From positions 19,029,608 through 19,093,607 of the forward strand of contig NC_088299.1 of the NCBI RefSeq assembly GCF_032854445.1: DNA of 64,000 nucleotides, read 5' to 3'. Source of the stretch: Liolophura sinensis. Lineage: Eukaryota > Mollusca > Polyplacophora > Chitonida > Chitonidae. The notes under the pieces are model-generated. The model saw only the letters and a program-made list of their open reading frames with translations, was not told the DNA's origin and did not search any database. This document shows positions 1 to 64,000 of the stretch, piece by piece; positions within the stretch are counted from its first letter, which is position 1, and each line of letters starts with the position of its first letter. A program made the translations under genes and the position numbers.

Positions 1-885
1 TATATGACTAAAATCGGAAAACGCTGTCGCCTCCCTCGTAACTCACACTACTATGACTAAAATCGGAAAACAGTGTCGCGTCACTCGTAACTCACACTCA
101 TATGACTAAAATCGGAAAACGGTGTCGCGTCACTCCTAACTCACACTCATATGACTAAAATCGGAAAACGGTGTCGCCTCCCTCGTAACTCACACTCATA
201 TGACTAAATCGGAAAACGGTGTCGCGTCACTCCTAACTCACACTCATATGATTAAAATCGGAAAACGGTGTCGCCTCCCTCGTAACTCACACTAATATGA
301 CTAAATCTGAAAACGGTGTCGCGTCACTCCTAACCCACACTCATATGACTAAATCTGAAAACGGTGTCGCCTCCCTCGTAACTCACACTAATATGACTAA
401 ATCTGAAAACGGTGTCGCGTCACTCCTAACTCACACTCATATGACTAAAATCGGAAAACGGTGTCGCCTCCCTCGTAACTCACACTCATATGACTAAATC
501 GGAAAACGGTGTCGCGTCACTCCTAACTCACACTCATATGATTAAAATCGGAAAACGGTGTCGCCTCCCTCGTAACTCACACTAATATGACTAAATCTGA
601 AAACGGGGTCGCGTCACTCCTAACCCACACTCATATGACTAAATCTGAAAACGGTGTCGCGTCACTCGTAACCCACACTCATAAGACTAAATCGGAAAAC
701 GGTGTCGCGTCACTCGTAACTCACACTAATATGACTACATCGGAAAACGGTGTCGCGTCACTCGTAACCCACACTCATAAGACTAAATCGGAAAACGGTG
801 TCGAGTCACTCGTAACCCAAACTCATATGACTAAAATCGGGAAACGGTGTCACGTCCCTCGTAACCCACACCCATAAGACTAAAA
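1..885. repeat. 48-49 bp minisatellite, about 18 units
   Basis: The unit starts near CATATGACTAAAATCGGAAA and ends CGTAACTCACACT. Two sub-types differ in the middle (GCCTCCCTCG versus GCGTCACTCC). ATG of the unit recurs at 4, 53, 102, 151, 200 and 248. A block of six units is itself repeated with a spacing of 290 bp (the ATGATTAAA variant at 248 and 538). Where units are exactly 48 bp they give a false 16-residue repeat ORF. The array is cut by the left edge of the window. Confidence 0.95.
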
Positions 886-1779
886 TAAAAAAAAACTGCT
901 AAATACAGGTTCAGGAAAATGTTTTCAATGCATGGCTTGCGAAGAGTGCACTCTATACTACTGAACACCTGTCAAAATCTAGAGCTCGTGTCCTTTTTTT
1001 AAAGTGTGTTATATGACAGGGCATAAACCAGGTCAATGAGAGTAATACATCACACAGTGCACAATAAACACACGAAAACGAGGCTTGAGAGTTAGTCTGT
1101 ATGACTATACGAGTACCTATTGACATGGAATATAACATAGGCGAAATGCAGTTATATAAGCCAATTGTGTGTATAGTCCGGTTTATCAATGAAGCAGTAG
1201 ATACATCTTTCCTGTGCGCATACGCAAACCTGTACATCACTTGACCGACAAAGGTCATAGCGGTTTGGGTCAGATTTTGGGACGACGTCTTACGCGCAGT
1301 TTTGAGGATGGATTTTGGTTCTACACTATGTAAAGGACAGTGAACGGACATTGTCCTCTACCGTACAATGTGATCATTGATAGAACGTGTGGGAATGCTC
1401 TGTCCAAGATAATACATGTACATGTATGAAAGTCCACTAAGATCATGGGGTTAACAGCGCGCAAAAGTTCACTACGTACAGTAGCTGTCACCACCAGGGC
1501 TACCATTAGCAGGCTTAGATTCTTGTTAAACTACAGCTAGACAAAATAAATTCACCATGTCATTTTACTCCATGGCGATTTGTAGAAAAATAAAAAGGCT
1601 AATGATTGACAGCGTTATAAAAGTCCCACTAGTATATGCTTCTGTGTTACTTTGCGGTATTATACCGATTGAATGGCGAACAAGGCTATAGTCGTTGTAA
1701 CTATCAGTTCATATAAATGACAGAAGTCGAAATGCTTATATCTGCTTCTGTGTACACCAAACCATTCAGCATAGATCCA
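886..1779. other. Unique DNA, no gene seen
   Basis: AT-rich sequence between two minisatellites. A 132-codon open frame on the minus strand (953-1351) has no recognisable motif and no convincing splice context. If the NRF-like gene extends left, this would be intron. Confidence 0.5.
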
Positions 1780-2225
1780 TGTTTAAACCACATCAACCAG
1801 CATAGGTTCGGTTCAAGTTTAAACCACATCATTCAGCACAGCTTTATGTTTAAACCATATTATTGAGAATAGGATCGTGTTTAAACCACATCATTCAGCA
1901 CAGCTTTATGTTTAAACCATATTATTGAGAATAGGATCGTGTTTAAACCACATCATTCAGCACAGCTTTATGTTTAAACCATATTATTGAGAATAGGATC
2001 GTGTTTAAACCACATCATTCAGCACAGCTTTATGTTTAAACCATATTATTGAGAATAGGATCGTGTTTAAACCACATCATTCAGCACAGCTTTATGTTTA
2101 AACCATATTATTGAGAATAGGATAGTGTTTAAACCACATCATTCAGCACAGGTTCATGTTTAAACCATATTATTGAGAATAGGATCGTGTTTAAACCACA
2201 TCATTCAGCACAGGTTCATGTTCAT
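1780..2225. repeat. 62-bp minisatellite, about 7 units
   Basis: Units contain GTTTAAACCACATCATTCAG and GTTTAAACCATATTATTGAG, two related half-units each beginning with the palindrome GTTTAAAC. GCTTTATG recurs at 1841, 1903 and 1965, a 62-bp period. The flanking copies are degenerate. It lies downstream of the donor of the minus-strand NRF-like exon, so probably within that gene's first intron. Confidence 0.93.
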
Positions 2226-2478
2226 ATTCTCCAGTGCTGCACATTTTTATGTTCACGTCATACTATTTAGTTCATGTTTCGGACTTTTGTTCACACCATA
2301 CCATTTTTACACCATACCATTCAGTCCTTTGCCATGTTTTAAATATGCTATCAAGTACAAGTATTTGTTTACGTTAACATCGTGTTATTCAGCTTTATTT
2401 GTGTTTATACAAAGACTAACTGAGCATGTTATAGGTATAGCAACACGCTTACACACAAGTTGTCATCCCTGCACTTAC

Positions 2479-2836
2479 TTGCTAATGCCCACGGTTGTCT
2501 GTGGAGTAAGGCCTCCAGGTATAACATCGTATCATTCAGGCACCTCTCGGACACGTTGTAGTTTGGCGGCCTGGCCATCACAGACCCCCCTAACCCGGGA
2601 ATTCCGTCATCGATGTCAGCGTCCAAACTGTCCATGACTGTGTCATCATGGACAACCGTCTTACCAGACTCGCGGAGAAGAGGGAGCGAGTTTAACACCT
2701 TGGAATATTTCAAACTGGACAGGTGGCGAATGTGGTCTGGGGATGTAGTGATGTTTCCAAGGAATGTCATGGCGGAGATCTTGTCCAAGACTTGAGAGCT
2801 GGCCGATGCAAATATTACCAAGATTATAAAGAGCAT
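2479..2836 (-). CDS. First coding exon of an NRF-domain (nose resistant to fluoxetine-like) protein
   Basis: The ATG at 2836 opens a 119-codon exon that ends in a consensus donor (A|GTAAGT, read on the minus strand; GT at 2478-2477), leaving phase 1. Residues 1-14 (MLFIILVIFASASS) are a typical cleavable signal peptide. Residues 94-119 contain NVSERCLNDTMLYLEALLH followed by RQPWALA. This is the start of the NRF domain found before the multi-pass acyltransferase-3 region of NRF-6/NDG-4-type proteins, with the conserved Cys (99) and the PWA motif (115-117). Possible N-glycosylation sites are NIT (28), NVS (94) and NDT (101). Family members are membrane proteins with an extracellular or luminal NRF domain, linked in nematodes to lipid and drug transport. 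An in-frame upstream start at 2989 exists, but the 2836 start gives the signal peptide. I did not find the next exon in 1-2478, so it is probably outside the window. Confidence 0.72.
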
Positions 2837-3239
2837 GTCCGTCCCACGGGACGGTAGCCTAATACCCATGCTGTCCAGATGCATGTGCAAAGTGTTCACC
2901 GGACCGTCAGTTTGGTTATACAGCCAATTGACATGTATACGCCTCAGTAAACAAGCTGTAAGGAGCCCAAACTGAAACAAAGATTGCACAAGAACTACAG
3001 AGGTGTTTCGGCTTATGTTACGCAGTCACCTAGCTGTACTTTTTGCCATTCGTTATGGCGTGACCGCATTACTCAGTATCCCAAAGTGACAAATGAATAT
3101 AGAACATGATCTGCACACATGGTTGTTTGAGGTGGCTGGTTTGACCCGGATAAATCAGGGGTACATAATCGGTACATAAACTCGGTACACCATTTCGTCA
3201 GGTACTCTAACAAGAGGGTTTGCGTACTGAGGGTGAGAG

Positions 3240-3286
3240 TTGGGGGGGGGGATGAGAGTTGGGGGGGGGGGAGTTGGAGGGGGGTG
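3240..3286 (+). repeat. G-run cluster with quadruplex potential
   Basis: Three long G runs (about 10, 12 and 6 G) are separated by short GATGAGAGTT-type spacers, and GGAGG adds further G. The plus strand could form a G-quadruplex. It lies about 400 bp upstream of the NRF-like start codon. Confidence 0.7.
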
Positions 3287-3669
3287 CACATACATAGGTT
3301 TACCGGTGACCTAATACTACGTTCCTTCCCAGATTTAGCCAGATCGGGTGGGTAAGGGCTGTAATGCGAAAGGGTGGTTTTCAGTATGCTCGACAATAAA
3401 ACAAAATCAGTCTGTAGTTTTCTCTGATAACTCGAAGCTTTCACAACATAACTGGTTACAAATTATGTGTTCTTTAGATTTAATCTTGTTATGATACTAT
3501 GACAAATAAATTTATACGTGATTTCAGAGTGTTTTTTGATTATTTTCTACTGGCCTGGTATTAAGTCATATTTCAGGTTTAAAATTTTAGCCAATCTCAG
3601 CAAATAATACAGTTCTCCAAAGTCAAAGTATAACAACAGTCTTAGTTCATATTTAATATACTAGATCAT

Positions 3670-3835
3670 AATGTAATGATCACTAAAGTTTATCTTAACG
3701 TAATGATCTCTACAGCATATCTTAATGTAATGGTCTCTATATGGCATAGTTTAATATAACGATCTCTATAACCTATCTTAATGTAATGATCGTTATATAG
3801 CATATCTTTAATGCTATGATATGTATAGGCTATCA
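3670..3835. repeat. Degenerate ~30-bp tandem repeat
   Basis: About five imperfect copies of a unit built around ATCTTAATGTAATGATCTCT followed by ATAGCAT. Variants are AACGTAATG, AATGTAATGG and AATATAACG. Confidence 0.65.
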
Positions 3836-4121
3836 GCATATAACATATCTTACACGAGGCAGTTTGCACAGCCACACAACACTTACCATTATTAATGCAT
3901 TTACTTAATTCCGTAGCCACGACTATGTGGCCTACATTACAATATGACCGAAAGCTACGACGGAATGTGTATCAGAAATACATCATGATTGCATTTATAA
4001 CTTTTTAAAGAGCTCTTTTTACTAATGCATTTATTTATTAACATATCTATTTAATTTATCACGTGATCATGATGTTCATACATTCGAAATTGTCAAAATC
4101 TCTGAAGAAATGCTGTAGCGG

Positions 4122-4170
<49 letters not shown>
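4122..4170. repeat. (TA)n microsatellite
   Basis: About 24 uninterrupted TA dinucleotides. Confidence 0.97.
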
Positions 4171-4172
<2 letters not shown>

Positions 4173-5410
4173 GTAGTCAGTCTACGTAAGACGGGGTTTG
4201 TGTGTTTACTGGTGGGTCAGAGTTGAAAAACTGTGCCTACATACTAAATAAGTATCACGTGATATCACCCACACCACTGGTAGCCGGCTAGGTAACCGTA
4301 GGTCATACTGTGCCCTTAAGAAAACACGTGCGAAAATGCGTCTAAATAGCCTCTCACCAGGCATGCTGCGCCATACATAAACCCTATGACCTTCCTTAAC
4401 TGTGACTGGAGGAATTCCAATGTCCGCGAAATCAGAAACTGTTTTCTTCAATAGTGCAAAAAGTCTGTTACATAGAGAGGATCGATCTAAGCCTTGCCAC
4501 CAGAATACACTGCAAAACGTGAATATTTGACAGCCGCATGCATGCGTGGAAAATAGTACTAACCTGCTATACAGAGAGTTAGGCATTTGACAACTCCAGC
4601 CCCTGGGACAAACATATACAGCTTACGAGAGGTCCGAACAGTCTTAAGTGCATGTCAGTCCGCGTAAATGACCGTCACCACTGTGGGTGAACCTACTCAA
4701 CAACTGCATTCTGCAGTATTCCATGCCACTCAGTCAACTATGCAGTGTGTTTTCTCGGTTCAATGCATTTAGGACAATTTTCACTATATATAGGTTTAGG
4801 GCTACTTAGTTATGGGCTAAAGCGTGCGACATCATTGTCCATCGCGACAGGGTGGGTGAAAATCATCTTGGGGGCGAATTCGTTACTTTTGAATAACATG
4901 CATTTTTGCTTGTAGCAAATAAAGCACTTGGTTTCAGGTTTCTCCCACCCCAAAAAATCCGACAGACACCGTACGACATCATTCACCAAGGGCGTGATAA
5001 ATATTTTGTTCGTAATAGAGTTAGGATTGCGTTTTCAGAAGTTGGATTAGCGTTTTCAGTCTGTAGAGTTTTGGGGATTGAGACAAATACTTGTTCATGG
5101 TACAAAATATAACACAACATAAACAAATACCAGATAAAGATACTTCCATCATCCAATGTGCTCAACTACTGGTTGTCGCTATGAGTTATACGCGACTGTG
5201 AATGATCTTAGGGCTTGCTTTGCCACATGCTTGTTCTCGACATGTCTGCATCTTCCCCCTCCTCAAGTGCATAGCCAAGTAGTTAGCCAATAATATTGCC
5301 TCTTGAGTATTGTCACCGCTTGATTGGCTAATGATCCAACGATGTGACCTGGAAGACATGAAGTAAATGCCTTCATCCTTCTCTCTATAACCTGATTTAA
5401 AGAAATTCGT
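4171..5410. other. Unique DNA, no gene seen
   Basis: No exon, RNA gene or repeat could be supported. The 126-codon minus-strand frame at 4206-4586 has no recognisable motif. Confidence 0.4.
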
Positions 5411-5662
5411 GTGACCGAGGTGATTAGCGCGCTAGTACGGTGGAATCATCCGGGGGGCGTCTCGCAAATGCGTTTCGCTATGACTTCAAGTCCAGCTCAT
5501 GCTAGCTTCCTCTCCGACCGTACGTGGGGAGATCTGTCAACAACCTGCAGACCGTCGTGGGTTTCTCCCGGGCTGTGCCCGATTTCACCCACCGTAATGC
5601 TGGCCGCCGTGGTATAAGTGAAATATTCTTGAGTACGGCGTAATACACAACCCAACAAACAA
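5411..5662 (+). mobile_element. tRNA-derived SINE, family 1, diverged copy
   Basis: Body and tail match the family 1 copies at 21118 and 61196: a degenerate B-box region (TTCAAGTCCAGCTC), TTCCTCTCCGACCGTACGTG, CTGCAGACCGTCGTGGGTTT, and the conserved end GTATAAGTGAAATATTCTTG then AGTACGGCGTAA. The tRNA-like head is decayed, and the A-rich tail is short (ACAAACAAA). These elements are non-autonomous and are transcribed by RNA polymerase III. Confidence 0.85.
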
Positions 5663-6275
5663 ATTCCTGTAAAGAAATTCCATCCTTCCTAGTTACACGC
5701 TACAATGTTGTGTTGATCACTTTCGTCCGCCTGGTCAAGGTTGAACGTTATTCCACTGGAGTATGCATGTTGATTGCCCTAGGTGCGAAGTACAGAACTC
5801 ACAGTTTTTCTTTCATGTTAGATTCATTTCACTGCTCGGTGCTTGTGAAATCTCAAAATACTACGATGGTAATCTCGTCCAATGAAAACATAAAATTACC
5901 TACAATTCGGTAAACTTCGGGACCACGACGTCAGAAGTAAATTCACACTACTACTACGTTCATTATGACCCACATTTCTTGGACAGTCTACATATCATCA
6001 CAGAATTTAACTTGAAACACTGCAGACTACCTACCTTTGTGAGATTGCGAGCGTTCTCAAATTTTACAAAAGCAAGTGCTGGCTATGTGAAAATATGGTC
6101 TAATCCACTGTCATAGCCACAACATTAGTATCGCCAGTAAGTTTTAGTCATACACAAGAAATGTAATTCGAAAAAAGAAAGACATCATTGTGACTTTATA
6201 TTTTGGAATTTTACTCTGCCGACATTAGGAGATGGCATGTCCAAAAAATGCTAAAATACTTAGTCCACAATGATG
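5663..6275. other. Unique DNA between two SINEs, no gene seen
   Basis: AT-rich sequence without a supported exon. A short frame at 5710-5913 has no features. Confidence 0.4.
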
Positions 6276-6462
6276 TGAGTTCAAGTCCAACTCGTGCTGG
6301 GTTCCTCTCCGGCAGTACGTGGGAAGGTCTGCCAGCAACCTCCGAATAGCCGCGGGTTTCCCCCCCCGGGTTCTGTCCGGTTTCCTCCCACCATAATGCT
6401 GGCCACCGTCGTATAATTGAAATATTCTTGAGTAAAACACCAATAAAAAAAATAAATATGAG
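6276..6462 (+). mobile_element. SINE family 1, 5'-truncated copy
   Basis: Begins near GTTCAAGTCCAACTCGTGCT, then has the family's TTCCTCTCCGGCAGTACGTG, a C8 expansion in the normally CCCCCGGG region, CCACCATAATGCTGGCCACC and GTATAATTGAAATATTCTTG. The GTACGGC normally after that motif is lost (AGTAAAACACC). The A-rich tail is AATAAAAAAAATAAAT. Confidence 0.85.
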
Positions 6463-6562
6463 GAACTAGTGTACTTCAGCGTCGCGGTGCATGACAGCTT
6501 CACTGCAAAATTAAACCCAAGGTTTCTGAGCGGGGAGCTACTCTCAGCTATCAGACGTCATC

Positions 6563-6625
6563 AAAAAAAAACAAAAAAACAAAAAAAAAAAACAAAACAA
6601 AACAAAACACAACAACCAAAAACAA
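6563..6625 (+). repeat. A-rich (A5-10 C)n simple repeat
   Basis: Runs of A separated by single C residues, then (AAAAC)n. It could be the tail of an old retroposed element. No coding signal. Confidence 0.75.
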
Positions 6626-6702
6626 TGCCACAGCACCCATTTCATAGGACAGAACCAAGGAGTCTTCATGTAGGACACACCTTTTAATTGCTATTTGAAA
6701 TG

Positions 6703-6900
6703 GACCGTAGTCTAGTGGTTAAAAGCGCTATCCTTTCAATGGCTATCACACATAAAGTGGGGATTTAAATCCAGACTTGGATGGAGATTGTGGGTCCCTG
6801 AGCGGTTGACGAGGCTCGCCTGACCTATTGCACTGTCTAACATTCGTTGAAGAGGACTTGACTTGTCTTTTTCTTCTGAACTGTATGCTTTTTAACTACT
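6703..6900 (+). mobile_element. tRNA-derived SINE-like element, family 2 (possible)
   Basis: GGACCGTAGTCTAGTGGTTA resembles a tRNA 5' half with an A box, and about 50 bp on GGATTTAAATCC resembles a degenerate B box. This spacing is typical of a tRNA-like SINE head. The following body (CCCTGAGCGGTTGACGAGGC) is related in style to the element at 36250, but I could not define its 3' end. Confidence 0.45.
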
Positions 6901-9544
6901 GCCATCACGTCCCTTTGTCTGCATGCACTTACATATCCTACTAACATGCAATTACTTTTCAAAAAAATGTATTTCATGTACAAAAGGCCTAGTTATTGTG
7001 ACAGAGTAACTCCAGGCCAGCTCGTTTGGACTTTTCAGAATCTTATTTTTATTGTAAAATTTACAACAAAAGACAAACCCCCTGTGATTTCTTGGCAGAA
7101 CGCATACGGATCACATGTCCCGGTCCGACATGTACTGTGACTTCAACAGAGCGTGCACCCTGTCAGAATCCCAAGGTCAATCCACCCAGTGCCTGCCCTA
7201 CAAATAATTTTGTGGCAGCACGAATAACTGCCGTAACCGGTGAAACCACATGTAGTTTACAATGATCGGTGTGATCGGCTTCGACAGAAAAATGGTAAGA
7301 TGGCGTCCCCAGGCGCGGGATTTTTTACGACTGCCCATGTCACTTTGGCGGTTTACTCCAATAAGGACATTAAACAGATCACTGCTACTGTTGGGAGACT
7401 TTTTTATTAGCTATATTTAGCGGCGTAAAATATATTACATCAATGCTGAAATAAAGTTGCAGCTGCCAGTTGTCTACCGACGAAACAGTTGGTTACGAAA
7501 CAAGAACCTACTTAACCCTGCAAACTCCTCACAAAGCACTTTGTATACGCCGGTTGCAAATCCCTAGCAGTGATGCATATTTCCTACCCGTCACATTATA
7601 ATACATTTATGTCAAGCTTTTGATTCACTTTTCCCTGCTCTACCTGGCCTTAGAAAACGCCGCATGACTGATCATACAATCCGTTTACATAGGGCCTTTA
7701 CGTAAATTTACATAAATTTCTACTTATTTATTTCTTTCATGTCGAGCGACGTACTCTCGAATTGTCCACTCACAAATAATAACAAAGACCAGATGCCTGA
7801 TTTCCCCGAATAGGCCTGTAAATAACAATGTAACGATCTTCTGTACGTAGATACCGCCCTAAGCTATTATATCGCAGGCCTACCGGGGACGTTTGTCAAA
7901 AAATCTATATTCGCTAATGAAATCAAATTTTCTGTAGTTTAGACCTACCAAGAACTGAATAGTTCAAATTGTTGTCTTTCGGACTCGTATCCGTACTAGT
8001 TATAGTGACAAAATTGTTTTAATGTTTGGAATTTGGACCCAGATATTAGGAGCTTTTTTTACCAATTTCGAACTGTAGCCTAGGCCTAACACGTAGATAT
8101 GGAGGTATAGGAGAGGCTGCTGTGTTTTGTGAATGGTAGTCGTTTCGGCTACAGATTTTCTAAAAAACCACAGTAACATTTGCAGTGACTGATTTTTGTC
8201 CAAAATCTGCGGTATAGCCGGTTTAAGATATCGTACTGAACGGCAGTCTACATAGGCCTAGCTGAGCCTTGGCATGTATACATAAGAGCATACACGCCTA
8301 CAATCACTGCTACGATTATAGGCCTCTATTCGCTTGCATATGCCTATACCGGTAGTAGTTTCCCCGATTCCAGTCTGTACTGATACAACGTTTATGATAT
8401 TATAAATATTACTCAATATAATCATTTTATTAGAATGCTACTAATACAGGTCCAGCGAGTGGACCACACCTATAGCGACCGTAGGCCTACCCCCTTGCCC
8501 TTGTGTGGCTGCTAAAGTGAAGTTATCACCTAAGATCGTCGTCCACTGTATGAATTGGGTTGCCACTTTTGAGCGACAGGAGGCGCTGGTGAAAGGAGAT
8601 GCGGAAGTGAAATTCGCACTGGGGAGATCGTCAGCTAGGTAAATATTGTCCACCTGAAGGCACTGATTCCTTTTTTAACGTTCTGTTCACTAGTGATGGT
8701 GTAATGGCCTTTTTTTAAACTTATGGCCAGGTATATTTCCACACGATGTTATTCTTTGTTTGCGAGGATGAGGACATATAGTAATATCTAATGAGCGAAA
8801 GCTTTCACGAGGTGTGTTGAGGCTTGACACGTTGTTGTGAACATGATATCCGTAACTAAATTTTAAAGGGGGCATGTAAAGTTTAGGGGACACTGAAAGT
8901 TGAAACTGCTGTCACCTGGGCGAAGTGAGGTCATTTTATTGCAGAACCATCTTTCACAATGGGCATCTGAGAAAGGGCTCATTAAAAGGACAAATCTAGT
9001 CTTAACAACTGCAAATTTTAACTAGCTTTGGGAAATGCTCCAAATCGGGTGACAGTGACATTGGTTTAGTACTTCATAGGATGTATAATTATGCTATATG
9101 GCTCCCTGATTTCAGGTTCAAAGTGAAGCCAAGTAGTTAAGGTCACTAATAGGCCTACATGTTTCCTGTCAAAATATTTTGGTAAATTGGTGAAATGATG
9201 AGTTTTGAATGGAAGGTGGAGGGTAAAGTTACGTGCCGGCAGTGATTGGAAACTGTGGATCTAGTTTGAATGACCTGAGGTAATGATCCCTGTTGAACAG
9301 CTCATGGTGTTTTGTCATGGTGTTATACTTTTGGTCGAAGGTGTTGAAATCGTCCTTTGTTTAAACTCCTATGAGCGTATCACCTGTCATTCTCCAAACC
9401 ATACTTCACATCTTTCTTGTATGCTTCTCACATTATGATGGCACGACATGAAACCTTAAGTATTCATGCTCTGTGGCAGTATTAATTCACATCAACAGTC
9501 ATTATTTTTTGTACTTAAGATACACTGGATTGTAAATTATCAGT
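6901..9544. other. Mostly unique DNA; one weak exon candidate at 8450-8638
   Basis: From 8450 (after ...CTAATACAG) to 8638 one plus-strand frame stays open and ends at a donor-like AG|GTAAAT. It includes MNWVATFERQEALVKGDAEV, which I do not recognise, and the opposite strand is also open. If real, it could be a 5' exon of the PPxY-protein gene, but its phase does not join the frame of the exon at 11803, so it would have to be 5' UTR. A 79-codon Cys-containing frame at 7026-7265 also has no recognisable family. Nothing else was supported. Confidence 0.25.
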
Positions 9545-11745
9545 GTAGGCCTACATGTAATAATAGACACAAACAGTACAGTAAGAGGCACTGGATTGTA
9601 GATGATCAGTGTAGGCGTAACAACAGACACAAACAGTCGGTAAGAGGCACTGGATTGTAAATGATCAGTATAGGCTTACATGTAACAATAGACACAAACA
9701 GTACAGTAAGAGACACTGGATTGTAAATGATCATTGTAGGCATAACAACAGACACAAACAGTTGGTAAGAGGTACTGGATTGTAAATGACCAGTGTAGGC
9801 CTACATGTAACAATAGACACAAACAGTACAGTAAGAGGCACTGGATTGTAGATGATCAGTGTAGGCGTAACAACAGGACACAAACAGTCGGTAAGAGACA
9901 CTGGATTGTAAATGATCAGTGTAGGCTTACATGTAACAATAGACACAAACAGTACAGTAAGAGACACTCGATTGTAGATGATCATTGTAGGCATAACAAC
10001 AGACACAAACAGTTGGTAAGAGGTACTGGATTGTAAATGACCAGTGTAGGCCTACATGTAACAATAGACACAAACAGTCGGTGAGAGGCACTGGATTGTA
10101 GATGATCAGTGTAGGCGTAACAACAGACACAAACAGTCGGTAAGAGACACTGGATTGTAAATGATCAGTGTAGGCTTACATGTAACAATAGACACAAACA
10201 GTACAGTAAGAGACACTGGATTGTAGATGATCATTGTAGGCATAACAACAGACACAAACAGTTGGTAAGAGGTACTGGATTGTAAATGACCAGTGTAGGC
10301 CTACATGTAACAATAGACACAAACAGTCGGTGAGAGGCACTGGATTGTAGATGATCAGTGTAGGCGTAACAACAGACACAAACAGTTGGTAAGAGGCACT
10401 GGATTGTAAATGATAAGTGTAGGCATACATGTAACAATAGACACAAACAGTCGGTAAGAGGCACTGGATTGTAAATGATCAGTGTAGGCCTACATGTAAC
10501 AATAGACACAAACAGTCGGTAAGAGGCACTGGATTGTAAATGATCAGTGTAGGCCTCATGTAACAATAGACACAAACAGTACAGTAAGAGGCACTGGATT
10601 GTAAATGATAAGTGTAGGCATACATGTAACAATAGACACAAACAGTTGGTAAGAGGCACTGGATTGTAGATGATCAGTGTAGGCCTACATGTAACAATAG
10701 ACACAAACAGTACTGTAAGAGACACTGGATTGTAGATGATCAGTGTAGGCTTACATGTTACAATAGACACAAACAGTACAGTAAGAGACACTGAATTGTA
10801 AATGATAAGTGTAGGCTTACATGTAACAATAGACACAAACAGTACAGTAAGAGACACTGGATTGTAGATGATCAGTGTAGGCTTACATGTTACACTAGAC
10901 ACAAACAGTACAGTAAGAGACACTGAATTGTAAATGATAAGTGTAGGCTTACATGTAACAATAGACACAAACAGTACAGTAAGAGGCACTGAATTGTAAA
11001 TGATAAGTGTAGGCTTACATGTAACAATACACACAAACAGTACACTAAGAGGCACTGGATTGTAAATGATCAGTGTAGGGCTACATGTACAATAGACACA
11101 AACAGTTGGTAAGAGGTACTGGATTGTAGATGATCAGTGTAGCCGTAACAACAGACACAAACAGTTGGTAAGAGGCACGGGATTGTAGATGATCAGTGTA
11201 GGCCTACATGTAACAATAGATGCAAACAGTCTGTGAGAGGCACTGGATTGTAGATGATCAGTGTAACAGACACAAACAGTCAGTAAGAGGCACTGGATTG
11301 AAGATGATCAGTGTAGGCATACATGTAACAACAGACACAAGCGGTCAGTAAGAGGCACTGGATTGTAGATGATCAATGTAGGCATGCATGTAACAGCAGA
11401 CACAAATAATACAGTAAGAGGTACTGGATTGTAGATGATCAGTGTAGGCATACATGTAACAATAGACACAAACAGTCGGTAAGAGGCACTGGATTGTAAA
11501 TGATCAGTGTAGGCATGCATGTAACAACAGACACAAACAGTACAGTAAGAGCACTGGATTGTAGATGACCAGTGTAGGCCTACATGTAACAATAGACACA
11601 AACAGTACAGTAAGAGGCACTGGATTGTAGATGACCGATGTAGGCATACATGTAACAACAGACACAAACAGTTGGTAAGAGGCACTGGATTGTAGATGAT
11701 CAGTGTAAGCATACATGTGACAACAGATACAAACAGTACACATTA
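9545..11745. repeat. ~65-bp minisatellite, about 34 units, with a ~250-bp higher-order repeat
   Basis: The full unit is 65 bp: AGGCACTGGATTGTAAATGA, TCAGTGTAGGCCTACATGTA, then ACAATAGACACAAACAGTCG and GTAAG. A shorter ~59-bp form lacks part of the palindromic GTAGGCCTACATGTA. In 9600-10400 four-unit blocks repeat every ~250 bp (the TTGGTAAGAGGTACTGG variant at about 9760, 10012 and 10262). The later half is less ordered. Every unit contains GTAAGAG. The array ends about 60 bp before the acceptor of the exon at 11803, so it is probably intronic or 5'-flanking to that gene. Confidence 0.96.
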
Positions 11746-11802
11746 TATTTTATTAACCATGCTGAAGTTTGCTTTATTTTTTGTCTGACTTTAATTTTAA
11801 AG

Positions 11803-11879
11803 AAGTCTGTGCCAAGAAAAACAGAGGACTTTCAGTGGAGCCAAAATCAAGAAGCTATGGAGTTTGAATACTATTACGT
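11803..11879 (+). CDS. PPxY membrane protein, exon A (extracellular N-terminus and start of the membrane segment)
   Basis: The exon follows a pyrimidine-rich acceptor (TTTTTTGTCTGACTTTAATT..AAAG) and ends at TACGT|GTGAGT. The frame is open across all 77 bp. An ATG at 11857 in good context (G at -3, G at +4) would start the protein as MEFEYYYV. Alternatively the frame continues upstream (..KSVPRKTEDFQWSQNQEA..) from an unseen exon. The exon ends with two bases of a codon (GT), and exon B begins with the third (A), giving Val at the junction and a continuous YYYVVIILVV membrane segment. This phase match is the main evidence that 11803, 15906 and 20504 belong to one gene. Starting at 11857, the three exons give 138 residues. 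The YYY before the membrane segment recalls WBP1/WBP1L, but the Cys-rich domain of those proteins is not seen here. Confidence 0.5.
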
Positions 11880-13329
11880 GTGAGTATACTTTTAAGTAAT
11901 GTAGTGTACACATTGTCAGTGATAAAACTTCCATGTGAAATATTTTTGAGTACCGTACAGTTTAAAAAACAAATCAAAATAAATTAATCTTCCAGCCTCT
12001 GTATGGTTACTACTTCATGTTCTACAGCCTATGTGTAATTCTTTGACATTATAATGCTTCCCACCAACTGACAGGCTGTGCACTGTTTTGTTTCACATTT
12101 TTAATTTGCTTACAAACATCAGATTGTACTTGTATGTTTAAAGTGAACATAAAGTCTGCCACTATATACACATAGAAAAAAAGATATAGGACAGTTACCA
12201 CAGAAAAATATGTAAAAAAATTCAGTAAAGTTTTGAAAGCTGAGAAGATGAAGTTCAGTATTGTGAATATAGCACTGACAGACAATTCACTCTGAGTAGC
12301 CATGTTGTAATAGCCTTATGAACTTGGCAAGTCACTAGCATTGAAGGCAACCTTTGATAATTGGCTGTCACGTCAAAAAACCTATTAGCTCTCGATTTCC
12401 AGTGTGGTTTCTTACAGTGGATAGACAGATATCGATGCAGTAAATTGGATTTTGCAGTTTAAGTGTTAAACTGGTGCATTTTGGACCACACATTTTGATG
12501 AGCACAGAACTGAGAAAGGCTGCCCATGTCACATTGCGTACAAGTTGAGCAGGAGACTACAGTAACTTGTCAGGGTGAGATAGCAAGAAAACCGCCTGGG
12601 GAGAGTCGTTGCTTGAAGAAAAATATTATGACTTTGCATCATTTTTCCAGAGCAAAGTCAAATTTATTATGAAAATATTGTCCCAAAATGTGAATGAAAG
12701 AGTCTGTTATCACTGATAAGGTCCTGCTATGATGAGTAAATTGCCTGAAGTCGGTACAGCTAGCTAGGCCAAATGCTTACACACATGCACAACAAGGACC
12801 AGCAGGACCACTGAAACAGGACACTTGTGTCCACGAACATCACTGTGACCTAGCACCAACCTGAAAGAAACATCAGGCCTTTCGAACAAGGAACAGAGCT
12901 GATACTCTTTGCTTGGGTACCAGGTGTTTTTGTTTGTATGTTCTCATTGTCACATTATTTAATACCGATTGTATGGTATAGCTCATATTTTGTGACCTCA
13001 CCTTAGATATTATTTATAACATGGCAAAATCACATCACCAAATGAGTGTCCAGGTACTGACGATTATTTGCTTCTAAATATTTTTAGAATATTTCTTGGA
13101 TACTACTGTGGTAATTAATTCAAATTAAGTGGCAGACTGTATATTCACTTTAAAAAAAATGTATTTGAGTTATATGTTTCTGTTTTGACAGTTATATAGT
13201 TTTGCTTTTTGTCTCATGGTTTAAACATGGTGTCACCACAATATGCTTGCAATAACATTAAAGGCAAAGAAAATACTAACATGATGTATCAGTTACATCA
13301 AAGATCAATGAACACACTGCAAGAAAATA
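11880..13329 (+). other. Intron A-B, non-repetitive part
   Basis: AT-rich intron sequence between the donor at 11880 and the start of the 50-bp array. No exon was recognised. An 84-codon minus-strand frame (12049-12303) is phenylalanine-rich through AT-rich DNA and is not supported. Confidence 0.45.
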
Positions 13330-15890
13330 GTTTAATGTCTCTGTTCACACATTTTCTCCTCTCCTGTCATCTCCTCTCATTCATCAATCCATTTTGACAC
13401 ATTCTTTCCTCTGCTAACATCTTCTCTCATAAATTCATCCATGTTCATACACTCTCTCCTCTCCTGACATGTCCTCTCATTCATCCATCAATCCATGTTC
13501 ACACAGTTTCTGCTCTCCTGACATCTCCTCTCATTTATCCATCCATGTTCACACATTATTTCCTCTCCTGGCATCTCCTCTCATTCATCCATCCATTTCC
13601 ACACATTCTCACCTTTCCTTACATCTCCTCTCATCCATCCATCCATTTTCACACATTCTCTCCTCTCCTGACACCTCCTCTCATTCATCCATCCATTTTA
13701 CACACTCTCTCCTTTCCTTACATCTCCTCTCATCCATCCATCCATTTTCGCACATTCTGTCCTTTCCTTACATCTCCTCTCATCCATCCATGCATTCATT
13801 TTCACACATTGTCTCCTCTCCTGACACCTCCTCTCATTCATCCATCCATTTTACACATTCTCTCCTTTCCTTACATCTCCTCTCATCCATCCATCCATTT
13901 TCGCACATTTTCTCCTCTCCTGACATCTCCTCTCATTCATCCATCCATTTTACACATTTTCTCCTCTCCTGACATCTCCTCTCATTCATTCATTCATTTT
14001 CACACATTCTCTTCTCTGTTGACATATTAAATTTATCCATCCATTTCCACACATTCTCTCCTCTCCTGACACCTCCTCTCATTCATCCATCCATTTTACA
14101 CATTCTCTCCTTTCCTTACATCTCCTCTCATCCATCCATCAATTTTCACACATTTTCTCCTCTCCTGACATCTCCTCTCATCCATCCATCCATCCATTTT
14201 TACACATTCTTTTCACTCCTGACATCTCTTCTCATTTATCAGTCCATATTCACACAATTTCTCCTCTCCTCACCTCTCCTCTCCTCTCATTCATCTATCC
14301 AATTTTACACATTCTCTCCTCTTCTAACATCTCTCATTTATTCATCCATGTTCACACATTCTCTCCTCTGTTGACATCTCCTCTCATTCATCCATCCAAT
14401 TTTACACATTCTCTCCTCTGTTGACATCTCCTCTCCTTCATTCTTCCATTTTCACACATTCTCTCCTCTCCTGACATCTCCTCTCATTCATCCATCCAAT
14501 TTTACACATTCTCTCCTCTGTTGACATCTCCTCTCCTTCATTCTTCCATTTTCACACATTCTCTCCTCTCCTGACATCTCCTATCATCCACCCATCCAAT
14601 TTTACACATTCCCTCTTCTCCTGACATCTCCTCTCCTCTCCTGACCCCTCCTCTCCTCTCCTGACCTCTCCTCTTATCCATCCATCCATTTCCACACATT
14701 CTCTCCTCTCCTGACATCTCCTCACCTTTCCTGACATCTCCTCACCTCTCCTGACACCTCTCTCATTCATCCATCCAATTTTACACAGTCTCTCCTTTCC
14801 TCTGATTCACCCATCCATCCATTTTGAAACATTCTTTCCTCTCCTGACATCTCCTCTCAATTATCCATCCATCTTCACATATTTTCTCCTCTCCTGACAT
14901 CTCCTCTCAACTATTTATCCATTTTCACACATTCTCTCTTTTCCTGACATCTCCTATGATGCATGCATCCATCCATGTTCACACATTCTCTCCTCCCCTG
15001 ACATCTCCTCTCATTTATCTATCCATTTTACAAATTCTCTCCTCTCCTGACATCTCCTCTCATTTATCCATCCATTTTCACACATTCTCTCCTCTACTGA
15101 CATCTCCTCCTATTTATTTATCCATTTTCACACACTCTCTCCTCTCCAAACATCTCCTCTCATACATTCACCCATGTTCACACATTTTCTCCTGTCCTGA
15201 CATCTCCTTTCATTTATTTATCCATTTTCACACACTCTCTCCTCTCCTGTCATCTCCTCTCATTCATCCATCCATTTTCACACATTCTTTCCTCTGCTGA
15301 CATCTCCTCTCATAAATTCATCCATGTTCATACACTCTCTCCTCTCCTGACATCTCCTCTCATACATTCATCCATGTTCACACATTCCCTCCTCTCCTGA
15401 CATCTCCTCTCATACATTCATCCATGTTCACACATTCTCTCCTCTGCTGACATCTTCTCTTTTTCATCCATCCAATTTTACACATACACTCCTCTGCTGA
15501 CATCTCATCTCATACATTCATCCATTTTCACAAACTCTCTCCTCTCCTGACATCTCCTCTCATCCATTCGTGCTTTTTCTCACATTCACACCTCTCCTGA
15601 CATATCTAGTTTATCCTTCCATTTTCACACAGTCACTCCTCTCCTGACATCTCCTCTGATCCATTCATATATTTTCACACATTCTCTTCTCTCCTGTCAT
15701 CTCCTCATCCACCTATCCATTTTCACACACTCTCTCCTCTCCTGACATCATCCATCCATCCAGTTTGACACATTCTCTCCTCTCCTCTGATTCATTGGTA
15801 CATCCATTTTCACACATTCACTCTTCACCTGACATGTTTCATTGGTACATCCATTTTCACACTTTCACTCCTCTCCTGACATGTCTCCTT
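13330..15890. repeat. ~50-bp pyrimidine-rich minisatellite, about 50 units
   Basis: The unit is close to CTCTCCTCTCCTGACATCTC followed by CTCTCATTCATCCATCCATT and TTCACACATT. The plus strand is mostly C and T with very little G. Each unit contains CTCCTGAC, a good match to an animal branch-point consensus, followed by a pyrimidine tract, but AG is rare. The last unit lies directly against exon B and seems to supply its branch point (CTCCTGAC at about 15871-15880, acceptor CAG at 15905). Sub-variants include CCTTTCCTTACATCTCC and CCTCTGTTGACATCTCC. The array fills about two thirds of intron A-B. Confidence 0.96.
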
Positions 15891-15905
15891 TGTTGTTGTT
15901 GACAG

Positions 15906-16059
15906 AGTGATCATACTTGTTGTTTTGAAGCTGTCTTTCTGGTCTTGTGTCTGCTACTTCCGGTCGCAAAAATCCCGCGCAGCCCGTGCAAATCAGCGAC
16001 TTGTCATTGTAGACAGTCACACTCGTCAAGGTGTCACGCCATTCCCTGCGCCTCACAAT
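15906..16059 (+). CDS. PPxY membrane protein, exon B (transmembrane segment and juxtamembrane basic region)
   Basis: Acceptor TTGTTGTTGTTGACAG|A and donor CACAAT|GTAAGT bound a 154-bp exon open in one frame. It encodes most of a single membrane span (VIILVVLKLSFWSCVCYF), then a basic stretch (RSQKSRAARANQR) that should lie on the cytosolic side by the positive-inside rule, then LVIVDSHTRQGVTPFPAPHN. The SCVCYFRSQKSR pattern resembles the junction after the membrane span in WBP1/WBP1L (Cys cluster, basic residues, Gln/Arg-rich). It enters in phase 2 and leaves in phase 0, matching its neighbours. Read-through of the donor meets a TGA within about 11 codons, so use of a downstream repeat donor would give a truncated product without PPxY motifs. 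The exon is walled in by tandem arrays on both sides. Family assignment is tentative; the membrane-exon call is firmer. Confidence 0.6.
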
Positions 16060-16084
16060 GTAAGTGCAGTTTGTATGTGCATCT

Positions 16085-19000
16085 GGATGTGACACCCACA
16101 TTGCTAGCACCTCACAATATACATGTAAGTACATCCAACACAGTCCTGCCCACCACCCACATTGTTTTCACCTCGCAGTATACATGTAAGTACATCAAAC
16201 ACAGTCCTGCCCACCACCCACATTGTTTTCACCTCACAGTATACATGTAAGTACATCCAGCACAATCCTGCCTACCACCCGCATTGTCTTCACCTCACAA
16301 TATACATGTAGGTACATCCAACACAGTCCTGCCCACCACCCACATTGTCTTCACCTCACAATATACATGTGAGTACATCCAACACAGTCCTGCCCACCAC
16401 CCACATTGTCTTCACCTCACAGTATACATGTAAGTACATCCATCACAGATCTGCCCACCACCCACATTGTCTTCACCTCACAATATACATGTGAGTACAT
16501 CCAACACAGTCCTGCCCACCACCCACATTGTCTTCACCTCACAGTATACATGTAAGTACATCCATCACAGATCTGCCCACCACCCACATTGTCTTCACCT
16601 CACAATATACATGTAAGCACATCCAACACAGTCCTGCCCACCACCCACATTGTCTTCACCTCACAGTATACATGTATACATGTAAGTACATCCATCACAG
16701 ATCTGCCCACCACCCACATTGTCTTCACCTCGCATACATCCAACACAGTCCTGCCAACCACCCTCAGTCTTCACCTCACATTATACATGTAAGTACATCC
16801 AACACAGTCCTGCCCACCACCCACATTGTCTTCACCTCACAGTATACATGTGAGTACACCCAACACAGTCCTGCCCACCACCCACAATGCCCTCACCTCA
16901 CAATATACATGTAAGTCCATCCAACACAGTCCTGCCCACCACCCGCATTGTTTTCACCTCACAATATACATGTAAGCACATCCAACACAGTCCTGCCCAC
17001 CACCCACAATGCCCTCACCTCACAATATACATATAAGTACATCGAACACAGTCCTGCCCTCCACCCACATTGTCTTCACATCGCAGTATACATGTAAGCA
17101 CATCCAACACAGTCCTGCCCTCCACCAACATTGTTTTCACCTCGCAGTATACATGTAAGTACATCAAACACAGTCCTGCCCACCACCCGCATTGTTTTCA
17201 CCTCGCAGTATACATGTAAGTACATCCAACACAGTCCTGCCCTCCACCCACATTGTTTTCACCTCGCAGTATACATGTAAGTACATCAAACACAGTCCTG
17301 CCCACCACCCACATTGTTTTCACCTCGCAGTATAGATGTAAGCACATCCAACACAGTCCTGCTCTCCACCCACATTGTTTTCACCTCGCAGTATACATGT
17401 AAGTACATCAAACACAGTCCTGCCCACCATGCGCATTGTTTTCACCTCGCAGTATACATGTCAGTACATCAAACACAGTCCTGCCCACCACCCGCATTGT
17501 TTTCACCTCGCAGTATAGATGTAAGCACATCCAACACAGTCCTGCCCACCACCCACATTGTCTTCACCTCGCAGTATACATGTAAACACATCCAACACAG
17601 TTCTGCCCTCCACTAACATTGTTTTCACCTCGCAGTATACATGTAAGTACATCAAACACAGTCCTGCCTATCACCGACATTGTCTTCACCTCACATTGTA
17701 GCTGTAAGTACATCCAACACAGTCCTGCCCACCAGCCACAAAGTCCTCACCTCATAATATACATGTAAGCACATCCAACACAGATCTGTCCACCACCCAC
17801 ATTGTTTTCACTTCGCAGTATACATGTAAGTACATCCAGCACAATCCTGCCCTCCACCCACATTGTCTTCACCTCGCCATTATACATGTAAGTACATCCA
17901 TCACAGATCTGCCCACCACCCACATTTTCACCTCGCAGTATACATGTAAGTACATCTAACACAATCCTGCCTACCACCTACATTGTCTTTAACTCGCCAT
18001 TATACATGTAAGTACATCCATCACAGATCTGCCCACCACCCACATTTTCACCTCGCAGTATACATGTAAGTACATCCAACACAGTCCTAGCCACCACCCA
18101 CATTATCTTCACCTCGCAGTATACATGTAAGTACATCCAACACAGTCCTGCCCACCACCCACATTGCTAGCACCTCACAATATACATGTAAGTACATCCA
18201 ACACAGTCTTGCCCTCTACCAACATTGTCTTCACCTCACACTATACATGTAAGTACATCGAACACAGATCTGCCCACCACCCACGTTGTTTTCACCTCGC
18301 AGTATACATGTAAGTACATCCAGCACAATCCTGCCCTCCACCCACATTGTCTTCACCTCGCAGTATACATGTAAGTCCATTCAACACAGATCTGCCCACC
18401 ACCCACATTGTCTTCACCTCACCATATACATGTAAGTACATCCAACACAATCCTGCCCACCACCCACAGTCTTCACCTCACAATGTGCATGTAAGTACAT
18501 CCAACACAGTCCTGCCCACCACCCACATTGTTTTCATCTCACAATATACATGTAAGTACATCCAACACAATCCTGCCCACCACCCTCATTGTCTTCACCT
18601 CGCAGTATACATGTAAGCACATCGAACACAATCCTGCCCTCCACCCACATTGTCTTCACCTCGCAGTATACATGTAAGTCCATTCAACACAGATCTGCCC
18701 ACCACCCACATTGTCTTCACCTCACCATATACATGTAAGTACATCCAACACAATCCTGCCCACCACCCACAGTCTTCACCTCACAATGTGCATGTAAGTA
18801 CATCCAACACAGTCCTGCCCACCACCCACATTGTTTTCATCTCACAATATACATGTAAGTACATCCAACACAGTCCTGCCCAGCACCCACATTGTCTTCA
18901 CCTCACATTATACATGTAAGCACATCGAACACAATCCTGCCCACCACCCACATTGCTAGTACCTCACAATATACATGTAAGTATATCCAACACATTCCTG

Positions 19001-20105
19001 CACACCACCCACATTGTCTTCACCTCACAATATACATGTAAGCGCATCCAACACAGTCTTGCCCACCACCCACATTGCTAGCATGTCACAATATACATGT
19101 AAGCATATCCAACACAGTCCTGCCCACCACCCACATTGCTAGCACGTCACAATATACATGTAAGCACATCCAACACAGTCCTGCCCACCACCCACATTGC
19201 TAGCACCTCACAATATACATGTAAGCACATCCAACACAGTCCTGCCCACCACCCACATTGCTAGCACGTCAGAATATACATGTAAGCACATCCAACACAG
19301 TCCTGCCCACCACCCACATTGCTAGCACGTCACAATATACATGTAAGCACATCCAACACAGTCCTGCCCACCACCCACATTACTAGCACCTCACAATATA
19401 CATGTAAGCACATCCAACACAATCCTGCCCACCACCCACATTGCTAGCACCTCACAATATACATGTAAGCACATCCAACACAGTCCTGCCCACCACCCAC
19501 ATTGCTAGCACGTCACAATATACATGTAAGCACATCCAACACAGTCCTGCCCACCACCCACATTGCTAGCACCTCACAATATACATGTAAGCACATCCAG
19601 CACAGTCCTGCCCACCACCCACATTGTCTTCACCTCACAATATACATGTAAGCAAATCCAACACAGTCCTGCCCACCACCCACATTGCTAGCACGTCACA
19701 ATATACATGTAAGCACATCCAACACAGTCCTGCCCACCACCCACATTGCTAGCATGTCACAATATACATGTAAGCACATCCAACACAGTCCTGCCCACCA
19801 CCCACATTGCTAGCACCTCACAATATACATGTAAGCACATCCAACACAGTCCTGCCCACCACCCACATTGCTAGCACCTCACAATATACATGTAAGCAAA
19901 TCCAACACAGTCCTGCCCACCACCCACATTGCTAGCACCTCACAATATACATGTAAGCAAATCCAACACAGTCCTGCCCACCACCCACATTGCTAGCACG
20001 TCACAATATACATGTAAGCACATCCAACACAGTCCTGCCCACCACCCACATTGCTAGCACATCACAATATACATGTAAGCACATCCAACACAGTCCTGCC
20101 CGCAT
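16085..20105. repeat. 61-bp minisatellite carrying splice-donor-like sequence, about 66 units
   Basis: The unit is CACCTCACAATATACATGTA, AGTACATCCAACACAGTCCT, GCCCACCACCCACATTGTCT, T. Its CCTCACAAT..GTAAGT core matches the end of exon B plus its donor (CCTCACAAT|GTAAGT) with ATACAT inserted. Two zones are visible: 16085 to about 18940 has TTTTCACCTCGCAG or TCTTCACCTCACAG before TATACATGTAAGT; 18940-20105 has the more homogeneous GCTAGCACCTCACAATATAC and GTAAGCAC. The block starting CAGTATACATGTAAGTCCAT at 18361 recurs at 18664, a 303-bp (five-unit) higher-order repeat. The array fills about 90 percent of intron B-C. Confidence 0.96.
18361..18960. repeat. Two-copy 303-bp higher-order repeat inside the 61-bp array
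   Basis: Five consecutive 61-bp units, marked by the GTAAGTCCATTCAACACAGA variant and a CAATGTGCATGTAAG variant, are duplicated nearly identically at 18361 and 18664. This points to recent unequal exchange or replication slippage over several units at once. Confidence 0.9.
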
Positions 20106-20335
20106 CTGTCAGGATGTCACAACACATAGTCTGCACTGTCATGATGTCTTTCTAGGATTCGTTGTCTCTCAGTGTTGCTGTAACACATTTACACGTGCGT
20201 TGTGTGCATTGTACCTGTATGTTTACTTGTATTGTGCAGCTAATCAAGAATGGTGAATTCAACAGCTAAGCCAAGGAGTAGACAGTATAAAGAACGTGGA
20301 TGAGTTAGTTTGTAGTAGTGTTTGAGTAAGGTGAC

Positions 20336-20500
20336 AATGTCTGACATTTGATTGCCCTTGTTTGACATTGGAATTGCCCTTGTCTGAGATTTGGATTGCC
20401 TGTGATTTGACATTTGGATTGCCCTTGTCTGAGATTTGGGTTGCCCTTGTTTGACATTTGGATTGCCCTTGTTTGACATTTGGATTGCCCTTGTTTGCTT
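20336..20500. repeat. 22-bp minisatellite forming the acceptor region of exon C
   Basis: About 7 copies of GCCCTTGTTTGACATTTGGA plus TT, with TCTGAGATTTGG and GTGATTTGACATT variants. The final partial copy becomes GCCCTTGTTTGCTTTAG, the 3' splice site of exon C, so the pyrimidine tract of that site is itself the last repeat unit. Confidence 0.92.
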
Positions 20501-20503
20501 TAG

Positions 20504-20743
20504 GACCGATCAGTCATTGTGGACCACGAGGAACCTCCAGCTACATCCACGGGTCCACCGTCTTACACTGAAGTAATGACAGCTAACCCCCAGGGAAGAG
20601 AGGACAAGCCCCCGTCCTACAGCCAGGCAGTGGAGGGGCATCAGGAAGAGGACAGTAGGACGCCCATCCCCCCACATTTCACACCACAACCCCCATCCAC
20701 CAGATCTTCAGTGGAAGTAACCGGCGCACAGGCTAACGCTTAA
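20504..20743 (+). CDS. PPxY membrane protein, last exon (cytosolic tail with two PPSY motifs)
   Basis: After TTTGCTTTAG the frame is open for 79 codons to TAA at 20741. The exon starts in phase 0, as required by exon B, so the joined sequence reads ..PAPHN|DRSVIVDHEEPPATST... The tail is rich in Pro, Ser, Thr and Glu, with two PPxY motifs, GPPSYTEVM and KPPSYSQAV (residues 77-80 and 95-98 counting from ATG 11857). PPxY motifs bind WW domains, including those of NEDD4-type ubiquitin ligases and YAP-like proteins. A short membrane protein with such a tail is typical of adaptors of the WBP1, VOPP1 or PRR7 type. There is no other domain. An ORF that retains this composition between non-coding repeats is good evidence of a real exon. 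The name is left open. Confidence 0.65.
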   Translation, partial: DRSVIVDHEEPPATSTGPPSYTEVMTANPQGREDKPPSYSQAVEGHQEEDSRTPIPPHFTPQPPSTRSSVEVTGAQANA

Positions 20744-21117
20744 ACGCCAAGGGGAGACAACTCCCACATCTCTCTAGATGATTGTTCTGTTCTAGGAGGC
20801 ATTTATACTCTAGCAGTTTTAGAATCGTGCAGTTTTTGTTTATTGATCATGTTGAGTACTCATGTCGCTCTGCATCCGTCATACGCATTGGCCGTTTTGT
20901 ATGTTTTTATAACTGGTGTACATATCATTTACTGTGATCATTATATTTATCTCAAGGGAACTGCAAGTTCATCTACACTTCTCCCTCAGTATGACACACC
21001 ATTCGCAAATGTGTCTTCAGAATTTTCCACCTGATTGTTCTTTCAGTTCTTATACATACTTTCAAAACGTTTGAGTGGGGAAACATTGAAATTTTGATCT
21101 GCTGTCATTAGCCATGA
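20744..21117 (+). other. 3' UTR and downstream flank of the PPxY gene
   Basis: No AATAAA occurs between the stop codon and the SINE at 21118. The first AATAAA motifs downstream are in the SINE tail (about 21379-21390), so the transcript may use a SINE-derived polyadenylation signal. Confidence 0.4.
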
Positions 21118-21392
21118 GGGGGGCCTCCGTAGCTCAGTTGGTTAGCGCCTAGCGCAGTGTGATGACCCAGGAGTCTCACCAATGCGGTCGCTGTGAGTTT
21201 AAATCCAGCTCATTCTGGCTTCCTCTCCGGCCATAAGTGTGAGGGTCTCTCAACAATCTGCAGATGGTTGTGGGTTTCCCCCGGGCTCTGCCTGCTTTCC
21301 ACCCACCATAATGTTGGCCGCGATATGGTATAAGTGAAATATTCTTGAGTACAGCGTAAAACACCAATCAAATAAATAAATAAAGAAATTAG
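21118..21392 (+). mobile_element. SINE family 1, near full-length copy with tRNA-like head
   Basis: The head GGGGGCCTCCGTAGCTCAGT then TGGTTAGCGC contains a perfect A box (TAGCTCAGTTGG, 21130-21141). A degenerate B box, GTTTAAATCC, is at 21197-21206. The body has TTCCTCTCCGGCCATAAGTG, GTGGGTTTCCCCCGGGCTCT and CCACCATAATGTTGGCCG. The 3' end is GTATAAGTGAAATATTCTTG, AGTACAGCGTAAAACACCAA and TCAAATAAATAAATAAAG. I recall this family as common in molluscan genomes. It is not a functional tRNA gene: there is no acceptor-stem partner. Confidence 0.92.
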
Positions 21393-22629
21393 CCATTTGC
21401 AATCAGAGAGCCTGGTTTATTATGACAAGACTGGCAGATTTGTTCCCCAACAGTAGTGTTGTAGTGAGGGAGAAGTGTAGTCAGGTCTTGTCATAAGTGT
21501 CTTGCTCAAGCATGGCTGTTCATGTGATATCTTCTTCTTTGCCATAGTTAGATAAGTATATATTTTTATCCCAAAATATGTGCTCATGTCTTGTTCTTGA
21601 GTGACATTTTTAAATTTATCCCACATCAAACAAAATTGTTGCACGTTTATTGGACAACAATGGTCACAGTCTGGGACGTGTATATTCCCATATCCTGTTG
21701 CCTAAGCCATGTGTGTCTGTCTCTTAACTAGATGGGTTGTGATCACAGTGATGAAGCTGGAGTGATTGTTCTATACTTCAGCCTTCAGAACAGAGTTTGA
21801 TAGGTCTTTCGCAGAATTAATTCATCGCATGGTTACTCAGTGACAGGTTACACAATTATATGGTGTCAGTAATCATGTTGTGCTCGGTTGACAACTTTTT
21901 TTTGATGGTGCTACAAGAATTGTTGTAATTTTTTATTATGTTGATGGAAGGAAACCAATCTCTGGATTGTGTATAGGAGTTCTTCCTATCGCAGACGTGC
22001 TTTCTTCATGGTTATAACATCATAGCTCACACAGTTATCCTGTTCCATGTATATGAATCGCCTGGTTTGTGGATCCTTGGATCAGGTTCAGAACCTAGGT
22101 TTGTGTATTTTTAGCACAGGGTATACATTTTTCATATTTCCTCTGTGAAATCCCATTTATAGGTGAGGTAAGAACTGGATGTCAAAATGATATATTCTGT
22201 GATCAAATTTGGTTTAGTTCTACTATAAATCAAAGATCATTGAAGATATTTGTATGTGAAATTTATACTAAAGAGAAGTTGAAGATTTACTTGTATAGTT
22301 CATTAGTGGTAAATCATTTGGATATCAATTTTTTTTAATTGGAAGAGGAGGGAAATGGCTACAAATTTACACCCTGATAGCATGTCTTGTTTCTCTGTGT
22401 GTTTGTGTTTACCTGTGTTTGTTGATGCTTTCGAACAAGAAAACCTACCCGTAATTATATGGACTGGTAGCTTTTTTTATCAGATGGACAGCTGAAAATT
22501 ATGCATAACTATACTTTTGTTTTGTTTTGTTTTGTTTTACTTTAGAGAGAGGTAAGTGCATCTAAATATTTCAGTGGTAGGCTATATGAACAATAGGGTC
22601 GGTGTTTGGGTAACTTGATGTCACGAAGA
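21393..22629. other. Unique AT-rich DNA, no gene seen
   Basis: No exon or RNA gene supported. A short (TTTTG)n run lies near 22518-22537. Confidence 0.4.
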
Positions 22630-23068
22630 TTTTCACTCGGAAAACACGTTTTGGGGACTGGACGTCACAAAGATTCACGCCGAACACATGTTTTGATAAC
22701 CGGACGTCACAAAGATTCACGCCATACACATGTTTTGATACGGACGTTACAAAGATTCACGCCGAACACATGTTTTGATAACCGGACGTCACAAAGATTC
22801 ACGCCGAACACATGTTTTGATAACCGGACGTCACAAAGATTCACGCCGAACACATGTTTTGATCACCGGACGTCACAAAGATTCACGCCGAACACATGTT
22901 TTGATAACCGGACGTCACAAAGATTCACGCCGAACACATGTTTTGATACGGACGTCACAAAGATTCACGCCGAACACATGTTTTGATAACCGGACGTCAC
23001 AAAGATTCACGCCGAACACATGTTTTGATAACCGGACGTCACAAAGATTCACGCCGATCACGTTTTAA
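22630..23068. repeat. 42-bp minisatellite, about 10.5 units
   Basis: The unit is CGGACGTCACAAAGATTCAC, GCCGAACACATGTTTTGATA, AC. GACGTC is palindromic. Two units (boundaries near 22740 and 22948) lack two bases (GATACGG for GATAACCGG), which shifts the reading frame. The open frames across the array are therefore a by-product of the 42-bp period. Confidence 0.95.
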
Positions 23069-23409
23069 TCTTCGAATAGTTCTTAATACCCAAAAGTAAA
23101 AGATTACTAAAGTAATGTTAAAAAGTTTTTCTTAAAAAGTATTAAGAGAAAAAGATGTTCCTAAACCCAACCATAGATTTAATTTCAACATTTGAATGCC
23201 TTTACTTTCATTTTAAAAGATCAATGGGGGTGAAATTTCTTTTACATAAAGTTTAAAGCATTTTTGTAAATGCTTTATTCAATTTTGAGCTGTCATCAGT
23301 GGCTCGATTCGCCTTGTATTCTTTATTCTGAAAAGTATCAGTTGCACGATTTAGAATTATTCATTACCTTGAGCCTAGTTGTCCATATTTATGTATGTAT
23401 AAATAGAAC
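23069..23409. other. Unique AT-rich DNA, nothing seen
   Basis: No supported feature. Confidence 0.4.
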
Positions 23410-23535
23410 AGATATGTATCCCAAGTGATTTCATCCCAGGTGATTTAATCCCTAGTGCTTTTTTTCTCAAGTGATTTAATCACAAGTGCTGTTTTCTCAA
23501 GTGATTCCATCCCGAGTGATTTAATCCCAAATAAT
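23410..23535. repeat. Degenerate ~17-bp tandem repeat
   Basis: About seven copies of CCCAAGTGATTTAATCC and variants (CAGGTGATTT, CTAGTGCTTT, CTCAAGTGATT). Confidence 0.75.
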
Positions 23536-23764
23536 GTAAGTTCTCTCCAGAATCAGATGTATCTATTTTTATAATATTTTATTTTATTACTTAGAAAAAT
23601 GCCTTGTCTCTAATGCTCCTAAGGCAAGAAATGGATGCAAATAAAGTGACAAAATTTGTGATAAGTCTTGTCTATCATTGTTTATTAGCTCGCCAATGTT
23701 TACGTGTGTTTACCAGGGAAACACTTGTATGCTTGTACAGTTATTCTTTTATACTTTTCACTAA

Positions 23765-24015
23765 CATGATTATAGGAAGCGAGCCATGGCTCATAGAGTA
23801 AGGTGCACGACACCTAACTACACGGCTTAGGGGCTGCAAGTTCAACCCAGGTCTTGGACAGGCAGTTTTGTAGATTCCCGGTTCGCAGTGGCTGTCGTTA
23901 AATACCACTTGTTTTCCACCAGTATGAGGAAGTTCATCCATCCATCCATCCAGATTCACCACCACCGTATGATCAACGATTGAGTATGCCATTAAACGAC
24001 TAATAACTGTGTCCT
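23765..24015 (+). mobile_element. tRNA-derived SINE, family 3
   Basis: TGGCTCATAGAGTAAGGTGC resembles an A-box region, and GGGGCTGCAAGTTCAACCCA contains a good B box (AGTTCAACCC). The body includes TTCCCGGTTCGCAGTGGCTG, a (CATC)n run and ATTAAACGACTAATAACTG at the end. Its boundaries are approximate. Confidence 0.6.
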
Positions 24016-24104
24016 GAATTGTCAGGAATTTAATGACCGAATTTTGACGAACGGGACATGGAGGGTGCTTATTTATTAAAAAAAAAAACATATTTAAAGA
24101 TTTG

Positions 24105-24300
24105 ACTGATTGATTTCATTGGTGTTTTATTTATGTATTTATTTCATTGGTGTTTTATTTATGTATTTATTTCATTGGTGTTTTACGCCGTACTCAAGAA
24201 TATTTCACTTATACGACGGAGGCAAGCATGAAGGAAACCGTGCAGGTCCCGGGGAAAGCGAACGACCATCCGCAGGTTGCTGCAGACTTTCCCACGTATA
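24105..24300 (-). mobile_element. SINE family 1, truncated minus-strand copy with triplicated tail
   Basis: On the plus strand this reads TTTCATTGGTGTTTTACGCC, GTACTCAAGAATATTTCACT, TATACGACGG, then CCCGGGGAAAGCGAACGACC, ATCCGCAGGTTGCTGCAGAC and TTTCCCACGTATA. The last 30 or so bases of the tail (TTTATTTCATTGGTGTTTTA) occur three times in tandem from 24113. The tRNA-like head is missing. Confidence 0.85.
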
Positions 24301-24479
24301 CGTATATAAAGAAGTTAATGAGAAATGAAAGAGAAGGGTTTGAAATGATTGTACTACTTTGTTGGATAGGTACCTTGATGTCAATAGTATCTTTTCTTTC
24401 ATATAACAAAATCACCTTATATAAGTGAAAAGCAGATCAACAGCATACCGAGTTAAACACCGATCAGTGCATGACAGAA

Positions 24480-24990
24480 TGTTTGTCAGAGTGATTGACA
24501 AAATCGGAAGGACTCCCAGTGAGGAAAGGGGGCATATCGCGAGCGCTTTTTTCGTACATCCATTTGGCCCGGTAAGGTTTGTATGGAGCATATCTCGGCA
24601 ATTATTGGACATAGTATCCTCAAACTCACACAAAGTGTGCAAATAGGCATGAGGTTGTGCACTGTCAGGGGCTTTTTTTTTCACGGTTCGATCTATTTTA
24701 GGAGTTGTTTGCCCTCGCACGAGTTTTCGTGACTATTGATATTTCAGAAGAAATTTGTGCAAGCCATATCTCGGCTGTCATTTGGCATAAAATTCTCATG
24801 TCCTTGTGAATATTTTCCGGTTCATTGATTAGCAAATTTGTGCTAGATATATTCTGACTATTATATAGGACACAACTCTGGTAAGGTACGCCATATATTT
24901 CTTAAACTCACAGAAATTGTGTAAGACACCGGCAACCTGAAGTGATGCATTGTCAGATTATGTTTTTTCACATTTTTATTTTTTGAACGC
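24480..24990. repeat. Degenerate internal repeat (about three ~190-bp copies)
   Basis: Three related segments share CATATCTCGGCAATTATTGG / CATATCTCGGCTGTCATTTG / CATATATTTCTTAAACTCAC, CTCACA-AA-TGTG and GCACTGTCAG / GCATTGTCAG. They are highly diverged. This may be an old dispersed element rather than a gene. Confidence 0.5.
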
Positions 24991-25074
24991 TTGTCTGCAC
25001 TTTGCCAAAGAGCAGAACATCCGTCTATCTGGCGTATTCATCCATGCAGGATTCAACTCCCAAAGGACTCTTTC

Positions 25075-25300
25075 TGGCCTAACGCGCTCACAGTGACGAT
25101 TGCTGTAGCCTCCCACCAGTGAGGTCAAGGCTAGAATCCAGCTCACGCTGTATTCACTCTGGAGTGTGGGTAAGCCTGCGGCGGGTTAATATGCCCCGGG
25201 GCGTGGGTTCCCTCCAGGCTCTGTTAGACTTCCTCCAACAGTAATGCACTGGCTGCTGTCATATTAGCTGAAATACTAGATAGCCACCAACCGCAACCAA
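25075..25300 (+). mobile_element. SINE family 1, strongly diverged copy
   Basis: Recognisable blocks are GGCTAGAATCCAGCTCACGC (B-box side), TGTGGGTAAGCCTGCGGCGG, CCTCCAGGCTCTGTTAGACT and TCCTCCAACAGTAATGCACT, followed by GCTGAAATACT. The conserved 3' end is lost. Confidence 0.6.
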
Positions 25301-28076
25301 CCAACAGCCACGTGACTGACTGAAACATACATGATCATAAGTGGATTATATTGTGTAAGTTTAACCTGTGGGATTCTGTTGCGTGCCTGTATTATTTAAC
25401 CTTGCTTTCGGGCAAGTTTTAGGTCATGTTTTTTTTTTCCTGTCGTCTCCTGATACGTACTCGTGGATTCGGATAAATCTATCCCTGTTAAACTTTGGGT
25501 GTGGCTTGCTGGGTTGTGTGTTTTGTTTTTTTGTAAATTCTGAAATAAACCTCACTCTTCTGTTTATCTAAAGGTGCATTGTTGAACGATGACGTTGAAA
25601 CGACATGTCTCGTGATCACGGCAACTTCATTGTAGAAGAAACTGACATTACTGTCTAAATACTGCAAAGGGCCAGCAGCCATATGAACATCGGGTGAAGC
25701 AAGTTACCTCCCTTCAATCAGCTAACGATCCGTCGCCTGTGAAATTGTAGGTAAATACATTCTGGTTGGCATTTGACGGGGTTGTTGTAAATCAGCTGAC
25801 ATTTGTGGTTGGGGCAGGTACAGCGATCCAGTAATCAGACGTAATTTCGGTCAGAGAACTAATTGTAGAATGTGGAAGGTACTTATTGTCTGAGGGAGAT
25901 ATGCGTTCCTGAGAAGTTCATTATGACCGTTCGACTGGTTTCCCCCACGATGTGTGTATGTATGCGACACATCCGTATTGGATAGAGACAGTCTGGTGTA
26001 CCATAGGCTACTTTTTAGCATTTTAGACAGAAACACTTACCTAGTTTTACCCAGAAAACGTTAGGTAAACGTAGCATGAAATAGGCAAAGCCTAAGACCG
26101 AACGTAGTGTGCAGACGTACTTATACATGTGCATCTATATAGGCATAGGGCTTACAGTTTTAGGCAAATTAATAACTAAAACATTATCTACATTTACAGT
26201 ACCTGAAATAGTAAAAAAAAGAGTTTGTCAAGTATGTATATGTGTTGTTGCATGTGGGGCATTTCTATTCTTAATTTGCATGTTAGCATTCATGTTTAGA
26301 TACAGAGAGCATACGTGAACTGTATGAATAAAATTGATGAATGTGCTAAACCTGTAAAAGACTTCCATATCTGGTTTCATTTACCCATAAAATTGACCGA
26401 TACCATGTAAGTGAGCAGTTTTTATGTACGGCATAAAAAACAATTGCCTAATTATTTAAAAAACAATTTCGCAAGCGGTAGGCCTACCACATAAATTCGC
26501 TGCATGTGCAAAATATATGCATTAAGTTATAACTACTTATAATATATAATTATTTGTTATTTGATTTCAAAAACTGTAACGTGTATGGGTCATAAAATTA
26601 AACAAACAAACAAACAAAGAAAATCAGAAACAAGAAATACATGTAATAAAGTGAAATACATGTATTTTATTTATACTAGTTGTATAATGGGTGTATTTAA
26701 TTGATTGATTTATTTGATTTGAGTTTTACTCTGTACAGAAGGGTGTTAGAGCATTATGACGGGAACAAACCGGGACATTTGTCTGAAATTATACTGAAAT
26801 TCAGTTAGAATTTTGTTATAAAAACCACCTGTGATCTAAGTATTCAATATAGAAACAAGACGAAACTTAAGCATATTATGAAGGGCCTGTACATGTAGAA
26901 ATGCCGAGAATAAAATCTCTTTCATGAATCGCGTTTGACCTGCTGCCTGAAACATATGATTAGATGTCATTTACACTTAAGTTGCTGCACCATGCATTGC
27001 TCATTGTAGGCCTGCATATATTCATGTCCTTACCTCTTTCGGATAACTGTTTATTAATTTTATCAGTCGAGTGTAATGTAGTCGAAATAATTTGCTTATA
27101 AAATATAAGGTCATTGACACCACAACACGGTTTTTGTACCCATTTTTTTCCTACCGCCGCCGATGAGATGAGAGGCCTATGTACACCTTGTGGCGTAATT
27201 TTGTGCTGTGTACTATCTTTATCGTAACAAAAAATAAATATATACAGAGAACAGTGAGTTTGTGACTAATTAATACTGAGTAAAACAATACTGAGTAAAA
27301 TATTAAGTAAACTTTTCATTCCAAAAACATCAATTTTTCTTCAACTGAGTCATGTGAAAGTCCGTTGCAGCTAGTATAGGCCTACACACTGAACTGCTGG
27401 GTGATTTGCACGTGGTTGCTGAAATCAGACTTCCGTTTCTCGGGAGAGTGAATTTTGGCGTAAAATTTTTTTCGCCACCAGCCTGCCATTTTTGGTGTAC
27501 ACGTGCATGCTTGGTATCAAAAGGATGGAAATTGTCTAAGCTTGTGAGGTATGAGTTTTAATGATGAAATTTGAACTTCTGGGCGAGAGGACACAAGGTG
27601 ACAGGTGGTGATGAGAATGCTAGTGAGGTCCCCTTGTCTTTGATATGCACCCCTCTAAACTGACGGCATAAAAAGGTCCAGATTTTGACGTTTAACCTAT
27701 GTCAAGATTTTGATGGCTGCTTTCTCACAGGCTGGGCCAGACATGCACCAAAGCTTATTGGCCACGGAATGTTGGGAACCGAACTACCGCTCTAAACGTT
27801 AACATTGTCGCTTACGGAAAATTAATGTTGGTCTTGAGGCCTGCTAGAATACCTAGACTTTTTGGCGTCTTCTTGCTTCTTGCAAGAGCTTCGGCACCTT
27901 CTTGCTCTTACACCAACTTCGACCAAAATTCAATTTTGGATTTTGATTTGCCCTCATGGCGTTCAGGTTGTGCATCAACATTTGACACGGACAGCTGGAT
28001 TTGTCATCATGGCCTAGAGGTTAGGTATCAATATTCGATTGAGACAATTCGGTTTCCAAGGGCATAACAGACTAGG
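25301..28076. other. Mostly unique AT-rich DNA, no gene seen
   Basis: Contains a decayed minus-strand family 1 SINE relic at about 26696-26790 (TTTATTTGATTTGAGTTTTA, CTCTGTAC, then GGGAACAAACCGGGACAT). The 80-codon frame at 27825-28067 begins with a hydrophobic stretch (LFGVFLLLARASAPSC), but it has no recognisable family and no splice support. Confidence 0.4.
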
Positions 28077-28084
28077 TATAAAAG
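28077..28084 (+). promoter_or_regulatory. TATA-box-like motif just before the 24-bp array
   Basis: TATAAAAG stands about 60 bp before the first unit of the giant array, with ATG at 28089 and a short open frame into the repeats. By sequence it is a good TATA match, but such motifs arise by chance in AT-rich DNA and no transcript evidence is available. Confidence 0.25.
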
Positions 28085-28134
28085 ACGTATGGTGCCATGT
28101 AGGCATATCATAGTTGCACCATTTCAACACCTGT

Positions 28135-31100
28135 GTATCCATCACTCGCAAACCATCCCACTTCAGCCAGCATCAACCATCCCACTTCAGCCAGCATCAA
28201 CCATCCCACTTCAGCCAGCATCAACCATTCCACTTCAGCCAGCATCAACCATCCCACCTCAGTCAGCATCAACCATCCCACTTCAGCCAGCATCAACCAC
28301 CCCACTTCAGCCAGCATCAACCATCCCACTTCAGCCAACATCAACCATTCTACTTCAGCCAGCATCAACCATCCCACTTCAGCCAGCATCAACCATCCTA
28401 CTTCAGCCAGCATCAACCATCCCACTTTAGCCAGCATCAACCATCCCACTTCAGCCAGCATCAACCATCCCACTTCAGCCAGCATCAACCATCCCACTTT
28501 AGCCAGCATCAACCATCCCACCTCAGCCAGCATCAACCATCCCACTTCAGCCAGCATCAACCATCCCATTTCAGCCAGCATCAACCATCCCACTTCAGCC
28601 ATCATCGAACATCCCACTTCAGCCAGCATCAACCATCCTACCTCAGCCATCATCAAACATCCCACATCAGCCATCATCAACCATCCCACTTCAGCCAGCA
28701 TCAACCATCCCACTTCAGCCATCATCAACCATCCCATTTCAGCCAGCTTCAACCATCCCACTTCAGCCAGCATCAACCATTCCACTTCAGACAGCATCAA
28801 CCATACCACTTCAGCCAGCATCAACCATCCCACCTCAGCTAACATCAACCATCCCACTTCAGCCAGCATCAACCATCCCACTTCAGCAAGCATCAACCAT
28901 CCCACTTCAGCAAGCATCAACCATCCCACTTCAGCCATCATCAACCATCCCACTTCAGCAAGCATCAACCATCCTACTTCAGCCATCATCAACCATCCTA
29001 CTTCAGCCATCATCAACCATCTTACCTCAGCCAGCATCAACCATCCCACTTTAGCCAGCATCAACCATTCTACTTCAGCCAGCATCAACCATCCTACCTC
29101 AGCCATCATCAACCATCCCACTTCAGCCAGCATCAACCATTCTACTTCAGCCAGCATCAACCATCCCACCTCAGCCATCATCAACCATCCCACTTCAGCC
29201 AGCATCAACCATCCCACTTCAGCCAGCATCAACCATCCCACTTCAGCCAGCATCAACCATTCCACTTTAGCCAGCATCAACCATCCCACCTCAGCCAGCA
29301 TCAACCATCCCACTTCAGCCAGCATCAACCATCCCACATCAGCCAGCATCAACCATCCCACTTCAGCCAGCATCAACCATTCCACTTCAGCCAGCATCAA
29401 CCATCCCACCTCAGCCAGCATCAACCATCCCACTTCAGCCAGCATCAACCACCCCACTTCAGCCAGCATCAACCATCCCACTTTAGCCAACATCAACCAT
29501 TCCACTTTAGTTAATATCAACCAGTCCACTTCAGCCAGTATCAACCATTCCACTTCAGCTAACATCAACCATCGCATTTCAGCCAGCATCAACCATCCCA
29601 CTTCAGCCAGCATCAACCATTCCACTTCAGCCAGCATCAACCATCCCACCTCAGCCAGCATCAACCATCCCACTTCAGCCAGCATCAACCATTCCACTTC
29701 ATCCATCATCAACCATCCCACTTCAGCCAGCATCAACCATCCCACTTCAGCCAGCATCAACCATCCCACTTCAGCCAGCATCAACCTTTCCACTTTAGCC
29801 AATATCAACCATTCCACTTTAGTTAATATCAACCAGTCCACTTCAGCCAGTATCAACCATTCCACTTCAGCTAACATCAACCATCCCACTTCAGCCAGCA
29901 TCAACCATCCCACTTCAGCCAGCATCAACCATCCCACTTCAGCCAGCATCAACCATCCCACTTCAGCCAGCATCAACCTTTCCACTTTAGCCAACATCAA
30001 TCATTCCACTTTAGTCAATATCAACCAGTCCACTTCAGCCAGTATCAATCATTCCACTTTAGTCAATATCAGCCAGTCCACTTCAGCCAGTATCAACCAT
30101 TCCACTTCAGCTAACATCAACCATCCCACTTCAGCCAGCATCAACCATCCCACTTCAGCCAGCATCAACCATTCCACTTCAGCCAGCATCAACCATCCCA
30201 CCTCAGCCAGCATCAACCATCCCACTTCAGCCAGCATCAACCATTCCACTTCAGCCAGCATCAACCATCCCACTTCAGCCAGCATCAACCATTCCACTTC
30301 AGCCATCATCGAACATCCCACTTCAGCCAGCATCAACCATCCCACTTCAGCCAGCATCAACCATCCCACATCAGCCAGCATCAACCATCCCACTTCAGCC
30401 AGCATCCAGCATCAACCATCGCATTTCAGCCAGCATCAACCATCCCACCTCAGCCAGCATCAACCATCCCACTTCAGCCAGCATCAACCATCCCACATCA
30501 GCCAGCATCAACCATCCCACTTCAGCCAGCATCACCCATCCCACTTCAGGCAGCATCAACCATCCCACTTCAGCCAACATCAACCATCCCACTTCGGCCA
30601 GCATCAACCATCCCACTTTAGCCAGCATCAACCATCCCACTTCAGCCAGCATCAACCGTTCCACTTCAGCCAGCATCAACCATCCCACTTCAGCCAGCAT
30701 CAACCATCCTACCTCAGCCAACATCAACCATCCCACTTCAGCCAGCATCAACCATTCCACTTCAGCCAGCATCAACCATCCCACTTCAGCCAGCATCAAC
30801 CATCCCACCTCAGCCAGCATCAACCATCCCACTTCAGCCAGCATCAACCATTCCACTTCAGCCAGCATCAACCATCCCACTTCAGCCAGCATCAACCATC
30901 CCACTTCAGCCAGCATCGAACATCCCACTTCAGCCAGCATCAACCATCCCACTTCAGCCAGCATCAACCATCCCACATCAGCCAGCATCAACCATCCCAC
31001 TTCAGCCAGCATCCAGCATCAACCATCGCATTTCAGCCAGCATCAACCATCCCACCTCAGCCAGCATCAACCATCCCACTTCAGCCAGCATCAACCATCC

Positions 31101-34100
31101 CACATCAGCCAGCATCAACCATCCCACTTCAGCCAGCATCACCCATCCCACTTCAGGCAGCATCAACCATCCCACTTCAGCCAACATCAACCATCCCACT
31201 TCGGCCAGCATCAACCATCCCACTTTAGCCAGCATCAACCATCCCACTTCAGCCAGCATCAACCGTTCCACTTCAGCCAGCATCAACCATCCCACTTCAG
31301 CCAGCATCAACCATCCTACCTCAGCCAACATCAACCATCCCACTTCAGCCAGCATCAACCATTCCACTTCAGCCAGCATCAACCATCCCACTTCAGCCAG
31401 CATCAACCATCCCACTTCAGGCAGCATCACCCATCCCACTTTAGGCAGCATCAATCTTTCCACTTTAGCCAACATCAACCATTCCACTTTAGTCAATATT
31501 AACCAGTCCACTTCAGCCAGTATCAACCATTCCACTTTAGCCAACATCAACCATTCCACTTCAGCTAACATCAACCATCCCACTTCAGCCAGCATCAACC
31601 ATCCCACTTCAGCCAGCATCAACCATCCCACCTCAGCCAGCATCAACCATCCCACTTCAGCCAGCATCAACCACCCCACTTCAGCCAGCATCAACCATCC
31701 CACTTTAGCCAACATCAACCATTCCACTTTAGTTAATATCAACCAGTCCACTTCAGCCAGTATCAACCATTCCACTTCAGCTAACATCAACCATCGCATT
31801 TCAGCCAGCATCAACCATCCCACTTCAGCCAGCATCAACCATTCCACTTCAGCCAGCATCAACCATCCCACCTCAGCCAGCATCAACCATCCCACTTCAG
31901 CCAGCATCAACCATTCCACTTCATCCATCATCAACCATCCCACTTCAGCCAGCATCAACCATCCCACTTCAGCCAGCATCAACCATCCCACTTCAGCCAG
32001 CATCAACCTTTCCACTTTAGCCAATATCAACCATTCCACTTTACTTAATATCAACCAGTCCACTTCAGCCAGTATCAACCATTCCACTTCAGCTAACATC
32101 AACCATCCCACTTCAGCCAGCATCAACCATCCCACTTCAGCCAGCATCAACCATCCCACTTCAGCCAGCATCAACCATCCCACTTCAGCCAGCATCAACC
32201 TTTCCACTTTAGCCAACATCAATCATTCCACTTTAGTCAATATCAACCAGTCCACTTCAGCCAGTATCAATCATTCCACTTTAGTCAATATCAACCAGTC
32301 CACTTCAGCCAGTATCAACCATTCCACTTCAGCTAACATCAACCATCCCACTTCAGCCAGCATCAACCATCCCACTTCAGCCAGCATCAACCATTCCACT
32401 TCAGCCAGCATCAACCATCCCACCTCAGCCAGCATCAACCATCCCACTTCAGCCAGCATCAACCATTCCACTTCAGCCAGCATCAACCATCCCACTTCAG
32501 CCAGCATCAACCATTCCACTTCAGCCATCATCGAACATCCCACTTCAGCCAGCATCAACCATCCCACTTCAGCCAGCATCAACCATTCCACTTCAGCCAG
32601 CATCAACCATCCCACCTCAGCCAGCATCAACCATCCCACTTCAGCCAGCATCAACCATTCCACTTCAGCCAGCATCAACCATCCCACTTCAGCCAGCATC
32701 AACCATTCCACTTCAGCCATCATCGAACATCCCACTTCAGCCAGCATCAACCATCCCACTTCAGCCAGCATCAACCATCCCACATCAGCCAGCATCAACC
32801 ATCCCACTTCAGCCAGCATCCAGCATCAACCATCGCATTTCAGCCAGCATCAACCATCCCACCTCAGCCAGCATCAACCATCCCACTTCAGCCAGCATCA
32901 ACCATCCCACATCAGCCAGCATCAACCATCCCACTTCAGCCAGCATCACCCATCCCACTTCAGGCAGCATCAACCATCCCACTTCAGCCAACATCAACCA
33001 TCCCACTTCGGCCAGCATCAACCATCCCACTTTAGCCAGCATCAACCATCCCACATCAGCCAGCATCAACCGTTCCACTTCAGCCAGCATCAACCATCCC
33101 ACTTCAGCCAGCATCAACCATCCTACCTCAGCCAACATCAACCATCCCACTTCAGCCAGCATCAACCATTCCACTTCAGCCAGCATCAACCATCCCACTT
33201 CAGCCAGCATCAACCATCCCACCTCAGCCAGCATCAACCATCCCACTTCAGCCAGCATCAACCATTCCACTTCAGCCAGCATCAACCATCCCACTTCAGC
33301 CAGCATCAACCATCCCACTTCAGCCAGCATCGAACATCCCACTTCAGCCAGCATCAACCATCCCACTTCAGCCAGCATCAACCATCCCACATCAGCCAGC
33401 ATCAACCATCCCACTTCAGCCAGCATCCAGCATCAACCATCGCATTTCAGCCAGCATCAACCATCCCACCTCAGCCAGCATCAACCATCCCACTTCAGCC
33501 AGCATCAACCATCCCACATCAGCCAGCATCAACCATCCCACTTCAGCCAGCATCACCCATCCCACTTCAGGCAGCATCAACCATCCCACTTCAGCCAACA
33601 TCAACCATCCCACTTCGGCCAGCATCAACCATCCCACTTTAGCCAGCATCAACCATCCCACTTCAGCCAGCATCAACCGTTCCACTTCAGCCAGCATCAA
33701 CCATCCCACTTCAGCCAGCATCAACCATCCTACCTCAGCCAACATCAACCATCCCACTTCAGCCAGCATCAACCATTCCACTTCAGCCAGCATCAACCAT
33801 CCCACTTCAGCCAGCATCAACCATCCCACTTCAGGCAGCATCACCCATCCCACTTTAGGCAGCATCAATCTTTCCACTTTAGCCAACATCAACCATTCCA
33901 CTTTAGTCAATATTAACCAGTCCACTTCAGCCAGTATCAACCATTCCACTTTAGCCAACATCAACCATTCCACTTCAGCTAACATCAACCATCCCACTTC
34001 AGCCAGCATCAACCATCCCACTTCAGCCAGCATCAACCATTCCACTTCAGCCAGCATCAACCATTCCACTTTAGCCAACATCAACCATTCCACTTTAGTC

Positions 34101-35685
34101 AATATCAACCAGTCCACTTCAGCCAGTATCAACCATTCCACTTTAGCCAACATCAACCATTCCACTTCAGCTAACATCAACCATCCCACTTCAGCCAGCA
34201 TCAACCATCCCACTTCAGCCAGCATCAACCATTCCACTTCAGCCAGCATCAACCATCCCACCTCAGCTAACATCAACCATCCCACTTCAGCCAGCTTCAA
34301 CCATCCCACTTCAGCCAGCATCCAGCATCAACCATCGCATTTCAGCCAGCACCAACCATCCCACTTCAGCCAGCATCAACCATTCCACTTCAGCCAGCAT
34401 CAACCTTTCCACCTCAGCCAGCATCAACCATTCCACTTCAGCCAGCATCAACCATCCCACCTCAACCAGCATCAACCATCCCACTTCAGCCAGCATCAAC
34501 CATCCCACTTCAGCCAGCATCCAGCATCAACCATCGCATTGCAGCCAGCACCAACCATCCCACTTCAGCCAGCATCAACCATTCCACTTTAGCCAGCATC
34601 AACCTTTCCACCTCAGCCAGCATCAACCATTCCACTTCAGCCAGCATCAACCATCCCACCTCAACCAGCATCGACCATCCCACTTTAGCCAGCATCAACC
34701 ATCCCACTTCAGCCAGCATCAAACATCCCACATCAGCCAGCATCAACCATTCCACTTCAGCCAGCATCAACCATTCCACTTTAGTCAATATCAACCAGTC
34801 CACTTCAGCCAGTATCAACCATTCCACTTTAGCCAACATCAACCATTCCACTTCAGCTAACATCAACCATCCCACATCAGCCAGCATCAACCATTCCACT
34901 TTAGCCAACATCAACCATTCCACTTTAGTCAATATCAACCAGTCCACTTCAGCCAGTATCAACCATTCCACTTTAGCCAACATCAACCATTCCACTTCAG
35001 CTAACATCAACCATCCCACTTCAGCCAGCATCAACCATCCCACTTCAGCCAGCATCAACCATTCCACTTCAGCCAGCATCAACCATCCCACCTCAGCTAA
35101 CATCAACCATCCCACTTCAGCCAGCTTCAACCATCCCACTTCAGCCAGCATCCAGCATCAACCATCGCATTTCAGCCAGCACCAACCATCCCACTTCAGC
35201 CAGCATCAACCATTCCACTTTAGCCAGCATCAACCTTTCCACCTCAGCCAGCATCAACCATTCCACTTCAGCCAGCATCAACCATCCCACCTCAACCAGC
35301 ATCAACCATCCCACTTCAGCCAGCATCAACCATCCCACTTCAGCCAGCATCCAGCATCAACCATCGCATTTCAGCCAGCACCAACCATCCCACTTCAGCC
35401 AGCATCAACCATTCCACTTTAGCCAGCATCAACCTTTCCACCTCAGCCAGCATCAACCATTCCACTTCAGCCAGCATCAACCATCCCACCTCAACCAGCA
35501 TCGACCATCCCACTTTAGCCAGCATCAACCATCCCACTTCAGCCAGCATCAAACATCCCACATCAGCCAGCATCAACCATTCCACTTCAGCCAGCATCAA
35601 CCATTCCACTTCAGCCAGCATCAACCATCCCACTTCAGCCAGCATCAACCATTCCACTTTAGCCATCATCAACCATTCTACATAA
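28135..35685. repeat. Giant 24-bp minisatellite, about 310 units, 7.5 kb, with nested higher-order repeats
   Basis: The unit is CATCAACCATCCCACTTCAG plus CCAG, with recurring variants (ATTCCAC, CATCATC, TTTAGTCAATATCAACC, CTAACATC). A 31-bp variant with an extra CATCCAG occurs eight times, at about 30401, 31008, 32815, 33422, 34317, 34516, 35147 and 35346. The spacings are 607, 1807, 607, 895, 199, 631 and 199 bp, so 607-bp and 199-bp blocks are duplicated and a block of about 2.4 kb (30401 to 32815) is duplicated as a whole. Because 24 is a multiple of 3, long frames are open on both strands (ASINHPTS-type on plus, MLAEVGWL-type on minus). Each 31-bp unit shifts both frames, and no start, splice or domain signal supports translation. 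Confidence 0.97.
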
Positions 35686-35779
35686 AACAACCTCAGCTTA
35701 TCCCGCTCAAATCACATCTAGAAATTTTACTTTAACAAACTCAACTATACCATTAAAATATGACGTAAAGCATAGAGCG

Positions 35780-35933
35780 GCCGTACATGGGCAGGCTTGG
35801 CAGCAACCTGCGGATGGTCGTGGGTTTCCCCCGGGCTCTGAATGGTTTCCACCCACCATAATGCTGGCCGCCGTCGTATAAGTGAAATATTCTTGAGTAC
35901 GGCGTGAAACACCAATCAAATAAATAAATAAAT
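35780..35933 (+). mobile_element. SINE family 1, 5'-truncated copy
   Basis: GCGGCCGTACATGGGCAGGC, CAGCAACCTGCGGATGGTCG, GTTTCCCCCGGGCTCTGAAT, CCACCATAATGCTGGCCGCC, GTATAAGTGAAATATTCTTG, AGTACGGCGTGAAACACCAA and an AATAAATAAATAAATA tail. It is a young-looking copy inserted just after the giant array. Confidence 0.9.
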
Positions 35934-35934
35934 A

Positions 35935-35998
35935 CAGCATAGAGAGTAAATCCAGAGCACCGACGGCAAGGTGTTAGCTGGCAAATGTTCACACGTAA
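35935..35998 (-). repeat. Minus-strand copy of the 36985-37360 repeat motif
   Basis: The reverse complement reads GTTACGTGTGAACATTTGCC, AGCTAACACC, TTGCCGTCGGTGCTCTGGAT and TTACTCTCTAT. This matches the plus-strand motif GTAACGTGTGGCCATTTGCA..CACTGTCGTCACTGCTCTGC..TTACTCTCTA about 1 kb downstream. Confidence 0.7.
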
Positions 35999-36249
35999 CC
36001 TTTGAAATACGACCTCTTTTCATTTTACCTCATTTAGGGTTTTATTCTAACTGTTCATGTAAGTGCATAAATAGTAGTAATCCACACGCTTCCGAGTACC
36101 ATGGCTTAAGAGGAAGTTGGAGAAAAAATGCGGTGATGTTAACTGCAATTTATTAGACGCCACTGGTCTGGAAAACACGAAATCTCTCGCATCAATCTCC
36201 ATCAACCGTCCCTCTCCAAAACCACCCACAAACCCACTTCAGCAAACAC

Positions 36250-36605
36250 TGATCCTCCCACTTTCAATCGTTGGAACACACGATTTGAGGGTTCAAACCC
36301 AGCCTTGGGCAGGGGAATTTGTATGCTCCACCGCTCTTACTGTTTGTGAAGCCTCGGACAAGGGAATTTGTATATTACCCGTTCTCACGGTATGTGGAGC
36401 CTCAGTGACAACCCCTCGACGACGCTCTCGGGGCTGTTTGTACAGTCTAACGATCGACCATTTGCCATCTGCTAATATGGTGTGTTTATCTGTAGGCCAG
36501 TTCCTGCCATGTAGCAAGTTCCTGCCAAAAGTCGATGGTTTATACCTGGCGCTATGTTTTTTGGACAGTCAAATAAATAAATAAATAAATAAAATAAATA
36601 AATAA
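36250..36605 (+). mobile_element. tRNA-derived SINE-like element with (AATA)n tail
   Basis: GGGTTCAAACCCAGCCTTGG holds a good B box. The body has two related halves (GCAGGGGAATTTGTATGCTC and ACAAGGGAATTTGTATATTA), then TCGACGACGCTCTCGGGGCT. It ends in TTTTTGGACAGTCAAATAAA and repeated AATAAATA. The A-box side is weak, so the start is approximate. Confidence 0.65.
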
Positions 36606-36984
36606 ACATGCCAAGCATGTCCAACCATCCAGCGTCAACAAACACATTCAGCTGGGCGTATCTCCTACAAATCTATGCGTGGAAACAGCCGTCAACCAAT
36701 AAGGGCCTTCCAAATCAGTAACCACAAGACCAACTCCCAAAACGACCTATACCACAAGCAATCAAAGAACTAAGAAGGTATATAAAGTATACAATTTACA
36801 CACATTCGAACTTCAGTATCTGTTCCCTTAGCATTTTTCCCTTTTTTTGTTATTTTGTAAGTGTGATGACAAGACTGCAGTTTCGGTGCAGAGGCTGTAA
36901 AAGTGACATGCATTTCGACATTTACATGAACAGTTAGAATAAATCCCTATAACGGAGATAAACTTACGAGAGGCCTGATTTCAC
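36606..36984. other. Unique DNA, no gene seen
   Basis: No supported feature between the SINE-like element and the next tandem repeat. Confidence 0.4.
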
Positions 36985-37360
36985 CAGTTATGTGTGATCG
37001 TTGCCAACTATTACACCGTCGTCGGTGCTCAGGCTTTGCTCTCTATGGTATAGTCTTTAATAATGTATTATTGTATAAAGCAGGATTCTGCTGGTGGCCT
37101 AAGCATTCCCTTTCCCCTTTGCATTGCTTTGATGCTATTGTTTATGAAATGCGACGTAAACAGTTAAAAACATTAACTGAGGTATATCGATGAGAGACTG
37201 AGCCTCATCGGTAACGTGTGACCATTTGCAAGCTATCACACTGTCGTCATTGTTCTGGTCTTACTCTCTGTGCTGTAGCCGTATTTCATCGGTAACGTGT
37301 GGCCATTTGCAAGCTATCACACTGTCGTCACTGCTCTGCTTTTACTCTCTACTCTCTTTC
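36985..37360 (+). repeat. Three diverged copies of a ~65-bp motif
   Basis: Copies near 36985, 37205 and 37287 share GGTAACGTGTGGCCATTTGC, AAGCTATCACACTGTCGTCA and TTACTCTCT. The last two are nearly identical and 80 or so bp apart; the first is diverged (GTTATGTGTGATCGTTGCCA). An inverted copy lies at 35935. Confidence 0.75.
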
Positions 37361-38478
37361 CTTTTATAATATTTCCTTTCATACGATGTATTTGTTTGAC
37401 CGGAGTTTTATGTCCTCAGTATTTTTGAAAAGGTGTAGTCTCTTTTCTCTGTTACGACACATCCTACACTGCATGGATTAAAATAATATACCTGGTTGCA
37501 ATTTTTTAAATTTCTTTTTACCTAAAACGTGAATAATATGATTTTGAATTCTGTATTCCAAATCATTTATTTAAAAATGTAAGAATTTCTTCATTGGCAT
37601 CAAGCGGCATAAATGTGCTCAGCAGAATTGAGACCCCCGTGTATAATCGTCAACGAATGGTGTCACATGTTCGAATCCAGCTTTCGCTGCTATATGATGT
37701 TTGTCAGGTTACACAGCTGACAAAGTTGACCACTGCTGTATAGAAGTGAGGAAATGTCGAGCATATCATACAGCAGCAGGCAATCGGATTACAACAAAGG
37801 GGAATAACAATAAAACTGAATTGAAGCAAAGAAGTATCGACGCTAGTGGCTGAGCATGCGCATTTTTTGGCGCATTCGCTGTTTGATTGTGAATGGTAAG
37901 CACTACGAGCAGTTAGATCTAGTTGAGGGAAGAGCTGGTGGAATTGGCCAGCGCGAGACACTAAATGCCTATGCCGTGTGTAATTCCACCAGAGCCAGGG
38001 TAGTGAGATTCCATGGGACGCTGATTACCCACAGCGGAGAGTCCTTCCGGGCTGCGACAAGCTCTCTTGCCGTCTCTATAAGTGACCGCAGAACGCGAGT
38101 AGAACGCGGTAGCTATAGCTCCCTCCACTGGTGCTCGTGTCACTGATAATGAGCGCAGACACTCACATCCACTGTGACTACTCACCCCATCTATGATACT
38201 TGTTGTTATTGTGCGACCGGGTCTGTGACGATTCTCACCACGCTGTCCCACAGCTGTTACGGAGTAACCCTGCCGTGGGAAGGCTTTTTAGCTATCAGAG
38301 AAAAATAATAACAGGTATATACCAGCAGAAAGTATGTACATGTTTGGTGGAGAGAGAAGTTGCGCGGAGTTTGTGTCCAACTATATTGGTCATCATTAAT
38401 CGCAATCATACGGTGGGTTTGAGGTGTGACAAGCAAGGATAACAGACCTAACGGTGTTCTGCGGAACTAGTTTACAAG
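37361..38478. other. Unique DNA, relatively GC-rich at 37850-38300; no gene confirmed
   Basis: 37856-38146 (plus) and 37961-38251 (minus) are both open, in a GC-richer patch that could be a promoter or 5' UTR for the exon candidate at 38479. Neither translation is recognisable. An isolated B-box-like GTTCGAATCCAGC lies near 37670, without an A box. Confidence 0.35.
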
Positions 38479-38529
38479 ATGAAGGAACGCAAACGTCCAC
38501 GGGGAAAGGATACCAATGGCAGCGAAAAG
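38479..38529 (+). CDS. Possible short first coding exon (weak)
   Basis: An ATG at 38479, preceded in frame by a TAA about 30 bp upstream, opens 17 codons (MKERKRPRGKDTNGSEK) that end exactly at AAG|GTAAAA, phase 0. The peptide is very basic and could be the N-terminus of a nuclear or cytosolic protein. No following exon was found: a long TA tract and minisatellites lie downstream. The signal is short enough to occur by chance. I list it because the start, the upstream stop and the donor agree, and because a GC-richer patch lies upstream. Confidence 0.2.
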
Positions 38530-39714
<1,185 letters not shown>

Positions 39715-39965
39715 TCGATATCATATACTTCACTGAGCTGTCGTCGATATCATTTGTAACACTGAGCGGTCGTTGATATCATATACAACACTGAGCAGTC
39801 GTCAATATCAAATACAACACTGAACGGTCGATATCATACAACACTGAGCGGTCGTCGACATCATATACAACAATGAACGGTCGATATCATGTACAACATT
39901 GAGCGGTCGTCGATATCAAATACAACATTGAACGGTCGATATCATATACAACATTGAGCGGTCTA
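39715..39965. repeat. ~24-31 bp variable minisatellite, about 9 units
   Basis: The unit is approximately GATATCATATACAACACTGA then GCGGTCGTC. Some units lack GTCGTC. GATATC recurs in most units. Confidence 0.88.
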
Positions 39966-40689
39966 TTATATGCAAGACTGAAATCCTAAGGAATAACTAA
40001 ATACAACATGTCAGGACTGCCTGGCGCACTGTCAGTCATTTCCTACCGGTCGATTCCACAGATCTGTGTAGACTTGACTAAATGCAAATTGTAAGAAAAT
40101 CCCTCTCAAGTTTTTGCTTTCATACCACCTGTCCAGTACGGGCGTTTTTGACTAGATCCCATGACTGTCCGGCACGGGCACGTAATAATAAGCCAATGAG
40201 ATTTCTGCCTGATCGTAACTGCGGTGTTGACCTGAAAGCCACTGGCAACGGTAAACTTATATTACCTGTCACACATGTTGCCTATGCCGTTATTTGATAC
40301 ACTAACACAGGGTTGCAATTATTTAACGTATCGTATTGCTCAATACATTCTCACGTTCCAAGGCCAGAGTACTCTTACACTGTATAGATTTCCAATACCA
40401 ATTTGTTTTTGTGAAATTTTTTTGGGCTAGCTGTACAAATAATTGTTGCCAAGCTGTCGCAGCTTAGAATCGGCACAAGTATTCAGGAATGGCTACTGCA
40501 CGTGAAACTTGATCTGTGAAAAGTCGTGTAACAGCATTTAAATGCAATTTTCATGTTGATATGATCACGATATTGTTATTTATTCATTGTTACTTAAAAA
40601 ATCGATGTTGTTCGCATATGACAAACTGAGATTTATAGGTATACACTTGAAAAATTCCGAAGTCTACGTGTACAGTTTTATACTATACT
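39966..40689. other. Unique DNA, no gene seen
   Basis: A 71-codon frame at 40082-40297 is not recognisable, and no splice context supports it. Confidence 0.4.
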
Positions 40690-43600
40690 TAATTAGCGCG
40701 AGCCGACTTTAGCAGAGTCGAGCACCTCACCTGTAGAGTTTTATACGACTCTGTTAGCGTGAGCCGACTTTAGCCTATCGAGCATCTCATTTGTAGAGTT
40801 TTGTATTACTGTTAGTGTGAGTCGACTTTAGCCGAGACGAGCAGGTCATCGGTGGAGATTTATACTACCTTATTTCATCTAGTTTTTAGGGCACCTGGTC
40901 TGCGCTCTTCAGCCAGTATACATGTAAATGTGGCAGCATTGTTGAGTTTCTTTTCCCCACATGCCTAGACCATCTAATGAATAACACAGTCATATCTTCA
41001 CTTTTCCAAAAAGCTGTGAAAGAAATGTAATATTCTGCTTTCAGTACTACTAATATCTGTGCCCAAAATTAGAAGAATCAGGGTACTCTGTTGGTGTGAT
41101 CCGACTTTAGTCTATCCAAGTACCTCATTTTTAGAGTTTATACCACTCTGTTAGTGTGAGCCGACTTATGCCTAGCCGAGCACCTCACCTGTAGGATTTT
41201 ATACTAGTCTATTAGCATGAACCGACATAAGCCGAGCCTATCACATTGTCTGCAGAGTTTTATACCACACTGTTAGTGTGGGCCGACTCATGCCTACCCG
41301 AGCACCTCACCTGTAGAGTTTTATACCACTCTGTTAGTGTGATCCGGCTTATGCCTAGCCGAGCACCTCACCTGTAGGATTTTATACTAGTCTATTAGCA
41401 TGAACCGACTTAAAAGCCGAGCCTATCACATTGTCTGCAGAGTTTTATACCACACTGTTAGTGTGGGCCGACTCATGCCTACCCGAGCACCTCACCTGTA
41501 GAGTTTTATACCACTCTGTTAGCATGAGCCGACTCATGCCTACCCGAGCAGCCTCACCTGTAGAGTTTTATACCACTCTGTTAGCATGAGCCGACTCATG
41601 CCTACTCGAGCGCCTCACCTGTAGAGTTTTATGCCACTCTGTTAGTGTGAGCCGACTCATGCCTACACAAGCAACATCACCTGTAGAGTTTTATACCACT
41701 CTGTTAGCATGAGCCGACTCATGCCTACCCGAGCACCTCACCTGTAGAGTTTTATTACACTCTGTTAGTGTGAGCCAACTTAAGCCTACCCGAGCAACAT
41801 CACCTGTAGAGTTTTATACCACTCTGTTAGCATGAGCCGACTCATGCCTACCCAAGCAACATCCCCTGTAGAGTTTTATACCACTCTGTTAGCATGAGCC
41901 GACTCATGCCTACCCGAGCACCTCACCTGTAGAGTTTTATTACACTCTGTTAGTGTGAGCCGACTTAAGCCTACCCGAGCAACATCACCTGTAGAGTTTT
42001 ATACCACTCTTTTTAGTGTGAGCCGACTCATGCCTATCCGAGTACCTCACCTGTAGGGTTTTATTATACTCTTTTTGGTGTGAGCCGACTTAAGTCTAAC
42101 CGAGCAGCCTCACCTGTAGGGTTTTATACCACTCTGTTAGTGTGAGCCGACTTAAGCCTACCCAAGCAGCCCCACCTGTAGGGTTTTATACCACTCTGTT
42201 AGTGTGAGCCGACTTAAGCCTACCCAAGCAGCCCCACCTGTAGGGTTTTATACCACTCTGTTAGTGTGAGCCGACTTAAGCCTACCCAAGCAGCCCCACC
42301 TGTAGGGTTTTATACCACTCTTTTTAGTGTGAGCCCACTTAAGCCTACCCAAGCAGCCCCACCTGTAGGGTTTTATACCACTCTGTTAGCATGAACCGAC
42401 TTAAGCCAAGCCGATCACGTTGTCTGTAGAGTTTTATACCACACTGTTAGTGTGAGCCGACTCATGCCTATCCGAGTACCTCACCTGTAGATTTTTATAC
42501 CACTCTGTTAGCATGAACCGACTTAAGCCAAGTCGATCAAATTGTCTGCAGAATTTTATATCACTCTTTTTAGTGTGAGCCGACTTAAGCCTACCCAAGC
42601 AGCCCCACCTGTAGGGTTTTATACCACTTTGTTAGTGTGAGCCGACTTAAGCCTACCCGAGCAGCCCCACCTGTAGGGTTTTATACCACTCTGTTAGTGT
42701 GAGCCGACTTAAGCCTACCCGAGCAGCCCCACCTGTAGGGTTTTATACCACTCTGTTAGTGTGAGCCGACTTAAGCCTACCCGAGCAGCCCCACCTGTAG
42801 GGTTTTATACCACTCTGTTAGCATGAACCGACTTAAGCCAAGCCGATCACGTTGTCTGTAGAGTTTTATACCACACTGTTAGTGTGAGCCGACTCATGCC
42901 TATCCGAGTACCTCACCTGTAGATTTTTATACCACTCTGTTAGCATGAACCGACTTAAGCCAAGTCGATCAAATTGTCTGCAGAATTTTATACCACTCTT
43001 TTTAGTGTGAGCCGACTTAAGTCTACCCAAGCAGCCCCACCTGTAGGGTTTTATACCACTCTGTTAGTGTGAGCCGACTTAAGCCTACCCGAGCAGCCCC
43101 ACCTGTAGGGTTTTATACCACTCTGTTAGTGTGAGCCGACTTAAGCCTACCCAAGCAGCCCCACCTGTAGGGTTTTATACCACTCTGTTAGTGTGAGCCC
43201 ACTTAAGCCTACCCAAGCAGCCCCACCTGTAGGGTTTTATACCACTGTTAGTGTGAGCCCACTTAAGCCTACCCAAGCAGCCCCACCTGTAGGGTTTTAT
43301 ACCACTCTGTTAGTGTGAGCCGACTTAAGCCTACCCAAGCAGCCCCACCTGTAGGGTTTTATACCACTCTGTTAGTGTGAGCCGACTTAAGCCTACCCAA
43401 GCAGCCCCACCTGTAGGGTTTTATACCACTCTGTTAGTGTGAGCCGACTTAAGCCTACCCAAGCAGCCCCACCTGTAGGGTTTTATACCACTCTGTTAGT
43501 GTGAGCCCACTTAAGCCTACCCAAGCAGCCCCACCTGTAGGGTTTTATACCACTCTGTTAGTGTGAGCCGACTTAAGCCTACCCAAGCAGCCCCACCTGT

Positions 43601-44085
43601 AGGGTTTTATACCACTCTGTTAGCATGAACCGACTTAAGCCAAGCCGATCACGTTGTCTGTAGAGTTTTATACTACTCTGTTAGAGTGAGCCCAGTTAAG
43701 CCTACCCAAGCACCTCATCTGTATTTACACCCCTCTGTTAGTGTGAGCCGACTTTAGCCTATCAAACCATCTCATTTGCTGAGTTTAATGCCAATCTGTT
43801 CGTATGAGCCAACTTTAGCGTGTCCGAGCACCTCATCTGTAGTTTTATGCTTCTCTGTTTTTGTTATCCCACTTAAGCCGAGTTGAACACGTCATCGGTA
43901 AATTTTTATATCACTCTGTAAGTAATATCTGTCTTTAGTCTATCCGATAAACTCACATGTAGAGTTTTATGCAATTCTGTTTGCATGAGCCAACTTTAGC
44001 CGGGTCGACCACCTCGTCTGTAGAGTTTTATACTTCTCTATTAGTGTGAGCCTAGTTTGGCCTATCCGAGCACCTCATACGGTGC
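40690..44085. repeat. 62-bp minisatellite, about 50 units, with a ~7-unit higher-order repeat
   Basis: The unit is GTTTTATACCACTCTGTTAG, TGTGAGCCGACTTAAGCCTA, CCCAAGCAGCCCCACCTGTA, GG. Three diverged units at 40690-40880 are followed by about 200 bp of unique DNA; the main array then begins near 41086. A variant (GTTAGCATGAACCGACTTAA then GCCAAGCCGATCACGTTG) recurs at about 42385, 42817 and 43619, spacings of ~432 and ~802 bp, or 7 and 13 units. The centre (42100-43600) is most homogeneous and both ends are degenerate, as expected for arrays that turn over from the middle. Confidence 0.96.
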
Positions 44086-45292
44086 ATATGAGGTACCCCA
44101 TCTCACCTTCACCTTTGACCTATTTTAGGCTGAACTTATTTCTCCTCAGGCGGCCTTCACATCGACCACGCGGGCCAAGCCTAATAATCGGAATGTTAAT
44201 CATTATGTAATTAGACGTCATAATTAAAACAATTTATTCAGCTGTGTTCATTCTATCGTTGTCCTCCTCAGGCCCGCCATGGCTGATATTGCAGTCGCAG
44301 CTATTTGTTGCTAACGTCGTTGTACCTTAGATCTGGGAGCGTTTTAAGCTTATAAAACAGTTTGAACAAAAAATGTATTATACATGTATCGCTCTTTCCT
44401 TGAAAGAGGAAGGCCTTGGCGCAAATAAAGGTTCATTTCTTTTGGCCCGTTGGCTTCAGCACAGAGTGGTTATATTGTCTCGCCAGATTACACGTGTAAT
44501 GTTTAATTAATTTGTTTATTTATTTATTGAATTCCGTAGCGCTTAAAGCCGTGCTCATCACTGCTTTAGATTACCTCGAAAGTAAATTTTTTAAGCAATA
44601 CGAACAGCGGGGAGTCAATCGTCTTCTAATTGTTAGTTGTTCATCCAAATACACAGATAGCATGAGCAATGAATAGACCAACTATGGATTAATACCTTCA
44701 CGATTCGACGATCGTCAATAAGCTAACGAATGCCAATAAACTAAAATAACTTAAGCAAGTCTAGGAAAATCCACGATTCATATAAGTGATATTGTTGATG
44801 CATTCATAATGCAGATGCGAGGCGATGCGGACGATGCTGACGATGACATCTCGCCCAATCCGCTTATGCCCAGATAAAGCTTTATCACTGATCGCCTTTG
44901 TATGATTTATTGAAATGCATGGACACATAATAACGCTGGTCAGCAGAGCGTGTCTTATAGGGGAGCTGACAACGCCACTCTGCAGGTTCCTCAAAGTGAA
45001 TCACTTATTTAGCTGTAACACCTCTAGCCCACCGCTCCCTCCCCCCAACACCCGTCCACCCGGACAGGACAGGATGTATAGCCATTATCATATTTATCAA
45101 GCGCTGACTGGAACCAATACGAAATATCGTCAGCTTGGGCTCGGGCAATTAATACTTCTGCCTATAGTTCACATTAAGCTATAAATGACTGAAAACAATG
45201 CACAGGCCATGTGTAGTCAGCCACTGAAAACGACGTCATTCATTCGCAGTCAGCCATTTAAAATAGTATCATGTATTCGCTAGTTCATGAGT
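44086..45292. other. Unique DNA, no gene seen
   Basis: No exon or RNA gene supported. The open frames at 44761-44994 and 44915-45184 overlap on opposite strands and have no recognisable motif. Confidence 0.4.
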
Positions 45293-45428
45293 AAACCTGC
45301 GGATGGTCGTGGTTTCCCCGGTTTCTGCCCGGTTTCCATGAACCATAATGCTGGCCACCGTCGTATAAGTGAAATATTCTTGAGTACGACGTAAAAGAAC
45401 AATCCAATAAAAAAGTAAATAAATAGTT
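45293..45428 (+). mobile_element. SINE family 1, 3' fragment
   Basis: AAACCTGCGGATGGTCGTGG, CCATAATGCTGGCCACCGTC, GTATAAGTGAAATATTCTTG, AGTACGACGTAAAAGAACAA and an AATAAAAAAGTAAATAAAT tail. Head and B box are absent. Confidence 0.87.
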
Positions 45429-48400
45429 CACGTATAGGTATCAGTATCTAGGAACATATATGCAAAGGTACATGTACTTCTCATGTTATTTGGTCCTTGT
45501 GGGTTGCTACAATGTGTTTGTCTTGCACGTGTCGTGCACATGTCGGTTTATGTTTAGTTAACATCACTCAGTGTACCGGATTTACTTTGAAATCTAAGAA
45601 TTATGGTGTATATGTACACTGTATAATTGTTTATACGGTCTAGGGCGTAAGAAGCAGTTTATTTGTCTCACATCCTTCCGCAAATATTTGTGACTGAAAA
45701 TTATGAATAAAAATGTTTCAGGTGACCGGCGTAATCTCGTTATGCGTTATGCAGAGAAAAAGGAACTCATGAACATGAAGTGTCATCAGAATCAAATGTT
45801 TAGATCGAGCGTGTGGTCATTCTGACATCACTGCCTGTTTGATCACTTGAGGTTGGCGTTGTATGAAAACTGCATACAAAAAATTTAAGTGGTGCATGGC
45901 GAAATGCAAGTCGTGCGCAGATAGCGACGCATGCACTGTGAGAAATAAGCATACTTTTTTCGACCGACGACAGCAGTTTGATACGGTGTTCTGATATCTC
46001 GGTTAAAGCATAGCTAGCCAGTATTTTACTCCGGATGCCACTTGTTTCCGAGATTTGATCCTGTACGCTGTTTCTATTTGCTCTGACGAAAAATGCAAAG
46101 TTTTTTCTGCGTTACTGTGGGTGTTTATTACACTCTGTCTATCTGAGTGAATCACAAGTCATGTTCTAATAGACCTATAACAAATAATTACACAAAGCTA
46201 CATTTGTTTGTTTTTTTAATTTGGTCGGCATCGTTCAAAGTCTTCATGAAATCGAAACCAATTGTTGGTAGCCAGGGAATAATACCACAGAGACGAAGTG
46301 CTTTTTTTCCTTGTTGTGAGTTGCGCTGCATGCTAAGAGACATCCTGCTATTTTAGCTTACTGCAGCTATTGCTAAATACATCGGCTGTGACGCATGGAT
46401 CGAAATCTGCTGCTGCAATGAATTTTTTAAACAGAAAGTTCTGACACGTCATCGATCAGAGCTTTCCTAATGTTTGTTGTCTCAGTCAGTATTAATTGCC
46501 TCCCCCTCTCCCTCTTCTTTACCCTTTCTCTACCCCACCCCCTCCACCTGCCCCTACCTCTGTGCATACGGTAACAATGCCCTAAATTCCGATATAACCA
46601 AACAAGACTCACCTGTATTGTGAGATCTACTCTTGGGCAGACAATTTCTTCAACATATTCTCTTATCGGCTTATTAGGATTGGGCTATCTGGGAATAGCC
46701 AATGAATGCTCCCCAGGGAATGATAAATCCATACCGGGTGTTGCTCTGAGGCTGAGATAAGAGACAAATGCAAAGATATGGAATCAATCGATCAATCAAT
46801 CAATCAACAAACACCAACCAATCAGTCTATCCCCAGTAATCGAACCAATCAACCAACCATTCATTCAGTCAACCAGTCATTCAATCGATCTAAGAGTAGC
46901 ATTTCTCGGCACAAACATCATCGAAATCGTCAAGTCTCTCAGCGTAGGCAGAAACAGTATTTCTCTACTAAGCTGTTCTCCACCAAAACTGTTTGATCAA
47001 ACCTTTTTTACCGCCAACAGAAAACAAATATAAACTGTATTCAATTAAATATCACTTTACCCGGGAGATTTTTTGAGGTGATATATTGTTTAATTAGTCT
47101 AATTTGGCGTTGTTCTGGAAGCCTTACGTATGATGATTCCGCCCCTTGATTGAGCTGAATATTAAAGTTGTCCACAGTGCATTACGACACAACTACGCTA
47201 TACATGCATTACCCGAATGCGGCCAATCGTTTGAAAAGAAATTCGGTTAATGAGATATTTGTTTGACTGCGGTCTCCTGCACTCTGGCCAGCCGTTAGTC
47301 GGGGTCATGAATACTCAAACTGTAGCTTACAAACGATCATTGTATCGACAAAATTATGTCATATACAAGTGGCAGTGCGCTTTAAGCTGCTATCTTGGGG
47401 TCTTTTTTAAAAATGTTTTTGCATCCTATTGTTCATACCATGCGATTACTAAACATGATTTCACATTTCGTCGTTTGTTTTTCTGGTTCGTCCCTGGCGT
47501 CAGGTCAAGAGGTTTGTAACACCCGTATATACACCTGACTGCAGTGGTATAACTGACACGTAGTTGAGAAAAGCTTAAAAGCACCATTAAACTTAATCAG
47601 TAAATCCCTTTCGTCTGCTTTTAGTTGTGCTTTGGTTGGAGTACTTCACACTCTGTACTGTACCATGGGGACCCAACACCACACCTATAGGCGTTCATAT
47701 GCTTATGCCTTACTTAGACAATCAACATATGTTCCTGCTTGGTTGGAAGTGCGGCGCCATTTTGTTTCCGGTCGTATTCCGTCCACCCATTGAACCATTT
47801 GTGACTTTCATGTCTTTAATTTAAACTACGGGACCAAAATGCTGACTTGGTTGTCTCTACATAAAACTAGATAAATATTAAATGAATTAAAATTAATTGT
47901 ATTTATCTAGTATGGATCTGGAATATATCTCGATGGAGAATTAGATATTTGGTATGACATTCAAATGTTAATAGAATCAGGTAGCATTGCGGATATACTG
48001 GGCATAGAAACTCAAGCTTGATTTCATGAAATAATACCCAGGTTCTTATTAGTGTCATAAAAGGGTTAAATAAAGACTCATCTGCAGTCCCAACTGTCAC
48101 CACCCGCCCCCACCCTCTTACCCTAACAGTAAGTACAACTGTGGAAATTTTAACAAAATGCTCGGTGCAAAAAACATCTATTCGAGTGGTTTCCTCGTTG
48201 CAAAAATAATTGAATTAAATCTTTAAATGATGCCATATTCATCATAGAATTAATAATGAGATTAATAATCAAAAAATTTGTAGCGTAGACTAAATTTATC
48301 GCATAGCTCCACGCATCACATCCGTGTCCTTGACCTTTTGCAAACCTGACTTTTACAGCCAAGTCTCTACGTTGTTGTACTCGCTTGAGGGATAGCTATA

Positions 48401-49911
48401 CACGAGGTGGCTGTTGCTTTGCAAAAGCTGCATGTATGGGTCTGATATCAGTTTTAAAGAGAAGCTAGCTCATTAGGATATTTGCATAATACAGGATATC
48501 ACTTCAGACGGGTAATACAGACGTCGAATCAGAACGCATCAATTATACTTATATGCTTGATGTGTTGCCTGATTCGTAGCAGTAATTTGTTTATGATCGA
48601 ACTAAGTAGTTTGGAATTATTGACAGTTTTCGAAAACAAGCGTTGAGTATGGGGTAGGTTTTGGGCTGTATTCACAAATTAGTTGCTGATTGTTTTTCAA
48701 TACGAAGTAACAATAGTAATTTGTCACTGGTAAATCATAGGAATCAGCTTTTGGAATTTCCAAATGTGTGCTTAAATATAGATGTTCATGGTATTAATGT
48801 GTTGAAACGCAGCTAAATGACCAATAAATATGTTTAAATGCAGTTTTATTGCCTATAAATGTGTTCAGTGGCAGTTATATGGCCATTAGATTGCAGTTAT
48901 ATCCTATATGTAATAATTGTGATAGGTTATCTGAGTAGTACCCTAATTTACAATCGATATGACCCGTACCCTCGGGGAGCTATTGTGCTAATAACATACA
49001 CCAGTACATAGGTCTCCATTTCCTGAAGACATATCCCCTTCTCTGCTAACATACACACACCCAAGTGGGATATCCAAGCACGATGGAATCATGGTGGAGG
49101 TCGAATAGTCTACCTCCATGACCAAACACACTCCTGCAGACTTCAGAATGTTTTCGTTTATCTGTGTGTTATCACGTTTGATAGCGTTTATCCCTGTAAA
49201 GAAAACTGCACCTGTAACAGGTACGTGGGTAGAGCTCATTAGTCAGGCTATTCCACACCGCACATAACTCACCCGATTCTCAGATAATATAATATTGCAT
49301 TTGTAATAGACCAGTGTCGATTGCCTTCAGGACGTGTGAAGTGAATGTTGTAAGTTTAGCGCTGGGCCTTAGAGGTGCACCCAGTCCATGGCCGATAAGC
49401 TCCCAAACGTGACTCCTCATGGCAACTCTGTCCGCCACGTGTTCACCGCTTATTTTTTACGTATTTGCTTTCCTCAGTATTTCCCCAGTCTCTGTCCTTT
49501 CATGTTCTGTAGTGAGGCCTAAAATCCACACACAACCAAGAATTACGGTCAGCAACTTTGTCCAGTTAACACGCCGTCGTTTTTTTCTCTTTACCTCAAA
49601 AAGAAAGTAATTATGTCTGTTTCTGGTTAATGACCTAGAGGTTGATTGTGTGAACGCCGTACCAGCTGCTATCATGGTCAGCGGGTCACGGTCACGCATT
49701 GTCTAAAGGAGGTACGAGATACGGTCATGGTTAGTGGGTGAAGGTCACAGACTGTGTAACGATGTTCAAGTGCCATCATGATCAGTGGGTCAAGGTCACA
49801 CGTCGCCTGTAATATGTAACATTTCTATTGTTTTTGATCAGTGTGTTAACTATATATACATTCCTCCAGGGTTCGTTATTCGCAGAGGACGGATGTTATA
49901 CATTCAATGCT
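45429..49911. other. Mostly unique DNA; weak exon candidate at 48988-49239
   Basis: 46497-46560 is a pyrimidine-rich run (CTCCCCCTCTCCCTCTTC..) and 46785-46870 a degenerate CAAT repeat. On the minus strand, 48988-49239 starts with ATG (MSSTHVPVTGAVFF) and is open to a TAG; within it TTTTCTTTACAG|GG looks like an acceptor, and the downstream frame (..NAIKRDNTQINENILKSAG..) looks protein-like but unfamiliar. On the plus strand, 49419-49610 begins with a signal-peptide-like stretch (LIFYVFAFLSISPVSVLSC), also without support. Neither is called a gene. Confidence 0.3.
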
Positions 49912-49953
49912 GGGGTTGTGGGGGTGTGGGGGTGGGGTGGGGGTGGGGGGGGG
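49912..49953 (+). repeat. G-rich tract with strong quadruplex potential
   Basis: At least six runs of four or more G separated by one to three bases (GGGGTTGTGGGGGTGTGGGG and following). It fits the G4 loop rule easily on the plus strand. Confidence 0.85.
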
Positions 49954-50044
49954 TGATTATAATACTCACATCCACAGAGTGGAGTTATACCCGTATGTCC
50001 ACGCAAACATCCGCGCGGAGATAGCAAGTGATTATATGGACATA

Positions 50045-50290
50045 TCTACAAGAGTAAATTATTATACCAACACTTCCACAGAGTATGTCATTATATATCC
50101 ACAACTTGGCATAAAGCGTACATTTATGTCATTATACCCACACTTCCACAGAGTATGTCATTACATATCCAAACTTGGCATAAAGCGTACATTTATGTCA
50201 TTATACCCACACTTCCACAGAGTATGGCATTATATATCCAAACTTGGCATAAAGCGTACATTTATGGCATTATACCTATACATCCACCGA
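50045..50290. repeat. ~68-bp minisatellite, about 3.5 units
   Basis: The unit runs CATTTATGTCATTATACCCA, CACTTCCACAGAGTATGTCA, TTACATATCCAAACTTGGCA, TAAAGCGTA. Three near-identical copies are preceded by decayed ones. Confidence 0.9.
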
Positions 50291-50489
50291 CGGATTATGT
50301 CATTATATGCACGCGTCCACAGAATAGTTATTCCATGGTTAAATAAAATTTAGACGTACACTTACCTAACTGGATTAGTCTATAAATGAAAGAAAAGCGT
50401 CCTCATGCTACCACACACAGCAATCAGATCAACGCCTCCTATTGTCTTCCCGTTGAACAGAAGAGCGTGCTGTAATGTGAATTTGTAAA

Positions 50490-51005
50490 CAGAAAACAGC
50501 AGCGTTATCGACAAGACAACAGCGTTCTCGACAAGACAACAGCGTTGTCGACAAGACAACAGCGTTGTCAACAAGACCAAAGCTTTATCGACAAGATAAC
50601 AGCCTTATCGACAAGACAACAGCGTTGTCAACAAGACAACAGCGTTGTCGACAAGACAACAGCGTTGTCAACAAGACCACAGCTTTATCGACAAGATAAC
50701 AGCCTTGTCGACAAGACAACATCGTTATCGACGAAACAACAGCGTTATTGATAAGACAACATCTTTGTCAACAAGAAAACAGCGTTATCGATAAAACAAC
50801 ATCATCATCGACGAGACAACAGCGTTATCGAAAAGACAACAGCATTATCGACGAGACAACAGCGTTATCGAAAGACAACAGCATTATCGACGAGACAACA
50901 GCGTTATCGACGAGACAACAGCATTATCGACGAGACAACCGCGTTATCGAAAAGACAACAGCATTATCGACAAGACAACAGCATTATCGACGAGACAACA
51001 ACGTT
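50490..51005. repeat. 20-bp minisatellite, about 25 units, with hairpin-forming unit
   Basis: The unit is AGCGTTGTCGACAAGACAAC. Across unit boundaries GACAAC-AGC-GTTGTC is a perfect inverted repeat, and TTGTCGACAA is a 10-bp palindrome. The sequence drifts from GTTGTCGACAAG in the left half to ATTATCGACGAG in the right half. Confidence 0.94.
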
Positions 51006-52070
51006 AAACCAAACAAACACGGGACTTTGTCAGTAGACCAAATAAACAGTTGACCAAACAAACTCGGGGCTTACTGTGGGTATGCTGTATGGTTCAATAT
51101 GAGGGGTTATACAACAGCTGTAGCGTCCCCCTTCCGGTGTATGTATACCTGCATGTCTATTGATGATGTAACAGGTTTACTTACAAGCACAATTGACTTG
51201 ATTTTTGACACGGAGCTGACACCGGCTGTTGTATGATCAAACTTAACAATCGCACACACCTTCTATGGGTTGCAAAATTGAGAGGGGACTATCTTATTAC
51301 GTTAACGTTGCCCCAACGTTAACTTAATCGTATATAAGCCCATTATAGCAAGTTTACATTTTTAAGGAATGTATCAAATTTATCATATAATTGTTAAACT
51401 TAGACGGCTTTAATATGCTTAATCACATTCCTTTCTGACGTGCACTTGGACAAGATGCTACTCACTCTCCTTATCTGACGATAGTGTGCGTGAGAAGAAA
51501 ATGAATAACTAAGACAGTGTAGATATCATATTGTAAAATGAACTAAGGACTGAGTGAACAACGTGCAAAGTGCAGTATTATTAGCCATTAGGTTAATATA
51601 CGCTGTTCCATCTGTTTTGTCTGCTAAAGCGTTCACATCACTTTGTGAACTATACACCAAAGCTCAGCAATAACAACAGGCTGTCATCCTGACGTTCTGC
51701 TACAGTTATTTAAAGCCATCTGCTAGTTTATTCAAATAACTTACTTGCGATTGGACCCAGAAAGCAGGTTACCCGCTTTTGTTGATTATGTCTCATTTTC
51801 ATAAAGTCTTTGTCGAGACTGTTTGGCTAACCGCCCTCTTGACAACGCGGCGACAGCAGCTCGTGGAGATAATGTACCCGGTTGTTCTGCTTCCGTTCCA
51901 TTAATAGTCCTGTTTGACCGACCCTGTGTACAAGTGTGCTGGGAGAGACACCTGCATACACACTATGGGTATTTGTGTGTACGGGCTTGTCTATGCTTCA
52001 TCAGGTGTACATATGAGTACGGAGACGTGTATAGGTGACGGGAGTGTGTAGTAAGACAACCACGGTCGTC
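51006..52070 (+). other. 5' flank and probable 5' UTR of the TRPC-like gene
   Basis: Unique DNA upstream of the start codon at 52071. A stop codon in frame with that ATG lies at 52032-52034 (TAG). A non-ATG open frame at 51823-52038 is not in that frame and is probably 5' UTR or flank. No clear TATA box or initiator was identified. Confidence 0.4.
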
Positions 52071-52139
52071 ATGGAGAGAAGGCGTTCCTTGCAAAGGCCC
52101 GGCCGCTCCAGGAATCCGACTAAACCATCGCCGGAAACG
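52071..52139 (+). CDS. TRPC-type cation channel, first coding exon (N-terminus)
   Basis: ATG at 52071 (context GTCGTCATGG, G at +4), with an in-frame TAG 36 bp upstream, opens 23 codons: MERRRSLQRPGRSRNPTK then PSPET. The frame ends at a consensus donor (GAAACG|GTAAGA; GT at 52140), phase 0. The next recognised exon, at 62371, begins in phase 0 with PEDQLGLSPAELSLLQ, so the join gives a plausible disordered basic N-terminus leading into the first ankyrin helix of a TRPC channel. TRPC N-termini before the ankyrin repeats are short and variable, which fits. The 10.2 kb first intron between them is rich in minisatellites and contains two SINEs. Assignment to the same gene rests on phase, orientation and order; no transcript is available. 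A separate unrelated gene starting here is the alternative. Confidence 0.5.
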
Positions 52140-52744
52140 GTAAGACAATGGATAACGGATTTTGCATGAACCACTGTCAAATGACACAAACGTCTTGAAT
52201 GGTCGCTGTGTCGTTCAACAGCATGGCCCTTGCTGTCAATTACTTGGCCTTATGTTAAGTAAGGGTTGGACTATTGGAAACTAAATCGCTGCCCAAACGA
52301 TATGTCATTGGTTTTTACACGCTATAATAGTAATTTTGAACGTATTCATGCTCATATCTAATTACTGAGCTTCATCGAAAAAAACTGACAGACGAAATAT
52401 TTTGAATTGTTTTAAAAGGCAATGTATGATTACATTTTACCTGTGGACGCGGGCGTGTTTTGTTGGAATGCTATCATTATTGCTCGAGCGGTTGGCACAT
52501 CCAGTATCTCCGCACAGGTATTGACTGATAACCACAGAGTCGTTTACCAGCCAGTCAGTCTTTCCAAAACTACAGCACAGCTCTAATAAGCTACCGGATG
52601 ACTTACGATCCTGTACCAGACTTGCCAATACGTAATACGGAGATGATGTCAGTAGTGTGAAACACTACATCTCGAAATTTTCGCCAAAGCCATGCTCAGC
52701 AGATTTGGATATCACAAAGGTTTCTGTTACAATCTGTATCATAG
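52140..52744 (+). other. TRPC-like intron 1, start; nothing else seen
   Basis: Non-repetitive intron sequence between the donor and the 47-bp array. The minus-strand frame at 52437-52628 has no support. Confidence 0.4.
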
Positions 52745-54245
52745 AACAACTGCATGAATATGTTACGGTAACACACTACAGTAGAACATCTACATGTATA
52801 TGTTATGGTATAACATCTAGCCTTTCACTAGAGCACCTGCATGTATATGTTACGGTATAACATCTAGCTTTTAACTAGAACACCTGCATGTATATGTTAT
52901 GGTATAACATCTAGCCTTTCACTAGAACACCTGCATGTATATGTTATGGTATAACATCTAGCCTTTCACTAGAACACCTACATGTATATGTTATGGTATA
53001 ACATCTACCTTTTCACTAGAACACCTACATGTATATGTTACGGTATAACATCTAGCGTTTTACTAGAACATCTGTATGTATATGTTATGGTATAACATCT
53101 AGCTTTTCACTAGAACACCTGCATGTATATGTTATGGTATAACATCTAGCCTTTCACTAGAACACCTGCATGTATATGTTATGGTATAACATCTAGCCTT
53201 TCACTAGAACACTTGCATGTATATGTTATGGTATAATATCTAGCCTTTCACTAGAACACCTACATGTATATGTTATGATATAACATCTAGCTTTTCACTA
53301 GAACACCTACATGTATATGTTATGGTATAACATCTAGCCTTTCACTAGAACACCTACATGTATATGTTATGGTATAACATCTAGCTTTTCACTAGAACAC
53401 CTGCATGTATATGTTATGGTATAACATCTAGCCTTTCACTAGAACACCTACATGTATATGTTACGGTATAACATCTACCTTTTCACTAGAACACCTACAT
53501 GTATATGTTACGGTATAACATCTAGCCTTTCACTAGAACATCTGTATGTATATGTTATGGTATAACATCTAGCTTTTCACTAGAACACCTGCATGTATAT
53601 GTTATGGTATAACATCTACATTTTCCCCAAGAACACCTATATGTATATGTTATGGTATAACATCTAGATTTTCCCCAAGAACACCTATATGTATATGTTA
53701 TGGTATAACATCTAGATTTTCACTAGAACATCTACATGCATATATTATGGTATAACATCTAGCTTTTGACTAGAACACCTACATGTATATGTTACGGTAT
53801 AACATCTAGCTTTTCACTAGAACACCTGCATGTATATGTTATGGTATAACATCTAGCTTTTCACTAGAACACCCACATGTATATGTTATGGTATAACATC
53901 TAGCTTTTCACTAGAACATCTGTATGTATATGTCATGGTATAACATCTAACCTTTCACTAAAACACCTACATGTATATGTTATGGTATAACATCTAGCTT
54001 TTCACTAGAACATCTGTATGTATATGTTATGGTATAACACCTAGCTTTTCACTAAAACACCTACATGTATATGTTATGGTATAACATCTACCTTTTAACT
54101 AGAACACCTACATGTATATGTTACGGTATAACATCTAGCTTTTCACTAAAACACCTACATGTATATGTTATGGTATAAGACCTAGCACTACACTAAAACA
54201 CTTACATGTATCTGTAACGTTATCACATCTAGCATTGCACTAGAA
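52745..54245. repeat. 47-bp minisatellite, about 32 units, hairpin in every unit
   Basis: The unit is ACATCTAGCTTTTCACTAGA, ACACCTACATGTATATGTTA, TGGTATA. Each unit holds ATGTTAT-GGT-ATAACAT, a perfect 7-bp inverted repeat with a 3-base loop, and the palindrome TACATGTA. A period of exactly 47 bp is seen at 53101 and 53148. Common variants change TTATGG to TTACGG and CTACATG to CTGCATG. It lies inside the long first intron of the TRPC-like gene. Confidence 0.96.
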
Positions 54246-54394
54246 CTCGTTTCTGGTGTCTTCGACGTGTGGTTTCAGTGATGCAGAACTGAAAACATTT
54301 TGACATGGGGACAGACCTGCTACAAGGAGAGCCTTGGTGATATGACCAAAATAATGCTGAATGTGACATTTACCTGGTAATGCATGTAGCTATT

Positions 54395-54625
54395 TGTGAC
54401 ATTGCCATTCCAGACAACCTTTATGTTTGACAGCTAACCACTCAGTAGTGGGCATGTGGCTTTTTGTGACATTACCATTCCGGACGACCCATATGTGTGA
54501 CAGTGAAGCACCCAGTGGTGGGCATGTGGCTGTTTGTGACATTGCCATTCCGGATGACAGCTAACCAGCCAGTGGTGGTCAACTCACTGTTTGTGACATT
54601 GCCATTCCGAACAACATATCTATTT
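54395..54625. repeat. ~70-bp minisatellite, about 3.5 units
   Basis: The unit contains GTGGCTGTTTGTGACATTGC, CATTCCGGACGACC and ACAGCTAACCACCCAGTGGT, GGGCAT. Copies vary in length (the middle TATGTGTG segment is lost in one). Confidence 0.88.
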
Positions 54626-55555
54626 AGCAGTAAACCCACCAGTCTTAGTAGACCGTTGGATGACAGCAGTAGTAAAGACGGTGACAGGAGGTGTCAAGAG
54701 AGGGTCCCACATCGCTTGAGCAACAAAGTGTTTCACGTGCACGTGTTTAATATCGCCATGTAACGGCTGCTCAGAATGCTAAATTCCGCTATATTAGGAA
54801 ATGTACGTGTCACGGTAAATGGAGAACTCTTTAATATTTAATCGCGGAAACAAAGTGTGTTATAGTCAGTGCTGGTTGGTTCACCTTATATCTGCCCCCA
54901 CACGTCCCCCGCGGGTAGTCGGGGTGTCAGAGTCAGGAATACTCCAGCTACGTCTGCAATAGTACGCTATACAACTACTGCGAGTTCATCTCACTCATTT
55001 ACTAATGAAATCCCATTGTTTCCAGTGTGAATTCTATTTTATCGGCAATTTAAGATCTGGACATGGGCCATATCGGCGTGTAGATCGGGCATATTGGTTA
55101 GTGTACTCTATGTGGAGCGAGCGTTAACCGGTGGTCCCTTGTTAACTCCATCGATTACAATACATAGGTGATAATTACAGCGAGTGCTTTGTGTTAGCGG
55201 AATGTGCTGTCTTCTCAGGTACATTTTGTCAACATTAAGTGTGCTGTGGGGCCTGTCACTTGAATTGATCCACTGATGGCTTCCACGTTTAGGTGCTAAG
55301 GCTTCTTTCCTAACAGTGAAGTGTCCGTTTTTTGGTTGTTTCCTCGCTGTTTTATTTACTGATACCTCATGTTAATACCGTATTTGCTTATCTCTATGTT
55401 AACGCATATACAGATATACTTCCATATTTTTCTGACTCCATACTTATGGACCGGCCCATTGGCGTATTTCCATGGCCCAACGAGTCAATTTGTGCCTCCA
55501 TAGTGCAATCTAATAGCTATCTCTCAAAACAAACATATTATCGAATCTGGAGTGA
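54626..55555. other. Intron DNA, no exon seen
   Basis: Unique intron sequence. Near 55436-55475 a single motif (TCCATACTTATGGACCGGCC then CATTGGCGTATTTCCATGG) resembles the 36-bp unit of the array at 55985. The 124-codon frame at 55332-55706 runs into the SINE and is rejected. Confidence 0.4.
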
Positions 55556-55885
55556 GTGCTTGCTTGCTTGGGGTTTAACTTTTCAGTCATATGACGACGA
55601 AGGAATCCTTAGGGTGTATGTAATCTATATCCTTGTTGCAGGACGGATTTCCACCCTTCTTTTATCTATGACGACTTACCGAAGGCACATAAGCCGCCCC
55701 GCCTAAGCCATTATACTGATAAGGGTCAACCAGTCGTTGCACTATCCCCTTCATGCTGAACGCCAAGTGAGGAAGTTAGAACTTTCTCTTTTAAAGTCTT
55801 AGGTGTGACTTGACCCAAGATTTAGCCTGGATTTACCGCTCCCGAAGCAGACGCTCTACCAACGGTGGTATCGGGGTCGGTACCG
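55556..55885 (-). mobile_element. tRNA-derived SINE, family 4, near full-length, minus strand
   Basis: Read on the minus strand: TTGGTAGAGCGTCTGCTTCG and GGAGCGGTAAATCCAGGCT (tRNA-like head with A-box region), then AAGGGGATAGTGCAACGACT, GGTTGACCC, TCAGTATAATGGCTTAGGCG, ATCCGTCCTGCAACAAGGAT, CCTAAGGATTCCTTCGTCGT, CATATGACTGAAAAGTTAAA and the tail CCCCAAGCAAGCAAG. I recall this body and tail from many molluscan loci, which supports the organism call. It lies in intron 1 of the TRPC-like gene, antisense to it. Confidence 0.85.
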
Positions 55886-55984
55886 AATCTGGAAGTATGA
55901 ATTTTAAAACCTCAACCCTTTACCTTATCCAATTCTGCGTCTTGACCTATATAACCATTATCGTGCCTGCTTGTTTAAATTTTG

Positions 55985-56590
55985 AACAGAGACCTATTTC
56001 CATATTTACGTACCATATTGACCTACCCATTGACGTATTTTCGTGTCTCCATACGTAATACCCATTGCCGTATTTGCATGTCTCCATACTGACCTACCCA
56101 TTGCCGTATTTGCATGTCTCCATACTGACCTACCCATTGCCGTATCGGTATGGTTCCATACTGACCTACCCATTGCCGTATTTGCGTGTCTCCATACTGA
56201 CCTACCCATTGCCGTATCGGTATGGTTCCATACTGACCTACCCATTGCCGTATTTGCGTGTCTCCATACTGACCTACCCATTGCCGTATCGGTATGGTTC
56301 CATACTAACCTACCCATTGCCGTATTTGCGTGTCTCCATACTGACCTACCCATTGCCGTATTTGCGTCTTCATATTGACCTACCCATTGCCGTAATTTCG
56401 TGTCTCCATACTGACCTACCCATTGCCGTATTTGCATGTCTCCATACTGACCTACCCATTGCCGTATCTGTATGGTTCCATACTGACCTATCCATTGCCG
56501 TATTTGCGTGTCTCCATATCGACCTACCCATAGCCGTATTTGCGTGAGTCTATATTTAACTACCAATTGCCGTATCTGCTCGTCTCTATA
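55985..56590. repeat. 36-bp minisatellite, about 16 units, partly alternating as a 72-bp dimer
   Basis: The unit is CCATACTGACCTACCCATTG, CCGTATTTGCGTGTCT. From about 56110 to 56330 units ending TTTGCGTGTCT alternate with units ending TCGGTATGGTT, forming 72-bp dimers. Because 36 is a multiple of 3, frames stay open on both strands (up to 186 codons). These are repeat artefacts. Confidence 0.95.
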
Positions 56591-58498
56591 TCACTTTAAC
56601 CTCGAGTATACTAATTTCTACAGCCTTCGTACGTCCCTCCCGGTCATGCCGGTTCTAAAGTTACATGTATAGTCAAGACACCATGGGTAAAAATAGCTTC
56701 TTTGAATTGTGTATACACAGAGCTGAGCTGGATTTGCCTAAACGTAAAACGTCTACCTGCAGAAATTGAATTTTTATTCCAGGTCAACATAATAACTTTT
56801 TCTTTGAAGACCTTATTCGGGTAATGATTGTAACAGAGATGAATTCGTATAATGGATACCGTGGTGATAGCATGCCTCATTGACCCACCGTAGAGGGCAA
56901 ACAAGAGGCGAGTTCCGGGAAGAATTGTAGATTACATCTACAGGGGGACATTGGCTACACCCAGCCGTACTTACAGGATCGGTGCTCTACGTGTGCAGGC
57001 ATACTAGGGTGTATGGATTGTGATGGCAGTGAGTGAGGGACTAAAACACCACAAGGCACACGGCATATCATAATACAATAATACATGTCGCTATACAATT
57101 TCACCCAAGTATTTTGAACAAAAAATCATTATTTCTCTATGGGAGCTGGGCGTTGCGGAGTGCTGAGTAGCTTGTCTTTCAATTGCAGGAACACAAATCC
57201 GTGAATTTGTCGATTCTCATTTGGGCCTTGTATGACAATACGTCAAGAAGGATGTTCGTACTGCTGTTTTCGCCGTCGCGTGGATCCCTGTTTACTTTTG
57301 ACGAATGTTGTGCCGAATCGTAACGACAAAATCGGGGCCATTCTTAACCCTATTTTAAGTAGGCCTACTTCATAAGTCCATGGTAAATTGGTATTTATTC
57401 ACACGTATCTATTCTGCCTTAATCGGCCGATTTTGAGAACCGTTTCGACATAGCGGTGCTTCCGGAATGATTGCGTTATCTTTACGATTGCAACCGACAA
57501 CATAGCGAATATTTACGAAACTTTCACAAATACTTACGAATCATTACGAACTTACGTCCAGCTGCGAAATTTTTGAGCTATATGAAATTGTCGCGGACAT
57601 GAAAAATAGAACACGAATTCATTGTGAATTCTCGCGAATCAATACGAAGACCACGAATGCAAACACGATGACATTATGACGAAAATTCGTAACGGTTTGG
57701 CCAGAAGTGTGAACGGGGCTGCGAGCATTTCGTATAGTATTCAGGTATGCTATTATAATTCATATAGGCCTAATATGTCGGTTAAACAATCAACCATTAA
57801 CCAGTAAACTGAACATGGTTCTGTGCTTCAGTTCACACTTTAAGCATGAATGTTTCACCGCAGGCGTACATAGCGACTGTCAGAACATAATCAGCCACCG
57901 TATTGCGTGAGCTTGTTGTTATCACGGATCCTTATTTGTAACCAAAGTTAATGAGGTTTATATACAGCGAAATGCTATTTAGCAGAAAACAATAACGCTG
58001 ATGTGAGAGGAGATAGGTGGAAGGGAAAACGCACATATAGCAGAGTTCCCTGCAGATATCCCCCCTTCCCCACCAGTTCCCTCCCCCTTCCGTGTTCACA
58101 AAATGTAGCGATCAGATTACCTTGACATTCAAACACGCTCCTACCTAGATCTGAAGATCGGAAATGTAACGGAGGTAGACTTTAATTAGCGACGTAACAT
58201 TTATGAGGAGGCTCGGTGTTTGGACCGAGCTGAAGCCAGTGTTAATGCATTACCCCTGTCCTCTTTATGGCTTCACCAATCCATGGTGGCTGATACAGCT
58301 TTTGTAATTATCCAAGAAAGCCTGTGAATGTTGAAATCTAACGGTCGATTACTCTCTCTGCTCCGCATTGTTAACCACTGCCTATGATTTGTTAAGGCGT
58401 GTCGCAATTAATACAACTCATTTGAACATCGACATTGTCAACATCTCTACCACAGATTTCACACAGCTAATATAATGTTAATATAACTCTCTCTGTCT
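56591..58498. other. Intron DNA, no exon seen
   Basis: No exon supported. 57480-57700 is cryptically simple, with frequent ACGAA and GCGAA words (for example TTACGAATCATTACGAAC), but without a fixed period. Confidence 0.4.
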
Positions 58499-58675
58499 CA
58501 GTGTTAAGTTATCGGCCATATTATACGGAACTTGCCACGTCTGTTATACCGTTTCTGCCTGGCCACAGCGTCTCATGTTCTGTACCTGTCCAGTGTTAAG
58601 TTATCGGCCATATTATATGGGAATTTGACACATACTTTATAGTCTTTCTGTTTGGCCATCCCGTCAATAATTGGG
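58499..58675. repeat. 92-bp tandem duplication
   Basis: CAGTGTTAAGTTATCGGCCA followed by TATTATA-GG occurs at 58499 and 58591. The remainder of each copy is diverged (GTTTCTGCCTGGCCA versus CTTTCTGTTTGGCCA). Confidence 0.8.
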
Positions 58676-59781
58676 CTTTCCAGACTCATCTAATATAACA
58701 TTTAAGTTTTGCTCAGAAACATTATCCCCGCCTCTTCCCTCCCGATTATTGAATAATTAGCGGTGTTTTCTCTAGCTTTTAAAAATCTGCCACCACCTTT
58801 GTGTTTTAACCAGAATTTATAGCCTACCGGTTTAGCAGTTTCACCATATTTGAACAATATGCAACATTGCCATCGAAACTTAAACAATTATCATAATGTA
58901 TTGTTGTGACCAGAACTCCTAATGAATGGGCTTAGTTTTAGCGATGATTAATCCGCGGTATAAAAGTGCATGGAAATTAAAACATATATCTTCTGACCAG
59001 TTTCACTGTTGGGCAAATCACAGACATTTATTAATCAACCATTAGAATCGCACCGTTATATCAAATTAACCCTTGTGTGCGTGTGAAATAAAACCCTGTT
59101 CATTAACTGTATGAGTCCATAAAGATGTGAATGAATGATTGTTCACAAAACCTCGACAACTAATAAACAACCGACAGTAACTCGTTATGTTCAAACTGGT
59201 TTATATATGACGCTAATCACACGGCTTAGTTACGGTTCCATATACCTTGTGCGATACCATCTGTTTTCCCAGCCCTTCCTAGCGGCATGTTATTGAAATG
59301 AACACCATGTTACAGGTATATGTAGGGATATGTTTTCCATTCATCCTCGGTTCTGTGGTATCGTACACAACAGTCAGTCCTTGTGCTACAGTTGGCAGAG
59401 TTTACTTTGAATTCATTATTACAGTGTATACAGCACAGCGATGTGCGATATAGGAAGGCAAAGATTGGAGCAAATGGATTTGAGTTGTTGTGTGAAGGTA
59501 GACACAGTCAATTGAATGAGAGAGCATAAAATTTACCAGTCAGTTTAGCATAAGCAAAGCATACCCGACATTTTCTTGCTCAGCACTAATAATAAGGTCG
59601 ACTTGACTGAGGCTAGTTAACACCTGATGAAATATCTGGGGTTTTTTTTGTCTGGTTCTTGTTTACTCCAGTCAGTTTATTTATTTAGTCATTTGTTGTT
59701 TTTAATGCCATGCACACTGGATAACGTTTTACTTATATGAATGCGACCGTTGCATTATGGGTGGGATAAATCAACATAACA
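58676..59781. other. Intron DNA, nothing else seen
   Basis: No exon, RNA gene or clear repeat supported. Confidence 0.4.
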
Positions 59782-59948
59782 GGCGTAAACCACCGACTTT
59801 TGGCAAATCCTACCGGCGTAAACCACCGACCTTTGGCAAATCCTACCGGCGTAAACCACTGACCTTTGGCAAATCCTACCGGCGTAAACCACCGACTTTT
59901 GGCAAATCCTACCGGCGTAAACCACCGACCTTTGGCAAATCCTACCGG
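59782..59948. repeat. 33-bp minisatellite, 5 units
   Basis: The unit is GGCGTAAACCACCGACCTTT, GGCAAATCCTACC, repeated five times with two or three substitutions. The 33-bp length gives false 11-residue repeat frames on both strands. Confidence 0.96.
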
Positions 59949-60933
59949 CAAACTGCTGCAAGTCTGACGCATTTCATTTTTGTGGAAGACAAGAAATCTC
60001 CACAGAACTTCATGCGAAACTACGCCATAAAGCGCTTTCGACCGCTTATTGTCACGAAGGCTCCCCAGAACACCAGAAGCAGGGAATCTTGAAAATGTCC
60101 TGACCAGATGTGGTATTGAACTCGCGGCTAATGTAACCCAACAATTAAACTATAAATACATTAACTCTTTGTCATGACTCCTTCTCTTTCATTCATTTGA
60201 TCGTATACTTCGGCATTGTACCCTGTACGTAATAAATAGCATCTAGTGTCGACAATATCACTTCTCCAACTCAGGGCCTTAGCGCTCATTAACAAGCCTA
60301 GGCTAAATTACATATGTATTGAGATGCACTCTGTCGCAGGCCACATCAGTCACAAATTTCCTACTACCGTGTTCCAACACCCTGAATATCAATGAAGCCT
60401 CGCGTCACTAACTCGTTGTGCTGGATCATTCCACGGCATTGTAATGGTAATAGCGCCCTCAGTCTAATCATCGTTCATCAGCACATTCTGTATGAAGTTT
60501 TCGTGTTTTTAACCCATTAAACTACACTGTGGAACTCTAGACCTGTATAATCCGCCAAATTATGAACAACCAATTGAAGCCGAGCCCAGTGTCTGACCCT
60601 GTGTGCTAATCGTGAGTTAATGATAATATGCAAAAAAGAAACGCAAAAAAGTGACCAATCGTTAATGACATTGCCGTCTTGTTCTGTATTCACCGTTCAT
60701 AAACTCGGTTTCCTCGAACACTGCGGCTGGAAATGTACATCAGATTGACGCTAGTGTTAAAAATCCGCCATTATACCAAGGATTCAAGGCCCCATTATTA
60801 GGTTTGCATCGTTTACACTACACGCTTTGCATCGGTAGTACAGTTATGTTTGCAAAAGACGCAGTTTTTTTTTGCATAGAAAAAGTAAATAAGCAATGTA
60901 CTTGAGGCACCTTATGTACCGTCCATGCTTGGA
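59949..60933. other. Intron DNA, no exon seen
   Basis: No supported feature. The frame at 59757-60092 is an extension of the 33-bp array. Confidence 0.4.
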
Positions 60934-61146
60934 GAGAATGGGAGGTGGCGAGAATCGGAGGTAGAGAGAATGGGAGGTGGCGAGAATGGGATGTAGAGAG
61001 AGTGGGAGGTGGCGAGAATGGGATGTAGATAGAATGGGAGGTGGCGAGAATCGGAGGTAGAGAGAATGGGAGGTGGCGAGAATGGGATGTAGAGAGAATG
61101 GGAGGTGGCGAGAATGGGATGTAGAGAAAGTGGGAGGTTGCGAGAG
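60934..61146. repeat. ~32-bp purine-rich minisatellite, about 6.5 units
   Basis: The unit is GAGAGAATGGGAGGTGGCGA, GAATGGGATGTA. Two variants (CGGAGGTAGAGAG and GGGATGTAGAGAG) alternate. The plus strand is strongly purine-biased. Confidence 0.93.
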
Positions 61147-61195
61147 TACTAAAACATTCAGAACCTTGAATCTCAGGTTTTGTTGACAATTTCAT

Positions 61196-61464
61196 GAAAT
61201 TTATGTATTTATTTGATTGGTCTTTTGCGCCGTACTCAAGAATGTTTCCCTCACACAACGGCGGCCAGCATAATGGTGGGAGGAAACCGGGCAGAACCCG
61301 GGGAAAACCCACGACCATCCGCAGGTTGCTGACAAACCTTCCCACGTATGGCCGAAGAGGATGCCAGCATGAGCTGGACTTGAATACACAGCGACCGCAT
61401 TGATGAGAGACTCCTGAGTCATTATGGTGCGCTAGCGCACTGACTAGCTGAGCCACGGAGGCCC
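61196..61464 (-). mobile_element. SINE family 1, near full-length, minus strand
   Basis: On the plus strand it begins with the tail (TTTATGTATTTATTTGATTG, GTCTTTTGCGCCGTACTCAA, GAATGTTTCCCTCACACAAC). It continues through AGCATAATGGTGGGAGGAAA, CCGGGGAAAACCCACGACCA, TCCGCAGGTTGCTGACAAAC and GAGCTGGACTTGAATACACA (B box on the minus strand). It ends with the tRNA-like head GACTAGCTGAGCCACGGAGG, CCCC. It is antisense in intron 1 of the TRPC-like gene. Frames through it (for example 60818-61456 minus) are not genes. Confidence 0.92.
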
Positions 61465-61837
61465 CAGTTTTATTAAAAGAAGCTCAAAAGCTTTGCACCT
61501 ACACGTATCATACTGGATGATTATAACATATAGTTCAAGCAAATGTTAATTTATCTAGGGATTTTAGCAGGATTGTTTCTTCCTTATTCTTTACTCCTAC
61601 GTTTATTAATGAAAAGAATCTTCAGATTTTTTGTAAAGACTGTACATAGGTTTACAGTCTTACAAAACCCCAAAAAGCGTAGTAGTCCCGATAGAATAGC
61701 GAGGTTACAAATGTATTGTTTATACGAAAGCTTTGAAATACACACAAAAATTTTATGGGGCGTTTTCCTGGTCAGAAAAACATTCTTACATACGTCAGCT
61801 ATGGACTAACGCTACTACTTAGTTTAAGATATATACG
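61465..61837. other. Intron DNA, no exon seen
   Basis: An 88-codon plus-strand frame (61543-61809) starts hydrophobic (MLIYLGILAGLFLPYSLLLR) but lies between a SINE and a minisatellite with no splice context. It is not called. Confidence 0.35.
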
Positions 61838-62206
61838 TCTGTTGAACTGATCTCGCAACAGGAGCCCCGGTGCCTAATACTTCTGTTGAACGGATCTCGC
61901 TAACAGGAGATCCCAGTATCTAATACTTCTGTTGAACTGATCTTGCTCACAGGAACCCCAGTATCTAATACTTCTGTTGAACTGATCTCGCAACAGGAGC
62001 CCCAGTATCTAATACTTCCGTTGAACTGATCTCGCAACAGGAACCCCAGTGTCTAATACTTCTGTTGAACTGATCTCTCTAACAGGAGCCCCAGTATCTA
62101 ATACTTCTATTGAACTGATCTTGCTCACAGGAGCCCCAGTATCTAATACTTCTGTTGAAATGATCTTGCTCACAGGAGCCCCGGTGTCTAATACTTCTAG
62201 ACTGAT
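61838..62206. repeat. 44-45 bp minisatellite, about 8 units, upstream of TRPC exon 2
   Basis: The unit is ACTTCTGTTGAACTGATCTC, GCAACAGGAGCCCCAGTATC, TAAT. Several units read TTGCTCACAGGAGCC or CTCTAACAGGAGCC, which look like acceptor AG sites. The real acceptor of the following exon (GTTCTTCTGTTGTACAG) shares CTTCTGTTG with the unit. Confidence 0.94.
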
Positions 62207-62370
62207 GGGAGCGTATTTCACTATCTAGTGTAGATGTACTGGAAGTAAAGACTTTTTGTCGGAGAAGTTCAGAGGTCAAAGTTGTCCACTCTGTCGCTCA
62301 TCGTCGTTGTAATTCATGATATGCCATATGCTGATATTTTACTTAATGTGATCGTTCTTCTGTTGTACAG

Positions 62371-62547
62371 CCCGAGGATCAGTTAGGATTGAGCCCGGCT
62401 GAGCTGAGCTTGTTACAAGCTTGCGAGCTTGGCGACATCCAGAGAGTGACGGCTGTGCTTAAGGAAAATGCGAACATCAACGTGGACTGTGTGGATCTCA
62501 TGGGAAGGACTCCGCTACAGATCACCGTGGAGAGGGAAGACAAGGAT
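62371..62547 (+). CDS. TRPC-type cation channel, exon 2 (start of the ankyrin repeat domain)
   Basis: Acceptor TCTTCTGTTGTACAG|CC and donor GGAT|GTGAGT bound 177 bp, open in one frame only, phase 0 on both sides. The 59 residues (24-82 counting from ATG 52071) contain ELSLLQACELGDIQRV, the first ankyrin helix pair (compare the LxAxExGD pattern of TRPC channels), and NINVDCVDLMGRTPLQ, the NVNCVDxxGxxAL signature that follows in TRPC/TRP proteins, then ITVEREDKD. In this family the cytosolic ankyrin repeats precede six membrane helices that form a non-selective, calcium-permeable channel downstream of phospholipase C. Those parts are beyond the window. The divergence from vertebrate TRPCs (Thr-Pro in place of the usual Ala-Leu) leaves the subfamily open. 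A generic ankyrin protein is the alternative, but the VDCVD motif makes it less likely. Confidence 0.78.
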
Positions 62548-64000
62548 GTGAGTATAACAATGCGCTGAATGTCAGATATGTGTCAGAATCCCCCGTCCAT
62601 TGCACTACACAGACATTGCTTTGTCTCCAGGGCTATCCATTCGAATGCATCAGAAAAAATCAGGAATTAACATATCATGTAGCAATGTATTATCTACCAA
62701 GTTTGATCTTCTCTCAAAAATTTAAATATCATTCATGCATTTTACACACCCCATATTTAATTGGAAAGGTGTTGTCATTACTCTAGGGATCATTATGAAT
62801 ATTGCATGTCATTCTATAATACAACCATTGTCTGTCGTAGAAACGAGGCCATCAGAATTCACAGTTGTAACGAAACATAACGTTGTTGTGTAGGCAGCGC
62901 GTTACTTAACTGATTAATGCAGTTGAAAGGATATTTTATGACAAATTAAAGTCTCAGGCAGTTCAGTATTCATCCCAATGAAACCTTTATAATAAATTTA
63001 CTGATTGGTGACGTCATTTCCTGCTATGAGAATAATAGTATTTTTATATGCTAAATATATTGAAAGCATTCCCCTGCGTCGTTTTAATTTCCACCGAATT
63101 AATTTTCCATCCATCAAAATAATTTTTCGAATACGTTTTTCTTTCAAAATGGTATAATGTGATAATGGCAGCGAGACTTTATTGTAACACCGTTATGTCG
63201 CAATAGCTTAATGTTTACGAAAACGCTGGCACAAGTGTGATTGGCTGAAGACTGAGCACCTGAGGGCCAAAAGGTATACATTCCACGTCAAAACTTTTTC
63301 AACAGGTTTATCGAGGCGATCTTTATCGCCTCGTTTATGTGTCAATGCTACCTTCTGACATTCTGCCCACAATATTGAACTGTTTGTTTTGGTTGGGATC
63401 GCAAATCTGTTGTGAGGATAATTTGTAAAAGGTGCCGTATCTTCATGTCAAACTCAGTTAACAGTGTTATTCTATTACTCAGCTAAAGACGGACTTCTGG
63501 GCTTGAGATTGCAAATCTGGCGCTAAGGTGATTTGACCGGATTAATACGATTTACATTATAACTTTAAGTCAAACTGTGTTTATTTTTTTCTTCTATACT
63601 ACTGAGTCATTTTTCTTTGAATCCCAACACGGTTTTACGGCGCAGTTTTTTAAAAGATTTGTTTCACCAATATGATTGGTAATATGCATGTGTAATAATG
63701 AAATGTTTATTTCATGTCACGGGACATTGTGATCGGATTCGGTGATGCGTGAGGCAAACTAGAGGTGATCAATGTTCTCGTGTTGTGCGGCCTGAAAATG
63801 TTACATCATATAGTTAGAGCTCTGTGCGCTTCGAGCTCTTACCGCTGTGTACCAATAACGGGTATTCGACGTCCGCGTAAATCTCACGCCAACTACGGGA
63901 TTTCGCCAGCAGTGATAACTCATTACGGGAAGACTGGCGCCATAATTCTGAATGTTTTGGTTTTACTGGGGCTAGAGGATATATATTCATCGTGTTGAAC
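62548..64000 (+). other. TRPC-like intron 2, start; no exon seen
   Basis: No ankyrin-coding exon was recognised before the window ends. A 77-codon frame at 63765-63998 contains two similar words (INVLVLCGL and LNVLVLLGL), but no splice support or family. Confidence 0.4.

Follow-up and report, generated by a model that had tools for sequence, protein, structure and literature searches.

Given that the intron between two inferred exons of a chiton gene is largely filled by a 61-bp minisatellite whose units carry donor-like hexamers, the question arises whether this array was amplified from the gene's own 5' splice junction. The locus lies in a window of 64 kb (the whole stretch of DNA analyzed here) on a 19,479,325-bp contig of a genome of 609 Mb in 632 contigs; the assembly was first published under the name Liolophura japonica (PMC11068029), and the species name was afterwards corrected to L. 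sinensis (PMC12441733). The scenario that we favor, with a probability of about 0.72, is that the array was seeded by a tandem duplication over the 5' splice junction of the exon denoted B below, with the original exon and donor left intact, the first donor used and the array tolerated rather than selected. The host gene and the repeats within it are delineated as follows.

11803..11879 (approximate), plus strand: inferred exon A, with AG just ahead of 11803 and GTGAGT at 11880; ends set by eye
13344..15882, plus strand: 50-bp pyrimidine-rich array in the intron before exon B (TRF), ending 23 bp upstream of exon B
15906..16059, plus strand: inferred exon B, encoding a membrane segment; phase 0 junction to exon C
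16093..20101, plus strand: 61-bp minisatellite of 66 units (TRF and unit segmentation)
20338..20497, plus strand: 22-bp array (TRF), ending 6 bp upstream of exon C
20504..20743, plus strand: inferred exon C, with two PPSY motifs and a stop codon in the translation

The likely start codon is an ATG at 11863, inside exon A, and the reading frame from exon A into exon B reads MEFEYYYVVIIL; the exon joins tried by translation used ends of exon A slightly different from those given above. The joined protein of 138 residues resembles the Pfam family WBP-1 with an E-value of 4.9e-4, under the curated cut-off, and the name should be taken as no more than a lead. A comparison of this protein with the genome recovered exons B and C and, on contig C7, one weak relative (E 0.04), which contains a membrane-like segment, PPSY/PPPY motifs and a stretch that we take to be similar to LDL-receptor-A. 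The 50-bp and 22-bp arrays seem to provide the pyrimidine tracts for exons B and C, respectively. Tandem arrays make up 40% of the window compared to 6% of 20 random 10-kb stretches, and the window sits near the end of its scaffold. Another large array (24-bp unit, about 311 copies, 28151-35676) leaves several frames open, up to 1041 codons. No match to Rfam was detected in the window at gathering scores, and the predicted RNA folding of 16000-16299 is not more stable than that of shuffled sequences (z +1.19).

The intron between exons B and C (16060-20503) is 4444 bp long, of which the 61-bp array occupies 90%, as the preliminary description of this DNA had proposed; when the 22-bp array is added, tandem repeats account for about 94% of the intron. 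The unit is exactly 61 bp long in 56 of the 66 cases. A donor hexamer is present in 61 of the 66 units (GTAAGT in 32, GTAAGC in 26 and GTGAGT in 3). Exon B indeed ends with CCTCACAAT, its last nine bases, directly followed by GTAAGT (16059/16060). The claim that every unit contains the full core fails: CCTCACAAT occurs in 21 of the 66 units, many others read CCTCGCAGT in its place, and the complete core, CCTCACAATATACATGTAAGT/C, is exact in 15 units (4 + 11). Similarly, the array starts 33 bp past the donor rather than about 25 bp. The most uniform of the five blocks of the array is the last one (units 19006-20043), with a mean identity of 0.954 and GTAAGC as its donor hexamer. Both edges of the array carry GCTAGC or CACAAT variants, and CACAAT is found in exon B as well. 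In 22 units (16154-18700), TTCACCTCRCAG is followed, after about 7 bases, by the donor, an arrangement that resembles a 54-nt intron with a 7-nt exon. The organization of recursive (zero-length exon) splice sites, with AG directly followed by GTAAG, was not observed in the array, seven bases such as TATACAT separating TTCACCTCRCAG from the donor in these 22 units. The 13-mer GTAAGTACATCCA, which is common to this array and another one, occurs at 54 places, mostly in those two arrays, compared to 55 for the control, and was taken as a chance match.

The similarity between the junction and the unit was assessed in alignments against shuffled sequences, for which the following features are relevant.

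16031..16092, plus strand: junction region, probably a degenerate 'unit zero' consisting of exon tail, donor and 33 bp, delineated from the alignment tests
16060..16065, plus strand: presumed true donor GTAAGT, U1 duplex -6.5 kcal/mol
16090..16092, plus strand: first in-frame stop codon (TGA) encountered if the true donor is skipped, ten codons past exon B and 30 nt beyond the exon end

When the last 30 bp of the exon and the first 33 bp of the intron were aligned with the unit, the score was 26.5 compared to 13.9 +- 2.4 for shuffles, and none of 2000 query shuffles and 6 of 2000 unit shuffles scored as well; with 50 bp of the exon, 13/2000 and 12/2000 did. The shorter alignment of 15 bp of exon plus 20 bp of intron, suggested in the preliminary description, was equalled by 1/2000 and 2/2000 shuffles. 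The junction resembles the unit beyond shuffled expectation, but modestly so. The exon tail alone, compared to the unit consensus, was matched by 93/2000 query shuffles for 30 bp and 326/2000 for 60 bp, and the 33 intronic bases alone by 162/2000, the spacer having no clear similarity of its own. Against the real first 260 bp of the intron, the exon tail was equalled by 14/1000 shuffles (30 bp) and 72-90/1000 (60 bp); it fits the first unit with its flank better than the consensus (23.0 vs 20.0). In the rest of the 64 kb, 66 of 23,946 overlapping windows score as well as the junction, a count that includes the junction's own overlapping windows. Among 504 donor-like sites located outside arrays in 264 kb, 2 equal the junction score (3 if just positions -30 to +6 are scored), and when the comparison is confined to GTAAGT, 1 of 126 other sites does (2 with the shorter scoring). 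None of these 504 sites shares the 9/9 upstream identity to the unit, and 8/9 is reached by 4.

The CCTCACAAT of the junction and that of the first unit are 59 bp apart, while the period of the array is 61. The register as such was dropped as evidence because the anchored test was equalled by 9-12/300 shuffles and out-of-register rotations scored higher (up to 30.5 vs 20.5). In 32 comparisons of the arrays of this gene with its junctions, the 61-bp unit and the exon B donor gave 0/500; the 50-bp unit with the exon B acceptor (4/500) and the 22-bp unit with the exon C acceptor (0/500) also scored highly, and in both of these comparisons the array overlaps the tested stretch. Two further pairs, the 61-bp unit with the exon A donor (22/500) and the intron-1 unit with the presumed exon-1 donor (38/500), were dropped. 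Taken by itself, this locus is suggestive of a junction origin and would leave the matter undecided.

Much clearer arrangements are found elsewhere in the genome. An exon tail of 18-60 bp recurs together with the donor as a downstream intronic array at eight other loci, and in six of the eight the exon is recognizable: TRPA1, DAB, RAPTOR, RPC1, maltase-glucoamylase and DUF4457. Two of these came from a random sample of 20 stretches of 10 kb, which were the first 20 in a set of 100 taken from two contigs. In one of them, L030 (3085-4501), a Disabled-like PTB domain is encoded by an exon (phmmer to DAB2, 3.1e-21) that terminates at 3301 with ...GACGAACGAACAAAG, continued across the junction by GTGAGTAA, and the final 60 bp of this exon reappear in a unit. 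In the other, L026 (520-2303), a TRPA1-like exon (1.8e-4) extends to 720, and the unit of 41 bp combines the final 26 bp of that exon with intron sequence. On scaffold 1 (C1), 3 of the first 12 GTAAGT arrays, grouped by eye from GTAAGT triples among the matches listed, are junction copies: L047, adjacent to a RAPTOR exon (5.8e-15), L050, adjacent to a DUF4457 exon (3.3e-15), and L040, where the open frame has no name and no Pfam match. Of the remainder, five have no exon at the edge as judged by eye (L045, L046, L048, L049 and L051), in three the array edge was not reached or an exon was not seen (L041, L042 and L043), and L044 was not counted, since its NAA60-like exon (5e-32) has a tail that matches the unit (0/1000) but the protein match stops before the repeat. 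The last three cases are among eight arrays with CAGGTAAGT pairs, which were hand-picked among the matches listed, some for their coding look, so that 3/8 is not a rate: L034 (RPC1, 3e-9), L036 (maltase-glucoamylase, 9.5e-25) and L032, an open frame without a name. L038 looks alike and was not counted because its exon tail was reached by 210/1000 shuffles; by eye, L033 and L039 were left uncounted, and no exon was seen at L035 and L037.

The exon tail without the donor, compared to the downstream repeat, was equalled by 0/1000 shuffles at L026, L030, L032, L034, L036, L047 and L050 (for L047, against one unit only, copied from the listing) and by 4/1000 at L040. With a raw score of 23.0, equal to that of the given locus, L040 bridges the given locus and the clearer ones. 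A search for stop-free frames across array edges yielded 71 candidates, the TRPA1-like and DAB-like ones among them. Junction amplification as a process in this genome is strongly supported by these eight loci; at the six whose exons belong to known protein families, copying proceeded from exon to array. The presence of the process at other loci raises the prior for a junction origin at the given locus, which we consider moderately supported. The original proposal that the array was amplified from its own 5' junction thus holds as far as the process is concerned, given the eight clearer loci, and with moderate strength at the locus; its weak points include the exon tail alone, which is not significant at 60 bp.

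By the measure of U1 pairing, 33 of the 62 scored unit donors are at least as strong as the true donor, so strength does not explain the presumed silence of the unit donors. At L026 and L030, the donor and its copies are mostly equal in U1 pairing. At L034 and L036, the donor of the exon itself (-8.3 kcal/mol) is weaker than the scored copies (-12.1 to -13.2 kcal/mol), and at L032 the copies that keep the GTAAAT donor of the exon have -8.3 and three of the seven listed copies -14.0 kcal/mol, although these three loci were selected for strong copies. Past the first donor, a stop codon follows within 11-30 nt at six of the seven loci computed (the given locus, L026, L030, L032, L034 and L038), so the use of a decoy would usually truncate the protein. 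The exception among the seven is L036, where the frame past the first donor stays open; its 39-bp unit (L036:637-761) keeps the frame open across the fetched part of the array, and whichever donor is used, copies would be added in frame.

The unit donors might nevertheless be functional alternatives whose regulated use yields a protein that lacks the PPSY motifs, or else an mRNA subject to nonsense-mediated decay. The early stop anticipated in the preliminary description does exist, the in-frame TGA standing ten codons past exon B, and the U1 pairing of the unit donors speaks in the same direction. Against such use, the conservation of the GTAAG core is not exceptional (rank 13 among 57 five-column windows), and at +6 the most frequent base, T, is present in just 54% of the 56 units that are exactly 61 bp long. 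Moreover, exon definition limits exon length, and exons extended to the later decoy donors would overshoot it. We regard such regulated use as very improbable. Still further down the scale, and scarcely credible, is the idea that the donors serve as a sink for U1 snRNP or, by telescripting, shield the intron from premature polyadenylation; the donor hexamer in 61 of the 66 units would provide for binding, but the 4444-bp intron contains neither AATAAA nor ATTAAA, so this earlier suggestion is unsupported.

Two other explanations concern the origin of the similarity. Under the first, the array is a minisatellite like any other within an intron, and the donor hexamer and the nine-base match to the exon end are in its unit by chance. 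Such coincidence gains from the controls because 2 of the 504 donor-like sites match equally well and 14-90/1000 shuffles reach the score of the exon tail when the donor is left out; furthermore, GTAAGT arrays are common without being in excess (11,067 triples genome-wide, below the 21,373 of the reversed control), and five of the first 12 on scaffold 1 in the matches listed have no exon at the edge. Conversely, none of the 504 sites reproduces the 9/9 upstream identity, and the process is demonstrated at other loci of the same genome, so that a chance origin seems unlikely to us, albeit deserving of attention. The reverse direction, in which the array is older and one of its edge units gave rise to the end of the exon and its donor (exonization), draws on the tail of exon B, PFPAPHN, which lies outside any recognized domain, so that conservation cannot tell the order of events. 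At the loci with recognizable exons, however, copying runs from exon to array, and we consider exonization improbable here.

Under the favored scenario, a tandem duplication would have spanned the donor junction, with the exon and the first donor keeping their place; the second copy would end up within the intron, free to expand and diverge, and the present junction would be the degenerate first copy of the array. The spliceosome would take the exon-proximal donor, leaving the downstream donors silent or almost so, and the duplication would be harmless to the mRNA because the first donor is used. Thus, we infer at this locus homology, the direction of copying, use of the first donor and neutrality, the last being the best supported of the roles that the preliminary description offered for the array. 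Among the cases of junction amplification, the given one is probably old and degenerate. A point against this scenario is that a 6-bp insertion has to be assumed.

The preliminary description knew of no described example, but one precedes it. Intron 7 of the human coagulation factor VII gene (F7) contains 37-bp highly homologous tandem repeats with the real 5' splice site in the first copy; the most upstream site alone is normally used, and cryptic downstream sites emerge upon its mutation (PMC6627357). As in F7, the chiton array is located at the donor end of the intron, here 33 bp past the donor, and carries donor-like sites in its repeats (61 of 66 units). For another F7 trait, the authentic donor within the first copy, the results at the given locus are divided (0/2000 and 6/2000 shuffles for the junction, but 14-90/1000 for the exon tail alone); at the other loci the trait is found (0/1000 at seven, 4/1000 at L040). 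Arrays of the F7 type are further characterized by a copy number that differs among individuals. Unlike in F7, the chiton array comprises 66 units, fills 90% of the intron and has a degenerate first copy, and the arrangement recurs across several unrelated genes of one genome. The given locus could be classed as a variant of this type, F7 being an instance of the principle in a single human gene. CeRep25B of C. elegans is likewise an intronic minisatellite linked to splicing motifs; it differs in being clustered on chromosomes III and II and in carrying regulator motifs, and it is not reported there to derive from a junction of its host gene (PMC4039745). In intron gain by tandem duplication, a duplication over an exon-intron boundary copies the splice signals, as at this locus, but creates a new intron, whereas in the chiton an existing intron is lengthened (PMC4974935). 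A new intron inside a former exon was not found at the locus, all copies lying within the single intron that separates exon B from exon C. Among the matches listed in the open literature, no paper on such arrays as a genome-wide class was found.

Given 3 clear cases among the 12 arrays listed over the initial 2.92 Mb of scaffold 1, some hundreds would be expected genome-wide, a rough estimate because the density of arrays varies by place, as between the window and the random stretches. Genome-wide word counts bear on the underlying tendency. For CAGGTAAGT, 9,807 single occurrences compare with 4,849 for the control; pairs at 20-60 bp number 695 vs 284 and pairs at 61-100 bp 995 vs 263, that is, 17% vs 11% pairs per single. 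The acceptor-like TTTTTCAGG has 12,516 singles vs 6,691, and 91 vs 53 pairs at 20-60 bp, that is, 0.73% vs 0.79% per single. These counts lean toward an asymmetry between donors and acceptors, which they fit and do not prove, given that the hits cluster in big arrays, that there was one control per word and that acceptors were counted at 20-60 bp only. Donor words show no clear enrichment in arrays, so junctions look tolerated rather than targeted.

On balance, we incline slightly toward a broader generalization, namely that intronic minisatellites in this genome have repeatedly been seeded by 5' splice junctions and that hundreds of introns have grown through an exon tail plus donor, since the rule that the first donor wins hides the duplications from the mRNA; donor junctions, but not acceptors, would then be a privileged, splicing-neutral entry for intron expansion. 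If so, this route of intron growth would recur, beyond the single human case, and several genes would be natural experiments on how the spliceosome settles on a single donor when dozens of comparable or stronger sites are present. Strength by itself cannot decide between the donors of these introns, so that the role of position becomes directly testable, and the predicted asymmetry between donor and acceptor junctions can be checked in any annotated genome. Finally, a 106-bp array with CAGGTAAGT on scaffold 1 (C1:67888017-67888871, minus strand), among the matches listed, has a unit that by eye reads AEDDEVLRVPIALAMVKLLQSLP in one frame and may represent another amplified exon end.
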